From: Chaetoceros tenuissimus
Lineage: Eukaryota; Bacillariophyta; Thalassiosirophyceae; Chaetocerotales; Chaetocerotaceae
Length of the DNA stretch: 64,000 nucleotides
Assembly (NCBI GenBank): GCA_021927905.1
Contig: BLLK01000038.1
Location: 682,001-746,000, forward strand
Direction of reading: 5' to 3'
Positions 1-64,000 of this stretch are shown here, piece by piece. Within the stretch, counting starts at the first letter, position 1; each line of letters begins with the position of its first letter. The notes under the pieces are model-generated. The model was not told the origin of the DNA. It was given only the letters and a program-made list of their open reading frames with translations, and did no database searches. Position numbers and translations under genes: made by a program.

Positions 1-245
1 TTGATAGCATATGGATCTTTGGAAGTTTCCTCCTCTTCTTTAATCTTCAAAGATGACAATTTATCGATACCTTCTTGGTATAGACGTATCTGTACGCCGG
101 ATGCTGATGCATTCAATGCTTTCTTTAGAGCAATCTCTTCTTTCACTTTCTTTTCCTTTTTTAGATTCGAGTAATGGTTGCGTAGTTTCTCCAATTCGTT
201 TGCCACAACATCACTTTTAGCTCCAGCAGATATTTGAGACGACAT
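1..245 (-). CDS. Partial coiled-coil protein (N-terminal part only)
   Basis: An open frame starts at an ATG on the minus strand at 245 and runs off the left edge after 81 codons without a stop. The protein begins MSSQISAGAKSDVVANELEK and is rich in Lys, Glu and Leu with heptad-like spacing, so it probably starts with a helix or coiled coil. No signal peptide is visible, which suggests a nuclear or cytosolic protein. I do not recognise the family, and the C-terminal part that might identify it is outside the window. The start is the first ATG after an AT-rich, stop-filled stretch. Confidence 0.6.
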   Translation of the reverse strand, partial: MSSQISAGAKSDVVANELEKLRNHYSNLKKEKKVKEEIALKKALNASASGVQIRLYQEGIDKLSSLKIKEEEETSKDPYAI

Positions 246-750
246 GTTTTTTAACTCCTCTTTGTAGAATTTATGAAGTATGTTGTTTTCTTTACTATCT
301 ACGTATTGTTGATTGACGTATCTCTCTCAACAAATGAAAATGTCAAGAATAATAATATATTACAACGTTACGGTCAATTGTCAAGAATATTTTATTCAAC
401 CGTTGAATTGAAAATTTATGTAAAAGTTGAACTAAAATACTTATAGATCAAATATTTTTGGAGTATTATGACATATTTTCATCAAGTCTTGTAAAGATTT
501 ATGCGTTGTGGTAGTTTGTATTGACATTTTTATTTATTTCCGCACGACTTAAAGTTATAGTCTCACTGTGCTCTGTGCTAAGTTGTACAGTCTGTCACGC
601 AAATGTAACACATGACACAATGTGTTACGCGTTACACACAGTGTTCATGTTGTAACGGCATTACCGGTAATATTGAGCTCCTATCTCCACACAAACTATC
701 GATCTATGAGATCTGAATCTACTTTGATGTAATTCATATTTCAACACGCA

Positions 751-1664
751 TTAAACGTAACGGGGGGAGAGTTCACATAAATCCATCCCCCTTTCAATCC
801 CACCAAGCTTCTTCTTTTCATGACGATGATAAGAAAAAGTGTTAGAGAAAAAAAAGGGAATACGTAGGTTTGAGTAGATGGTGGAGTTGATGTTGTTCTT
901 AAGTAGGCAAATTATCATGCTCTATGTTTTATTGAAATAATACATATTTTTAACAAGTTGCATAAAATTATGGCGCTTGCTTTTATTTCATTTTATTATA
1001 GAAATTGATTTAGTAAAATGTTAATGATAGTTCTGAAGGCTTTTTTGACTTTGATATTATCTTGTATTATCTCTTTGCTCATTCTTTTTCAACATTTAAT
1101 TAAAAGATATGCCCTGGTGCGCTTGTCTACCTCTACAGTGACTGTTTACAAAGATTTTTCGTAACGTATCACATATCCGTCCGGCATATTTCAGTGAGAA
1201 AATACCACCAATGCTTAGAATAAATCTTTCAAAGCCCTATGCTCCATGGGCATCATTATTGCCGACAACAGGTGTTAACAAGCCATTTTGTTGTGCGATC
1301 TCTTATGAAAAGCCTTTGAGGAACATATTCAAAACATGTTGGAGTTGAGACTAATCCAGCCATACTCTGCGCATATATCTTAAGTCCATTCTGATACAAA
1401 GAGAACACTGCAGTAACATTTTTTGAAAAGGATTTAGCACATTGTAATGAAAAGAAAATGGAAAACTCACCTGAGCATAAGACGATCAGATTGCTTATTG
1501 TATGTAAAAAGATTTTATGAGAGGATGTGTCGTTTCCCATCCAGCCAACACACAATGTTCGTTAGAATAATTTGAAAAATGTTGTTTTCGTGGGAATGAG
1601 TATAAATTATCTCTTGAGAGCTGGGGGGATGGACTTGTGTGAACTCTCCCCCTGTTACGTTTAA
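751..1664. mobile_element. MITE-like non-autonomous DNA transposon with ~37-bp terminal inverted repeats
   Basis: A 37-bp segment at 755-791 is repeated inverted at 1623-1660 with about three mismatches. Each copy is flanked on the outside by TTAA (751-754 and 1661-1664), which would fit a TTAA target-site duplication of the kind made by piggyBac-type transposases. The repeat starts ACGTAAC, followed by runs of G and C. The 830-bp interior is AT-rich and holds no recognisable transposase. A 99-codon minus-strand frame at 1256-1555 lies inside it and shows no domain I can name. The family assignment rests only on the TTAA and is tentative. The copy lies upstream of the gene at 1832 and could supply regulatory sequence to it. 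Confidence 0.6.
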
Positions 1665-1831
1665 CCTCTGCTCATCTCTCTACGTATCCTTGATCTTCTC
1701 TCCCCTTTTTTTATCAAAATCATCTAGGTATTCTGGCAAATCTATTTCTCATTGAATTGAAAGAATCTGAGACCAAGATAATACCTTCACAGATCGATTT
1801 CATGCAGAATACAAAATAGGAGTTAGTAAAA

Positions 1832-2467
1832 ATGAAATTACTTGCGGTTTTGTCTTTCTGTTTTCATTTGGGAATGGTGACAGCCTTTTCACCAAGCCAT
1901 TGCTATCATCGGTTGAAATTTCAAACAGCAACATATGGCAAAGACTCTGATTTCAACTTCCATCCATTGCGACAATCGAGAAAAAGATTTTCCATGAAAA
2001 TGATATCACCTTCATCTGCATCTTCAGGAGAAACAGGACATGAAGATTTGCTTTTAAAAATCTCATTTTCAGTCAAAGATGGAAAAAGTACATCAGAAGC
2101 AAAAGAGCTACTGAATTCTTATATTGCAAGTTTCCCTTTTTCTGCTGTGCTTCCAGTACAGCCATTGACATATATTCCTCGTAAAGATGGGAATGGAGTT
2201 GATGTATCATTTTTGCGAAAGAAGACGAAGGAAAAAGGAGCCATTGATGGGGGCATGCATTTCATCACTGAAGTGATGGATGATACTGTTTCCTTGGTAG
2301 TAATGAGAGAGTCGGAAGGGCAAACGGTATGCAAAGCATTTACAGAGGGTTTAGTCATAAAATCTTTTGTCAGTGGTCTTTATGATGAAGGCGGTAGAAC
2401 TGGTTTAGGATATGAAGCCCTTATGGAATCCATTTCCATTGAAAAGTGTGTACACAAATGGATGTAA
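1832..2467 (+). CDS. Plastid-targeted protein of unknown function
   Basis: A 211-residue protein. Residues 1-18 form a hydrophobic signal peptide ending in the motif TAFSP (residues 17-21), followed by a basic, Ser/Thr-containing stretch. This is the bipartite signal that carries proteins across the four membranes of diatom plastids. The rest (about 65-211) looks like a compact alpha/beta domain, with an LLLKISFSVKDGKS strand region and a conserved-looking GLGYEALMESI near the end. I see no catalytic motif or membrane segment after the signal. The family is not recognised and is probably stramenopile-specific. The ATG at 1832 is the first after stops and directly begins the signal peptide. 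Confidence 0.75.
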   Translation: MKLLAVLSFCFHLGMVTAFSPSHCYHRLKFQTATYGKDSDFNFHPLRQSRKRFSMKMISPSSASSGETGHEDLLLKISFSVKDGKSTSEAKELLNSYIASFPFSAVLPVQPLTYIPRKDGNGVDVSFLRKKTKEKGAIDGGMHFITEVMDDTVSLVVMRESEGQTVCKAFTEGLVIKSFVSGLYDEGGRTGLGYEALMESISIEKCVHKWM

Positions 2468-2566
2468 CGTTTCAATATGACTCCGTGAAATCAATTTCAT
2501 ATTTTTAACTTAGCTAGCTATTTCTGCAATTATAATCATGATCCTTTACAAAAAGAGACAATGGTA

Positions 2567-3199
2567 TCATCTCTTTCCATAAAGTTTGATGTCAATCACA
2601 ACATCGGGTTGATACTGTCTATTTGGGTTGCAGTAAATATTCTTGAATCTTTGAAACTCCTCAAATGCCTCTCCGGGAGGAGGAACGGGGTTATAGGTAT
2701 TTTTCTGCCCACAGTCTTCGCTAAACTCTGTTAGCTTTTCATATGCAAGAGCTGAAGGGATGACCACTCTTCGAATCCCTCCAGACTTCATTCCCGTCAT
2801 ACCTTCGCCACCAATGATTGCTTCTTCGAGCCCTTTAATAGTTGATCCATCTCCCAGAGTCCATCTATAAGGAGCGCCTTTGTCTGCAGTTTTGTAAATT
2901 GAACTACCATATCTTGCACCAGTAGTTGACAGTACATAATCAATGGCTACTGTCTGACCTTGAGATGGAGTCGCACCCGTCCCAACCTTTGCATCTGCCC
3001 ACTGAATTCCAGATTTACTTGTTTCAAAGTTGAGAGATGGTGCTGAACCTGCCGCATTCGCCACTTGAGGAGTAGAAGAAAGCAACACTGCTGTAGAACA
3101 TGATCCCACTGAACCAAGGAACGCACGACGATTTGGGCATGAATTCAGTGCTTGAGCCGCAGATATTGTTAAAAGAATCTTTGCAAGTGTTAATTTCAT
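2567..3199 (-). CDS. FKBP-type peptidyl-prolyl isomerase, probably thylakoid lumen
   Basis: The C-terminal ~150 residues match the FKBP fold: GATPSQGQTVAIDYVL, then a GDGSTIKGLEEAIIGGEGM segment and GMKSGGIRRVVIPSALAY, the typical strand-turn pattern around the active site. The N-terminus from the Met at 3199 reads as signal peptide plus AQALN, then a twin-arginine RRAFLGS followed by a second hydrophobic stretch ending ANAAG. That three-part leader indicates delivery through the plastid to the thylakoid lumen by the Tat route. An upstream in-frame Met at 3232 would bury the signal, so 3199 is preferred. Lumenal FKBPs help fold photosynthetic complexes; activity here is inferred from family, not shown. 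Confidence 0.88.
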   Translation of the reverse strand: MKLTLAKILLTISAAQALNSCPNRRAFLGSVGSCSTAVLLSSTPQVANAAGSAPSLNFETSKSGIQWADAKVGTGATPSQGQTVAIDYVLSTTGARYGSSIYKTADKGAPYRWTLGDGSTIKGLEEAIIGGEGMTGMKSGGIRRVVIPSALAYEKLTEFSEDCGQKNTYNPVPPPGEAFEEFQRFKNIYCNPNRQYQPDVVIDIKLYGKR

Positions 3200-3545
3200 A
3201 CTAGTAGGAAAGCTCGTAGATTCAATGATCAAAGGAGGATCTTATGTTTGAAATTATGTTGAGTAATACTGATATCTGTTGAATTTGAAGCTGTGTTTCT
3301 TTCCTCTTTCCTCGGTTGATCCTCTACGTACGTACTTCAGATACCACACAAGATAAGTACATCGTTCCCAGAGTTCCCTCTCACACTCACCATCGGATTG
3401 TTTATTACAGAGATCATTACTATTTGTTATCAAACTTCTTACCTCGCACTAGTCTAAGTGGCACTTAGAGATATCCAAAAAGTAAGGAGTCAATTAGTAA
3501 CTACCTTACTACACAAATATTTCCATTGACGTAAACTAATAAAGC
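3200..3545. other. Divergent intergenic region between FKBP and RRM genes
   Basis: This 346-bp stretch separates two genes transcribed away from each other and must hold both promoters. I see pyrimidine-rich tracts and no recognisable core element or RNA gene. Confidence 0.5.
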
Positions 3546-3993
3546 ATGTCTTCAGTTACCGCAGAATCAGTGCTTCATTCACGACGATCCCTTTACGTTG
3601 GTGGTCTTTCAGAAAGCGTAAATGAAACCATCCTTCGGGCTGCAATGGTTCCTTTCGGTCCTATCAAAAGCGTTGATATAGTAAGTGACATGATTGCTGT
3701 ATTAATCGATATTTTCTTTAGCTGTTTTTTTCTAAACTTGTTTCTATACGATTCAATAGCCGATGGATTTTGCTACCGGTCAGCATAAAGGGTTTGCTTT
3801 TGTAGAATTCAACGACGCGGAAGACGCAAGTGAAGCAATATATAATTTAGATGGCTCAGAGTTATATGATAGAGTATTGACTGTGAATCTCGCAAGAAAT
3901 ACCCAAGTGAATTTAAATACGCACAAGGCTGTTTGGGCGAGTGATGAGTTCTTCCAAGAAAGGAAAGAAGACACTAGTAGAGAGAAGAAATGA
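3546..3993 (+). CDS. Small RNA-binding (RRM) protein related to the PPIE RRM, one intron
   Basis: Exon 1 (3546-3680) and exon 2 (3760-3993) join in phase 0 across a 79-bp intron with GTAAGT donor and CAATAG acceptor, giving 122 residues. The RRM shows RNP2 (LYVGGL) and RNP1 (KGFAFVEF) plus the linker IPMDFATGQHKG, closely like the N-terminal RRM of cyclophilin E (PPIE), including its conserved VW-D tail after the domain. The cyclophilin domain that follows in animals is absent: the protein stops soon after FFQERKEDT, and the next 660 bp hold no such exon. A nuclear, spliceosome-associated role is inferred from PPIE. It could be a split or reduced version of that gene. Confidence 0.85.
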
Positions 3994-4655
3994 AACTAAT
4001 TGTATTGATCGCTTTTGCAACTGTGTGGTGTATTGTCAATTTATAGAGATTTATGGGTCGTTTTCATATTATCTGTCCATGGACAAGGTCGTGTGATTCT
4101 TTCTTTAGAAATAGATAGAAGTAGAATTTGGCAGTACGTAGCGTTGAAATTCTCAGTCGAAAAACATGGATATATATGACAATCTACTCAAAGAAATAAT
4201 TAAAGTATTTGAACTTGTGAAAAGAAAAAGAAAATTTTGGAATGAAAGATGCAATGTATTCGATTCGACATGGAAATCAGAACTGAAAAAGTTCAGAAAA
4301 ATATAATTTAGCTAACTTGAAGTATTTTTAACTTACCTTTTAATTATCTATTTTAATCGAAGGTCTAACTACTGCGATAGCTTAGTCGTTGCTTTGTTTC
4401 TCATACATTTTTCCATTTTATTCGACCCTCTGATGTCATTGGATAGCGGTAATTTAACTGCCCATACCTCCACCACACATTTTTAGACGACCGACGACGC
4501 TGTGTTGGTTTCAGACAGAACGACAGAACAATAAAGAACAAGGTAGATAAATAGAGACTCTGAATTATGACAAGGTAGATGTTTCAGAATTCAGAGTGTA
4601 TCTCCACCCTCACTAAAATATCAAAAGAATATCCTTCAGAATATACATATTATCA
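3994..4655. other. Intergenic, no gene seen
   Basis: An AT-rich 660-bp stretch between two plus-strand genes. I see no supported coding region, RNA gene or repeat. Confidence 0.5.
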
Positions 4656-5693
4656 ATGAAAAACATTGCGATGAGGGAGACAATTATCTTTGTATCGTTC
4701 CTACTATCGCTACTTGCACAAACTGCAGCATTTACAATAGGCATACGAGTAAAGCAAGTGGCGTGTAATTTTCCTCAATGTACAATAACCACATCCTCAC
4801 TTCGGGCAAAGAATACGAACAAGAACAAAAAGAGACTTGGAGGTCCTAGAGGTGCAGGACGACGAGGGAAACCAAAGAGAGATGGAGAGCCTATCGTTGA
4901 AGAAGAGGAGGATGGGCTTACCATCGCAGAACCAAAATCAGTTCGAAAACATATGGTCAAATTCGAGAGAAATGATTCACTTGAACCATTGACTACGTGC
5001 ATAGTTGAAATTAACGATCAAGAATGGTGGGAGAACGAAGATAATAAAAATCCATTTGGAGGAAAACTTTGGCCCAGTGCACTTGCAATTTCCGAATTTT
5101 TTGCTTCACTTGGCAGCTTGAAAAACTACGATTTATTAGAAATTGGATGTGGAAATGGTCTCGTATCAATAGTAAGCGCTCAACTTGGTGCAAGAGTGGT
5201 AGCATCAGACATTTCTGAGACTGTTTTGAAGCTAACTAAAATAGGATGGATAGAGACACAAAAGCAAATGCAAAAAGATCAACATGAAAAGTCAGACTCG
5301 AGTCAATGGGGCAGTCTGAATATATTCCCATTTGATATTCTTGCCCCCAGATCCCTTCCCTTATCAAAATCTTCAGAAAATAGGAAAATTGTGACTGCCA
5401 CCGCAGTCATGTATGAAGCTGATCTCGCTGCTGCTTTAGCCAAAAGAGTATTCGAGGCTTGTGTCCGAGATGCATGGGTTGTTATTGGTGATTGCCCTAC
5501 CGGAGAAAGAGATCGAGGTAGAAGTAAATTTTTTGAAACTCTTGATAATTTAGAAGAGGAAAAGGGGGTATACTTTGAAAGAAAGATAATTCAGTCCACT
5601 GTCAAAAGCAAAGAGTTCAAGTGGGCTGAAAAGCCTGTCGTACTCATACATTTGAATCCACCTGATGATATAGATTTTGATGTAAAAGCATAA
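4656..5693 (+). CDS. Plastid-targeted SAM-dependent methyltransferase (METTL21/23-like)
   Basis: A 345-residue protein. A signal peptide ends at TAAFT (about residues 23-27), followed by a long basic Arg/Gly/Lys-rich transit-like region, so plastid import is likely. The methyltransferase domain has motif I LEIGCGNGLVSIVSAQLGA (about 158-176), then ASDIS as the acidic post-I loop. The sequence NPFGGKLWPSALAISEFF just before motif I is typical of the METTL21/METTL23 group of protein lysine or histidine methyltransferases. A second Met at codon 6 (4671) starts the hydrophobic segment and may be the real start. The substrate is unknown. The stop codon lies only 12 bp from the stop of the convergent gene at 5706. 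Confidence 0.8.
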   Translation: MKNIAMRETIIFVSFLLSLLAQTAAFTIGIRVKQVACNFPQCTITTSSLRAKNTNKNKKRLGGPRGAGRRGKPKRDGEPIVEEEEDGLTIAEPKSVRKHMVKFERNDSLEPLTTCIVEINDQEWWENEDNKNPFGGKLWPSALAISEFFASLGSLKNYDLLEIGCGNGLVSIVSAQLGARVVASDISETVLKLTKIGWIETQKQMQKDQHEKSDSSQWGSLNIFPFDILAPRSLPLSKSSENRKIVTATAVMYEADLAAALAKRVFEACVRDAWVVIGDCPTGERDRGRSKFFETLDNLEEEKGVYFERKIIQSTVKSKEFKWAEKPVVLIHLNPPDDIDFDVKA

Positions 5694-5705
5694 AATAAAT
5701 CTTTT

Positions 5706-6644
5706 CTATTTGTTAGCACTTTTCTCTGCAAATTCTTCCCAAGTGTCGCATCCCATACGCCTTCTCTTTTGATACAATTTATTTGGATAGTTGAAGACGC
5801 CGTGTGTATCTTTGCCACATATGGGACAAGCGCTTGATGTCGAAGCAGTGGTTGAGTTTTCATTATTCTCCTTGACGTTTGCCATGATACATTTTTGACA
5901 AAAGTAATGGAAGCAGGTTGTTACGATTGGATCTGTGAAAGGTTCCCGACATAGATAACATGCAAAAGGTAGACCATCGCTTCCAATGTTTGTTTCGACT
6001 GTTGAAGTATCTTTCCCTTCAATCTCTTTGCAGAACATGTCCATTTCCCGTTCTTTCTTTTCTTGTTCAGCTTTTTTCTTCTTTTCATATTCTTCTTCAA
6101 GTTGCCATCCACTCAAACTATTCCCTCTATCATGTAAATAAATACAACTATCTCCAAAGCCGCAAAATCCTGTGTCTTTGTAGTCTTTGCATATATCAGG
6201 CTGATAGTCAAAGCGAGAGGTAGTTCTGACAAAAGTAGGAGCTTTCAATGGGCCAGCTAGGAACTTATTTCTAGTTTCTTTATTTCCCTTGTATAACTTT
6301 TTATCCTGGTCTTCTTCTTCATCATCGTTCTGGGTTTCAAGGGAGTTTCCTTTTTCTTCTGGATGATGTTGAGCCGTCCTAGTGGCTAGATCCTTATCTG
6401 ATGGCTTCTCCGATGAGGTATATTGTTGAAAGACAACCGACTTTGACTTGCTACTGCTACTAGTCTTTAATCCGCCTTTATTTTTCTGTATCTGTTCGCT
6501 CTTTGCATGTTCCAAGAGAGCACTAGTGGACGTTTCTTCTTCCTCATTCTTTTGGCGTTTGTTCTCATTGTCGTCATCATCGTCCTGCTCCCTTTTCCTA
6601 GCTCTAAATTTTGCCTTTGGATTCTTCTTTACTTTTCGAAACAT
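5706..6644 (-). CDS. RNF113: CCCH and RING finger splicing factor, Cwc24/RNF113 family
   Basis: Starting at the Met at 6644 gives 312 residues, beginning MFRKVKKNPKAKFRARKRE. After a basic and acidic low-complexity N-terminus there is a CCCH zinc finger (about 148-170, spacing C-x8-C-x5-C-x3-H, ending CIYLHDRG). A C-terminal C3HC4 RING follows (about 226-285, CYLCREPF ... HYFCQKC ... CPICG). This order and the GWQLEEE linker are diagnostic of RNF113A in animals and Cwc24 in yeast. Cwc24 acts near the 5' splice site at spliceosome activation; RNF113 is also a ubiquitin ligase. An upstream in-frame Met exists at 6722, but the family's usual N-terminus starts at 6644. Length is near that of human RNF113A. 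Confidence 0.93.
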   Translation of the reverse strand: MFRKVKKNPKAKFRARKREQDDDDDNENKRQKNEEEETSTSALLEHAKSEQIQKNKGGLKTSSSSKSKSVVFQQYTSSEKPSDKDLATRTAQHHPEEKGNSLETQNDDEEEDQDKKLYKGNKETRNKFLAGPLKAPTFVRTTSRFDYQPDICKDYKDTGFCGFGDSCIYLHDRGNSLSGWQLEEEYEKKKKAEQEKKEREMDMFCKEIEGKDTSTVETNIGSDGLPFACYLCREPFTDPIVTTCFHYFCQKCIMANVKENNENSTTASTSSACPICGKDTHGVFNYPNKLYQKRRRMGCDTWEEFAEKSANK

Positions 6645-7026
6645 TTTGAACGAAAGCTGGGAGGTGATATGGTGAGGTATACGAAAAAATGAAGAGGGGT
6701 GAGTATTCATGAATGAGAACATGTAATGAATAATCTGGAGGGGGGTGATGCCGGTGTAGAGTAGTAAGTGGTGAATGGTGAAGAAGTGAGTAGGGTGTGG
6801 TGGACACGAAAGAAATTTTTTTAGCAGGAATGAGATAATTTTAGTAAAAGAGGAAATTTCGATTTTTTATCGTAATTTTTGATGTTCGGTTCAACAGTTC
6901 CAATACAAGCTACATTCGTAGTAAAAAGAATAAATTCAATTTTGAATAAGAAGAGATTTGTTGGAAATGAGAAATGGGAATGGATTTGACTTCAACTTTT
7001 CCAATACAAGCTACATACGTAGTCCA

Positions 7027-8823
7027 CTAAGCTCTTTTATATCTTTTAGAATGAAATTGAACAATTCTGTACAAATCATTTTCTGATGTAACATGTTCCT
7101 GTTGTCTTTGTAGCCAATTGTTGATATCTTTTCTTGCAGTGACAGTTGATGAAATATTTGTAAGTTTTTCTTGTTCATCTAAATAATCAGTCCAATATTT
7201 TCTCTTTTTGACTTTGGTATATTTTTCATTTGTTAGCATTGGTTCGGGGTATTGTTGATCCAACATTTGAGCTTCATTAGATTTTTGCTTGTTTGTGTTG
7301 TTTCTCTTTCTTTTATAATGTATATCTCTCACTCTTGTGTACAGTTCTCCTTTGTTGGAACAATTGAAGTAGATTGCAGACCTATTGACGTCATTTGCAC
7401 CCAGCGAAGTAGCTCTACTTATACCTGTATAAAGTAGACCTGGGTTTCTCCCTTCAAAGCTAGTTTTGCCAGGATTGAAGACCATGATAGGGACAGCATG
7501 TGTAGGACCTATAGATTGTCCTTGTACCTTATGAAGAGTTCTTGCAAATGCAATTTCTAATGGCACGTATTTCATTCTGCAGCACCTGTGGTTATTTTTT
7601 GATTTATTTTCTGTCAATGTTTGCATTGGAACAGGAACATAAGTAGGATTTCTTTCATCGTAAGCTGGTCCAATATAATTGTCAAAAGATACTATGACAA
7701 ATAGAGGGAAGTCACCTACTAACGGACTACTACCCTTTGCAAACCTGATATCAATAACTGTCCCCAAAGCTCCATTGAATAATCCTTTATGCGCCCATTT
7801 GTTTGATGTGAGAGAGACTCTTGCTCCTCTTGCTAAAACTGTTTTGGCTTCCATCAACGTATTTAATTTGAAGTGAGATTTAACCGGCTTATCCAATTTG
7901 GACCACTCTGTTTTTTCTAATTGGAATGAGAACTCCATGAGTGGGTTGTTTTTTTGTACAATTTTTCGTAGTTCTGCCTCGTTGTGCTTAGAGACCTCTT
8001 CTTTCGTTGTATAAACATACAAAGCCTTCTCTTGGATTTCATCTCTTCTTTCTTGAGAAATGTCAGGGTTGTCCAAGTTCAATTTACAAAGATTCAAACT
8101 TTGTTCTTTTGACAACCCAGGTTCAGTTCGTAGTGTTTGATTTAATTCTTGTAGTAGGTTTTCTCCTGCAGCTATTCATTTAATCTTTTTTAATGATTTG
8201 ACCTTTTGAACTGTGTAATCAAGAATATGTTTGCCTTTTAAGTCCGACCCTGTGAGTAATGTGTTTTCGAATCCATTTTCTTGGAATGTATCAAATGCTC
8301 CAAGTTGCCTTACTGGTGGCAATTGACTATCATCTCCCAATATCAAGACAACAGGTATTCCTCCAAAAAATTCTTCAGTATTTCCAGTTCCATGAGCAAA
8401 CTGGCTACAATTAGTGGACACGGCATTCAGTAGCTGCAAGCTAAGCATGCTTCTTTCGTCAATGACTAAGACAAGGACTGTGCGTAGCAACTGGAATATT
8501 TTATCCCTTTGTTTGGGAGAAAGCTCTTTTGTTGGATCATCAACATTGATGCAAAAGAGGCTATGAATAGTCTTTCCAAATATGTTATATGCAGCACAAC
8601 CAGTGGGAGCACACGTTTCAGTGACCTTTACGTCAAACATTGATTCTATTGCATTTAGAATCACTTTAACTAAGAAAGTCTTCCCTGTTCCTCCAGCACC
8701 TCTTACAGTTAGAACAAGAGGCTCAAATTTTGCCGAGTAACAAGAAGTACAAAAAAAGGAAATCATGGAAGATTTAAAAAAGAAGGAAATTTTTATTATT
8801 TCGAAATTGGAAAAACAAAACAC
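7027..8823 (-). pseudogene. PIF1-like DNA helicase, broken
   Basis: Two minus-strand open segments together carry the hallmarks of a PIF1/RecD-type superfamily 1B helicase. The upstream segment has Walker A GAGGTGKT, then CAPTGCAA, the Walker B-like VLVIDE with MLS, and the LGDDSQLPPV motif. The downstream segment has LGTVIDI and the C-terminal LHKVQGQSIG and YTGISRA motifs, then a long basic tail. The family unwinds DNA in genome maintenance and also occurs inside several kinds of mobile element. The copy looks broken, with about one or two interruptions, and its N-terminal part is short for the family. It lies within the inverted-repeat-bounded block, so an element origin is more likely than a host PIF1 gene. 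Confidence 0.75.
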
Positions 8824-8972
8824 TACATCAAATTTGCTAAGGTGTCAATGAAAGAAAGACCTCTTTATTACGAATTTGATACAAACATATACAATTTTGA
8901 GGATTTTAATTCGGCACATATGAGATCTTAATGTACGTAATTAAAATCATGCAGTCAGTCGCAATCAAAAAC

Positions 8973-10016
8973 TTAATAGTACTTAAATTTTACTAATTCA
9001 GAAATGAGAAAGTTGTGTGCATCGATTGCTGAAGGACTCTCGTTATGCAAAAGGTAGTCAATACAGGATAGTTCCAAGTCATCCTTTTCAAATGCTGCAT
9101 ATGGTCCATATACTGTGATCAACCTACTAAATCTTACAAAAGAATCAGAATCACCATTAATACAAGAAAAATGTACATCATTATCTTTGTTTCCATGAAA
9201 AAAGAACTCTATTCCACATCCATTTTTTAGAAGATAAGACATGGACGCACTGTATTCTCCAGGTTCTCCATTATCATAAAAATCCACATTCTTTTCTTCT
9301 TCAGAAGGACCGATAATGTTGAAATCGAAATTTCTCATTACTGCATAAAACTTATTGCATCCTAATTCAGTGCAAAGAATACGATTAACCTTTTCAAACA
9401 ACCCTTTATTTAGAGTTTTTTTTGATTCGATGTTCCATTTCAACTTCATGAGTAAACCTGCACCCATTTTTCTCGGAAGCTTAAGCTCAATAGATTTATT
9501 GATTAATCTAAAAAAAGAAGATGCAGGTGTATGGAATGAAACTACTTTGAGAATCCTGCTCTGCAAGAAGTCCTTATAAAAGTCAGTGTATGCAACTTTT
9601 CCCATAGATCCATTTCTAATATCCATTTCATATCCAACTTGACAACTATTAACATCAAAAAAGTTAATAAGATGTTCAAGTCCATTGCATCCACTAACAA
9701 TAATAATATTAACTTTTAAATCTTCACACTGAAAGTATTTTTGCCATAACGACCCATCCTTCTTTCGAAGACGAAGTTTGTAGCTGCTATCAATATCATA
9801 ACATTTACTTTCGTCAACTAACTCGTTTGGATAGCTACCTTTTACAAAGACATCGATATCATTAAATGAGTATTGTCCGGTATGAACATGAGTAGCAAAT
9901 GAACCAGCTATGTAATAGTTCAAGTTTCCTCCATACGCACTAACGATGTGTTCCTTGTCCTTCAATAATGTATACCACACATGCTCACACAGTTCTTTCA
10001 CTTCAATCGTGCCCAT
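8973..10016 (-). CDS. Nucleotidyltransferase-fold protein of unknown role
   Basis: From the Met at 10016 the protein has 347 residues. Near the N-terminus it shows IAGSFATHV followed by NDIDVFV, the G-S-x(n)-D-x-D metal-binding signature of the polymerase-beta-type nucleotidyltransferase fold. Further motifs fit that fold: LINFFDVNSCQVG as the third-acid strand region, then a helical HTPASSFFRLINKSIEL. The protein is rich in Asn, Phe, Lys and Tyr, matching its AT-rich block. Upstream, GTACGT and TTTTCAG lie 40 bp apart just before this ATG, so a 5'-UTR intron is possible; an unspliced start at 10076 would add 20 residues. The substrate could be a nucleic acid, nucleotide or protein; I cannot choose. 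It looks intact. Confidence 0.65.
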   Translation of the reverse strand: MGTIEVKELCEHVWYTLLKDKEHIVSAYGGNLNYYIAGSFATHVHTGQYSFNDIDVFVKGSYPNELVDESKCYDIDSSYKLRLRKKDGSLWQKYFQCEDLKVNIIIVSGCNGLEHLINFFDVNSCQVGYEMDIRNGSMGKVAYTDFYKDFLQSRILKVVSFHTPASSFFRLINKSIELKLPRKMGAGLLMKLKWNIESKKTLNKGLFEKVNRILCTELGCNKFYAVMRNFDFNIIGPSEEEKNVDFYDNGEPGEYSASMSYLLKNGCGIEFFFHGNKDNDVHFSCINGDSDSFVRFSRLITVYGPYAAFEKDDLELSCIDYLLHNESPSAIDAHNFLISELVKFKYY

Positions 10017-10348
10017 CCTGAAAATAATACAGAGATCTAACACATTTTGATTACGTACCATGTTTGAAAAGAACATTGTCAGTCTTTCTTTACTCTAACG
10101 ACAAAAATATTTTAGTTTTCTGCACATTGCAAAACTGTGCCTTTCAACGAACTCCCGATATTAGAACAAAAAATCGAAATTTCTTAAGTTCATTTAGCAT
10201 CGTTTAGTCCGGTAATAGCTCAGTCACGGTAAAAATATGTACTCTTCAGCCGTTGAGCGTTGAAATCCATTCATGATAAAATACCGTTGAGATCTATTCA
10301 CAACATTTCACATAAACGAACCTATTTACCTTCAATTGTCAAAGAACA

Positions 10349-10750
10349 ATGGTTCAAAACAAAAAAATTTTTTTCCCTTACTCTTATTTTACTGAGTCAG
10401 GCTCATTTGATGATGAGCCTCATTCAGGATCGTTCGAAACAGAAATCAGAGTAATCAAGAGCTTATGTTTGGAAAGACAATCTGAACAACATGAGAGATG
10501 GTTAGAAACTGATAAGTTTCTATTTAACTATTTCAATTCAGATGTTGCGAAGGTGTTGTTTTTGTTAAAGCAAATCATGAACATGAATGAAGATCTTAAT
10601 ACTTTACAATGGAACTATATGTTGAGACGCTTTAAAATGTATTTCATAGTTCTTTTTTTGCAAAGTATTTGGAAACTCAGAGCTGAACCTTCTATCACTC
10701 ATGATTGTTCGGATTATTGCTTGGACCCAACAACTAAGAAATCAGAGTAA
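10349..10750 (+). CDS. Small ORF whose 3' part is triplicated in tandem
   Basis: A 133-codon frame begins MVQNKKIFFPYSYFTESG. After about 31 codons it enters the first of three tandem 296-bp units. The unit encodes a helical, Trp/Leu/Lys-rich segment (ERQSEQHERWLETDKFLFNY ... FLQSIWKLRAEPS ... DYCLDPTTK). Because 296 is not a multiple of three, the frame stops four codons into the second unit (KKSE). Only the third unit is followed by the apparently original end, a TAA directly after TTK, so the ancestral single-copy ORF would have been about 130 codons. I do not recognise the protein. No signal peptide or known motif is visible, and expression is unproven. Confidence 0.4.
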   Translation: MVQNKKIFFPYSYFTESGSFDDEPHSGSFETEIRVIKSLCLERQSEQHERWLETDKFLFNYFNSDVAKVLFLLKQIMNMNEDLNTLQWNYMLRRFKMYFIVLFLQSIWKLRAEPSITHDCSDYCLDPTTKKSE

Positions 10751-11330
10751 TCAAGAGCTTATGTTTGGAAAGACAATCTGAACAACATGAGAGATGGTTA
10801 GAAACTGATAAGTTTCTATTTAACTATTTCAATTCAGATGTTGCGAAGGTGTTGTTTTTGTTAAAGCAAATCATGAACATGAATGAAGATCTTAATACTT
10901 TACAATGGAACTATATGTTGAGACGCTTTAAAATGTATTTCATAGTTCTTTTTTTGCAAAGTATTTGGAAACTCAGAGCTGAACCTTCTATCACTCATGA
11001 TTGTTCGGATTATTGCTTGGACCCAACAACTAAGAAATCAGAGTAATCAAGAGCTTATGTTTGGAAAGACAATCTGAACAACATGAGAGATGGTTAGAAA
11101 CTGATAAGTTTCTATTTAACTATTTCAATTCAGATGTTGCGAAGGTGTTGTTTTTGTTAAAGCAAATCATGAACATGAATGAAGATCTTAATACTTTACA
11201 ATGGAACTATATGTTGAGACGCTTTAAAATGTATTTCATAGTTCTTTTTTTGCAAAGTATTTGGAAACTCAGAGCTGAACCTTCTATCACTCATGATTGT
11301 TCGGATTATTGCTTGGACCCAACAACTAAG
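10441..11330 (+). repeat. Three exact tandem copies of a 296-bp unit
   Basis: Units start at 10441, 10737 and 11033, each opening AGAAATCAGAGTAATCAAGA. By eye the three copies are identical over their full length. Units 2 and 3 each carry a frame (10765-11046 and 11061-11333) that repeats the C-terminal part of the ORF starting at 10349. Identity at every position means a very recent expansion or an assembly artefact. Confidence 0.9.
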
Positions 11331-11410
11331 TAAGTTCATGGTCTTAAAAAACACGAGTTTTTCAATCTCTTCTCACATCATTTTCCCATGGAACCCAAAG
11401 AAAATGTAGA

Positions 11411-11965
11411 ATGAACATTGATCAAAAAAACACAGCTGAAGATAGCTCAGTCAAAACAGCTTCCTTCGTTGTTCCTCCACCTAGTACAGACATGGAGAAA
11501 CACATCATTGATTTCTTTGATTCCTTCCAAGTTATGGATTATGATATTAAACAAAATACGGAAAACGCTTGGAACGCAAAGGGATTACTTGACGCAAATT
11601 TTATTGATAATGCCTACAAGTATTGTATCTCCAGAATCGAAGATCATAACCCTATTTTGCTTGAAAAAATCATAGGACTGGGCACATTAGCACCACAACT
11701 CATTGCAAATGATACACGAAGAGTTGTTTCTGTGCTACAAATAAATTCAAGAAAATGGTTTATGCCTTTTCAATTTAGAAACTCATTGCAAGTTGCTATA
11801 CCACAGCGTATGATACATTGTATTGGACTTGTTCCAATTTTGTCCAAAACAATGGAAATTCATAAATATCAAACAAACACCACGCAAAAAAAGCAGCATC
11901 CATATACTCCATACTTGACACACATTCATTTCTTTGGCGTAGTAAATGTAGACAATATCATTTAA
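11411..11965 (+). CDS. ORF with weak Ulp1/C48-protease-like pattern
   Basis: A 184-codon frame. The middle part has KGLLDANFIDNAYKYCISRI followed about 50 residues later by RRVVSVLQINSRKWFMPF. This order and spacing resemble the start of a Ulp1/SENP-type (C48) cysteine peptidase domain, where an LxDxxI helix precedes a strand leading into the active site. The match is weak and covers only part of that fold. Ulp1-like genes are common cargo of mobile elements, which suits the surrounding block, but the ORF could also be unrelated. It lies 80 bp after the tandem array in the same orientation. No signal peptide is seen. Confidence 0.35.
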   Translation: MNIDQKNTAEDSSVKTASFVVPPPSTDMEKHIIDFFDSFQVMDYDIKQNTENAWNAKGLLDANFIDNAYKYCISRIEDHNPILLEKIIGLGTLAPQLIANDTRRVVSVLQINSRKWFMPFQFRNSLQVAIPQRMIHCIGLVPILSKTMEIHKYQTNTTQKKQHPYTPYLTHIHFFGVVNVDNII

Positions 11966-12103
11966 AAATTTATAACATTGTAAGAACATAAAACTAGATA
12001 GACTTTTCAAACCTCATTACCATTTCTAATTGTCAGAACATAAAACTACATAGACTTATCATTCCTCATAACCATTCCTATATTTCCACAAAATTTCGTT
12101 TTT

Positions 12104-12262
12104 ACCAATACAGACATACCAACTTCAAAAACTACGACAAAAAGTCATAAATTCTTAAGTTCATTTAGCTTATTTGTCGGTTGTTTTTGTCTTCACCAAT
12201 ACAGTCTATACCAACTTCCAAAATTGCAACAAAAAATCGTAAATTCTTAAGTTCATTTAGCT
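12104..12262 (+). repeat. Two diverged direct copies of a ~68-bp sequence
   Basis: Copies at 12104-12171 and 12195-12262 both start ACCAATACAG and end AAGTTCATTTAGCTT, offset by about 91 bp. A third partial copy lies at 10168-10198 and an inverted relative at 6853-6888. They mark the right side of the accessory block. Confidence 0.8.
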
Positions 12263-13032
12263 TAATCTTGTGTGTTGTCGCTGATATTAGCTCATTCTCA
12301 TTAAAAAATTTGACATTTTTACGGGATATGAACACTCTTACAAGTAAACGGATATGAATTAAAGAAATTTAGAACCGTTGAGTTTTTACAATATCTAGTG
12401 ACACATGTCAAATCAACGTCAAACATTATCAACTCAAAGTCAAACAGCTATTAGACATGTAAAAAATGTCAACTCAAAAAACTCCAGAAGAGAAGCTTCG
12501 GAACATAAAATATCTTAAGTCATGAAGATATTTTATGCTCAAAAGATTTTGCCGCAGAACTATATTTACTAGAATAAGCCTCCGGGTCCTGTGAGCAAGT
12601 CACCCCCCTCCAGGATTATATGAAGATGAACAAGTAGTTGGAGGTTGGAGATGAGAGAGATGTGGAATGTAGTAGAAATATGCCGTTAAAATTTAACCGT
12701 CTCATTTTTTGCTTGTTTTTGTTGTTGTTTCGCTGCTATTTTGCTCTGTTTGCGTGCTTAATGTGTTGTTTTAGAATACATAACTCGTCAACATAAGTAG
12801 ACACTTGATAGAGGCATAAAACGGGAGAGGAAGTTTGTGGTCATATATCTTGATGGCCGAAGGAACTAGTAGCTCGGAGTGCATATTTTTAAGACCAACG
12901 AAAATATATCTTTAACATTCAGTGACATTAGGTTAGATCTTATTGGTAATGCGCTAGCTGCTAATGCTGCTACATATTTTTACAAATAGATACAGATACA
13001 GATAACTTCCATGTAATCATTTTCAAATAACT
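12263..13032. other. Intergenic with a perfect hairpin
   Basis: No coding region is supported. A perfect 13-bp inverted repeat (12504-12516 and 12525-12537, loop 8 nt) stands alone. Short TCAACTCAAAGTCAAAC-like repeats occupy 12405-12480. Confidence 0.55.
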
Positions 13033-13476
13033 ATGAACAACGGTATGAAAGATATTTCAAAGAAGCGGAGATTTGAAGAATCGAAATCAAGTAATTCTTC
13101 AAAAGAGGACGAGCCAGAAACATACATGAAAACAATTGCAGAGGGCAAAAGAAAGAGACAAAAAACTTCAACGAAGCAAAAGACGGTATGCCCATTATGT
13201 GGTAGGGAATTCGTTAGAGGAAGGGAAAGTATTGCTGAATTTGAGAATCATGTCCAGCGATGCTCTTTAAGTCAAGAGTCAAACAAAAGGAAGCTAAGTA
13301 AAGAATCACCCACTGAGAATAAGTACATCTCGCAGGCAACTCTAAGGCGTCTGAAGGAAGTTGAAGAAGCAGAGAAAAAGAGTTATAACGCTCAAATGGA
13401 AGAGAATGAAAAGTTGCTTTCCGATCCTATTTTCATGGATGCTTTCAATTCATCTCTGCTCAAGTATTGTCCTTAG
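13033..13476 (+). CDS. Small nuclear protein with a CxxC...HxxxC zinc finger
   Basis: A 147-residue hydrophilic protein. Residues 1-50 are basic with NLS-like clusters (GKRKRQKTSTKQK). Residues about 53-77 form a single zinc finger, CPLCGREF ... FENHVQRC, a C-x2-C-x(n)-H-x3-C arrangement like the UBZ4/Rad18 ubiquitin-binding fingers and other C2HC fingers. The C-terminal half is a charged helix (LRRLKEVEEAEKKSYN). Together these suggest a nuclear role with ubiquitin or nucleic-acid binding, which is inference only. The protein is too short for Rad18 and lacks a RING. No intron is needed: start and stop are in one frame. Confidence 0.7.
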   Translation: MNNGMKDISKKRRFEESKSSNSSKEDEPETYMKTIAEGKRKRQKTSTKQKTVCPLCGREFVRGRESIAEFENHVQRCSLSQESNKRKLSKESPTENKYISQATLRRLKEVEEAEKKSYNAQMEENEKLLSDPIFMDAFNSSLLKYCP

Positions 13477-13994
13477 TTCTTTGATATAGTCTTCTTTTAT
13501 GGGGGAATTTTGGGGAAGATAAACATCTCAATGCTTCTACAAACGGATGACATTTATCAGAAACATTGGTTACATATTTGTAATAGTTGTATTTGGCAAG
13601 ATTGAATTTACATTCTTTGTTCATAGGTGGCCTAAGACAATAAAATTATGCGTATATCTGCATACCATATATATTAATATAACTATTTATCTATTATAAA
13701 GAGATTCGTTCTCTCATGTTGGATATTTTGTAGCTTTTTTGAAATATCTTTTTCTTGTTGAAATAAAATGAGTTTTGCCGTTATTTCGTGATAACCGTCA
13801 CATTTTTCTTTGCCGATTTTCATTTGCCAATCATCATCTATTGTCTACGGTGTATTGTGTATTGTATCGCCATTGTCCTTGTTGTACCGTATTCATTTTA
13901 TAGTGATGGATCCTATATGAATTTGCAAAGGCTATCATAAATCGAACATAACCATTCATAGCTTGATTTCAGCTTCTGAAAGATTCTCAAAATC
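13477..13994. other. Intergenic, no gene seen
   Basis: A 518-bp AT-rich gap between two plus-strand genes; it should contain the 3' end of the first and the promoter of the second. Nothing else is recognisable. Confidence 0.5.
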
Positions 13995-15214
13995 GTGATG
14001 TTGAGAGTAAACAGAATTTCATTCAATCATGCAAGTAGAATAAAGTCTGCTTTCAAATCCACAAAAAGAAACCAGTCTTCATCGAAATTGCCAAAGAAGA
14101 GTAAATCAAAAGTGCACGGTAGTGATGATAGAAACTTATCAACACCAGAAATACTAGCGAATATGGGTCTGGCTTTTTGTGGCTTATCTTATCTGAATGA
14201 CGATATGACTTACTTACGGCTCACTGCATTGACAGGTTTCTCGCTGAGTATGTTATCTCAATATCGATTGAAGCAAATGAATACATCACTTTTTCGATGG
14301 AATGCTACATTCATAGGGATCAATATGGCATGGCTGATATTTCATACATTTCCAAGTCTTTTAAAAGATGACTCGCTACCTGATGAATTGGAGAAAGTAT
14401 CAGAAATCATGAAGTCTCGGTCTGATGTATTATTTAGTAACGAAAGATTGAAAAAACTATTCCAAGTAGGAAAACGAGAAATAAAAGAGCAAGGCGATGT
14501 ACTCTTATCTGAAGGGTATGATAGTAAGCAAATGTGAGTTTTTCAATACATAGTATTTTTGCGTAATTTCATATGAGAGCATGTTGAACTCACGTTTATA
14601 CATCACTTTCTCAGGTTTTTCATTGAGAGAGGCTCTGGGATTATCGCGAGAAATGGAATCATCCTTGGTAGAGTAGAAGCAGGAGACTTTGTAAGTGTTT
14701 TACTTTATGCATTTTGTTGTAATTACTTTGAAGTTGAAACTCACTGCTTCATTTATAGATTGGTTGTGTTCAGTTGGATGGAATACAAGATAGTAAGGAA
14801 ACATCCTCTCAGTCGAATACTGAGCTGTCTCAATCCATTCAATCGAAGGAATTGGAGGAAGATGTATTTGAGGATGAGTCTACTACGATAAGTCTGAATG
14901 AGCCACTTATGAATGGTGAGAATGAAAGCTTGTTTCCAGAAGATGAGAGTGATGAAAGTAAGAGTAATGAAACCGTTGTTGTGGAATCAGAAGAGATGAC
15001 AGTCTGGTCGTTTGACTTTCATGATTTGTCTCGGTGCCTAGATGACGAATTAAAATTATCATTGCAAGCTTATTTATTCAGCACAATGCAAAAACAACTC
15101 CATGAGGCTTGGGAAATGAAAATACAGGATGACCAAGAGAAAGCTAGGTTACAACAGATTGCAATAAATTACTTGTTCGACGGTGTAGCACCAGATAAAC
15201 AAGGTACTTCATAA
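13995..15214 (+). CDS. Popeye-domain-like cyclic-nucleotide-binding-fold protein, three exons
   Basis: Exons 13995-14533, 14615-14690 and 14759-15214 join through an 81-bp intron (GTGAGT...TCTCAG, splitting a Met codon) and a 68-bp intron (GTAAGT...TTATAG, phase 0) to give 356 residues. After a basic N-terminus come hydrophobic segments (about 50-120), then FRWNATFIGINMAWLIFHTF. A helical PDELEKVSEIM region leads into a cNMP-binding-like barrel: LFQVGKREI, SKQMFFIERGSGIIARNG and ILGRVEAGDFIGC. This order of membrane helices, an N-W-rich helix and a barrel reading 'ligand-glycine-IIARNG' is that of Popeye (POPDC) proteins. An acidic linker and a second helical region follow. Membrane location and cAMP binding are inferred. 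Confidence 0.65.
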
Positions 15215-15278
15215 ATCACGAAATAAACAAGTTTTTAAAATGTATTTTGAATGCTGTGATTTAACAATCTCGATGTAT

Positions 15279-16178
15279 TTATACAAAAGCAAGGTAGTCG
15301 CTGAAAGCCTTGTTCAACTTCTCCAACTTTCCATACATGATATTCAATCTAATTTCACTTCTCTTAACACCTGACTTCTGCTTGTTTGCGGTCTCCAACT
15401 CGGTAACATCTTGCATAATCAATCTTACAAGTCTATCAGTTCCTCTTTGAGTGTCTTCATCAAAAGCAGTATTCAAAGTATTCAAATCAGTACGTAATTG
15501 AACAAAGTCCAACTCTTTACGAACAGCTGGTCCAATATCTGCTTGGTCATCTTTGTCCAAAGTAGCCTTCATTGCTTCTACAGATGCCTTGTAGTTCTTA
15601 ACAGCAGCGAATGCTTTTTGAACTGCCTCAGAAGCAAGAATCTCGTCATCGATGATTGCGGTTGCTGGGTCAAGAACCTCTGGTGATCCAGCTCCGAAGG
15701 ATCCATACTTTGCTGCATTTGCTGGGGTTGGAAGAAGAGTGAATGCAGTTGCTGCAGCAACAGATTGTTGGATAAACTGAAGACGGGAGGTTGGTTCGTT
15801 CTTCATGTTAAGCTCGGTGGCTATAGGGAGAGAAAAAAGAAATCAGATGAGAACAAGAAGGGTAAAATCGATTGGATATCAAAGATCGCGAGGTGTAATT
15901 ATTTCTTCTTGCATGATATTCACAGTATCAGTTTGCATATCGATACACATTAAGGCTTCATTTTTTCATCACAGTGCCTTCACCGCCATTATAAGTTCAT
16001 CAAATTAAATTTCATCAGCTTCGTATCGTTTGAGACCGTTGGATCTTTCAAAAGAACACGAAATTTCAACCTTTCTCACTCCGACAACAGGATACTCACA
16101 GCTCTTCATCGATGGAGCAGGTGCAAATGCAGAAGCTGCAGCAAGAACAGTACAGAGAGTAGCGAGAGTAAGCTTCAT
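15279..16178 (-). CDS. psbQ: PsbQ-like extrinsic protein of photosystem II, one intron
   Basis: Exon 1 (16100-16178) and exon 2 (15279-15820) join in phase 1 across a 279-bp intron (GTGAGT...CTATAG) to give 206 residues. The leader is textbook diatom: signal peptide, the plastid motif ASAFAP (residues 15-20), a short transit region, then a second hydrophobic stretch ending PTPANAA for export into the thylakoid lumen. The mature part is a four-helix-type sequence containing ELDFVQLRTDLNTLN and RSEIRLNIMYGKLEKLNKAF, typical of the PsbQ/PsbQ' family that shields the oxygen-evolving complex. Without exon 1 the reading would lack its targeting signal. The intron is the longest in the window. Confidence 0.92.
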
Positions 16179-16489
16179 ATTGATGAATTTAGATGTAGTA
16201 GAATGATATAAATGAGGTGATGATGAAGATGCTATTTACTATTTACTTCGTAGTTGTTGTGGTGGTGATGTAATGCTGTCAGTGTGTATGGTACTCAGCG
16301 GATAAGTACGTGTTGTACATGAAAGGATACATCTCAGAACCTATTGCACAACTTTTCAAAAAGACACAACTTAGACATGTATGATGGGAAAAAGATTCGA
16401 ATTTGGAATTCTTCTTCCTTTTTTATATTAACTGCGTATCTCTATTGAAGTTGGTTTCTTTCTATTCACTGATTTATTAATCTGATAGC
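16179..16489. other. Divergent promoter region of psbQ and glucokinase
   Basis: This 311-bp stretch separates two genes transcribed away from each other. I see no clear core element; light-responsive control of psbQ is plausible but not visible here. Confidence 0.45.
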
Positions 16490-17686
16490 ATGACTCGCAG
16501 TATCTCACCTGTAATAGCAGCAGCGGCGTTAGTCGCTTTGTCCTTGGTTCCTCTCGTAAAGGCCAAGTCGTCCAAAAATGAGAAACTAAAGGCTGCATCG
16601 ACCTATCTCATGATTGGAGACATTGGTGGAACTAACTGCCGCTTAGGTCTTTATAAGCCTGGGTCTGATAAAGCAGACTTTGAAAAGATTTATAGTAACA
16701 GCGCATGCATCACAGATGACACAAAATCATTTGCAAAAGATATCTTTTTGCCATTCCTCAAGGAATCGGGTCTTGACCTATCTTCCAAAACTATTGTTGC
16801 TTGCTTTGCAATTGCAGGTCCTGTGAAGGATAATCGCGTGGTTTTGTCAAATTTAAACAACACCGTCATCGATGGTGCTGAAATTGAAGCATGCAAAGAC
16901 GGACTACTTGCCAATATTAAAAGATGCAAAATTATCAATGATTTCGTAGGTCAAGGATATGGTCTTTTGGATTTGGACCTTGATACTGAGGTTGTTGAAT
17001 TGATTCCAGGTTCAAAAGAAAGAATGAGCAAAACTGGACCAAAAGCATGTTTAGGTGCTGGAACAGGATTAGGTGAATGCTACTTGACCACTTCTTCGCT
17101 TCATCCAGAGGAAGGATATGAATGCTATGCTTCGGAAGGTGGTCACGTAGACTACACTCCTCGATCTGAATTGGAAGTTAAATTGGCACATCACCTTCAA
17201 AAGAAATTTCACGAACCTCATAGAGTCTCAGCAGAGCGTATTATTTCTGGAAGAGGTTTGGCAAATGTCTATGATTTCTTGGCAAAGACTTTCCCAAAAA
17301 AGGTAAATACCAACATTCAAGCAGAATTTCAAGAAGCGGGTGATTTGCAAGGAAAGGTTGTTGGTATGAGTGCAAATGATGATAAACATCCATGTGAATT
17401 GTGTGTCCAGGCAATGGAAATAATGATGAGTGCATATGGTGCAGAGGCTGGAAACTGTGCAGTCAAATTTATTCCAACTGGAGGACTGTATGTTTCAGGA
17501 GGGCTGACTCCCAAAAATATCAAATTTATTCAAGGAGAAGATTCTCCATTTATGAAAGCATACAAGGATAAGGGTCGTCTATCTGGTTTGGTGAAGGACA
17601 TTCCATTATTTGCTGTAATGGTGGAAGACATTGGACTTCGCGGCGCAAGAGTTTGTGCTATGAGAGAGTACTGCAGTATGAATTAA
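16490..17686 (+). CDS. glk: Glucokinase, bacterial Glk type, with N-terminal signal
   Basis: A 398-residue protein. After a hydrophobic leader ending VKAKS (about 1-27) comes the phosphate-binding motif GDIGGTNCRLGLY (about 43-55), then LGAGTGLGECY (about 188-198) and YASEGGHVDYTPR, which holds the Glu and His residues of the glucose site. GLYVSGGLTPKN forms the second adenosine-binding motif near the C-terminus. This is the Glk family (PF02685), not the eukaryotic hexokinase fold, so a bacterial or endosymbiotic origin is likely. It phosphorylates glucose to glucose 6-phosphate. The leader lacks a clear phenylalanine motif, so ER/periplastid or secretory location are both possible. Length exceeds bacterial Glk (~320) by the leader and loop insertions. 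Confidence 0.92.
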   Translation: MTRSISPVIAAAALVALSLVPLVKAKSSKNEKLKAASTYLMIGDIGGTNCRLGLYKPGSDKADFEKIYSNSACITDDTKSFAKDIFLPFLKESGLDLSSKTIVACFAIAGPVKDNRVVLSNLNNTVIDGAEIEACKDGLLANIKRCKIINDFVGQGYGLLDLDLDTEVVELIPGSKERMSKTGPKACLGAGTGLGECYLTTSSLHPEEGYECYASEGGHVDYTPRSELEVKLAHHLQKKFHEPHRVSAERIISGRGLANVYDFLAKTFPKKVNTNIQAEFQEAGDLQGKVVGMSANDDKHPCELCVQAMEIMMSAYGAEAGNCAVKFIPTGGLYVSGGLTPKNIKFIQGEDSPFMKAYKDKGRLSGLVKDIPLFAVMVEDIGLRGARVCAMREYCSMN

Positions 17687-17996
17687 GTTATGGATGATGG
17701 CTGTAGATTGTTAATGTCCCAGCAGTGTTGGAAGTGGAAAAATGTAATCACTTTGACTTCTTATTTTAAAGTAATGAGATTAAAATGTAGTACATGATGA
17801 AAAACTTCATAGCATCAGAGTTTGATTGAACAGAATAGTACAAATTGTGGGGTGTTTCTAGTAGCAGTGATCTTTTATCACAATGATCCCTACCAGACAT
17901 CTGAAGGCACACTTTAACTACCTTTTACAAAAACTAAGTGAAGCGCAGTTGGAACAGTCTTTTCATGTTATTTGTGGAGCAAAAGTAAATATTTTT
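17687..17996. other. Intergenic, no gene seen
   Basis: A 310-bp stretch between the glucokinase stop and the tRNA gene. An AAAA run at about 17981-17984 reads as a T tract on the minus strand and may end tRNA transcription. Confidence 0.45.
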
Positions 17997-18068
17997 GCGG
18001 AATGCGTGGATCGAACACGCGACCTCCGGATTATGAGACCGACGCTCTACCTACTGAGCTAACTCCGC
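17997..18068 (-). tRNA. tRNA-Met (anticodon CAT), elongator type
   Basis: On the minus strand 72 nt fold as a cloverleaf. The acceptor stem is GCGGAGT/ATTCCGC, the D arm GCTC/GAGC, and the anticodon loop CTCATAA has anticodon CAT. A variable AGGTC and a T arm GCGTG-TTCGATC-CACGC follow. The anticodon arm TCGGT-CTCATAA-TCCGG resembles eukaryotic elongator tRNA-Met. The internal A box (TAGCTCAGTAGG) and B box (GTTCGATCC) for RNA polymerase III are present. There is no intron and no encoded CCA. Confidence 0.95.
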
Positions 18069-18391
18069 TTCTTGCAAATGATCACGCCACTGCAATATAA
18101 AAAGGATTTATCTATGCAAAATTTATCTCTTCTTCTTTCTATTGAATTTATTTCGGAGTCATTGTAATACGAAATTGATTTGTACAATGAAGCTTAATAA
18201 TAGTCATCGTACCCTACCGTCTATCTTCATCTTGCCCGTTCTTCAACTTTAACTTCTTTTTACCGTAATGAAAACGGGACTCGAGCTTAAAAGAATTTAA
18301 AAATGAAAACCTCTCTTCGCAATGCTACGATCACTCCTCATCAATAGAATCATTTGACTCCCCTCCAATAACAATTTGATCAAAAGTAACA

Positions 18392-18697
18392 ATGAACATC
18401 TGTGCAGTTGGTGTGAAACTTGATATTTATTCAGTTCTTGAACAGAAATGGAATCGCAGTGGTACAGTTATTGAGAGTAAAGACAGTTCTATCAGAATCA
18501 AAATCGATGGTAGTAATGAAGAAATTTGCTATTCTCTTGAAGAGATGCTTTCGCTTTTCTTGCAAGGACATGCTCGTCGGAGAAATGAAATTAGTAGCCC
18601 TTCCGAAGATCCCAATCTCATCTTTTATGGCGATAGGTATTGGTCGATAGAAGAGTTTGAGGAACTTCCATTCGATGAAGATATTCCTGAAGACTAG
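18392..18697 (+). CDS. Small Tudor-like acidic protein
   Basis: A 101-residue protein. The N-terminal half, VGVKLDIYSVLEQKWNRSGT followed by a V-x-x-x-D/strand pattern and YSLEEMLSLF, resembles a Tudor/SH3-like beta-barrel ('how the ligand-side strand wNRSGTVIES continues' is the usual Tudor signature). The C-terminal part is acidic (FEELPFDEDIPED). No signal peptide is present, so nuclear or cytosolic location is expected. The homology is a fold-level guess; the gene itself looks real from its length, composition and isolated position. The ATG at 18392 is the first in frame. Confidence 0.55.
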   Translation: MNICAVGVKLDIYSVLEQKWNRSGTVIESKDSSIRIKIDGSNEEICYSLEEMLSLFLQGHARRRNEISSPSEDPNLIFYGDRYWSIEEFEELPFDEDIPED

Positions 18698-18870
18698 ATT
18701 CGGAAGATAAAGAATTCAGCCTCTCTCCGAAAGGCATTTACAGCTACTTTTTCGAGTCTTTGAATTTGCCGATGGTGCAGCTGTCAAAATCCTTGATATT
18801 TTTCTTATTATTGTTTCATTCAAATTACTTGAACAAAGATGGATCGATTTTCTTTGTCGATGTCTACTAA

Positions 18871-18949
18871 CTAATAACATTACAAGTCTGTATACGGGTA
18901 GTGACTTTAATCAATGAGTTGTACAGCTAATAACATTACAAGTCTGTAT
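18871..18949 (+). repeat. 23-bp direct repeat, two copies
   Basis: CTAATAACATTACAAGTCTG plus three bases occurs at 18871-18893 and 18927-18949, offset by 56 bp. It lies in non-coding DNA between the Tudor-like gene and the ankyrin-like pseudogenes; its role is unknown. Confidence 0.85.
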
Positions 18950-19239
18950 TGGATCTACTCTTTCGTAAAGACATCTTGTTGTCAATCAATGTGTAGAGAG
19001 TTTCAAATAATACCAACTACTGGAATCAAATGCACTTCTCTATAGTAAAATTTTCTTTTGTATGAATAGATATTACTTAATGGTGAAGTTGAGCTAAGTA
19101 TGGGTCATGACAAAACAAAAATATAGGAGGTATGCTTGCTGTTCTGGTGGCTGGTGCAAACACCGCTAGCTTAAAAGATGAAGACCGTTTACTACATTTT
19201 CAACATTGAACATGTGACTGAATTAGATATAGCAATGTG

Positions 19240-20100
19240 ATAATAACACTAGTACTGGGAGCCCTACAATAGAACCAAATGAGTGAAAAGGAGAACGAAA
19301 TGAATTGATTGGTGACAGTGGAGACGATGTTTGTTGCATTTTCAAATCGCCGAAAGACTGCCTTTATCTTCCAGGTCAAAATCTGAAAAAATCTTTACTA
19401 CATGCGATAGCAGATTTGCCAACCTGTTCAATTGAGCTGAGGGGTTTCGTACCATAAAGCCCTCTTCGAACATGACTCAAAAGGTCATTTACCTCATTTG
19501 CATTAGTCCTTTGCTTTCTTGCAGAATGAAATCTCATGTTTTTATTTCAACAAAAACGGCCAGGACCATTCCCTTATTTAATTGATATATAGTTTATCCA
19601 AGCTCGATCGAATCAGAATCTGATGATCTCAGTACACAAGAAAGTTTCAAGCGATGCTTGAAATATTCGTTGAAGCACTATCCAAACTTCTTTTCCAAAA
19701 AAGACATGGAATGACAGCTCTAACAAGAGCTCATTATCACTTAAGGAAACAGAAATGATGATATGTTACGCAATATTTCACGGAAGAAGCTGGAATCCCT
19801 TTTCTGCACGAGGTAATTATTCATCAGCCAACCGAGTGCTTGCCTGGTTTCCGTGGAGAATCGAATCGTCTACGGACAAAGTTGGCCGTTCTGTTACACA
19901 AAAGATGCTTACATAGGCAAAAGTTCTCAGAATACATCCAATGAAATGGGTTAACTAAGCACAGCTCAAATGGAAGATCAGGATCCTGTTACTATTCTCA
20001 CGAATTCAATTTCTTTTACATGACTCGACTCAGCTCGACTTGGACTCTTTAAAAAGGTCCATTCCCATCTTCTGAAACAGAAAATATTACTTTCAAAACG
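19240..20100 (+). pseudogene. Heavily decayed copy of the ankyrin-like family
   Basis: No long frame survives. The stretch 19645-19735 aligns by eye with 20879-20972 in the next pseudogene: both read TTCAA-CGATG-TTGA, then TATTC-TGAAGCACTA and an ACAGCTCT/ACTGCTCT-type block. Translated, it gives FKRC, then KHYPNFFSKKD and TALTRA, against KHYQHLLFLKDDEDKTAL in the neighbour. Limits are approximate because only this core is clear. It is the older of two tandem remnants. Confidence 0.45.
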
Positions 20101-20216
20101 TGTTCTCTCGCACCACTATATTTATATGAACATAGGAGAAGGTTTGGAATACGCATTCTTCAAGAACCTGGATGAACTATAAAAATCTGGTCAAATACTT
20201 GTAATCTATACGTAAC

Positions 20217-21410
20217 ATGACAATTTTCAAAACAATTTATAAAAAGCACGAGAATTTCATTTCTGAAATCAAGGAGATGATTGCCCCTCTGGAAAAGATA
20301 AAGTATGGAATGACGCCAAGTTGTTCAAGGCAGTTGAGGATTTACTAAAAGCTGATGATTTTAGTGAAAAAAAGCTTTGCAAAATCATCGCTGATGCTCT
20401 CTTTAATTTGAAGATATCCCAGCCGAAGATTGAATACGTCAAGAAACTGGTAGAGGCATTTCCTCAAGTATTGAAAAGCAAAAACAATCACAAATGCCTA
20501 CCAATTGAACAAGGAAAGAGAGGCGCTAAATACATTTCAGTACTCGCACTAGAAGGCTTGAAGCACAATGTCGGAGGAGAAAACATGCGTGGTGGACTAC
20601 TGTGTGTATCTTCTGGGCAATGTGTATCAAAGTATACTTCTGTTGATAAGTATCTAGTAGCACTGAAAGATCTCCGTCAGCATAAGCTTCTACTGAAAGA
20701 AGACATTGTTGATTATAAATTGCTTTATCACTCTTGTATTGGAAAAAATCAATTGATCGATTTTAGTATTTCTTGAATGGGATAGCGAGGCGCTACTCAA
20801 GACTACAGTCGAAGGAGCACCCTTGATGCATTGATGAAATACAAAGAGGACAACACTACTCTATCGAACAAGGCAAGCTTCAAACGATGTTGACAGTATT
20901 CAATGAAGCACTACCAGCACTTACTCTTCTTGAAAGATGATGAAGACAAAACTGCTCTCGAACAAGCACTCCAGAGATTCAGAGAGAAAGAAACCATGAT
21001 AATTCTTCGAGAGATTTTCACTACTGAAGCTTCATACCCAATGCTCCATCAAGTTATCATCCTAACAATGGTTCCCATACAAGTACCATCTCAGTGATGA
21101 AAATGGACGAACAGCAACTCAAGTCATGTTTTCTACGAATAGAGAGTTCCTTCACGACAACCCTACTTGCTGGATCAATCAAAACACAGATCAGCTCGAA
21201 GAGCAAGATCCAAAGACTACTCTTAGACCATTCGCATCAGTAGCATATGGAATGCTGGGAGACTTGGATCTATCATACAAGATTCTACGTAAACATCCAT
21301 CTGTTATTGATGTGATATTGGAACAGGGAGAGAATGCAGAAGATGCAAACAATAACAAGAAAAGGAGTGCTGAAGACGCTTTTCATAAGGGCAATAAGAA
21401 GAAGAAATAG
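20217..21410 (+). pseudogene. Decayed ankyrin-like family member, paralogue of the gene at 59.6-60.9 kb
   Basis: Fragments in shifting plus-strand frames match successive parts of the intact protein at 59637-60890. The order is FKTIYKKHENFISEIKE (from ATG 20217), then KLVEAFPQVLKSKNN and LALEGLKHNVGGENMRGGLL (20321-20776), KHYQHLLFLKDDEDKTALEQ (20903 onward) and RPFASVAYGMLGDLDLSYKI (21126-21410), ending in a Lys-rich tail. Frame changes or stops occur near 20280, 20775, 20895 and 21098, so at least four interruptions are present unless several are unrecognised introns. The intact relative has about 417 residues, and this copy spans the same length of domain. It is likely non-functional. Confidence 0.7.
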
Positions 21411-21737
21411 AGAACACCAATGGCACTGCTTGAAACACTACATGATATAATGATTCAGTTGTCTTAGCAATAATACCCAAGGAAGGTTAAACCGTTCTTC
21501 TTCTTAGATGATCCGATATTTATACATCATCATCAACATTTTCAATTAGCTCACAAAGTAGAGATGATTCATAATAAAGACTCTGATATAAGCATTTTTA
21601 ACTTGCAATTGCGACTCTGCTACTACACATTCTTCGTGCATATTTCCTATGCGATCATCCCGTTCTCTTGCAACTTCTATCTCCTATCTTCTTCTCATTA
21701 TCTAACTCAATTCTTCTTTTCAGGAAGAGCAGTGTCA

Positions 21738-22058
21738 TCATCGGACTGTAAGGACCTTAAGAACCTGGGACACAGCTCCCATCGTCTGGAAGTGCTGCTG
21801 ATTGTTCGTCATAGAAGCAGTCCCTGTATAGAGCAAATTACGCTGATGGAGTCCATTGATTTGCTCAGGTTGCTGACCAGAGATAGCATTGGCTGCAATC
21901 CACTCTTAATAGTTCATAACTGACATTGCATTAGTTTCAGTATAATGATGATTGTTTCGTCTCGCAACTCTTGCGCTCTTTGGGGCTGGAGATCTACATC
22001 CATCTCCTTCAGTAATGCTGACATGAGCTAGACGTTTGGCATCTTCTTGAACTGCCAT
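21738..22058 (-). pseudogene. Short gene-like frame with one internal TAA stop
   Basis: From the ATG at 22058 the minus strand reads 50 codons (MAVQEDAKRLAHVSITEGDG ... HHYTETNAMSVMNY), a TAA, then 55 more codons in the same frame (EWIAANAISGQQPEQINGLH ... HFQTMGAVSQVLKVLTVR) to a TGA. Both halves have protein-like composition: basic Ser/Pro/Arg before the stop and Gln/Asn-rich after it. This suggests one ancestral protein of about 106 residues now interrupted. No known domain is seen; the composition recalls C-terminal parts of nuclear proteins. It may be the tail of a larger gene whose upstream part is lost. The stop is TAA, so selenocysteine is excluded. Confidence 0.4.
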
Positions 22059-23092
22059 GATGATCTGATGCGAAAACGTATTTATGTGTTTCTGAGCAAA
22101 AGCATTATACCAACATGTTTCTCAGAGCGATCGGCATAACGATATCGACAATTCAAATCAAAGTTGGCACAGACCTACGGCATAAGAAAAAGAATTGAAC
22201 CTCGTGTGTTCCTCCACGAATGAAATTTTGAATGATGTACATTCATTTTTGGTATCACTATTGATTTTTGAAGGGTAGGTAAATCATTGCCTCTGAAATA
22301 ATACATTAGTTATAGCAAGCAGCTACAACAAATGTGCTAAATATATATCATATGTAGTTCGTACCAAATTAGAACCTTTTCGACAAATTAATACTTCTAG
22401 CATGCCAAGTTTGTAATCTTTACAAAGACTTGGCATGAATAGTCCAACTTTTGACAGCATATGAAGGCTTTCGCTCACATCTTCGAAGGAAAAACTTATC
22501 TTCAGCCATCGCTTGTCTATAGATGCCATTGTTGCTGCTTTTTTCATGAGTTTCATCTTTTTGTCGAGCTAGGGACGAAGGTGCAAGCATACAGCTTTAA
22601 TCCTGGAGTCAAAAGTCAAAAAAGATTATGGTAGACAAGTTTGCTCTGCTCCCTTTCTTACAACAGAGCAGTAAATTAAAGTAGGGGCGACAATGTGCCT
22701 CAATTATATGTTTCCGTTTTCAAAGAATGAATGCTGTTAAGCACTTGCTCGGCACATAAAAATGGGGACACCTTTGATAAACTCATCAGTATTGATTTCT
22801 TCAGGAGTTTAATACCGATAATCATTTGTGCTTCTGAAAGCAGTGGATTTCCTGAAAGCATTGCCTTAAAATCCAACCTTAAAAAACTCAGTGAAATCAA
22901 AACAGCTTTGTAAAAAGTAAATTGGAGCTTCCATTGTTTACTTTATTACTTATAGATTTTGACTTGTTCACTTTTCTTGATTTACATTTTCCAAATTTAC
23001 AGCTATCATTAGAGCATTTGTTTCTTTTCACTTGTCACTATTCCCCGAACGAATTAAGATTGTCGCTACAGTAGCAAATCTACCTCGTAAAA
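22059..23092. other. Intergenic with two doubtful minus-strand frames
   Basis: Minus-strand frames at 22323-22556 (77 codons) and 22700-22900 (66 codons) have protein-like composition, for example FKAMLSGNPLLSEAQMIIGI and KSILMSLSKVSPFLCAEQVL. They could be exons or remnants of one lost gene, but I cannot link them to each other or to a family. The rest shows nothing. Confidence 0.3.
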
Positions 23093-24463
23093 TTAAATTT
23101 GATCAAACTCATTGTCAAATGAGTCATAACAAGAATTACCCATGTAAGACCCTTCATCTCTGAATATAGAAGAATCATCGTTACGGGCAACCGAGCTAGA
23201 ATCACATCTATAGAGATTCGATAATGTTGAATCTTTACTCAATATCTCAAAGAAATCTTTACTTGTTCTCTTTTTCATTTGCTTTTCTTTCTGTACTCTT
23301 GTCTTTTCCTTCTCCAACTCCATCAACTCGATTTGAGTGAGAAGCATAGGTCTATCTCTAGAAGTGATTATCTTTTTCGAAGAGGATACAGTGTCATGTC
23401 TCGCAAGTCTATCGTAGAAAGCTCTTGTTTCTCTTTCAGATCTCTTTGGAGTTGACTGTCTTGATTTTTCCTTCTTTGCAAAAGCTGGAGGTCTCACCAT
23501 CTGTCTCTTTGAAGTGGGAGTAGTTTTGACAATCTTTGGAGGCAATGGAGATGCTCGTCTCATTGTAGTTCTTGGGCTTTTCTTGGGGGTATTATCTTTT
23601 CCTGTGATGAGATAGAATGGCCGATTTTTCACACTTCCTGACCTTTGTCGATACTTTTCTTCCTTCTCCAACTGCTCTTCGTATCTTCTCATGGCCATAG
23701 TTTTAGTATTGGTGACTGCCAACCTCTCATGGAAAGGAGAATTACAGCCAATACTTCTTCGTTGAGTTGGACGCGCGCTCTTTTCAGAAGAAAAAGATTG
23801 AGATCTAGAAAAAGATTGAGATTTTGCATTAAGCGAAGCCTGAGGAGGTTTCCTTGTACCTTTCTTTGGCTTTTGACTAGTTGGACTAGAGCTTTTGCCT
23901 GCCACAAGATAGAATGGTTTCTTTGGAGGCTTTCCTTTGTTTTTCTGTTTCTCTTCATATTCCATTTGCTCACTTAGTCTTCTCATTGCCATAGCCTTTG
24001 TATTCGTGACTGCGAGCCTCTCATGAAAAGGAGAACCGTTTCTAACTCTTCTTGAGGAAGTTTTCTCCAGTGACCAAGACGAATCAGCGTTTTGGATTCC
24101 TGGACTTGGCCTTATTGGTTCAGCAATTGGAGAAGGACAAATATTTTCATAGCTCTCTGTTCCAACGGAAATGGATTCATCAGAAGTAGGAGCTGTATTA
24201 TCAGTGCTGATGGTCTTTTTGAAAAATCTCTGGTCCAAAGACACATCTGATGCTACAGAGCAATTTCCATAAGCATCAATTTGCTTTGGCACAACTTTTC
24301 TATTTGAAGATGGAGTTCTTGGTAGATTTGGTCGAGATGACAAGAAGGCATCTTTGTTCATATGAACTTTGCTATCAAATGCATCATCAAAGTTATTCCC
24401 TTTTCCTCGTGACACACGGTCAAGAATTGAAATACGATGGTATATGTTGGGAGCAGAACGCAT
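23093..24463 (-). CDS. Basic protein with repeated F(H/Y)(E/D)RLA modules
   Basis: A 456-residue, Ser/Lys/Arg-rich protein without membrane segments. A ~90-residue module occurs twice: SPFHERLAVTNTKAMAMRR, then E-K-rich helix, then KPFYLVAGK (about 142-195), and again SPFHERLAVTNTKTMAMRR ... RPFYLITGK (about 243-295). A shorter third version, RAFYDRLARHDTVSS, comes near residue 348. Similar 'F-x-RL-x-x-T' modules occur in many stramenopile proteins of unknown, possibly cytoskeletal, function. The linkers are rich in SP, TP and RxxS sites that could be phosphorylated. The function is unknown; a microtubule- or cortex-associated scaffold is only a guess. It starts at the first Met, MRSAPNIYHR. 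Confidence 0.75.
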   Translation of the reverse strand: MRSAPNIYHRISILDRVSRGKGNNFDDAFDSKVHMNKDAFLSSRPNLPRTPSSNRKVVPKQIDAYGNCSVASDVSLDQRFFKKTISTDNTAPTSDESISVGTESYENICPSPIAEPIRPSPGIQNADSSWSLEKTSSRRVRNGSPFHERLAVTNTKAMAMRRLSEQMEYEEKQKNKGKPPKKPFYLVAGKSSSPTSQKPKKGTRKPPQASLNAKSQSFSRSQSFSSEKSARPTQRRSIGCNSPFHERLAVTNTKTMAMRRYEEQLEKEEKYRQRSGSVKNRPFYLITGKDNTPKKSPRTTMRRASPLPPKIVKTTPTSKRQMVRPPAFAKKEKSRQSTPKRSERETRAFYDRLARHDTVSSSKKIITSRDRPMLLTQIELMELEKEKTRVQKEKQMKKRTSKDFFEILSKDSTLSNLYRCDSSSVARNDDSSIFRDEGSYMGNSCYDSFDNEFDQI

Positions 24464-25197
24464 GTTTTGCTGTGATATACTCTAGGTAGTTGTCGACTTT
24501 CAGGTCGCTGATAAAAGTTCTAGAAAGTTATTTGGATGCAGTGAGGCTGTCTCGTTCAAGTCAGCAATAGAAGCCGTAGTACTTGGTAAAGTTTTGAGTG
24601 AAAGCTATTCTGCTTTTATGTGATAAAGAACGTTTTGCTATGTGTATGGAACGTTCTTTCTCTTCTTGCATAATAAAGAATTGAAACGAGGAAGAATCTG
24701 TTCCGAAAACAAATAATGTGGTCTCACATGCTATCATCGGAGTCTTTCGTGACCGTTGTAAATATCAACGGATGAATATTTTATTAATCAAGCAATATAC
24801 GAGTACTAAATACCGTAATTCCTATCCGTTGAGTATGTACTAGCACTTAGTTACTCCGATTTGGGAGTAAATTATGTCCTACGAATGAACTTTTTAGCAT
24901 GCAAGAAGCCTAAATTAGAGACATGTTCCGTTCCAAACTTTCTGGGATTCGATTCGTATGTCCGTTCCAAAGACCATGGCCTACTTTCTCTCCTTCCCTT
25001 TCGTTTCTTTTTTATAAAAATGTTGAGTAGTGGAACTCGACTACGAAGAAGACCGAAGATGTAAAAAATGAACACTAATGAAATATGTTCAATAATACAT
25101 TCATTGATTATCAAAAGGAATCAATCATTTGCGTCAGACTAGTAAATTATAAAAGAAGAAACTTTCAGGAAAGCAGTAACAATCCATTGGAAAAAAG
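24464..25197. other. Divergent intergenic region, no gene seen
   Basis: A 734-bp stretch between two divergently transcribed genes. It contains short AACGTTCTTTC-like sequence near 24650 and no supported frame, RNA gene or repeat. Confidence 0.5.
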
Positions 25198-28100
25198 ATG
25201 AGAGTCGCTGCATTCAGTAGTGTCATCTTACCTCTCCTTTTGACATCATTGTCATGCGCAGATGCATTCCGTCCTAAAATATTGACTGTACAAACCAAGA
25301 ATGCAAACCAGGAGAAAATACACAATAGTAATGATGAAGAAATTATAGATCCTGTCGCAATCTTTGAAAGCAATCAGGAGAATTTTCTCGTGACTTCCCT
25401 CCAGCTTCGTGGAGGTTCCAACTCGTCATCCACGTCTTCTTCGGATACCATCCAGAATTATGTAGAACAAGTCTCAGCAAGAGACCAAGCGGCTCAAGAT
25501 TCTTCATCTTCGACACAGCCAAATATCCTACCAAAAGCAAAGGACAATGATAGTGATGACGAGTCTCAAGTGAAATTGAAAAAGAAGGAGAATGCAGTTG
25601 GTGACCCATCTGACAGTGATGATGACGCTTTGAGCGATTCGTCTGATGATGAATTAGGACCAATTATCATTGAAACTACAGGAACAGGAGGTGATGATGG
25701 AGATGCCCCTGAAATTGACGTGGAAGTAGTGGAAATGATTGATGCTCAAGATGGCGTTGAAGAGGAGTCCAATGTGGACGAAGATACTGTAGATGATGAT
25801 AATGATGCAATGGACATGAGTCCAGATGCTGTCTTTGACAGAGCATTGATTGATGCATTTCGTTCAATGGTTATTAACCCTCCTCCAGAAAATATTGTGG
25901 AGAAGCTATCGTCCTCTTTGACTTCCCTTGATGTTGCTAGTAGACGAAGATTAGATCGTAGAATTTTGTATGAATCTCTCATGTTGGAACTGGACAATGT
26001 GCCAATTAACAAGAGACGTTACCTTGACAAGGATGTTGTGCGAGCAGTGAAAGGTGCATTGAGTTTAGCATGTCAGCCACAATGGAGGAAGCACATGGAT
26101 GGAGATTGGTACTGCAGAGGACTTCGATTCTATGAAACTGAGGAGGAGAAAGAAGATAGCGAGAGTTCCAATGGAATGCAGCAAAATCAGTATATGGATG
26201 AAGAAGAGGAAGAAGAAAATGAAGAAAAAGAAGTCGTTGAGAGCACGCTTTCGATGCAAGAAACTGTTGCATTGGCTTTTGCGCATTCATTACGATGTGG
26301 AATGGTTTTACTAGACGATGTCAGTTTAGAGGGTGTGAAGCAAGCCTTGATCAACAATCCAAGCCTAGGATTCCAGGAAAGTTCCAATGAATTGAGATAC
26401 GTGAACCTAATCAATCATTTGATCAGATTGGCGAATGAAGGAAAACTGAAAAATGGCATGTCGGGAAAGATTTCCGATAGAATGGAAAGAGATATCGCAC
26501 TTGGTTTAGATGATCCATTTGAAAATCATGCAGTAGAGAGTCTAAAAATGATGCGCGACGACGAAAAATCTTGGATGGAAGAGATTCCAAAAAATGATGA
26601 TTCGCCTTTACCATTAGTTCTTTTCTTGCGTACTGATGCTTCTCATAATTTATTGAAATCTAAGAGTTTCGTTGACCGTATCGCTCGAGAGTGCGTAAAC
26701 GAGGACAGTATTCATATGCTTGTATTGGGAAAAGGTATTGATGCGACAACTGTGAAGCTCCCTTCTGAATCAACTTCATCTCTAACCTCTATCAATAATC
26801 AAAGGCCATCCATCATGAGTCCAAGAAATAATGGACCAAACAATATGTTTCTCCCACCAAATAATAACATGGCACCAAATATGCCTAGTATGCCAAACCT
26901 TCCAAATATGCAACAGCCACAGAATCATAATCCATTTGCATCAATGTCCAACGTACCGCCTGGAGCAATGCCAAATATGGGGATGAACATGAATGGACAA
27001 AATGGACCATCTCAGAATGCATTTGGATTCAGTCAACAAAACATAAACGCATCTGGGGTCAACGATCCGGAAGGTTCACGTCGATTCAATATTTTCCTTG
27101 CTCGAACTGTTGAGAAGGATGGCAATGCAGGTATTATGGGAGCGATTGCACCTCCTCAAGCTGGTAATTTGTTTCCTCAAATGCTTGCTATGCAAGCAAG
27201 AGAGAATTTTATGAAATCCCAGCGTGATGGTGATAGCGAAGAAGAACAGCAAAAATACGAAGCTGAAATGATGAAATGGAAAGAGTTGATGGAACAAAGT
27301 GAAATGAATGTGGATTCGTCTCTTCCACCACAATTTTTCAGTGCTTCAATACAACAGGAGGGTCCAAATGGTCCTGAACATGTAGGCGAGAATCCCTTTC
27401 AAAATATGATTCCTCCTCCACCAGAAATGATTCAACAGGCAATTGAACATGCTGTCAACGATGTCATGCAAAGACTTTCCGAAATGACTAAATCTGGAAG
27501 CAATAGTAAAGACTCTGTAGCGCCAAATGAAATGACAAGGGCATTTGCACAAGTTTTATCTAATCACAATCTTCGACGTGGAATTGCTGAAAACTTGGCA
27601 AGGGCAGCACCTGCATTAGTAGACCCGCGATGCCAAGGGGTCATGCTCAGTGTATACGTTCCTCCTCCACCAAACCATCCAAATCATGGTTTGATGCCTG
27701 GTCAAAAGAGATCCCCATCAAAGAAACAAGGAAAGAAGAATAATGAAGGAAAAAGTAGCACGACTTCCGCTGGTGTAGGTGGTTGGTTGAATAAAATCCT
27801 TTCATCTACTTCTTCCAGTACTACTCAGGCAGACAGCTCTGATAAACAAATTGAAGAGCTAGACGACGGAGAATCTGAAGATGAGGACGAAGAAGAAAGT
27901 ATCAAAGAAAACAATGATAGTATTGACCAAGACAAGCTACATGACACTCTTTCCAAGACCGCTTCCAAAAAGATGCGTAAACGCGATAGACAGGCCAGAG
28001 TAGCTGCAGTAGCTGCAGCAGCTGCGATGATCAACGATCACAATCAGAATTCGAAAAAGAATAATGATAGCAACTCTCAGCGTCCCAACCAACTCTCATC

Positions 28101-29762
28101 GGAGCAAAAGATTCAAAAGCATTTGACAAGATTACAAGCTTTGTGCAAAAGCCTTCCTCTAAACTCACCAACAGATCCAGTTCGTTCAAGGGCTTGGAAT
28201 GCATGGGCTACTCGCGAGAAAGGTGCTATCATTTTCAGGAAAAATAGAAGAGCTTTGAATAGAGAGTTGGACGATAGATGTCTAGAGATAAATGATCAAG
28301 CAGGAACTAGAGGAATGGGTTCTGTGTTACGTCAAATGCTTAGTGCAAAAGATGTCAGTTCAGAAATCGAAGCGGTTGTCACTTCAGCAATCGAAATAGA
28401 AGCTGCAAAATGTCAGCTATCAAGGAATACGAAACCTAAAAACGGTACCAAGAAATTGGATCCGTCCTTGCACCAATTGATAATGTCTAATATTAGCGAA
28501 ACACAATCTGTCCAGAAAGACAAGATCCACCCAAAGAGTTTAGAGAAAGCCCTTTCTTTAATTTGTCATATATCTTCATCTCCTAACGGCGAGTCTATGA
28601 TTGGCAATTCGCAATCCGTCGTGAATAGATCAAGAGAAGAGATTACAGAGCTTGCTCAAGATAAGCACGAAAGAGCATTGATTTCTCAAGTCGTCTCACC
28701 TCAAGATATTGGTGTAAATTATGACATGATTGGTGGATTAGGAGATGTAAAAGAATTACTTCGTCAGAGTATTACCTATCCACTGAAATATCCACAATTG
28801 TATAGCGAGGGTATTGCTAAAGAAGCAGTGAAAGGAGTTCTTTTGGTATGTGCCATTTTTTTCTTAATCAAATTCTAGTTCTGTCATTTTTTATATTAAC
28901 CAATCATTCTTCCTTTCAGTTTGGGCCTCCAGGGACTGGTAAAACTATGCTAGCCAAAGCAGTAGCCACTGAAGGTGGCGCAACATTCCTCAGTATTGAC
29001 GCATCATGTGTTGAAAATAAGTGGCTTGGTGAATCAGAAAAAAATGCGAAAGCAGTTTTCACTTTGGCTAGAAGACTATCTCCATGTGTCATTTTTATTG
29101 ATGAAGTCGATTCTATCTTATCAAGTCGTGAAGGAACCTCCGATGACTCTGCACACGGAACGTTAACCAGCGTGAAGACTACAATGATGAGCGAATGGGA
29201 TGGTCTGAATTCGGGAACAAATGGCAAGGGTGAAGCTGGTTCAAATAGAGTAGTTGTGATTGGATCCACGAATCGACCATTTGATCTCGATGAAGCTGTA
29301 CTTCGAAGATTCCCAAGAAGAATTCTAGTAGATCTCCCAGACGCCGAGACAAGGAAAGAAATCCTAGAAGTAACATTGGCCGAAAATAGACTTGATCCAT
29401 CGGTTAATCTCACTGCAATAGCTGAAAGACTGGACGGATACACTGGATCTGATATCAAAGAAGTTTGTAGAGAAGCAGTTGTTCAAATTAGTCACGAACA
29501 GGCTCGAAAGCTCGATTCTGGTCTCGAATCTTCCAATGATACTGATGAGGATAATTGCGAGGATGAACCTGACATCTCCTCACTACAAAGATTACGACCT
29601 GTCACCATGGCTGATTTTGATAATGCCATGAGTAAACTCAAACGTAGTGTATCCGAAAAAGGCAAGGAATTGATGCGAGTTTGGGAATGGAATGATGAGT
29701 ATGGTGAAATAAAGAAGAAAAAGAGAGAGCATATGCCACAGCTAATGAATATGTTTGTTTAA
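25198..29762 (+). CDS. Very large plastid-targeted AAA+ ATPase (Msp1/spastin-like ATPase domain)
   Basis: Exon 1 (25198-28845) and exon 2 (28920-29762) join in phase 0 across a 74-bp intron (GTATGT...TTTCAG), giving 1496 residues. A signal peptide ends with ADAFRP (about 21-26), the plastid import motif, and LQLRGG follows in the leader region. The next ~1000 residues are long acidic, Ser-rich and Asn/Met/Pro-rich segments with some helical parts. The AAA+ domain is at the C-terminus: DMIGGLGDVKELL, then Walker A GPPGTGKT (from residue 1217), Walker B FIDEVDS (about 1275), NRPFDLDEAVLRRFPRR and GSDIKEVCREA. This type resembles Msp1/ATAD1 and the large plant mitochondrial/plastid ATPases, which extract or remodel membrane proteins. 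The intron falls exactly before Walker A. Confidence 0.9.
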
Positions 29763-29791
29763 TAAATAGTAAATTTACTAAATAAGAAAGT

Positions 29792-32511
29792 TTAGGTCCT
29801 CCTAAATTCCTCAGATAAAACCCGTCTAATCTCTTCAACCGCATCTGCATGGTTTAATATCTGCCACATTCCGCTTTGATTACAACTCATTAGAAATCGT
29901 CCATTTCGAGCTCTTATCTGGAATATTATCTCTATGGCAACCTTCTGAACATCCTCTACACAGGTCAAGGTCTGAAGCAGGGATTTATTTGCTAGAATAA
30001 TTGACTTGAAAAACATATTTCCTTGATTTAGTCGAGAAACTCCATCTCTCCCTAATAGTACATCATTACACGCGGGAAATAGAATATATTGGCAGGATTG
30101 GAGTAAAAGCGACCGAAGGATTCTCTCAATGCATTCTTCTGTCAGAGTTTCGAAAGTAAGTACACCCTTGTCCTTGTCTCTTTCTTTCAAAAGAAACCTA
30201 CCCTCTTCATCTTTTATGGACTTCAGAATCATTTTTACTATACTTGTTCTAGTTTCGTCTGGTGTGACTTGGGGATTGCCATAATAATAGGAGAACAGTT
30301 GTATATATTCAACTAGTCTCATGTTGCCGATATGTATTCCCTGATTGCCATCATGGCAAGAATCCCCTCTGCTTCTTCCCAAAGATTCTTCTTTCCTAAT
30401 GATAATTATGTCATTGTATGCGGGCTGAATTATCGACTTTCGTCTGGCAAAAATGTCAGAAAAGTCCGAGAAAGATTCACATCCACTCCTTATCACAGAA
30501 TAAAGTGCAGATAAATTTTCACAAGTTGAGAGAACAGTAACCATTTTTTGGAAAAACTCGCCAGCTGCTTTTGTTCTATCAGAGTCCATATTATCGGTGT
30601 TAGCATTCTCAATACTGGATGCGTTATCTGCATCATCATCACTGCTATATCGAATACTCATATCATTATAGTTAACAAAAGCGCACATTTGATCACCATT
30701 CGACTTGAATTTTTTTTCAGCTAAGGGAGAAAGATGAAAAGAAGCTACACCGTCTTGAATTCTTCTTCTGTCAGGATTTGGTAGTACATTCGATACTTCA
30801 AAGTCTTGTTGCATCAATGCTCTGTGATGTTCTTGATGTTGATTTACTGACTGTACATGCTGGTTACCCATTTGTGCTGGTGATAAAGCTAAAGATTGAA
30901 ATGGAAGAGCTGACGATGTTTGTAAAGGCAACTTTGGGGGGATGTTCATATGCTGTTGAAATGTATCGTCTGTGGTAGCACCAGCATTTGAGGCTGCAGC
31001 AAGAAGAATATTCTGATTCAATTGTTGTACATAATTGTGAACATTTGTTGCAATGTCTTCAAGCGGCCTTTGGTCTTGTATCCCTGATTTACTACATATC
31101 TGGGGAGCTATGGTAAGTGGTGGCAGTGATTGCGTTGCAAGCCTTTGTTGGGCAGTCGACGCATCATTTCCTTCTCCTCTCAACCCATCTCTTTTATTGT
31201 TCATGTTGTCTTCTTGGTGTGTCATGTCTCTATTCGTGTAATAATAATTGCTACTGTCACTTTCGTCATCACTTTCATCACTACTTCTTGCATCATGATC
31301 CATATCATTTTCACTGCTCGAGCAATCATCCTTCGAATTGCTTTCGAGCTCTTTTGAAAGTGTTTCGCTTGTTTTTTTAGTCCCACTTTCAGGCTTTTTT
31401 GGCTTTTCGCGAAGAGCTTGCGATATTTTTCTTTTAGCTTGTCCTAGGGGAAGCTCTTCCCATGTCTTTGCTTCTAAATTCTGCACGAGGAATCGTCCAG
31501 GTGGATTCAGCTTTTGAATTTCAGCAAGTACTTGCAAAGTAATCTGCTTCTTTGCAGGTGGCGAGCTGGTAGAATAATCGAGTTTATAGCGTGAGATTAT
31601 TTCGCGAAATTTGACGTTACCTGCATGCCTATTCACACCATGTCCCCTACCACTAATGATATCATGGCAGGATGCTGTATGAATTTTTTTATTGTATTTA
31701 CGTCGCTTTCTTCTGCTATTCTTGGCACCACTAGTAATATCAGTTTCCAAAGAATGATTCCCTTTGTCTTCTGGCTTACAGGCTACAACTGACTGCTGAT
31801 AGATGAAACTGGAATCCGTGTTAGGATGAACATTTCTTCCTTGCTGCCCTGATACAGTGGAAAAATGATCCAAAGCACTTGTTTGAAGAAGTCGAGTATT
31901 CTCGATTTCTGGAACATGCGATTGATTTTCATAGTATGGCATATTATGGAAATTTGGGTACATACTATTCGTCCCTGTAAAACGAGCATTGATAATGTCT
32001 CTTGTATACTCTTGCTGCTGTTGGTGGAAAACTTGCAAGGACGGAGCATATCGCTCGTTAATATGAAAAGGAGTCAAAATGGAATTCATTGCCTTATGAT
32101 TACATGATGTTTCGTCGGCTGGAGAAGGTTTCTTTTCATTGTACAAAAATGTTAGCAACAAATATCATGGCAGTTAGAGAAAATTAACTTTGTCCTCACA
32201 GGAGGTAGTACTTACACTGTATGTTGGATTGGTCCTCAAACTAATTCTTTCTTCAGGGCTTGAACTGTCATCTTCCTCCCTCATCTTTTTAAAAAGAAGT
32301 ATGTCATAAACAGCAAAGAATAGTTTTTCGTCAGATCACGAAACTCAACGAAACAATAATCATAGACTTCGTTTGTACTTACACCACTTGTGTCCTCCTC
32401 CGTCTTTGTATTTACTATCGCCTTCAAATTGTTCTTCATATTGTCATTGGTGTGGCTTGAACTATCATATTTCTTCTTGCACATGTTGAGATAATCAATG
32501 AACGACGGCAA
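29792..32511 (-). CDS. Protein with three DUF6824 domains
   Basis: The main exon is 29792-32131. Two upstream exons are inferred at 32216-32284 and 32383-32511, with GTAAGT donors and phase 0 joins, giving about 845 residues; the acceptor at 32131 is the least certain. The DUF6824 signature, 'D-x-x-x-GRG ... H-x-GN-x-x-F-R', appears at about residues 218-310 (CHDIISGRGHGVNRHAGNVK, then GRFLVQ and WEELP). Degenerate copies occur at about 635 (NDIIIIRK ... GNMRLVEYI ... GRFLLK) and about 755 (NDVLLGRDG ... GNMFFKSII ... GRFLM). Between lies an acidic, Ser/Asp-rich linker and Gln-rich stretches. The domain is abundant in diatoms; a DNA-binding or regulatory role has been suggested by composition only. 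Its stop is 29 bp from the convergent ATPase gene. Confidence 0.8.
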
Positions 32512-34617
32512 TTGAGAGTTGGAGATGATCGCTCACTCGTTACGCATCTATCAGCCAGGTACGACAACAAGAATGGCTGACTGGACGAACAAGCAAAAAT
32601 CCTTGTTCCTGACCTGGTAGTCTCCTGCCTCGTCTATCTCGTCGCTTCTTTTTTACACAGGGGTGTATTTCTAGTTAGTTTCCAGCTTTGACCAAAGGAA
32701 CTCGGATAATAATAGTACTCTGGTGCTATTGTTCGCTCTTGCTATGCTACTGCAGTAGTGCTGGTACGGTAGTAGGCTGGTTTATAGACTTGCAAGACTG
32801 ACCCCGAAGCTGGTCCTTAGATTGCCAGTATATGCGTGATAAATCCCTTTGTTTCTTATTTTAAAAAAGAAGCAGGATTTCTTCCAAGCACTGATGAGAA
32901 TATGTGTAGGCCTTTACAGAAAGCAGAAAACGTTGAGCTAGACGTTCAAAAATGCGACTTGTCTTTGCCTGTAAACTGCGAGAAAAAAGTAATACGATGA
33001 GAAGAGCGGGAAAACTAGCTAGATGATGAGGCAGGGAGTGGCGGGATCATACTAGCAGCTAGTAGTACTAGCTAGAACACTCATGACTGCTCCACTTACA
33101 ACGAGTACAAGTAGTCTTTCGATAGATTTACTGCTATTTACCTTTACATACAGCAGGGAAAATGTAGCTACTGCTGTGATCAGACGAGAATGTCGTAGGA
33201 TCCTTGCTAGAACTATTATAAGGAGTAGTAGTAATAGTACTAAGTAGTTAGAAAACTAGTCGGGTCTCCTCCTGTTCCAGGCTCACGACGGGAGAGGGCG
33301 GGGATGAATGCGGTATGGCTGCTTGTTGCTCTGCTACCTAGCTAAGGTGGTGACCAAGAATGTTGTAAATTGTAAAAAAGTACCCCTACCAACAGCGAAC
33401 CAGGAGGTTGTTTGTTGGAAAGATTGTTTTGTAACTTGTTTTTATAAACTTTAAGGGGGGGGGTGTGCATGCTTCGCTCTGTATCACGGTATTATATCGC
33501 AAGTCAGCTAAATAAATAAGAAAATTTATAAAAAAATAGTTATATTTTTACATTATTTTCGCATTATCTAAACGTATTTAGAACAATTTCCTCTTTAATC
33601 GAATCGTACATTACAGGAAGACTTCCGCTGTCTCCCGTCAAAAACATGACGAAGAAAAAAGTGAAATAAGAAAAATTGATGTTCATATTTCACTTTTTCA
33701 TTATTTGAGCTTGTAAAGAACACAATTGAATATTTTCTCTTTCAAACTTGTGGACTTAATCTATATATTATTTCTTATTTAAAAAAAATAGATATCTTAC
33801 TAAAACATCCCTTTGTTTCTAGGCATCAGCAAGAATGCATACCTTATCTATTATTGCTGTCACAAAACAAATTTGAAGAACTTTCTCTAAATTACAAAAA
33901 AGCTTTGGAACTCTATAGAGCAGAATTCAAGATATTCTTCCAGTCATTTCTTTATCAATGGGCTTTCTTCTTGTGAAATCTTTCGTCCGTGAATTTCAAA
34001 AAGAGATACTCGCTCCATATTGCAGATCCAAGGTAACTCTTGAACACTGCAACAGGCACTGATTTCTTTTACAGGACACATGATCAAACTGCGAAAAGCT
34101 TTATATTTCCTTCTTTGCTACCAGTAGCAGCCACTGCAATATTGCCATCTTTGCTAGAGCGAGAGCACAAGGTATACAATAGTCCTCTTGATCGCTTGAA
34201 GAATAGTACAAGAACAAGATGAACAAGTATTTTCAACATCATTCCAGGGTAAGCTCGATATTTTTGCGAGAATTAACGAGAAGAACAAGGCCCCAAAAGA
34301 AGAGAGGATGCATCATGATTTAAGAAGCAGCAGGAGGACACCACGACGACCCTTCTTCCTCTACTAGATCCAACAACACACGAGCCAGCTCCGCCATCTT
34401 TGAGACCGACTGTATTTCCTCATGCTCAAATATCAATTAAATGTTATTAGAAAGGCATGATGAATAGATGAGTTGGAGACGAATGATTCGATTGTTCCTC
34501 CTAGCCTTCCTACTTCCTGCCTTCGCTCATTGGGCTTTGTGAGAAAAAGTATTATGTGTGTGTGGGAAAAGAAAGGACAGAGAACTCGAGAACTCGAGAA
34601 CTCTCTCGTTCGTCATC
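32512..34617. other. Long gene-poor stretch
   Basis: 2.1 kb without a supported gene. It includes CTAG-rich sequence near 33040-33250 and a G9 run near 33456. There is also a faint protein-like reading at 33810-34220 (IPYLLLLSQNKFEELSLNYK and SFIFPSLLPVAATAIL) that may be a further, very old remnant of the ankyrin-like family. Confidence 0.45.
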
Positions 34618-35553
34618 GTATGTACGAGTCTCCGGGAAAGTGTATACTTCTAGAACTTTTCGGAAAAGTTTTGTAAGTTTTTACCACTTTCATGTCAGGT
34701 ACTCGTACAGTACAATTTTTCATGAGATTAATATTGAGAGTAGACTGTTGTTGTGTAAATAAAGTGCTACTTTTGTAAGAAACATAATCATAAACTATAC
34801 TTTATTTTTAAAATGTTTGAAGTAGCATGAAGCTTCAGGTTTATCATTAAACAAGGCACATTGTCTGCTACAATGTTCGTTATGTAGAATTTTCAGGAAT
34901 TGCCAAAATGTTCCAAAATTGCCAAAATGTTCCAAAATTGCCATAATGTTCCAAAATATCCAAAATGTTCCAAAATATCCAGAATTGCCGAAATCTCCAG
35001 AATAGTCAAAGGAACACTTTGTTGTTCTTATCTTGAATTGCAGATTTCGCGGAAATTATATTTTATTTATTACGTATTTACTACGGAGGGGGCAAATATT
35101 TTACGCCAAATCTGCAAATCCAAAGAACAACAAATTGTTCTTCACAAAAAAATATCCAAAATGTTCCAAAATATCCAGAATGTTCCAAAATATCCAGAAT
35201 GTTCCAAAATTGCCAAAATGTTCCAAAATTGCCAAAATGTTCCAAAATTGCCAAAATATCCAAAATGTTCCAAAATTGCCAAAATTTGCATGTAGCTTTC
35301 CCCGTTCCCCTACAGATGATACTTTCAACTAGACGATTTATCACGGGCAGCAATGCCTGTTGCCTATACTTTGGACATTCAAAGTTGCAGATAACCAGAT
35401 CTCTTTACTTTTAGATTCCGAGTTTATTTTACGTATTGACATTCTTGTTTTCTAATTTCTTTTTTCCAGATTTTTTACATTCTTGGAAAAAACTTACAAA
35501 ACTTTTCCAAAAAGTTCAAGAAGTGTACACTTTCCCGGAGACTCTACGTACTT
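34618..35553. mobile_element. Foldback/MITE-like element with ~65-bp inverted ends
   Basis: The sequence 34618-34682 is repeated inverted at 35489-35553 with a few mismatches and one 2-bp gap. Both arms share AGTCTCCGGGAAAGTGTA and GGAAAAGTTTTGTAAGTTTT. Inside, a second inverted pair (35006-35052 with 35102-35145) forms a central palindrome, and two minisatellite arrays lie on either side of it. No transposase is present. No clear target-site duplication is visible, so family is open. The length (~936 bp) is close to that of the element at 751-1664, but their ends differ. Confidence 0.65.
34899..35288 (+). repeat. Two arrays of a ~19-bp minisatellite
   Basis: Units of the form CCAAAATGTTCCAAAATTG, alternating with versions ending ATAT, fill 34899-34999 and 35150-35288. 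Both arrays have the same orientation although the sequence between them is palindromic. Frames through the arrays on both strands encode only repeat peptides and are not taken as genes. Confidence 0.9.
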
Positions 35554-36005
35554 ACCTCTGGTACAAAGATGAGAAAAAGGGTCCTACCTCCGTTTCTTCC
35601 AACTCGCCAAAAATAGGATAAATTAGACTAAGAGAAAAAAGATCTTTTAACGCATGAAATATCCGTTTCAACTGGTTGGAATGGCAAGGAAGCTCCAGCT
35701 TCATACACTTCTCGACACAAAGCACTTTTGTAGCACATAAATCCACGTAGGAATCGTATCATCTTTCTTTCATTCAATCCAAACCGAAGTAGAAAGTTCT
35801 GTATTTGTGCCTCGAACGGGATTTGGATATATATATATTGCAACTTTGGAGGCAGTGAATCTTTTGCATAAGAAGAAAAAGGAACGATTTGCATTACTTG
35901 AAAGAAGCCCAAGTAAAACGCTGGAACAAATAGGAATTCTTTTGCATCACGACAGCATTTTCAACAAAGGAGAGAAACAGTTGAGGGCTTATCGAGAATA
36001 GAAAG
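35554..36005. other. Upstream region of the kinesin gene
   Basis: About 450 bp between the foldback element and the kinesin start. No supported gene; it should contain the kinesin promoter and 5' UTR. Confidence 0.4.
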
Positions 36006-38930
36006 ATGGGAGCGGATCGCGATGCTGCAATTAAGGTAGCAGTTCGATGTCGTATCTTCCTTCCGTTTGAGATCAAACAAGGAAATACAGTATCTGTCGT
36101 CGATGTTTTACCAGGCGAGCAAATTAAAATCAAGCCGCCACAGATCACCTCTCTTGACGAGTCGAGATATCAGTTTACATTCGATGCGACCTATGGAGAC
36201 CACTCAACCCAAGCTGATGTCTTTAAGAAAAGTATCAAGCCTCTTGTGAATGCTTGTATGGAGGGTTACAATTCCACAGTCATCGCTTATGGTCAAACAG
36301 GTTCAGGTAAAACACATACTATCCTAGGACAAACAGATCAAAGTGACGTTACTGTTGCTCCTGAAGACGATACCAGTGAAGCTGGTGTGATTCCTCGTGC
36401 TCTTCGTGACCTTTTCCAACAGCTCTCAGCAAAACAGGCTGCTTCCACCGATACTGAGAAATTTGAATATGAAGTTAATGTTCAATTCCTAGAGCTTTAT
36501 GGAGAAGACGTTAGAGATTTGCTTCAAGCTGATCCTAGCAATGCTCCAAAATTGCGAATCCAAGATGGTACTGCAACGAAAGAGCCAGAAGTCATTGGAA
36601 TCAAGACCCAAGGTGTAGATAGTGCTGAAGATGCGCTTCTCTGTCTTACTCGTGGTACTTTAAGGCGTGTTACTCGTGCAACCGCAATGAATGCTGAATC
36701 TTCCCGTTCGCATGCTATGATGACCGTTCTTGTTTCTCAAAAAACAACAAGAAAGGTTCAGGGAGAAGATGGAAAGATGATAAAAGAAAAGTCTGAGAGG
36801 AATTCAAAGTTTAACTTTGTGGATTTGGCTGGTTCTGAGAGAATTAAGAGAACTCATGCTACTGGACAGGGTATTAAGGAAGGTATCAACATTAACAAAG
36901 GTCTTTTGATTCTCGGTAATGTGATCTCTGCACTTGCATTACAATCGAAAAAGAAAGATAATTTCGTTCCTTATCGTGATTCTAAATTGACAAGATTGCT
37001 AAGAGGATCTCTTGGAGGTAATCATAAAACTTTAATGGTTGCATGTGTCTCTCCATCCGGAAGTAATACAGAGGAATCGCTAAATACACTTCGTTATGCA
37101 AATCGCGCGAAGAATATTCAGAACAAGGCTGTTATTAACATGGATGCTGGTTCTAAGATGATTGCTGATTTAAGAGCAAACTTGAAAGCTATGGCTACAG
37201 AATTACTTCGTGTTCGAAGTATGGTGGCTGATGGAGTGGAACTCGATGGACCTGACCAAGTCTTTACTGAGCCAGTGTTGAAGGCTCTAGCTGGAGGTGG
37301 AGAAGTTGACTTGAAGCTCGATGATCCAGGTTCTAAACCATCCATTAAGAAGGCAAAGAGTTCTGTGGGAGGAGACGAATCCGCTGTCTCTGAGGACACA
37401 GGAACCACGGAGCCAAGTACTGTTGCTGGTACTTCCGCTGCCAAGAGCTCTTCAAAACGAATCGCTGTTGGGGATGGAAAGGCTGATTCAGAAGAGCTCA
37501 AGAGGGCACGTGATGAGATTAAGAAGCTCAGGAGAGCGTTGGAGAAGTCTGACGATCGTGTACTCGAGTCTGAACGTGAACTTGAATGGATGAAGGAGGA
37601 GCTCAAGATTTCCAAAGAGGAAGTTATGGCTCTTGCTGCTGTTGATAAGAGTTCTGACGGAGATAGTGATGCAAGTAATGTCTCTGCCCTCACTGAAGAC
37701 TTCGAGAACATGCCACGTCTCAGTAAGGAGACTTATGAGGTAAGAGTCAAGATTATATTTACTTCGATTTCAACTTTTCACTTGTTTTAACACTTTCATG
37801 TATGTCTTTAGACTGTGAGAAACATCTACGAGGAAAAGCTCGTACAAATGACCTTCGAGCTGAAGGAGCGCGAAGACGAAAGAGACAATATCGCAATGAC
37901 TCTTTACCGCCACGAATCTGATTCTCAGCGTCTCTTCTACGTTAAGAACACCTTGACTGAAGACTTACAGCGCAAGGAAGAACAAATTACTGCTCTCAAG
38001 CAAGAGCTTCGTGATCTTGAAAATGTTACTGTTGTAAGCAACGGATCTCCTCAGGTAGAGAGACAATTTAGGAAATTGCGTGGAAGATTACCGAAGAGAC
38101 CACCAAAGAACCAGAGCAGTCAAATGAGCTCATACTATACCGAGAAGCTGAATAAAATTGATAGACATATCAAGCTCAGAGAAGAAGAATGCTCGAATCT
38201 TGGTAAAGAATTGGAGAAGCTCGAAGCTGACTCCCAAATCTTCACAGATCTTGCAAAGGATCTATCAGAACGTTTGCATACGAAGAACACTGAGATTAGT
38301 CAGATGAAGAAAAAGACCAAGGATCAATTGAAGAAGATGGGAGTGATCATCGAGAGAGACGAGGAGGAGCGCGATCAATTACAAGCAGAGCTAGAGAGAC
38401 TCAAGGGAGATTCTGAAACTTTCTCAGCTCTTGTGAAGGCGTTGACTGAAGAAAGAAAGACAAAGCTTGAGCACGTCGAAAAATACAAGAAGAGACATAG
38501 AGAGATGGCAACTTCAATTGGAATCACTTCCCCATACAAAGCAAGCGCATTTGATGCTGGAAGTGGAGATGACTTTGACGACGATGCTTCGGTATCATCA
38601 ACATGGTCTCTTATGTCTATCGATACCGTGGCAACAAGTCAAAGTGGCTTCAGCTCTAATGCTGGATTGACTATGACGAAGATTGATTACGATCAGAAGG
38701 TTTCACAAATAGAGGCAAATATTAGCAGATTTGAAGAGGACAGAGTTTTCATCCTTAATGATCTGGAGAAACTTCAAGGAGATACAACTGCTTTCACTGA
38801 GTTGTCTTCCGCTTTGAAAGAAAAGTTGAGAGCTAAGGAGGATCAAATCGCAGACTTGAAGAGAGAGCTTGATGAATTTTCGAAGAAGTTGGATGACCAA
38901 GCAAATGAGCTTGCTAAATTATCAGGCTAG
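36006..38930 (+). CDS. Kinesin-4 family motor protein
   Basis: Exon 1 (36006-37739) and exon 2 (37812-38930) join in phase 0 across a 72-bp intron to give 950 residues. The motor is N-terminal (about 8-375): AIKVAVRCRIFLPFE, P-loop GQTGSGKT (about 96-103), switch I NAESSRSHAM (about 228-237), switch II VDLAGSERIKRT (about 271-282). Then PYRDSKLTRLLRGSLGGNHK and LRYANRAKNIQNK close the motor. Details such as VIPRALRDLF and the neck sequence fit kinesin-4 (KIF4/KIF21/FRA1). Long coiled coils interrupted by Ser/Asp-rich linkers follow, with three similar 'EKL..I...I..REEER..L..ELEKL..D...F' repeats. Kinesin-4 motors work on overlapping spindle or ciliary microtubules. The ATG follows a stop four codons upstream. 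Confidence 0.95.
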
Positions 38931-39130
38931 GAAGATATTCGCATCTCAAGATTTAGTTTTCATCAGTATGAGTAATTTTGTTCACAGCTGCAAATTAATG
39001 ATTCCACGAGCACAATTTCACACCATAATTCCGTATATCCTAAAGTAAATGTTATCCCTCTGAACAATTGTGTCAGTGATACACGTTAGCAGAAATTGAA
39101 GTGTTATGTATGATTTATTAACTTTGAAAA

Positions 39131-41398
39131 TTATCGCATTGGGAAACCTGCTGTCACAAAAGATGCACTCCCTCCGATTGAAGCAGGAGCCTTTGGACAT
39201 TTGACTCGAATTAATGAAAGTGGACCAATGTTGGGTTCTACAACAATATTACCCATATTCATGAGCTTCAACTGAAGATCACTATCAAGAATAACCTTCT
39301 TATCTTCGATACCAGTAAAAACAATTTGTTTTGGTAGATAGATATCATTAATATCTTTCTCGACATCAGAATGAACAAGATGCAATCTCTCCCCTTCAAT
39401 TGCTCCAAGGAATGTGGCAGCTGTGATTGGACTTCCTGTTAAATCGATGTACAGAAGTTCAGTTTCCAATGGCGCTGGTTTAGCTACAATACCTTCACTT
39501 GTATCTTCAGTCGGATCATCCCTCGAGCTCATTTCTTTAGCTTCGAGACATGTGTCTGCAACAACACGGATTCTGCTCTTAACACTTTCTTCCATAGCTC
39601 TATCTCCAATCAAAGCTTCGGAAGATAGTTTTGCATTGCCGTCTTCTCCGCACAGAGGAACAACGTTTACATTACAATTTGAATTCTCGGCAAGAACTTC
39701 AAATGCAGTCTTTGCAGTGAGGTCATCAGGAGTGGTTCCCCCATATGCAACATAATATTCGCAACTATTGCTCTTATCCTTGGCCAATTGTCCACCACAA
39801 AGTCCGGACAAAAGCGCCGAGCTCTCATCTGATTTACAGGAAGCTATTGGCATAGTAGAAACCTCTGGCTCTGTATTATTCTCTAAAGTGTTTTGGATAC
39901 TATCTTCTTGCAAAAATCTGACTCCTCTCAAAAATCTTCTTTCTTGTGTTGGCTCCTTTGTAGTTCCTTCTGTGGAGTTTTCAGTATCTTGACGAGTGAC
40001 ATCAACATTGTCAACAGTTTGGATTTTTTCCATGTTCTTGGATTCCAAATATTCATCGAGTTTCTGCTGCAGTTCGTCAAATGACTGCTCAAAAGATTCC
40101 CCAAAAATATCTGATTTACATAATTCAAGCAGTACCTTTTCTTTTTCTTCCTTGCTCTCTTCAGTATTAGTTATAGTTTCTTCAGGTTTGTCCTGCCCAT
40201 CTTTCAATGTTGACCTTACAGAAGATTCTGTCGAATTGGTAGTTTGTGCATTGTCCGTGTCTTGGTTGTTTTCAATTACCATGACAGTTTGATTAGTAGA
40301 GTTTGTTGGAGAAGTTGGGGTTGTGCTGGTTTCATTCATCATACTCGAAGCCTTGTCTGTAATGGTTATAGTAGTGTTGACTGCGAGAGTATCATTGGAT
40401 ACAATAGTAATGTTATTCGAAGCGGCAGTCTGTGTCGTCTCCGCAACCACAGTTACATTTGCATCAGTCTTTGTAGAGTTTCCGCCTTCGATGACATCCG
40501 TTTTGTTTTCAGCAACAGTTCCGTTAGTACCTTGTGCATTCACACTGACAATGGTCGAATTTGCACTTTTGACATTTTCGGCCAAAGTTGCATTGCCAGT
40601 TGTTACATTCACGAATGTAGCATTAGTATCAGTAGATACTGTAGCATTAGCTTCAGCATTTACTGTAGCAGTAGCATTCACAGTCTCGTTCACACCATTG
40701 GCAGCCTTGAATGTGTTCATTTTTTGATAATATCCTTCATCCATGTTATTTACCGCATTAGGATCTGCAGATTTCTTCTCATTCAAATCAGGCGTTTGTT
40801 CTTCTTTTACATATAAATGCGGATCCTTCTTTTCTTCAGTTTTCTCTTGGTCATTCACATCAGTTTTTGCTTCTCCGTCAACCTCAGGTTTGTCCTCACC
40901 ATCTACGGCATCTTTCGCTTCAGTATCATCAGCTACAGTAGCAGTGGAATCTTCTGCATCTGTTCCAGTAGCATCAGTACCAGGAACAGGATCTTCAGAT
41001 TGACTTCCATCAGTATCTGTATCCTTCTCCCCATCGGCATCATTAGCTTCATCCTGTTCACCATCTGGATCAGCAGAGATGGATCCGTCAGCAGCATCAG
41101 TACCTTCATTATTCTTTAGAAAGGAATTGGTATCAACAGTCGGAGTTGCAAGACTAGTCATATCCTGTTGAAAAGAGGGAGTATATGCATTGGCATTCTC
41201 TTGAGACATTTGCGCTGGCTTGTTCTTGGTCGTTTCAAGATGTACATCGTACTCGTCATCGTAGAAACTATTCAAGAAGAAGACACCAATGGCAATTATG
41301 CCTCCTATGATGAATACTTTTCGTTTGTTGTTTTTGGTCTGGTGATGAGGCTTGGAGTTTGGATGCCCATGAAACGGATTGTCAACTTTCTTGACCAT
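39131..41398 (-). CDS. Type II membrane protein with long, densely N-glycosylated Thr/Asn/Asp-rich stalk
   Basis: A 755-residue protein. A basic cytosolic tail (NPFHGHPNSKPHHQTKNNKR) precedes one transmembrane segment, KVFIIGGIIAIGVFFLNSF (about 28-46). Then comes an Asp/Glu/Thr-rich spacer and, at about 230-400, a stretch with dozens of N-x-T/S sequons (VNATATVNAEANATVSTDTN and similar). A helical part, ELCKSDIFGESFEQSFDELQ, leads to a C-terminal globular domain (about 520-755) with several Cys. No enzyme motif is recognised. The layout is that of a Golgi or cell-surface protein with a mucin-like stalk, possibly a cell-wall or adhesion factor. It is divergent from the GT8 gene at 41811, which is also type II. 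Confidence 0.75.
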   Translation of the reverse strand: MVKKVDNPFHGHPNSKPHHQTKNNKRKVFIIGGIIAIGVFFLNSFYDDEYDVHLETTKNKPAQMSQENANAYTPSFQQDMTSLATPTVDTNSFLKNNEGTDAADGSISADPDGEQDEANDADGEKDTDTDGSQSEDPVPGTDATGTDAEDSTATVADDTEAKDAVDGEDKPEVDGEAKTDVNDQEKTEEKKDPHLYVKEEQTPDLNEKKSADPNAVNNMDEGYYQKMNTFKAANGVNETVNATATVNAEANATVSTDTNATFVNVTTGNATLAENVKSANSTIVSVNAQGTNGTVAENKTDVIEGGNSTKTDANVTVVAETTQTAASNNITIVSNDTLAVNTTITITDKASSMMNETSTTPTSPTNSTNQTVMVIENNQDTDNAQTTNSTESSVRSTLKDGQDKPEETITNTEESKEEKEKVLLELCKSDIFGESFEQSFDELQQKLDEYLESKNMEKIQTVDNVDVTRQDTENSTEGTTKEPTQERRFLRGVRFLQEDSIQNTLENNTEPEVSTMPIASCKSDESSALLSGLCGGQLAKDKSNSCEYYVAYGGTTPDDLTAKTAFEVLAENSNCNVNVVPLCGEDGNAKLSSEALIGDRAMEESVKSRIRVVADTCLEAKEMSSRDDPTEDTSEGIVAKPAPLETELLYIDLTGSPITAATFLGAIEGERLHLVHSDVEKDINDIYLPKQIVFTGIEDKKVILDSDLQLKLMNMGNIVVEPNIGPLSLIRVKCPKAPASIGGSASFVTAGFPMR

Positions 41399-41810
41399 GT
41401 TTTATCTTGGCAGTTATGTGCTAGCTATAGGATGCCTTTAGAGTTAGTCAAAGATGTTTGGAATAAGTAAGTTGTGGTAAGAAAATGAAGAAAAAGCAAC
41501 CATCTTAGCATCTAGCATCTTCATCAATCCAATTCGGGAGAATAACAAAAAGGCTGGTCTTTTCAAAAAGTCATAAGAGGTCAATAATGGGAGGTCATTG
41601 GATTCGGGATCAAGGTCATTTTCATAATTGGCAAGGCACCTCAAATACAAAATAGAAGGATATTACCGTTAGAAACTGTTGAACAATGAACTCGCCAATT
41701 TCTTCTTGTTTCAACTACAAAAATACATTCAATTGAATCATTAATGTTCATCACAACTTCTGATATAACCTTATATTCCAACTCTATATTCATATAAAAT
41801 CAACTCAAAT
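41399..41810. other. Shared upstream region of two type II membrane protein genes
   Basis: This 412-bp gap separates the divergent stalk-protein and GT8 genes. Co-regulation is conceivable but no motif shows it. Confidence 0.4.
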
Positions 41811-43160
41811 ATGGAACGACGAAAACACAGGCCGCTGAGGAATCCTTACTCCAAAAAGTCAAAAACGTCTATACGGTTTCTAAGCACTCTCATCATTGTG
41901 TTTCTGTTTTGTATATCTACTGTGTACTTTGTAGTTGCAACCAACTTTTTCATGAACCAAGACACAAATGCTACAACAAGTTCTACCAACAATGCTTCAA
42001 CCAACACTGTAAAGAATGACATTTCATCTTCTACAGGCAAAGTCAATGATTTCAACAAGCAGAATACAATTGCATATGCAATATCACTAACATCTTGTGA
42101 ACAGACTCCATCACTCATTGATGGAGCAGCAGTACTCGCACATTCCATTCATCTATCCTCTTCTCAAAATCCAGCATCCAAGTCCAAATACAATTATAAA
42201 ATGTATGCAATTGTACATGAATCTGCAAAAGCATGTCAACCACTCTTGGAAAAATTAAATTATACAGTCAAAATTGTGACGGTGCCTGTTGAAGTGGATG
42301 ATATTCAGGGAGATTTTCTGAGAGAAGGTGTGCATTCCAATGGATGCTGTGGTGAATTGGAATTTATTAAATTGTGGGCGTATACTTTGACAGATCATCC
42401 TTTTGTCGTTCATATGGATCTAGATACTTTGGTGTTGAAACCTATGGATGAATTATTTGATGCAGCTTTGAACGGTGACACGACGAATGTACCTGCCATC
42501 ATGTGGGAGAAGGAACATCATCGTAAAGGCGATGGAAAGGTTCAAATTGATGCATTCTTTACCAGAGATTATAACATGAGAATGGGTGGTAAGCCTGATA
42601 AACCTGTAGGTGTTCAGGGAGGATTCTTGGTCATGAGACCATCGATGCAAGTATTTAATGAATTCAAAGAGATTATTCGCAAAGGAGATTACACCAGAGG
42701 TCGAGGTTGGGGTGGTTTAGGTTTTGGTCCCTTTTATGGTGCCATGACTTTTCAAGGAATAATACCTTACTTTTATGATGCATTGCATCCAGGCACTGGA
42801 GTGGAATTGAACAGATGTTTATACAATCAAATGGCAGACAATCCAAGGGATAAACGAACAGTTAATGATATCGTATCTGGAAAATGCAGAGATGGAAGAG
42901 ACGACTGTGAAGATTGTAGAGAACGCAAAATTGATGAGATATTTACTGCTCATTTTACTCTTTGCCAAAAGCCATGGCATTGTTTGGATCATCAACAAGA
43001 TATGCTTCAGCATCGTTTATGTAGAAAACTTTTTGGAGAATGGTTTCGAATCAGAGCCGATTTGGAGAAGACTCCTGGAGTGGGAACACATGATCCAAAC
43101 CACTATCATGGCTTCTGTAAAGCACCTGGTGCAAAAGGATATATTCCATTAAAATTATAA
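41811..43160 (+). CDS. GT8-type glycosyltransferase, Golgi type II membrane protein
   Basis: A 449-residue protein. A basic cytosolic tail is followed by one transmembrane segment, FLSTLIIVFLFCISTVYFVV (about 24-45), then a Ser/Thr/Asn stem and a lumenal catalytic domain. The domain has AVLAHSIHLSS, YKMYAIVHESA, the leading strand FIKLWAYTL, and the metal-binding DxD in HMDLDTLVLKPMDELFDA (about 201-218). GVQGGFLVMRPS, the acceptor-side loop, and a C-terminal HFTLCQKPWHC follow. This is the glycogenin/GT8 group, which moves a sugar from UDP- or GDP-sugar to an acceptor; donor and acceptor are not known. Plant relatives include GUX-like enzymes. Many Cys near the C-terminus suggest disulfides. 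The stop is 19 bp from the convergent gene at 43180. Confidence 0.9.
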   Translation: MERRKHRPLRNPYSKKSKTSIRFLSTLIIVFLFCISTVYFVVATNFFMNQDTNATTSSTNNASTNTVKNDISSSTGKVNDFNKQNTIAYAISLTSCEQTPSLIDGAAVLAHSIHLSSSQNPASKSKYNYKMYAIVHESAKACQPLLEKLNYTVKIVTVPVEVDDIQGDFLREGVHSNGCCGELEFIKLWAYTLTDHPFVVHMDLDTLVLKPMDELFDAALNGDTTNVPAIMWEKEHHRKGDGKVQIDAFFTRDYNMRMGGKPDKPVGVQGGFLVMRPSMQVFNEFKEIIRKGDYTRGRGWGGLGFGPFYGAMTFQGIIPYFYDALHPGTGVELNRCLYNQMADNPRDKRTVNDIVSGKCRDGRDDCEDCRERKIDEIFTAHFTLCQKPWHCLDHQQDMLQHRLCRKLFGEWFRIRADLEKTPGVGTHDPNHYHGFCKAPGAKGYIPLKL

Positions 43161-43179
43161 GCCTACGTAAGTCTATTAT

Positions 43180-44070
43180 CTATTGTGATTCTATAGGCTG
43201 CGATTCTATAGGCTGTGCTTCTATAGGCTGTGCTTCTATAGGCTGTGCTTCTATAGACTGTGCTTCTACAGGTTGCGCTGCTTGTGCTGCCTTTTCTTTT
43301 TCTCTCATCAAATCAGATCTCTTTACTAATTTTCCCTGAACTGCATCATACACCATCCAGTCCTCAGGATAACTCTCTTCATTCAAAAACGCCGGCTCAA
43401 TCGAGTCCACATTAAATGAAATGACTTTCTCTTGTTTTTGGATAGGCTTGTCTGTATTACTCTCCGGTGGCATAGCAATATTATGAATGATTTTCTTTTT
43501 CGATTTCTTGGTTCCCAAAAGAGACAGTCCTTTGGTGGACGTCTCTCCCTTTGATTCTGTTTCACTTTCTACCGAATCTTCAAATTCGTCACTTATTTTG
43601 GCAGACCTCCTAAATCCAAATCGAACTTCAAACACACACGAAAATAGCCTCAATAGAAAATTCAATCGTTGTCGAATCGAATTGAGAAAATGTGATGTTC
43701 CTGTAGACGCTTCTGAAGTGAAACTCTTTTCATCGTCATCATCTGCAATATCTGCCATGATGTCTGTTTGATTATCTTCAAATGCGGAGGAAAGGATCAA
43801 TATTGCATTCCAGGGTATTGATATTAATTTTGAAATATAGGATCGAAGGGGATTGACGCTGCAAAGAATTACAATGATTGATAATACGATTGCTTTTTTC
43901 AAATCGGAATTTTCATCATAGCTCGAAGCCATATTGAATATAGAATCAGTATAACTTGTAGTTGGAATACTATCGGTACTAGTTGTTGTCATCGTTGGTA
44001 TATCTGATGGAATGTCTGGCCTATATTCGTTGTACATGTCTTCTTGCTCCAGTTTATGATGAGATAACAT
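43180..44070 (-). CDS. Small membrane protein with C-terminal pentapeptide repeats, unknown function
   Basis: A 296-residue protein with an Asp/Thr/Ser-rich N-terminus and a hydrophobic region, AIVLSIIVILCSVNPL then ISIPWNAILILSSAF (about 59-95), that could span or dip into a membrane. A basic/acidic soluble part contains DWMVYDAVQGKLVKRSDLMR near the end. The C-terminus is a run of pentapeptides of the type EAQPI/ESQPI, produced by a 15-bp DNA repeat at 43190-43275. I do not recognise the family. DWMVYD...GK..KRSDL may be a short conserved motif that ends the folded part. Confidence 0.65.
   Translation of the reverse strand: MLSHHKLEQEDMYNEYRPDIPSDIPTMTTTSTDSIPTTSYTDSIFNMASSYDENSDLKKAIVLSIIVILCSVNPLRSYISKLISIPWNAILILSSAFEDNQTDIMADIADDDDEKSFTSEASTGTSHFLNSIRQRLNFLLRLFSCVFEVRFGFRRSAKISDEFEDSVESETESKGETSTKGLSLLGTKKSKKKIIHNIAMPPESNTDKPIQKQEKVISFNVDSIEPAFLNEESYPEDWMVYDAVQGKLVKRSDLMREKEKAAQAAQPVEAQSIEAQPIEAQPIEAQPIESQPIESQ
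43190..43275 (-). repeat. 15-bp coding minisatellite
   Basis: TCTATAGGCTGTGCT is repeated about five to six times with small changes at the 3' end of the gene above. The length is a multiple of three, so copy number can vary without frame loss. Confidence 0.85.
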
Positions 44071-44645
44071 TGTATAATTATGCTATTTTACACTCGCTAA
44101 ATACCAATTTTTTCAGATCTTTTCTATGAACCCAATATCTAATCACTTTTTGAACGAGAAAAAGATGAAAGAGTCTGCAATAGCATTCAGCGGCCCTCTA
44201 TTGTGCTGAATATGGTATTATGTTTTAAGGTATGTCAAAAACACAATAGATTTTCTCATCTCTCTCGCATCTCGCATCATCTTCTTCATCTTTCATTAGC
44301 TTTGTCACTTGCCATGTAAGAAGCAATTTTTACTTTCTATCTTGGCTCTAAAATAATTCAATTCTTGGGTTCCTTTCGTTGACGGGACTTAAGAGGAAAG
44401 TAATAGAATCTGGAATGAAATGCCCCTAGTCGTGCAGTTTGAACGATCCGATGTTGAGCGGGCTGCTTTTACATATCAAATGTGACGGAAATGCATCAGC
44501 AAGTAACACCACTTGTTGTTCGAGTAATTAAAGGCGGAGGAACACTCATCTGTTCCAGTCACTACTGTAGCACTAATCGATATCCTTTCTGAGTGAAGCA
44601 AAGGCTGCGGTACATAGCATTGATCTCATATATAACATCACAATA
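44071..44645. other. Divergent intergenic region, no gene seen
   Basis: A 575-bp stretch between divergent genes of unknown function. Nothing recognisable apart from pyrimidine-rich tracts. Confidence 0.45.
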
Positions 44646-45278
44646 ATGCCGCTGCAAACTATGGTACAACAACACGAAGTAGAAGTTGCATATAGCGATG
44701 ATGACTCTTTGGGTAGTAGTGTGTTTGACACAAATGCCTTTCCACTGGTGGATGCAGATACAGCCCTAGAAATTACAAAGGATGTGGCAGAAGGATACAT
44801 CATCTTATTATCCGGAGGAAATATAACCTCACAAACAATCAAAAACAGAAAACTAGAACAAGGCAAGAAGGCATCTAAATCTAGTTTTGCACCGACAGCG
44901 ATATCACTCGTAGACTCAAATTCCATCAATTTCGCTTTTGCGGCTTTAACCGATGGAAACGTGATCGAAGCTGCTTTTGGTGTTGAGTCTAATGGAGGCC
45001 TCAAGCGCTCCAGAAATACGTCAGAAACTGCGTACAACAATGCTAGGAATGCCAAGCAGGCACTAATGGATGCTTGCATGTCGAGTGAGAGCATTAAGAA
45101 GCTTGCAGTTGAGACATATATTCGTCTATTTGAAATTATCATTGAGCTTCATATCGATCTAGAGACTATTGGATTTATAACATGGTGTATGAAACACCAA
45201 AAGATACAGTCCACCGCCCTCAAGAAGGTATACAAGGCATTTAGTCCATTGAGCGAAGCCATTGCTAGTTCAATATGA
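44646..45278 (+). CDS. Protein of unknown function
   Basis: A 210-residue protein without signal peptide or membrane helix. The N-terminus is acidic (VEVAYSDDDSLGSSVFDTNA), and the centre carries a basic linker (KNRKLEQGKKASKS). The C-terminal ~90 residues look helical (ARNAKQALMDACMSSESIKK, then ETYIRLFEIIIELHIDLETI). That layout suggests a small interaction protein. I cannot name a family. The frame is supported by its length and codon use, and by its position between well-supported genes. Confidence 0.6.
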   Translation: MPLQTMVQQHEVEVAYSDDDSLGSSVFDTNAFPLVDADTALEITKDVAEGYIILLSGGNITSQTIKNRKLEQGKKASKSSFAPTAISLVDSNSINFAFAALTDGNVIEAAFGVESNGGLKRSRNTSETAYNNARNAKQALMDACMSSESIKKLAVETYIRLFEIIIELHIDLETIGFITWCMKHQKIQSTALKKVYKAFSPLSEAIASSI

Positions 45279-45684
45279 AGAGTGTTTTGTATTTTTTTGA
45301 GTTTCGGTCTTGATTCTACAGGGTATGAATCATGAACCACGAATTCTGGACACAACAAGGGTCGACTACTGCAAGTGATATAAATCTTTTTCTGTAGATA
45401 TGTAATTATTAATATTATTTCTGATAACTTTGGATATTTTTTATGCCTGAAATCGGCACTGCTTTTGCTAAAAGGAATTTGTTTTATTGATTCCTCCACT
45501 TCCAAGCATACTTTGTAATAGTAGTGTTGACGACGACTTTAGACCTTCATTGTGAACAAGAAAGGTCATGGCGTCAATCCCTGTTTAGAGTCCTTGATAC
45601 ACCTGGTGCCATATTTCATATTTATGTTGGCATAAATGTGCTCAAGAAAGTCACTACTAAATGGAAATGTAAGAAAATGTCCTT
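45279..45684. other. Convergent intergenic region
   Basis: About 400 bp between the 3' ends of two convergent genes. No gene or repeat is seen. Confidence 0.45.
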
Positions 45685-46710
45685 CTAGTTTAATCTCTCA
45701 TGATCCTCTAGACCAGCTTGATAACAATACTGTATAAACGCTTCTCTCTTCTTTTCATAGCTGATGGAAGCAGCTGCCGGGCTCACTCCAGGCATACAAA
45801 TCACTGCTATCTGACGTTGATCATCCCTCTTTTGAAAATTATTGGTCTGTTTCGCCCATTTCTTGAATTGCTTTTGAGACATGTCATTCTCACCTGGAAT
45901 GAGTCCTCCGTCTAGCCACCACTGCTTAAAATGCTGATTGAAGAACTTGCTTTGCCCTGAGCCATTTGCCAAAATGATCCGTTGAATAGTTTGATGCTCT
46001 TCACAAAATGATCTTATATCATTTGTCACCTCATTCTTGATATCACTATCAAGTGATCCTTTTCTCTCACATGATTGAAAAAGATCCCAGAGAGCAAAAC
46101 CCTTTGATGTGAAGAGTTCAAGTTGTTTCTCATACGGAATTACTTTCTCCTCTGGCTCTAAAATATACTCTGTAATTTTAAACGGCTTTCCAGTTGATTC
46201 TGATATACCCAATGATCTACGAAAACCTAGCGCATCACCAGCTATCCACCAGAAAGCATTTTGTGCATGACCAAAGTATTGTTCTTTAGATAATGATGTA
46301 ATAGATGGATGAGTTCCTAGTACCAAGGTATGAATTTTGACTGATTTATCCGAGCTTGTGACTGCGTTAAAGGACTGTGTTCTTTCTACATCACTTGAGG
46401 AAGTTGTCCTTTCTGGTGTTTGCTTCCCCTTCTTCGTGGGTGAAGTTCTTTTCTTACTTTTCTTTCCCGTTGCAAGAGGCTCATTTTTTTCTTCTGTCTC
46501 TTGCTTGACCGCAAAATATGGCGACGAAGTTCTGGTAGAAAGGCTGCGCTTGCGGGAAGAATCACGTTTATGTTCTAATCTATTTTCTACTGAAGTCACC
46601 AAAGAAGGGGTAAAGGCATTCGATGTACCCGTCATGGATAAGGCAGACGCAATAGCAATAGATGCTAGTCCTCCTTCTTTTTTCATGATGCGCTTTACTT
46701 GATTGCTCAT
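45685..46710 (-). CDS. Plastid-targeted DNA glycosylase, UDG family 6 (deoxyinosine glycosylase-like)
   Basis: From the Met at 46710 the protein has 341 residues; a later Met at 46686 (MKKEGG) also precedes the signal. The leader ends TSNAFTP, the plastid motif, followed by a long basic linker with SPTKKGK-type repeats. The catalytic domain (about 125-341) starts VLGTHPSITSLSKEQYFGHA then QNAFWWI, matching the 'G-x-x-P-x-x-x-SL-x-x-x-x-Y-x-x-x-x-N-x-FW' motif of family 6 hypoxanthine/deoxyinosine glycosylases. ALWDLFQSCERKGSLDSDIK and IILANGSGQSKFF complete the uracil-DNA-glycosylase fold. It should remove deaminated bases from DNA, here probably plastid DNA. The family is mainly bacterial, so transfer is possible. 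Exact substrate is inferred. Confidence 0.82.
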   Translation of the reverse strand: MSNQVKRIMKKEGGLASIAIASALSMTGTSNAFTPSLVTSVENRLEHKRDSSRKRSLSTRTSSPYFAVKQETEEKNEPLATGKKSKKRTSPTKKGKQTPERTTSSSDVERTQSFNAVTSSDKSVKIHTLVLGTHPSITSLSKEQYFGHAQNAFWWIAGDALGFRRSLGISESTGKPFKITEYILEPEEKVIPYEKQLELFTSKGFALWDLFQSCERKGSLDSDIKNEVTNDIRSFCEEHQTIQRIILANGSGQSKFFNQHFKQWWLDGGLIPGENDMSQKQFKKWAKQTNNFQKRDDQRQIAVICMPGVSPAAASISYEKKREAFIQYCYQAGLEDHERLN

Positions 46711-47209
46711 GAATATATTTACGATTCCACAATCAAACTTTCTTTGCAAAGAAAAGATATTGTACCCTCTCACTATATAAAAATGGGAAATACAAACAAT
46801 ACTTTACCGGCAAATATATGTGCGAAATGGATGTTAGATGTAATTACAAAAGTATTAGAGGTGCTGTGTAGGTGTGTCTCAGTTGTTCTTTTTGAGAAAA
46901 ATGAGTGTATCTCCGGGTCTTCCATCGAAAGATAAAGGAAAGAAACCTACAGCTCCAAACTGCACCATATGAATATCGTGGTAAACCGCAAGTACATACT
47001 CACAAGTAATAGGAAAGACATTCCAATACAAACAAAATGTGTAACATTATAATACCTATTGTGTGACATTTCACGTTATAGTGTGTGAATTCAAACAAGA
47101 TTATATATTTATGAAGGATTAATTATTTTTTCGTATTGTCATTTGCTCTTTTGTTATTTTTGTTTTAAAATTCTGTTAATATCCACCATATTTGGAAAGA
47201 TCACTACAT
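46711..47209. other. Intergenic; one doubtful short frame
   Basis: A plus-strand frame from an ATG at about 46783 (MGNTNNTLPANICAKWMLDV, about 50 codons) has a glycine after Met that could be myristoylated. It has no other support and is not annotated as a gene. The remainder is AT-rich. Confidence 0.35.
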
Positions 47210-48169
47210 TCAGACGTACAGTCCCCAATCCAATATCTTTAACTCAAAGCCACCTACAACAGTTGGTTTAATAGCCATGAGACCTAATTCAGTCACTGCT
47301 CCACGATTAAATGGTGGGGAATTTTCAAATGGACGTCCCATTTGCTCCATTTGATTGAAGCTTTCGAACGGGAGCAAGATTGTATCGTCTTGGTTATCTT
47401 CTGGATTGCAAAACACATTCTTAAAGTTTGACAGGCGCACCTGTTCGCAAGTTGTATCCTTCAATATTAGCCTAAATGTATGCTCCTCTGGGTTGGAATG
47501 TTTTACTTTCAAATAGATTCCTTTCGCATAACTCCAGTTCTGAATGTTATTCATTCTCCATCGTATAGATGAAAACCCTCCATTATTTGCAAGAGAGGTA
47601 TTTCCTGTGAAAGTTTTAGATTCTGCATCCCAACCACCTTTTGAGATTCCACCCATCACATTGTCGTTTACAACAACAGGCATTGATGGAATCATCCTGT
47701 CAGTAAACGGTTCAAGTGTGTACTTTGAAGCTTCACTTTCATTAGGAGTAAATGGAATTTCATAGTCCATTATCCCATCAAATTGTTTACGAAACGCCCA
47801 AGCCTCTTCATTGGAGTTTGAAAATTCTGTTTGAATACAGTCGTCTAATCCTTTCTTTAATCCTTTAGGCAATAATTCAGAAATGTTCAGTGCAGTTTCT
47901 TTGTACACTCGTGCGCATTCATCAATATCTCCAGCATTGTAGGCTGGTGCTCCTATTGAAATAGCTTTACCGATTTGACTTTTTACACTATCCATATCGT
48001 TAGACTTGGTTTTTGTCGACATGTACAATGAGGGAGTTGTTCTCTTCAGTTTACGAAGACTATTTGGAGTCAAAGAATGTAGGGGGGTTGACGAAAGAGC
48101 AGTGAAACCCGTTACGTGACCAAGGAGAAAATGGAGTGAAAGGTATTTCAGGTTCATCGCAAAAGACAA
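47210..48169 (-). CDS. CIA30-domain protein, organelle-targeted
   Basis: A 319-residue protein. The N-terminus is a signal peptide ending VTGFTA (the Met at codon 5 may be the true start), then a Ser/Thr/basic transit region, indicating plastid rather than mitochondrial import. The C-terminal half is a CIA30 domain (PF08547): NDNVMGGISKGGWDAESKTF, FTGNTSLANNGGFSSIRWRM, the strand FRLILKDTTCEQVRLSNF and ELGLMAIKPTVVGGFELKIL. In animals and fungi CIA30 (NDUFAF1) helps assemble respiratory complex I. Plastid versions are known in algae and plants, with possible roles in photosystem or cyclic-electron-flow assembly. The exact complex is unknown here. Confidence 0.88.
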   Translation of the reverse strand: MSFAMNLKYLSLHFLLGHVTGFTALSSTPLHSLTPNSLRKLKRTTPSLYMSTKTKSNDMDSVKSQIGKAISIGAPAYNAGDIDECARVYKETALNISELLPKGLKKGLDDCIQTEFSNSNEEAWAFRKQFDGIMDYEIPFTPNESEASKYTLEPFTDRMIPSMPVVVNDNVMGGISKGGWDAESKTFTGNTSLANNGGFSSIRWRMNNIQNWSYAKGIYLKVKHSNPEEHTFRLILKDTTCEQVRLSNFKNVFCNPEDNQDDTILLPFESFNQMEQMGRPFENSPPFNRGAVTELGLMAIKPTVVGGFELKILDWGLYV

Positions 48170-48502
48170 TTACTTGCGACCAACTATATATTCTTTTGGT
48201 GCAGGAGATTAAATCTGCAAATATTGCACATGAAGACCATTTCAACAACATTAACACCAACACATCAACATCCATCACTAATTCACCCAAACCGTGTGTT
48301 TTGTGACGTCGAGGATAAAGATGCGAGATATGCAGTTAAGACCCATAACCTATGTATATATACCCCCTACCACGAACATAGGTAGATGGAATCCTATCTA
48401 AAATTGAAAACCCTTTTGACGCGCAATAATAACCAACAAAATTTGTACAAGACTAATACATAAATAAAAAGTAAACATACCTTTCATTCAAACTTCAACA
48501 GT
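48170..48502. other. Divergent intergenic region
   Basis: A 333-bp stretch between the CIA30 gene and the Crypton gene. It may contain the left boundary of the Crypton; no terminal repeat is seen. Confidence 0.4.
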
Positions 48503-50839
48503 ATGGTAGATTCACAAAATATACAGTCTCCTCCTAGAGAGATTAGAAATAATAACATGGATGATCCATTCATCAATTCTCCAGAAAAAAGGCTTGAAAA
48601 TGAAGCTTTAGCTGGTCAAATGTATGAAAGGGAAATATCCAAAACAAAGTTTGGCTGGCTTAGTAATCCACAATATGTAAGCTGCTACAATACCTACAAA
48701 ACTTGGATTGATAAAGAAAGAGTTAGACAGAGAGCAAAGTTGGATCTAGAAGATGGTAAATATTTTAGTCAAAAAGCAGCTGAAACCTTCTTTACACAAA
48801 AAATCACAAAAGAAGGACGACACAACGCTCGCTCGGCATTAAAATTTATGTATATGCTGTTCTATCTTGCCAAATCTGAGGCAAAACCAATCTCAAGAAA
48901 TGATTTGTATCGCGAAAATCCTCTTATCCAGTCGAATTTAAAAACGTGTAACTTGAAGCAAGCAAATAAATTGGCAAAGCTTGAGCGAAAAGGATTCGAT
49001 GTCCAACAAAAGAAGCTCTCAACTTCAATTGTGTCGCCTGATGAAATCTCCAAAGTAATCAAGAGTTCCCTTTCATGTGATCAAAAATGGAAAACTTACG
49101 TACCAAAAATATTGACCATGTTCTCATGCCTCATCCGTCACTGCTCGACACAATGCGTTACCCTTGGAAAGTTGACGATTGTCAATAAGAATCCAGACAT
49201 GGACTCCTTTTTTCCTTCCGACGATGAGGAATTTGTAATCAGAACTCATCCGGCTCTTTGCATCATTTCTACAGAGTTGGATCAAAAGAAGAAAGGGAGA
49301 GTAGAGGATTCAATGACCGAACGTCGTATTGAAGTAACTGGGGGGTTCAGATCGATCCGATACGAAATGTGCTTCGTTTCGTTGCTCGCCATGTCAATGA
49401 TGGTGCAACTTAATGATGCGAATATTGGACCAAATTTACATTGTAAAAATATAGAAGGTGAAGAAGAGGAAGAAGATGATTTTCTTATTTTAAATGATTA
49501 CCTTCAGGAAGATGATGAGCCATATGAGGAGGAGACTGTTGTGGAAGAAGAAGATGAAGAAGAAAAACATGTCAATTCTTCTTTGAGAATGTTTAAATGC
49601 TTCCCCAGCAACAGAAGAACCACTGCCAAATTGACTGGACTTGCTTTTGATAAGGCTGGGGTCCCAAGATGGGAGAAAGAGACCCATTTTAAAAAAGCAG
49701 GTATCGAGTACGCTACGTCGAACGGCTTGACTATCAACGAAACGGATGCCCTTGCAGGCACGAAGAATAATACAAGCGACATGAGGTACCGTTCTCAGCT
49801 CCCTCTTGCCCTCATGAGGCTCTTAGCAGGAGCGAATCAGGAAAGAAAGTATGGGAATGGCCCCAGAAGAGCCAATTTCCCAGCTCCAGCAGGTCTGCAA
49901 TGGAGCGATCCTGTAATTGTAGAAACAGTGTTTAGTGAGCATAGAAGATGGAAAAATGAGCAGCAGTCACCAGAGGGCGACAAAGGACCTGCAATCAAGA
50001 CACTTCTTGATGATGTTTTGCCTTTTTGGGCAAAAATCATTCTTCAAGATGGTGTTTATTGGTTGAAACACCATCCGAGAAACGAAGTAGTCTTCTTTCT
50101 TCGTTCACTTACCTTCAAAAACCCAAATACACAGGAGGAAGAGGCTTATGAAGCCTGGTCCGCGAGGATGCTTGAAGGAGGGGTTCCTATTCAGCGACCT
50201 GCTGTGCCATTTGAAGAAGTGCCTGCATCTGATGAAGTAATGGAAGTGTTAGGTGCTAGACTTGGACGTGTGGAGATGCTACTCTTGCGTTTGCTTGAAA
50301 ATCAGCAGCGAGGAGGAACAGCACAAAATGTGGTAAGAAAACGTCTTCTATTTTTATTTTTAGACAAAAACACCTTCCTCTAAAGACATTTCACTTATAA
50401 TCAGCAGGAACATGATGCAGCGAGAACCATGATTTTAGGCCATTTATCAGAAAGAGGGAATGGTGACTCGAGTGAAAGAGAGGAAGAGCAAACAACAACT
50501 GAACCGCTTTGTTTGACTGCAAATCAATATAGCAGTGTTGTCAACCTTGTTGCCAAGCGTGAAGAACATCTACATCCCGATCTCGATGCAAAGGGATACT
50601 TCAAAAACTCCGCAGCGAATAATAATTGGTCAAGAATCAAGAAAATCTACGTTCGCTTGAAGCAGGTACAAGATGAGCGCAAAATGTCTCAGGAAGAAGC
50701 AGCCCGTGTCCTCGACGAAGAGAGAGAAGGATTGGGCTTGAACATGAACCAGTATTGGAAGCACCTTGGAAGCGTACAGGGGACAGTATCTCGCAAAAGG
50801 CAGAAAACAGCAAATGAAAATAGCAACAACGACAACTAG
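48503..50839 (+). mobile_element. Crypton-type tyrosine recombinase gene (DNA transposon), one intron
   Basis: Exon 1 (48503-50332) and exon 2 (50405 or 50408-50839) join in phase 0 across a 72-75-bp intron with GTAAGA donor and a tandem CAGCAG acceptor, giving 753 or 754 residues. The middle part fits a tyrosine recombinase/Crypton core: THFKKAGIEYATSNGLTINE (from about residue 392), then MRYRSQLPLALMRLLAGANQ. The following LPFWAKIILQDGVYWLKHHP matches the Crypton/Ndc10-like segment. The C-terminus, NNNWSRIKKIYVRLKQVQDE and MSQEEAARVLDEEREGLGLN, is the GCR1_C-type DNA-binding domain typical of Cryptons. The usual H-x-x-R appears as H-F-K-K, which may lower activity or mean domestication. The frame is open throughout, so the copy is young or retained. 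Confidence 0.72.
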
Positions 50840-50962
50840 CCGTTTCATCACTGGGAATGCATATACATATCTTTGAATCTTTGAAAAAAAATAAATAATA
50901 AAAAATAATTTCTGTATATTGTATGTATTACTATGTAGGATTGTATGTATGAAATTGTGTAG

Positions 50963-51541
50963 TTACTCTTGCTCTAAAATCAACTCGATGTGACCTTCGC
51001 ACTCTTCAAAGATATCGAATCTTCTTTTCAATTCTACTGTGTGAATTTGATATCCTCTTTCAAACAATTTATCTTTAAAATATCCATGAATGAATTGGTG
51101 AAATCTCAAGAGACTCGCTCTTGAACCGACTCTGCATGGTGAATTAATGAAATGTGGGTGAACGTTTGAAATAGAGAAACGTGATGGATTGAAATAGTCA
51201 GGCAGGTTTGGATTCTGTGGAGGAGTAGGCATGAAGTGATATTCTGGACGCTTAATAAAAAGCGTAGCAACGAGCTTCAATGGACGACTTGTACCAAAGC
51301 ATGGAGGTTTGACAGGGTGATTGCAAAGCAATGTTCCGAGGTGATCTCCTACAGTCATGAAAATCACTTCATGATTGACTGCACTTGTACGGATCAGCAT
51401 AGATGTTTTCCCTTCGCTGCTTTCCATGTGAACAAGAGCGGTACGAGCTAAGCGACGAGGAGATACTGAGATATGATGATTTCTTCTTGATGAAGAAATC
51501 ATTCGTTGATCTCTTGGTGAACGACGAGGAGACGATGACAT
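50963..51541 (-). CDS. Protein of unknown function
   Basis: From the Met at 51541 (MSSSPRRSPRDQR) the protein has 192 residues; a Met 6 codons upstream is possible. The N-terminus is Arg/Ser/Pro-rich. The folded part includes NHEVIFMTVGDHLGTLLCNH, RPLKLVATLFIKRPEYHFMP and FHQFIHGYFKDKLFERGYQI, a mixed alpha/beta pattern with no catalytic motif that I recognise. It lies just 3' of the Crypton gene in convergent orientation, 123 bp from its stop. It could be cargo or an unrelated host gene. Confidence 0.55.
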   Translation of the reverse strand: MSSSPRRSPRDQRMISSSRRNHHISVSPRRLARTALVHMESSEGKTSMLIRTSAVNHEVIFMTVGDHLGTLLCNHPVKPPCFGTSRPLKLVATLFIKRPEYHFMPTPPQNPNLPDYFNPSRFSISNVHPHFINSPCRVGSRASLLRFHQFIHGYFKDKLFERGYQIHTVELKRRFDIFEECEGHIELILEQE

Positions 51542-52170
51542 TTCAACAGTACAAACCAAATAAGCTAAAAATTTCTACATATAGACCAAACAACTATTAC
51601 TATATTGTTACAATTTGATTCATTTTGTAGGAGTAGTATTCAAAAATAAAGAGTGCAAGTCTTGTCTATGAATAGGTGCACTTGATAATCTTGTACATAT
51701 GGGATGAGAAGCCGTGGAAAAAGTTTCAATGACCAGCAGCAAGAGGCAGCGAGGCAACTCTTCAGCAAACGGATTTCTTTTGGGAGGTGAGATTCCATGG
51801 ACTTTAACCATGCTTGTTGGGTCGGGAATAGGATAAGAAAGTTGGTTTGGACGTGGTTTGGACCTGGTTTCAAATGGTTTAACGGCTCCAAACGGCGCTA
51901 GAAAAGATAAGAAGATAAGCGGGGCTGGGTTATGAGCCCATTATTATTTATCTTGGGTGAGGAAACCACATCAGATGAGGTCATTATCGTCTGTCCTCGA
52001 ACGTTGACAAATATGTTGTCTCCCTACCCTTCATGGAAGTCATTGTTCATTCTTCGCTACCAAAAAGCAACACATTCTTTTTTTGTTATTTGTTTGAAGT
52101 AGACACTCCTACAACTATAAATATAGTGATGCAATAGGCAGAAGGTCGAGTAGTTCTATCATATGGAAAT
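51542..52170. other. Divergent intergenic region, no gene seen
   Basis: 629 bp between divergent genes; short minus-strand frames at 51620-51891 have no protein-like features beyond chance. Confidence 0.45.
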
Positions 52171-53297
52171 ATGTCGGTAGCTGGAAATAAATGGGTTAGA
52201 CGGGCTGGTATTGCATCGGTGGCAGCAGCTTCGTATGGCGCAATCGTCTACTTTACATATTCGTTCATGACAGTCAATGTCGAAAAGAATAAGGAAGCAA
52301 TCCAAGCATCATTCGGGACTTCTCAGGACTATGAAAAACATCCACACTCAGAAGGATGTAACTGTTATAGTGCAGTTCTAGATCCTCAGCGAGTCAAAAC
52401 ATTTAACAAAATTGCAGAAGTCTACGATGAACAAATTGGACGAGACGAAAAAGTAATGCTTTTACCACTGCTTAGAAGAGCATTAATTTGGCTCAATGCA
52501 AAAGGAAAGGTCTTGGAAGTGGGAGCTGGAACAGGTAGAAATCTGGATTACTATTCATCAAGTGATGTGGAAGAAGTTGTTTTGACCGATGTCAGTGAAG
52601 AAATGCTTTTGCAAGCTAGGAGCAAAGTCAAGACACACAAATACAAGGATAAATTTCAGCTATTTGTAGCAGATGCAACCAATATGAGAAAATATTATGA
52701 ACCAGATAGTTTTGATACAATCGTTGATACATTTGGACTTTGTGTAAGTGGAAATATGTGTATGCATTCAATTGAAGTATCTATATTGTAACAACCATAC
52801 TCAACTTTAATTGCTGCAAAAGTCTTTTGATGATCCTGTTGCCGTGTTGAAAGAACTACAAAGGATATGCAAAAAAGATGGAAAGATTCTTTTGCTAGAA
52901 CATGGTAGAAGCAAATCATGGGATGGACTATCGAAATATTTGGATAAGGTCAGTGATTTCAAATCTTTTGCCAAGTTGAAATGATATCGCATCACTCACT
53001 CAACAATTCATAATTTCAAAATAGAATGCTGAAAGACATGCGACAAATTGGGGTTGTGTATGGAATAGAGATTTAGATGATATCATGAAGCAAGCTGGCT
53101 TGAAAATTGTAGACTTGCAAACATGGCATTTTGGTACAACGTATTGTGTAGTCTGTGAACCATGCGAGAAGGTAAAGAAAGAGATGGTAGAAACATCTGA
53201 TAGCACCACGACGGCCAATGATGCAGTAGTTACAAACAAAGAGTTGGAGAAGAATGGAATATGGAACAGATGGTTTAAGCGTGGAAAGATTCAATAA
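52171..53297 (+). CDS. OMS1-like membrane-anchored methyltransferase, three exons
   Basis: Exons 52171-52743, 52823-52948 and 53025-53297 join in phase 0 through a 79-bp (GTAAGT) and a 76-bp (GTCAGT) intron, giving 323 residues. One transmembrane helix, AGIASVAAASYGAIVYFTYS (about 11-32), is preceded by a short basic N-terminus, as in mitochondrial inner-membrane OMS1. The class I methyltransferase domain has motif I KVLEVGAGTGRNLDYYSS (about 113-130), VVLTDVSEEML, FDTIVDTFGLC joined by splicing to SFDDPVAVLKELQRICK, and ILLLEHGRSKSW. WGCVWNRDLDDIMKQAGL fits the METTL7/OMS1 C-terminal part. In yeast OMS1 is linked to quinone and respiratory assembly; substrate here is unknown. Confidence 0.87.
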
Positions 53298-53433
53298 AAA
53301 TAACTTATTCACTATCATTTCTCAAAATATCATTCTTCGTTATCTTTTTTCAAAATTTAATATTCGATGCTTCAATCATGTCACCGTAATTCGTTGCGCT
53401 ATTCATACAATCAGTTTAAATATGAATCTAAAT

Positions 53434-53927
53434 CTAACGATTCCCGAACCTTCCCATTATGTCATTGACTGCTTCTGAAAACAAATCTGATCGGATAGGC
53501 ATTTCTAATTCATAAAATGGATCTTTGAGTGCACAATCTGTGTATGCAACATATATTTCTTTGAGTACATTTTGAATGAATCTTGTTCCAGGTTCAGCAC
53601 TTTATGAAGATAAAAGGTTAGAATTAAAAATTCGATTTCATATTATTTCATGAAACAAAGATGTATCGGTACTCACGTGATTACGAATTTGATACCAGTT
53701 CGTGTCTGAAAGCAACACAGTATTAAACCTTCACCTTCTATCAACTCAATACCATCATGCTTTGCCTTTACTGGACTCGCTTCTCCTGCGATGGCATGAA
53801 GACTGTGAAACGTAGATCCAATTCGAAGCCATTCATTAGTTCCAATCTGAGGGGCATGATGCGAAAGAGCACGGTGATGAATTAGACCTCCAGATTTATT
53901 CACAATAAAGAGATGGAGATATGCCAT
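53434..53927 (-). CDS. TRAPPC4: TRAPP complex subunit TRAPPC4 (sybindin/Trs23 family), one intron
   Basis: Exon 1 (53677-53927) and exon 2 (53434-53599) join across a 77-bp intron (GTGAGT...AAAG, splitting a Thr codon) to give 138 residues. The start MAYLHLFIVNKSGGLIHHRA is the longin-like strand pair of the family. STFHSLHAIAGEASP, GIELIEGEGLILCCFQTRTG and KFVIT follow, and exon 2 adds the C-terminal helix DPFYELEMPIRSDLF, almost diagnostic for TRAPPC4. The length matches the short plant and protist form, without the PDZ-like insert of animals. It is a core subunit of the TRAPP tether that activates Rab1/Ypt1 in ER-Golgi traffic. Confidence 0.93.
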
Positions 53928-54317
53928 TTTCCCAGTATATCAAGCCTTTTTATATTTTTTATATTTTATAGTCTATTACTATTTGCGTATTATCAAGTGA
54001 AAAGGAGGAACTACTTGAAATAGCAATTGCATTAGAAATAAAACAAAAAAATACTTCGGACTTGTGCCTTCAATATATATATACGCACGTAGTAAAGTTT
54101 TTAAGGATAGAGCTCATTCGTCACCCCCTCTCCCCCTCTAGTGAAGGTGCAACACTTTTTTGCGTCATTCATCATTTTTCTTTATTCCATACTTATTCCT
54201 TCTTCTTCCCTTTGAATTTTTATATAATATATACATTCACGAGGTAATCGTAGGGTATTGAACATAGACGGATTCATCTATTTGTAAAGGAATAAGAACC
54301 TGAAGTTGTGAAGGAAA
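53928..54317. other. Divergent intergenic region
   Basis: 390 bp between TRAPPC4 and the selenoprotein gene; TATATATA near 54075 is the only notable feature. No gene is seen. Confidence 0.4.
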
Positions 54318-55160
54318 ATGACTCCTTCATATTGGAGAAATGTGTTGGGTACTTCTCTGGTAGTACTATTGGGAGGCTCGACACTTGTACACTCTTTTAC
54401 CTTTTCGCAACCTCGACCACTTTCATTGTCACAAACTCCATCCAGCCAATTGAGCGCTACCGTCGAATCTGATTGTGGATGCGGACCTACTGTCTTTGAA
54501 GGAAAACCATCCAGTGCTGCCCAAAACAATATTGATCATAGGTCTGCAATTGCCACACTTCCAATATACAATGTCGACAGTGGAGAAACGAGCATAGATG
54601 AAATTATAGGAAATGCAAAAGAAAACCCAAACAAGACTTCTCTTGTTGTCTTTCTCCGTTCATTAGGATGACCTTTCTGCCAAGAGCAGATTGTACAGTA
54701 TAATCGTATTAGGCAATCTGAACTCTTGGCGAATGATATTCAATTAGTACTTGTTTCGATCGGTAAACCTGAAATCGGCAAGAAACTATTGGATCATCTC
54801 AAGGTGGGCAATGGAGAAGAATGGATATTTGTTGATCCAGAAAACAAATTATATGATGCGCTTCAATTGAATAGTGGAATTGAAACTACATTTTTTTCTA
54901 TCGAAACACCATTTGCATTCCGAGATAGATTCTTTGGAAACGGAGGTAGAACTGATGGCATGAAAGACTTATTGGATGTATTGGGGAAATGGAAAGATGC
55001 TGTTTATATTCCACCAAAGCAAGAGCAAGCATTTCAGCAAGGTGGAGCTTTTGTTTTCAAAGGGGCAAATACGGCATTCGCGTATTACGACGCAGCAGCA
55101 GGGACTCATCTCGAAGTGAAAAAAGCTGTTGAGAAAGCAAAAGAGATTGCTCTTTTGTAG
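54318..55160 (+). CDS. SELENOU: Plastid-targeted SelU/PRXL2-type selenoprotein with in-frame TGA
   Basis: The frame from ATG 54318 meets TGA at 54669-54671 (codon 118) and continues open, in the same frame, to TAG at 55158-55160, for 280 residues. The TGA falls in LRSLG-U-PFCQEQ, exactly where peroxiredoxin-like 2/SelU proteins have the redox C/U-x-x-C motif. The following sequence is that family: VSIGKPEIGKKLLDHLKVGN, FVDPENKLYDALQL and YIPPKQEQAFQQGGAFVFKG. The leader ends HSFTFSQ, the plastid motif, followed by a Ser/Pro/Gln transit region. A thiol/selenol peroxidase or reductase role in the plastid is inferred. Reading TGA as Sec needs a SECIS element in the 3' UTR (see findings); if none exists this is a pseudogene, but no other break is present. 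Confidence 0.85.
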
Positions 55161-55696
55161 TAGAGGATACTACAGTCCAGCAATACTTTCATATTTAATG
55201 GGACAAAATTGGCATATGCATAGAATGACAACGATTTTGTAGTTACTATTGTGAATCCACAACATGTAGAACACTTCGTTTGATAATTTGCGATGCTCAA
55301 TGTATTGTTCATGAAATATGATGTAATGTTAAAAGTTGTTTAGGTGATGTATCTCTATATTATTCCAAGATATTTCTTACAACCAAGTGCGTCAGAATTC
55401 TCCAAGAGTTGGTGATCTACGTACTCGATAGTCTAAATGAAAAGCAATCAATGAATTTATTGTCATTGTGAATAAGATCATGGTGCTCATAGCCTATCAT
55501 ATTAACTTTTCTATCAATAAACTAATAAACGAGATCGAGTCATCATTTTTTGTTCTTCGTCATGACGTCATTGGAAACAAAAATACCACACACACGCTGA
55601 AAAAATAATGGACCACCCAATTGTTCTTTCCATGCGTTCAAAAATTAACATCACTCATCTCCTTGGATTTACTGACTTCTACAGTAATTACAATCT
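55161..55696. other. Intergenic; 3' UTR of the selenoprotein gene
   Basis: 535 bp between two plus-strand genes. The first part should contain the 3' UTR and any SECIS element. The rest carries the promoter of the ABC1 kinase gene. No further gene. Confidence 0.45.
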
Positions 55697-57238
55697 ATGA
55701 GTGTTACAATGTTAAGACTAGTTCAGCGTCGACCTTTGGCGTCAGTTGCTGCGACAACAATAGCAGGGACACTAGGCTATGGAACATATGTTGAAAAGAA
55801 AGCAAACATTGAATCCAAGCATTCCATACCTCGTGAATATAATAGGGATGCAATTGCTGAATACTGGAAAGAAAGACCTATATCAATTTTATCCAGAATA
55901 AGTACCATCGGCTCTGAATTAGTGCCAATATTCGCCAGATATGTAATTGATTTTAAAATTTTGAATAATGATGAACCTAAAGAGAAAGAAGCAAAATATC
56001 AACAACATGCATCTGAATTAAGACATGCTTTGACAAGATTAGGACCAGCATTTATAAAGTTTGGACAACAGCTTTCGATAAGACCAGATTTATTGCCTGC
56101 ATCTGTATTGAAAGAGTTGCAAAAGTTATGTGATGCTGTGGAGCCAGTTCCTGATGAGATTGCATTGAAGACCATTGTCGAAGACCTTGGAGACGATATT
56201 TTAAGCAAACATATTCCTCATCTACAACATGAAAATGGTTTTGACAAAGAGAATGTCAAGTTGGTTGCTGCTGCATCGTTAGGTCAAGTATATAAAACCA
56301 AGTTGAAATCTGGTGAAACAGTTGCCATCAAAGTACAGAGACCTGATATGGTGGAAAGAGTTTCCCTTGACCTATTCCTATTGAATCAATACGGACTGTT
56401 TCTTGATACAATTTTCGAAGTTTTGACAGAGCAAATTCCTTTCCACGTAGACTTTATTGATTGCTTTGCAAAAGGGTCATACGAAGAGCTAGATTATGAG
56501 AAGGAAGCACAGAACCAGCTTTATTTCAAGAAAGAATTTAAAAAACGGAAGTGTGATGTGCACATTCCTGCTGTACACACTGACCTTACATCAAGACGGG
56601 TCATCACCACAGAATGGATAGATGGAATTAAGCTCACCGATGCGGACCAAGGAACAATTCAAAGATTGATTCCAGCAGGTGTAGATATTTTTATGACACA
56701 GCTCTTGGACATTGGCAAGTTCCATTCAGATCCTCATGCTGGAAACCTATACGTCACTGAAAGTGGAAGTTTATGCTTACTCGACTTTGGATTGTGTGCA
56801 GATATTGATGATCAATCTAGACAAGCAATGACGACAGCAATTGTTCACCTTTTGAATGGAGATTTCGACACACTGATTTCAAAGGATGCAATTGATCTTG
56901 GATTTTTGCCTTCTGATTGCGACACAACGGAGATCAAACCTATCTTGACAAAGATTTTGACAGAAGGACTTTTGGAGGCTGGTTCTGATCTTCATGCAAG
57001 AAAGCGAAGATTGATGTCCATCAGTAATGAATTGAATGAAGTTTTCTTTCGTTATCCATTCTCTGTACCACCATTTTTTGCATTGATTACCCGTGGATTG
57101 GGTTTGTTGGAAGGCATTGCGCTTAGTGGTGATTCAAATTTTGATATTTTCCAGGCATCATACCCATATGCAAGGAGGAGAGCTGTTAGATTGTTTGGTG
57201 CACATATTCTACAAAGAACAGCAACACAAATGAAGTAA
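55697..57238 (+). CDS. ABC1/ADCK atypical kinase (UbiB/COQ8 family)
   Basis: A 513-residue protein. The N-terminus has a basic stretch and a weak hydrophobic segment (LASVAATTIAGTLGYGTYVE), suiting mitochondrial import. The ABC1 domain is complete: KxGQ motif FIKFGQQLSIRPDLLP (about 118-133), the nucleotide-loop AAASLGQVYKTKLKSGE (about 190-206), VAIKVQRP with the catalytic Lys, then HSDPHAGNLYV (about 343-353) and the metal-binding LLDFGLCAD (about 359-367). The family supports coenzyme Q biosynthesis in mitochondria (COQ8) or quinone/tocopherol metabolism in plastoglobules. The lack of a clear phenylalanine motif favours mitochondria. The AAAS loop has Leu where Ile is commoner. Confidence 0.92.
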   Translation: MSVTMLRLVQRRPLASVAATTIAGTLGYGTYVEKKANIESKHSIPREYNRDAIAEYWKERPISILSRISTIGSELVPIFARYVIDFKILNNDEPKEKEAKYQQHASELRHALTRLGPAFIKFGQQLSIRPDLLPASVLKELQKLCDAVEPVPDEIALKTIVEDLGDDILSKHIPHLQHENGFDKENVKLVAAASLGQVYKTKLKSGETVAIKVQRPDMVERVSLDLFLLNQYGLFLDTIFEVLTEQIPFHVDFIDCFAKGSYEELDYEKEAQNQLYFKKEFKKRKCDVHIPAVHTDLTSRRVITTEWIDGIKLTDADQGTIQRLIPAGVDIFMTQLLDIGKFHSDPHAGNLYVTESGSLCLLDFGLCADIDDQSRQAMTTAIVHLLNGDFDTLISKDAIDLGFLPSDCDTTEIKPILTKILTEGLLEAGSDLHARKRRLMSISNELNEVFFRYPFSVPPFFALITRGLGLLEGIALSGDSNFDIFQASYPYARRRAVRLFGAHILQRTATQMK

Positions 57239-57377
57239 TACTTTCCATTGTAATATTGAAAGTGACAGATGTTTACATTCTATAAAATATATTATTTGTA
57301 TCTTTTCGATCTAATGCTATGCATAACATTCACTTCTAGCTTCGTATTGTACTTCGTCGCGCTAAGATAAGATGAAC

Positions 57378-58336
57378 TCATGTAACAACTCCATTTTCTT
57401 CAGTGGCTCCTCCTTTCTCAATTATGGTAGATTCTCCTTTCTCAATAATTCCATCAGGATTATTGAAGCTAACATTCTCTGCACTACCTCCACTTAATTC
57501 ACCGAGTACTGGATGAAGTGAACAGTTTTCATCAGTAAGTTTTCCATTAATAATTTCCAAAGGATCAGGTTCGACCTTTTGTTCAATCAAAATCCAGCCA
57601 CTTTCAGTCGCAAGCTTCACCATTTCATCCTGAATGGCTCTGATGCGATCAAAACTTTGAATTTTTCTTTGGTCCTTTGCATTTTGCTCACTCTTTTCTC
57701 CAGCAAGAAAACCTCGTCGTTGTAGCAAGCTTTTGTGAGTCTCTTCTTTACTAACAGTTAGTAGGCATCCAGTAGCCACTCCTCCTGCTTCTTCCCACAT
57801 ATCAATCCATTTTCTAGCTGGTGCTATACTAACTCCTTCTAGTACTAATCCTTGTTGACGAGCAATGGAATCTGTAATGATTTCTTCCACAGAAGCTTCC
57901 AAAACCCTGCATGTCTCAATCCATGAATGTACTGCATCGGAATCCTTTTCGTTTGCTTTCGCATACGAGGATCGATGCAGTGCTGGCGAAATATCTTTTG
58001 GTATGAAAGATCGCATCACAGCCCTCACTGTATCAGTGCTAATACATTTTAAGATCCCTTGATCTAATGCAACTGACATTCCAAAAGTCTATATGAAAAA
58101 GAATGAGAATGATTCTTTGACATGAATTACATGTATACAAATATATAACTTCTTACACTTTTACCAGTTCCAGGACAACCACCAATCAATACCAATTTTG
58201 GTTTCTCTTCTTTCTGCTTTTGAGTAAATACAAACGATCTGGTCTTCACTTTGGGTGCTGCAAACCCATGAGTTTCAGAGATATATTGAAGTAGAAGAAG
58301 GACCGAGAAAGCTCTGCAAAAGAAGCTTGTTTGCAT
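57378..58336 (-). CDS. Plastid-targeted 2-phosphoglycerate-kinase-like P-loop protein, one intron
   Basis: Exon 1 (58157-58336) and exon 2 (57378-58088) join in phase 0 across a 68-bp intron (GTAAGA...CATATAG), giving 296 residues. The signal peptide ends ETHGFAAP, the plastid motif. The intron lies inside the P-loop: IGGCPGTGKS is completed by TFGMSVALDQG. CISTDTVRAVMRSF, EASVEEIITDSIARQQGLVL, EGVSIAPARKW and a C-terminal EEAGGVATGCLLTVSKEETH match the 2PGK-like ATPases related to plant LPA1 and archaeal 2-phosphoglycerate kinase. A role in phosphoglycerate or inositol-phosphate metabolism is inferred from those relatives. The last ~70 residues are low-complexity. Confidence 0.85.
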
Positions 58337-58710
58337 TTTCTTCGCTCTGTTATGTGATACAGGAAATTTATATGTGAAAGCAAGGTACTAGAGAAGGATA
58401 TGGTAGTAGTATCTACTTATTCTTCATGAAGATTAGTGCTTCTTTTCACATTATTGCAGTAAAAGGTACACAATGACACCTCTATTCTATCTGATGTCAA
58501 CGACTTGAAGATCGGAACCCTATTTTCTTGTAAGAGATCGTATACTTAATAAACTAATCAAAAGGAAAAGAAAGGAGAGGGAAGAACAAGAAAGGGAAAA
58601 CAACCAGCAACAAAAAAACAGCGACGACCTCCAACACCAATTGAAGTGAATTAGGAGAGCGTTGGTGCTACTAACGAGTTGAATAGGGCTACATACATTC
58701 AATAGTAACA
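58337..58710. other. Divergent intergenic region
   Basis: 374 bp between two divergent organelle-protein genes. AC/AG-rich tract near 58560-58625; no gene is supported. Confidence 0.4.
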
Positions 58711-59383
58711 ATGTTTTCAAGAGCAGCGTCAACTTTGAGAGCTGGTGGAAGAACGATGCTTCGCCAATCGCGAGCATCTGCCCAAAATCAACAACGAAGA
58801 AATATGGGAGGCGGAGCGTAAGTATTGATATTACTATTGTATACAACATGTGTCTGAATGAAGTTCGGAATTATTTCATCTCCTCTTCTCGAGGGCTAGT
58901 AGAGAGACTAGATTTTCCTTGATTATATATTGAAAAATTCCCCGGAAAGCTAAATCTCACCCATACTTATCTCACAACTAGACACTGGATGGAAGTGTCC
59001 GACGTACACACAAAATTAGGTGAAGCATTCGGTTTCGTATGTTGGATGTGGATCTTTCATAGAGCACGAAATGATCTCCCTGTTGTTCTTGGATGGCGCC
59101 ATCCTTGGGAGCATGCTGAAGATCCATGGGCTTCAGTTACACCAAAGGATGACGATATTGATGAAATTGATGCCTTGAGAGCAGATTGGGAATTAACATC
59201 ACAGAAAGCTATGGTACCAGGAGATGGAGATGATGATGACGACGATGATGATGACGACGACGATGATGATGAGGTAAGAATCTGAGATGATGAGTTAAAA
59301 GCAGGAAATTTTGATCATTGAATTTATTGTTCTCACTATTTTTCTTTCTTGAATAGGACGAGGATGATGACGATGACGAGTAA
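58711..59383 (+). CDS. NDUFB2: Complex I subunit NDUFB2 (AGGG) with poly-Asp tail, three exons
   Basis: Exons 58711-58817, 58982-59273 and 59357-59383 join across a 164-bp and an 83-bp intron (GTAAGT/GTAAGA donors) to give 141 residues. The N-terminus, MFSRAASTLRAGGRTMLRQS, is a mitochondrial presequence. After splicing, GGGAHWMEVSDVH begins the family's namesake AGGG part. GFVCWMWIFHRARND is the single transmembrane helix and GWRHPWEHAEDPW the conserved matrix-side motif. The C-terminus is a run of about 20 Asp with few Glu, split by the last intron; animal NDUFB2 also ends acidic but far shorter. It is an accessory subunit of the complex I membrane arm. Confidence 0.92.
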
Positions 59384-59636
59384 ATTTTATCACCGGCTCA
59401 TTTATCTACTCTAGTCATTACATGTATGGAATGAAAGTTTATTTTTGAGGTTGCGATATAAATTAAAATTCAATTCACAGCGCAATTCTTTTAGCAGTTT
59501 CTTTGTTTCTTTCGAATAGCGCGAAACAAGACAAAACACTATGGTGCAAAAAACATTACTTTCTCGGATACAAATGCGGTGGTTATTTATTTATGTAGAA
59601 ATGAAGTGCTTAATGAACACATGTGAGCCTATCAAT
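59384..59636. other. Convergent gap between NDUFB2 and ankyrin-like gene
   Basis: 253 bp at the facing 3' ends of two convergent genes. Nothing recognisable. Confidence 0.4.
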
Positions 59637-60890
59637 CTATATTGATTCTAGACATGCATTTGGATTACGACGAAGTAATGTGTAGATCGCATTGAGAGAT
59701 GACTTGTCCTTTCGAGATGGCATGTTGTTTTGCATGTTTATTTCTTGTACAGCTGGTATCATGAAGGGATACAGACCATTGACAGGGTCCTTCTCCGTGA
59801 GTGCAGAATCATGCGCCAGGAGTATCAAGTCGAGAATTTCTACCGACGCGTCTGTGATTTGAAGAATATTTCTTGATGTTTGCTCTTTTCCATGTGACAA
59901 AAGCACATGAAGAGGTAACTGACCATTGTCATCTTTCCTATTGATGCATGTTCTGTAATTAATCACAAAATCTTTCAAATGACAAGGAGAATGACGAACT
60001 ATATGATGGAGAAAATTGCTTTCAACAGGGATGTAGCTGTAAACACAGTTCAGTACCTTTTCCTTTCCAAGGCAACTTATTGCAATTTCTAGAGCCGATT
60101 GATTGTAAGCATTCTTTTGCAAGATGAAGCCAAACTTTTCAGGATAATATTGCATACCATATTCGAGGCACATCATAAAAGAGGTGAGATTCGTAGCAGC
60201 CCAGTGTATAGGAATGTCCCCAAGATTAGATATTTGTGCTTGTAATGCGTGAGGATGTCTTTCAAAAATGAAACGAAACCTCAGTGAACAATTCTCTATG
60301 TGAACATTCTTTAAAACAGTTGCATTTACGAGCTCAGATTCTGGAAGCAAACCCATAGTGTCAAGCTGTTTCAAAGTTTGAATGTACTTTCTTTCATTGC
60401 CCTTCTTGATACGGCCTGCCCGCATTGATAGAGGGATAGTAGCTCCATTTTCATGAGATAAGACCAATGTCTGAATTACGTTTCTATGATCAATAGAATC
60501 TCTCATTAATAATCCCCCAAGTCTTCTTTCACCTCCGAGATTTATCTTCATACCTTCCTTTGCTAGGATAGGAACAAATAGTACAGATTTATCAAACATA
60601 GCAGCTCTTTGTATAGGCAATAAGCCGTCGTCACATGACTCTTCGATGAAAGCTTGTGGAAAAGTTTCTATTACTTTCACAATCATGTTTTCGTCATGGA
60701 TACAATCATCCAAGTTATGCAAAAATCTTGTCGCACCATCGCAAAAGTTCATCATAGATGACTGATACATGGACAGGATTACATCTGCATCACGATTCAT
60801 TTTCTCCCTCATCAGTGGAGGAAATTCATTGATTCTTTTATGCAGAGCAACAAATTTTTCGTGTATGTCGCTGAGTTCTTTCAAGTTCAT
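59637..60890 (-). CDS. Ankyrin-like repeat protein of an expanded diatom family
   Basis: A 417-residue protein with no signal peptide. From about residue 80 it shows ankyrin-like units: DGLLPIQRAAMFDKSVLFVP, ILAKEGMKINLGGERRLGGL, ISNLGDIPIHWAATNLTSFM, YNQSALEIAISCLGKEKVLN and DDNGQLPLHVLLSHGKEQTS. The end is GLYPFMIPAVQEINMQNN, typical of the last unit, where the canonical 'L-P-x-H-x-A' becomes 'LYPF'. The first ~75 residues are helical. Function is unknown, presumably protein binding. The same family left decayed copies at 19.2-21.4 kb, so it has been duplicating and dying locally. This copy is intact from MNLKELSDIH to its stop. Confidence 0.8.
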   Translation of the reverse strand: MNLKELSDIHEKFVALHKRINEFPPLMREKMNRDADVILSMYQSSMMNFCDGATRFLHNLDDCIHDENMIVKVIETFPQAFIEESCDDGLLPIQRAAMFDKSVLFVPILAKEGMKINLGGERRLGGLLMRDSIDHRNVIQTLVLSHENGATIPLSMRAGRIKKGNERKYIQTLKQLDTMGLLPESELVNATVLKNVHIENCSLRFRFIFERHPHALQAQISNLGDIPIHWAATNLTSFMMCLEYGMQYYPEKFGFILQKNAYNQSALEIAISCLGKEKVLNCVYSYIPVESNFLHHIVRHSPCHLKDFVINYRTCINRKDDNGQLPLHVLLSHGKEQTSRNILQITDASVEILDLILLAHDSALTEKDPVNGLYPFMIPAVQEINMQNNMPSRKDKSSLNAIYTLLRRNPNACLESI

Positions 60891-61287
60891 TCTTAAAATA
60901 GAAGTAAAGACCTAATTTGTGAACGATATGAATTCTTTACCGTCGACTGTGACACGAAATGGAAAAGGCGACAAGATACGAGTAACTATGAAAGAGGAAA
61001 GAAGTAATTAATTTGTTCTGAAAACGATTTTACGACCGAAAAACTGACACCTTTTTCCCAAGCAAACTCTCATTATTGGTCGGAGTTGTTGCGAAGCGTT
61101 GAGTCGAGTCGAGTCGAGTCTTCTGTCGTAGACAGTATCTATGCTTCATTGACATGTCAATAATAAGCCTCTTTCTCTTCTGTTATCAAGACCACTCATT
61201 TTTTCTTTGATGTGACGAGTGACTGAGTGACGAGGTTCACTTCTCATAATCTCTTTTGCAAATCGTTTTGCAAGAGCATCTAATAAC
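60891..61287. other. Divergent intergenic region with a (GAGTC)4 run
   Basis: 397 bp between two divergent genes. A GAGTC microsatellite of four units lies at 61101-61120. No gene is seen. Confidence 0.45.
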
Positions 61288-62877
61288 ATGAGAATGATAT
61301 CGACAGAAGTACTATTCCTTTCTACTTTAATAATACTGATCGGTTTACCGAAAGGATTGGGGCTGGTAGTTCCATCTCGAGCATTCGTATCGCAAAAATC
61401 GGCGACTACACTTTTTGCAGATAGAGAAAGTTACGACAATGAAAATACTAGAGAGTACTTTGCCACATGTATACCTGGATTAGCAAACATACTTTCAAAT
61501 GAACTTATTGATTTGGGTGCAAAGAATGTAGAAGTTTCTGGAACAAGTGGTGTATCTTTCACAAATGATCCTTCGAGTAATGTCGATGTCGGTATGAAAG
61601 CCTTGCTTTGGGTTCGATCTGCACATCGGATTATGGAATTAGTAAGCACCACAGTAGATTTTGAAGATTGGATAATTGAAGATCGAGATGGATTATATGA
61701 GTTTGTACAAAGCACAATACCAGTTCAGTCTTTACTTGGCGATGGCAAAGGGGGTCTATTTACATTATCTGTTTCAACAACTTTGAACGGTAATATACCA
61801 AAAGAATTATGTCATTCTCATTACACTGGTTTAACTGTAAAAAATGCAATCGTAGACTTGGTAAGAGAAAAACGAGAAGATGGAGTTAGGCCTGATGTAG
61901 ATGTCAATGATCCAGATGTGCCTCTTGCCTTGGTTCTTCGAGGAAATCAAGATAGACGTGGTGGTTGCCATGCATCTCTATTCCGAGTGCTCCATTCCGG
62001 TGGTAGTCTCCACAAGCGCGGATATCGTGTTTCCACTGTACATAAGGCTGCAATGAAGGAGTCTCTTGCTGCAGGACTATTGATGGAAGCTGGGTATAAC
62101 AAGCTTATTGAAGCTGCAAAGAAAGATGGACTTCCAGCAGTTTTGGTAGATCCTATGGCTGGTAGTGGTACATTCCTCTGTGAAGCTGCGATGATTGCAT
62201 CTGATTATGCACCAGGTTTAGCTCGTATGAAATATTATGATGGCGAAGGTAGAAATATTCACCAATTGCCACCTGTTGTTCGGTGGAAAGGAACTGACAA
62301 AAGCCAATGGAAAGAACTTGTGCTTGAAGCTAGAGATCGCGCTGAAAAGGGACTCAAGTGGATGAAGGAAGAAAATCAGAAAATGCCTGGCAGAAAAAAT
62401 TGCGTCATTGTAGGAAATGAGTTCAACCCCAATGCAGCTGCTTTAGCGCGATCAAATGTACAAAAAGCTGGCTTTCGTGATATAATCTCTTTGAATGAAG
62501 GTGACTGCCGTGACTGGGATTTAGGTGGTTTTGAAGACGAAGAGTCACCATTGAAAGTAGTTGTTCCAGGGAGGAGTATCATCGCTTGTAATCCGCCATG
62601 GGGAGTAAGATTGGACGAGAATATAGAAGAGAGTTGGTTGTCTTTGAAAACATTCCTGAGAGATCAGTGTAATGAATCAGAAGCTTGGATTCTTTCAGGC
62701 AACAAGGCGACTACAAAATTTTTGAGAATGAAAAAGAGTCGCAGTGTTGTCATTCGTACAGGAGATGAAGATTTGCGATGGATACAGTACCATGTTTTCA
62801 AAAAGAAAGGTAGTAATCCTTCCCAAGTACAAAGGTATGACCAAGTAATGGCAAGTGGAGAAGATGGATTCTATTAA
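61288..62877 (+). CDS. Plastid-targeted THUMP-domain rRNA (guanine-N2) methyltransferase, RlmL-N type
   Basis: A 529-residue protein. A signal peptide is followed by SRAFVSQKSATTLFA, giving plastid import. Residues about 55-165 are the THUMP-containing part: YFATCIPGLANILSNELIDL and LLWVRSAHRIMELV. Then SLHKRGYRVSTVHKAAMKES, the methyltransferase motif I VDPMAGSGTFLCEAAMIASD (about 287-306), VGNEFNPNAAALARSNVQKA, and the catalytic NPPWGVRL (about 434-441). This order matches the N-terminal half of bacterial RlmL (23S rRNA m2G2445), also called RlmKL. It likely modifies plastid 23S rRNA. NPPW, rather than NPPY, is normal for m2G/m6A enzymes of this group. Confidence 0.9.
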   Translation: MRMISTEVLFLSTLIILIGLPKGLGLVVPSRAFVSQKSATTLFADRESYDNENTREYFATCIPGLANILSNELIDLGAKNVEVSGTSGVSFTNDPSSNVDVGMKALLWVRSAHRIMELVSTTVDFEDWIIEDRDGLYEFVQSTIPVQSLLGDGKGGLFTLSVSTTLNGNIPKELCHSHYTGLTVKNAIVDLVREKREDGVRPDVDVNDPDVPLALVLRGNQDRRGGCHASLFRVLHSGGSLHKRGYRVSTVHKAAMKESLAAGLLMEAGYNKLIEAAKKDGLPAVLVDPMAGSGTFLCEAAMIASDYAPGLARMKYYDGEGRNIHQLPPVVRWKGTDKSQWKELVLEARDRAEKGLKWMKEENQKMPGRKNCVIVGNEFNPNAAALARSNVQKAGFRDIISLNEGDCRDWDLGGFEDEESPLKVVVPGRSIIACNPPWGVRLDENIEESWLSLKTFLRDQCNESEAWILSGNKATTKFLRMKKSRSVVIRTGDEDLRWIQYHVFKKKGSNPSQVQRYDQVMASGEDGFY

Positions 62878-62972
62878 AAGTAAATATTATTTTCCTTCAG
62901 TTCTTACTATGATGTTATCATCATTATAACATCAATACTGTTTTCTTTTTTCCAAGTAATTTTTCTTTCTAT

Positions 62973-63611
62973 TTAGCTACTACTGGCTCTTTCATCATTT
63001 ATTAAATCTTGTTTCGAATTGTATATGAAAAAGTAGACTCCAGCTGCAATGATACTTGAATATAATAGAGATGTTGCGACAGCAGAAGAGAATGTACTAT
63101 AGACAGCGTTCCAATCAACATCATATTGGGATTCGTCAGTGATTGCAGCAGCAGGAGTTTGAAATATTGTCGGTGGTAAAAATCTATCCTTTGGATTGCC
63201 TATAGCTGGCCAAAGTAGAAATGTATCAATATCATGAGCGATGGGGCAGTCTGGCATTCTCGAAACATGTGATTCTGCTACTATTCTGCTTGCAGGAGTC
63301 AGTCCAGAAAAAAAAGATAATAAAGGAAGAAACCATAGCTCTTTCAATACACCGACTGCCAACTCTGCATCATATTTTGATATCTCATCATCGTTGTTGC
63401 TTTTGGTAGACATGCAAAGATTACATAAATCGCATCTATGAAGTCTCGAGAAAGGATAGGTCCGAGTAGTGGATGATTTGAAATTTACATCATTTAAACA
63501 TCCAGTGAATGAACGATGGATTGATCTATTTTGTCGATGAACCAATAATGAAGAAACGTGTTCCGTATATGTGCAGAGAGCTGTGATAGCCACGAGAATT
63601 ATATTTTTCAT
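62973..63611 (-). CDS. Plastid membrane protein of unknown function
   Basis: A 212-residue protein. It begins with a signal peptide (MKNIILVAITALCTYTEHVS) followed by SLLVHRQNRSIHRS, a basic, Ser-containing transit-like region, though the hallmark phenylalanine is replaced by Leu. The centre has a Cys pair in RCDLCNLCMST, which could bind a metal. A hydrophobic stretch is LKELWFLPLLSFFSGL (about 93-108), and a C-terminal transmembrane helix is SSIIAAGVYFFIYNSK (about 185-200). MPDCPIAHDIDTFLLWPAIG between them looks conserved. The family is not recognised. The last residues are charged, so the C-terminus may face the stroma. Confidence 0.65.
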   Translation of the reverse strand: MKNIILVAITALCTYTEHVSSLLVHRQNRSIHRSFTGCLNDVNFKSSTTRTYPFSRLHRCDLCNLCMSTKSNNDDEISKYDAELAVGVLKELWFLPLLSFFSGLTPASRIVAESHVSRMPDCPIAHDIDTFLLWPAIGNPKDRFLPPTIFQTPAAAITDESQYDVDWNAVYSTFSSAVATSLLYSSIIAAGVYFFIYNSKQDLINDERASSS

Positions 63612-64000
63612 TTCAATATGTGGTATTGCTGGTTTGGGGAGGAAAAGTCAAAATACAAGATACTAGTATTTGTGGTTGATAGTAGAGGGGTAAGTAGGTG
63701 GTTGGTGGGTGAATGATAGTTATATTACTTTCACTTCACGTGCTAAGTACCACGCTATTTTACTATCTCTATCTTGTTACCACACCACCACCCTATGTAC
63801 ATCATTGTGGAATTTTAATAGTTTAGTAAGTTTCAAAAGAAAACACTGTGGGAGTGCCATCTTAATTTTGCTTCTTATTGGGGCGGAAGGTTGGTTATCT
63901 AAAGCGAGAACTGCATTACGTACGGTAAGTGCTCTCTCCAAGAGTTTATCTTTTCTCAAGAAGAGAAGTTCATATAATTGTGATATAAACTGCCTTCCTC
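63612..64000. other. Right-edge intergenic DNA
   Basis: 389 bp upstream of the last gene. A 60-codon minus frame at 63777-63959 has no supporting features. No RNA gene is seen. Confidence 0.4.

Follow-up and report, generated by a model that had tools for sequence, protein, structure and literature searches.

Selenoproteins of the SelU family are known from diatoms, and two have been described in Thalassiosira pseudonana (PMC2375036). Few selenoproteins are as widespread among algae as SELENOU, and Thalassiosira oceanica possesses AhpC_b, a UxxC selenoprotein with an AhpC/TSA domain for which the homologues found were prokaryotic Cys forms (PMC7539508). UxxC Prx-like selenoproteins have also been published from bacteria (PMC2398784). 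Prostamide/prostaglandin F synthase, which reduces prostamide H2, has been filed as SelU3 (PMC3473315). The first-pass annotation of the locus described here, in Chaetoceros tenuissimus, proposed a plastid-targeted selenoprotein of SelU type and called it unusual. That term does not suit the Sec form of SelU, already published from diatoms (PMC2375036, PMC7539508), nor UxxC AhpC-like proteins, which are likewise known there; what is less ordinary is the proposed plastid location, together with a uniform SECIS core.

The window, a stretch of 64,000 nucleotides (contig BLLK01000038.1, positions 682,001 to 746,000), contains the coding frame at 54318..55160; all window features given below are on the forward (+) strand. 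The frame opens with ATG at 54318, has TGA at 54669-54671 (residue 118) and closes with TAG at 55158-55160, for a total of 281 codons including the stop and a predicted product of 280 residues with Sec at 118. Scanning of the 281 codons revealed no stop other than TGA 118 and no frame break, and the earlier statement that this TGA is the sole interruption was exact in coordinates and letters. The TGA sits in LRSLG-U-PFCQEQ, and Cys121 (54678..54680) is the second residue of the U-x-x-C motif. The protein was aligned with 11 relatives, two of them paralogues in its own genome and nine bacterial; the column of residue 118 held Cys or TGA in 11/11 relatives, and Cys121 was Cys in all 12 sequences. 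On this and the evidence below, the TGA is very probably read as Sec in a nuclear gene for a peroxiredoxin-like selenoprotein. A gene caller had been expected to split or truncate the locus, and the standard-code ORF listing did return two pieces, one of 117 aa (54318-54671) and a TTG-started one of 144 aa (54726-55160). A caller treating TGA as a stop would truncate the protein at residue 117.

An AhpC-TSA_2 domain (PF13911) was found at residues 133-259 (54714..55094; E 9.8e-12, 45.7 bits, cut-off 27), a match above cut-off but restricted to sequence downstream of the TGA. Two other models aligned across the TGA: NF040769 (SelL-related redox protein) at residues 103-197 (E 2.3e-16) and Redoxin at residues 101-181 (E 1.9e-4, below its cut-off). 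These alignments, although below cut-off, bear out the earlier view that the two flanks belong to one family, and both flanks have a codon signal. NF040769 was the best curated NCBIfam match and, by spanning the motif, marks a likeness to SelL-related proteins; however, its score of 59.9 bits fell well short of the 120-bit cut-off. The UxxU motif is the defining mark of SelL, whereas the window protein has U-P-F-C and is thus UxxC.

A profile built from 12 sequences matched the solved prostamide/prostaglandin F synthase (9us9) with an E of 1.9e-19, and the CxxC of the enzyme aligned with U-x-x-C; a second structure entry, 9usa, has Ser at both Cys positions of the CxxC. PRXL2B is another name for this synthase. 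When the window protein alone was searched against the PDB with phmmer, there was no match at E up to 1, in contrast to one of its paralogues (paralogue c), which as a single sequence matched the synthase at E 2.2e-9. BLASTP of the window protein gave the other paralogue (b) and bacterial proteins as nearest, and the match to paralogue c covered only 12 residues. Because paralogue c matches the synthase while the window protein is nearer to paralogue b and bacteria, the genome apparently encodes a single canonical SelU (c) alongside two SelL-related-like proteins (the window gene and b). The designation "SelU-type" is therefore apt for fold and motif, as indicated by PF13911 and the synthase profile match, but less so for closest kinship, which by these searches appears to be with bacterial SelL-related proteins and paralogue b rather than with the canonical SelU of the genome (paralogue c). 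By sequence comparison the protein is a predicted PRXL2/SelU-fold, peroxiredoxin-like protein with PF13911. It shares with SelU/PRXL2 proteins this domain, Sec or Cys as the first residue of U/C-x-x-C, and the occurrence of Sec forms in diatoms (PMC2375036). AhpC_b of T. oceanica, with its AhpC/TSA domain, is likewise UxxC (PMC7539508), and the two proteins may be of the same group, a likeness that is by description only.

Unlike SelU/PRXL2 proteins, the window protein has a plastid-type leader. By rule, residues 1-26 (54318..54395) form a putative signal peptide that ends in VHS; its hydrophobic core begins at residue 14 and averages 2.3 on the Kyte-Doolittle scale across 11 residues. A putative plastid transit peptide then starts with FTFSQPRPLSLSQTPSSQLS (54396..54455). 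The 20 residues from Phe27 (+1) include 8 Ser/Thr, 1 Arg and 0 Asp/Glu, and such traits, above all Phe at +1, are those of diatom plastid protein leaders (PMC4329603). Judged by hand, the leader conforms to the published ASAFAP rule for red-lineage complex plastids, which calls for a signal peptide, then Phe, Trp, Tyr or Leu at +1, and a transit peptide that is basic and rich in Ser/Thr. This agrees with the import motif noted in the first pass. Import of the protein into the plastid is, on these leader traits, moderately favored. Alternatively, the leader could be no more than a signal peptide or an anchor, with the same selenoprotein acting in the ER, in the periplastid space or along the secretory pathway. 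Several thioredoxin-fold Sec proteins act in the ER, and the cleavage motif of the leader, VHS-F-TF, departs in its letters from the literal ASAFAP; both would suit a nonplastidial protein. However, Phe at +1 followed by a Ser/Thr-rich stretch free of acidic residues is what the published plastid leaders display (PMC4329603), and a comparable leader, AHA-F-VSQ, is present on a Sec-MsrA encoded in this genome. We consider a location outside the plastid possible but the less probable of the two.

The Sec-MsrA just mentioned (L035, G000:C33:736329-736739; LGUFWHPDQ), whose leader reads AHA-F-VSQSS with one acidic residue, is a candidate second plastid-targeted selenoprotein. The leader of paralogue b reads SSA-F-SAS and then has two acidic residues. 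A search of mostly open-access literature gave no report of a plastid-targeted selenoprotein among the matches listed, judged by title and opening of the abstract, which does not prove that none exists. The main text of the AhpC_b report (PMC7539508) has no plastid, chloroplast, subcellular, signal peptide or localization wording.

We searched the C. tenuissimus genome (41.0 Mb, 68 contigs) for relatives and other Sec genes. The window protein retrieved itself and a match on contig C19 that also has one TGA (paralogue b). PF13911 was found in five places, four above cut-off, and in 3 of the 5 there was a TGA in U-x-x-C: the window gene (LRSLGUPFC), paralogue b and paralogue c. Paralogue b reads HFGUFLCWEHA, or FLRHFGUFLC after removal of an 82-nt intron by one of three open splice choices. 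Paralogue c, on contig C46, reads VVRRPGUVLC (RRPGUVLCREQ). The two remaining places (L006 and L007) were PF13911-like without the motif, L007 being the one below cut-off. The first pass had recommended asking whether diatom PRXL2/SelU relatives have Cys or Sec at this position; both paralogues with the motif have TGA there. Matches with one internal TGA were flagged at nine places (the window gene, C19, L017, L018, L019, L028, L033, L034 and L035). The MsrA L033 was excluded from the Sec-gene count because its active-site residue is Cys, and paralogue c, unflagged because its PF13911 match begins after its motif, was added by reading. The nine Sec genes counted were therefore the window gene, paralogues b and c, three GPx genes (L017, L018, L019), one SelT (L028) and two MsrA (L034, L035). 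Thioredoxin reductase matches in the genome had no TGA and were unused.

Bacterial relatives were sought with a degenerate pattern from a three-sequence alignment, run over one genome per species for 84,980 prokaryote species, a search that was not exhaustive. The 127 candidate stretches included nine that encode a relative, with 21-31% identity in best segments. In the column of U118 these had Cys in eight and TGA in one, and Cys121 was present in 9/9, although 8 of the 9 were retrieved by a pattern that itself demanded Cys; the other, L040, came from a different pattern. L040 (1375-1947), from a Thermoanaerobaculia metagenome-assembled genome, has its TGA in VRHFGUMFCREQ and is apparently a bacterial UxxC selenoprotein of the same family, which likens the window protein to the UxxC Prx-like proteins of bacteria. 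There was no match to the window protein by tblastn against plasmids and phages, and no relative was found in the viral contigs searched.

The 3' UTR is bounded by a downstream gene for an ABC1 atypical kinase-like protein (55697..57238; PF03109, E 4.6e-54). A search of this region for a SECIS had been advised, and with our own descriptor we found a SECIS-like element at 55209..55301, which has helix I (UUGGCAUaUGCA/UGCGAUGCuCAA), the core, helix II from AACGA/UCGUU, and an apical hairpin. The 5' side of the core, AUGA (55225..55228), lies within AAUGAC at 55224-55229, and the 3' side, GA (55282..55283), adjoins a C-U mismatch; the core is 63 nt after the stop. AAUGAC was present in the 3' UTR of 9/9 Sec genes read in the genome, 39-87 nt after the stop. 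In the descriptor, the AUGA/GA core is kept unpaired, as are the residues that follow it, and helix II is imposed just inside. All nine elements had already been viewed when the descriptor was devised, and its energy thresholds alone derive from the other eight. Folded under this constraint, all nine Sec genes adopted the SECIS shape and showed a mismatch, either C-C or C-U, inside the core; helix I was not seen in the GPx L019. An unconstrained fold of 55208-55300 gave the same helices I and II. The stability of the element was ordinary (z -0.94; 35/200 shuffles folded at least equally well). In its apical part AG is unpaired instead of a clear AA, and the AA is also non-uniform in the other eight.

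We then considered how often the geometry passes elsewhere. On both strands of the window, 44 AATGAC sites were tested and only the one at 55224 passed. Of the 37 loci L001-L037, 33 served as background from the same genome, with L001, L004, L005 and L029 excluded as overlapping. They contain 91 AATGAC sites, of which 10 passed: those of the eight other Sec genes, plus 2 among the other 83. Among 20,000 dinucleotide shuffles of 55161-55400, AATGAC occurred in 2,570 and a passing element in 14. The two passes outside known Sec genes, L025:539 and L030:1179, may be due to chance. With the Rfam SECIS_1 model nothing was found near the window gene, and a scan of the genome at E up to 10, in which 133 of 890 candidates were scored, gave 0 matches. 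The model also fails on the genome's Sec genes from other families and is therefore insensitive here. Three SelU-like Sec genes, three GPx Sec genes and two controls were given to a first script of ours, which used the published NTGA/AA/GA spacing and disallowed a mismatch after the core. Among the Sec genes it recovered the later element in 3/6 (paralogue b, GPx L017 and GPx L019) and missed it in paralogue c, GPx L018 and the window gene, where the sole candidate, at UTR position 951, was weak; control L016 gave none and control L006 one weak candidate. A covariance model was not built because MAFFT misaligned the cores of eight elements. The core is nearly fixed across the nine Sec genes, with AAUGAC then A/G and a C-Y mismatch inside, and looks lineage-specific. 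This shared core offers a simple, genome-specific handle on the remaining selenoproteome, which the Rfam model misses here.

The Sec reading of the TGA, as first proposed, is strongly supported by the TGAs of the paralogues, the Cys/TGA column of the bacterial relatives, the SECIS-like element and the Sec machinery described below. If the TGA were instead an ordinary stop, the locus would be a pseudogene or a gene whose product ends after 117 residues, and the frame beyond would be a relic, as the two pieces of the standard-code listing might suggest. We scored codons by log-odds trained on 30 further long ORFs from the window. The in-frame values were 0.214 per codon upstream of the TGA and 0.321 downstream, compared to -0.133 to -0.003 for the other two forward frames and a maximum of 0.039 for the 3' UTR. 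The best reverse frame scored 0.17 upstream and 0.09 downstream, so the coding signal upstream of the TGA is less distinctive than that downstream. Against an ordinary stop stand a signal that peaks after the TGA, an otherwise unbroken frame, a TGA placed exactly on the Cys/Sec column, and a SECIS-like element in the 3' UTR. A pseudogene was rejected on the coding signal and that element, and we regard the ordinary-stop explanation as a whole as very improbable. TGA terminates 6 of the 30 long ORFs, which indicates that the recoding is local and the genetic code unchanged; genome-wide reassignment of TGA was ruled out on this count. Least probable of all is that the TGA is spliced out or decoded as another residue: spliced genes exist and paralogue b seemingly has an intron just before its motif, but residues 106-127 align gap-free with the bacterial relatives, so an intron over the TGA does not fit, and the use of TGA as terminator in the window stands against changed decoding.

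With the TGA as Sec, the host would be an alga with a complex plastid, and its nuclear gene would specify a selenoprotein that has a thioredoxin fold and resembles peroxiredoxins. Cytosolic ribosomes would meet UGA 118 and insert Sec in place of termination, with the SECIS in the 3' UTR recruiting an SBP2-like protein and eEFSec with Sec-tRNA. The leader would most likely then route the Sec-bearing protein, after its cytosolic synthesis, via the ER into the plastid. Sec118 and Cys121 would act as a U-x-x-C thiol-selenol redox pair, reducing a peroxide or some other oxidised substrate, after which a thiol system would restore the reduced pair. Prostamide H2 is the compound reduced by the related synthase (PMC3473315), so a plastid lipid peroxide is a reasonable, if speculative, suggestion for the substrate. 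If the leader is functional, selenium status would directly affect peroxide handling in a phytoplankton plastid. Whether the plastid has a selenium-dependent thiol redox branch, comprising the window protein and perhaps the Sec-MsrA L035 and paralogue b, along with a lineage-specific SECIS core, seems to us evenly balanced.

The genome encodes machinery for Sec insertion. SepSecS (E 5.6e-113), SelD (E 1.5e-75, carrying Cys) and eEFSec domain 4 (E 3.9e-15) were found. An L7Ae-domain protein (L054) has a KARRRLVMGLREV stretch that resembles SBP2, and is a likely candidate for that protein. Five tRNA-Sec loci were above the Rfam cut-off, and ARAGORN read three, with anticodon TCA. Two tRNA-Sec-like loci were not reported by ARAGORN. 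L011 (G000:C34:1126986-1127071; 69.6 bits) lies 2.8 kb from a normal tRNA-Sec, L009, and has CCTTAAAT in place of CTTCAAAC in its anticodon loop; it could be either a pseudogene or a form with an altered anticodon. L012 (G000:C54:1808110-1808207; 63 bits), which went unreported with introns of 0-40 allowed, carries an insertion of 12 nt immediately 3' of the anticodon (CTTCAAATTAATGAAGAAACCTG), with TTCA/TGAA complementarity. Nuclear tRNA introns sit at about this place, and L012 may be an intron-bearing tRNA-Sec.
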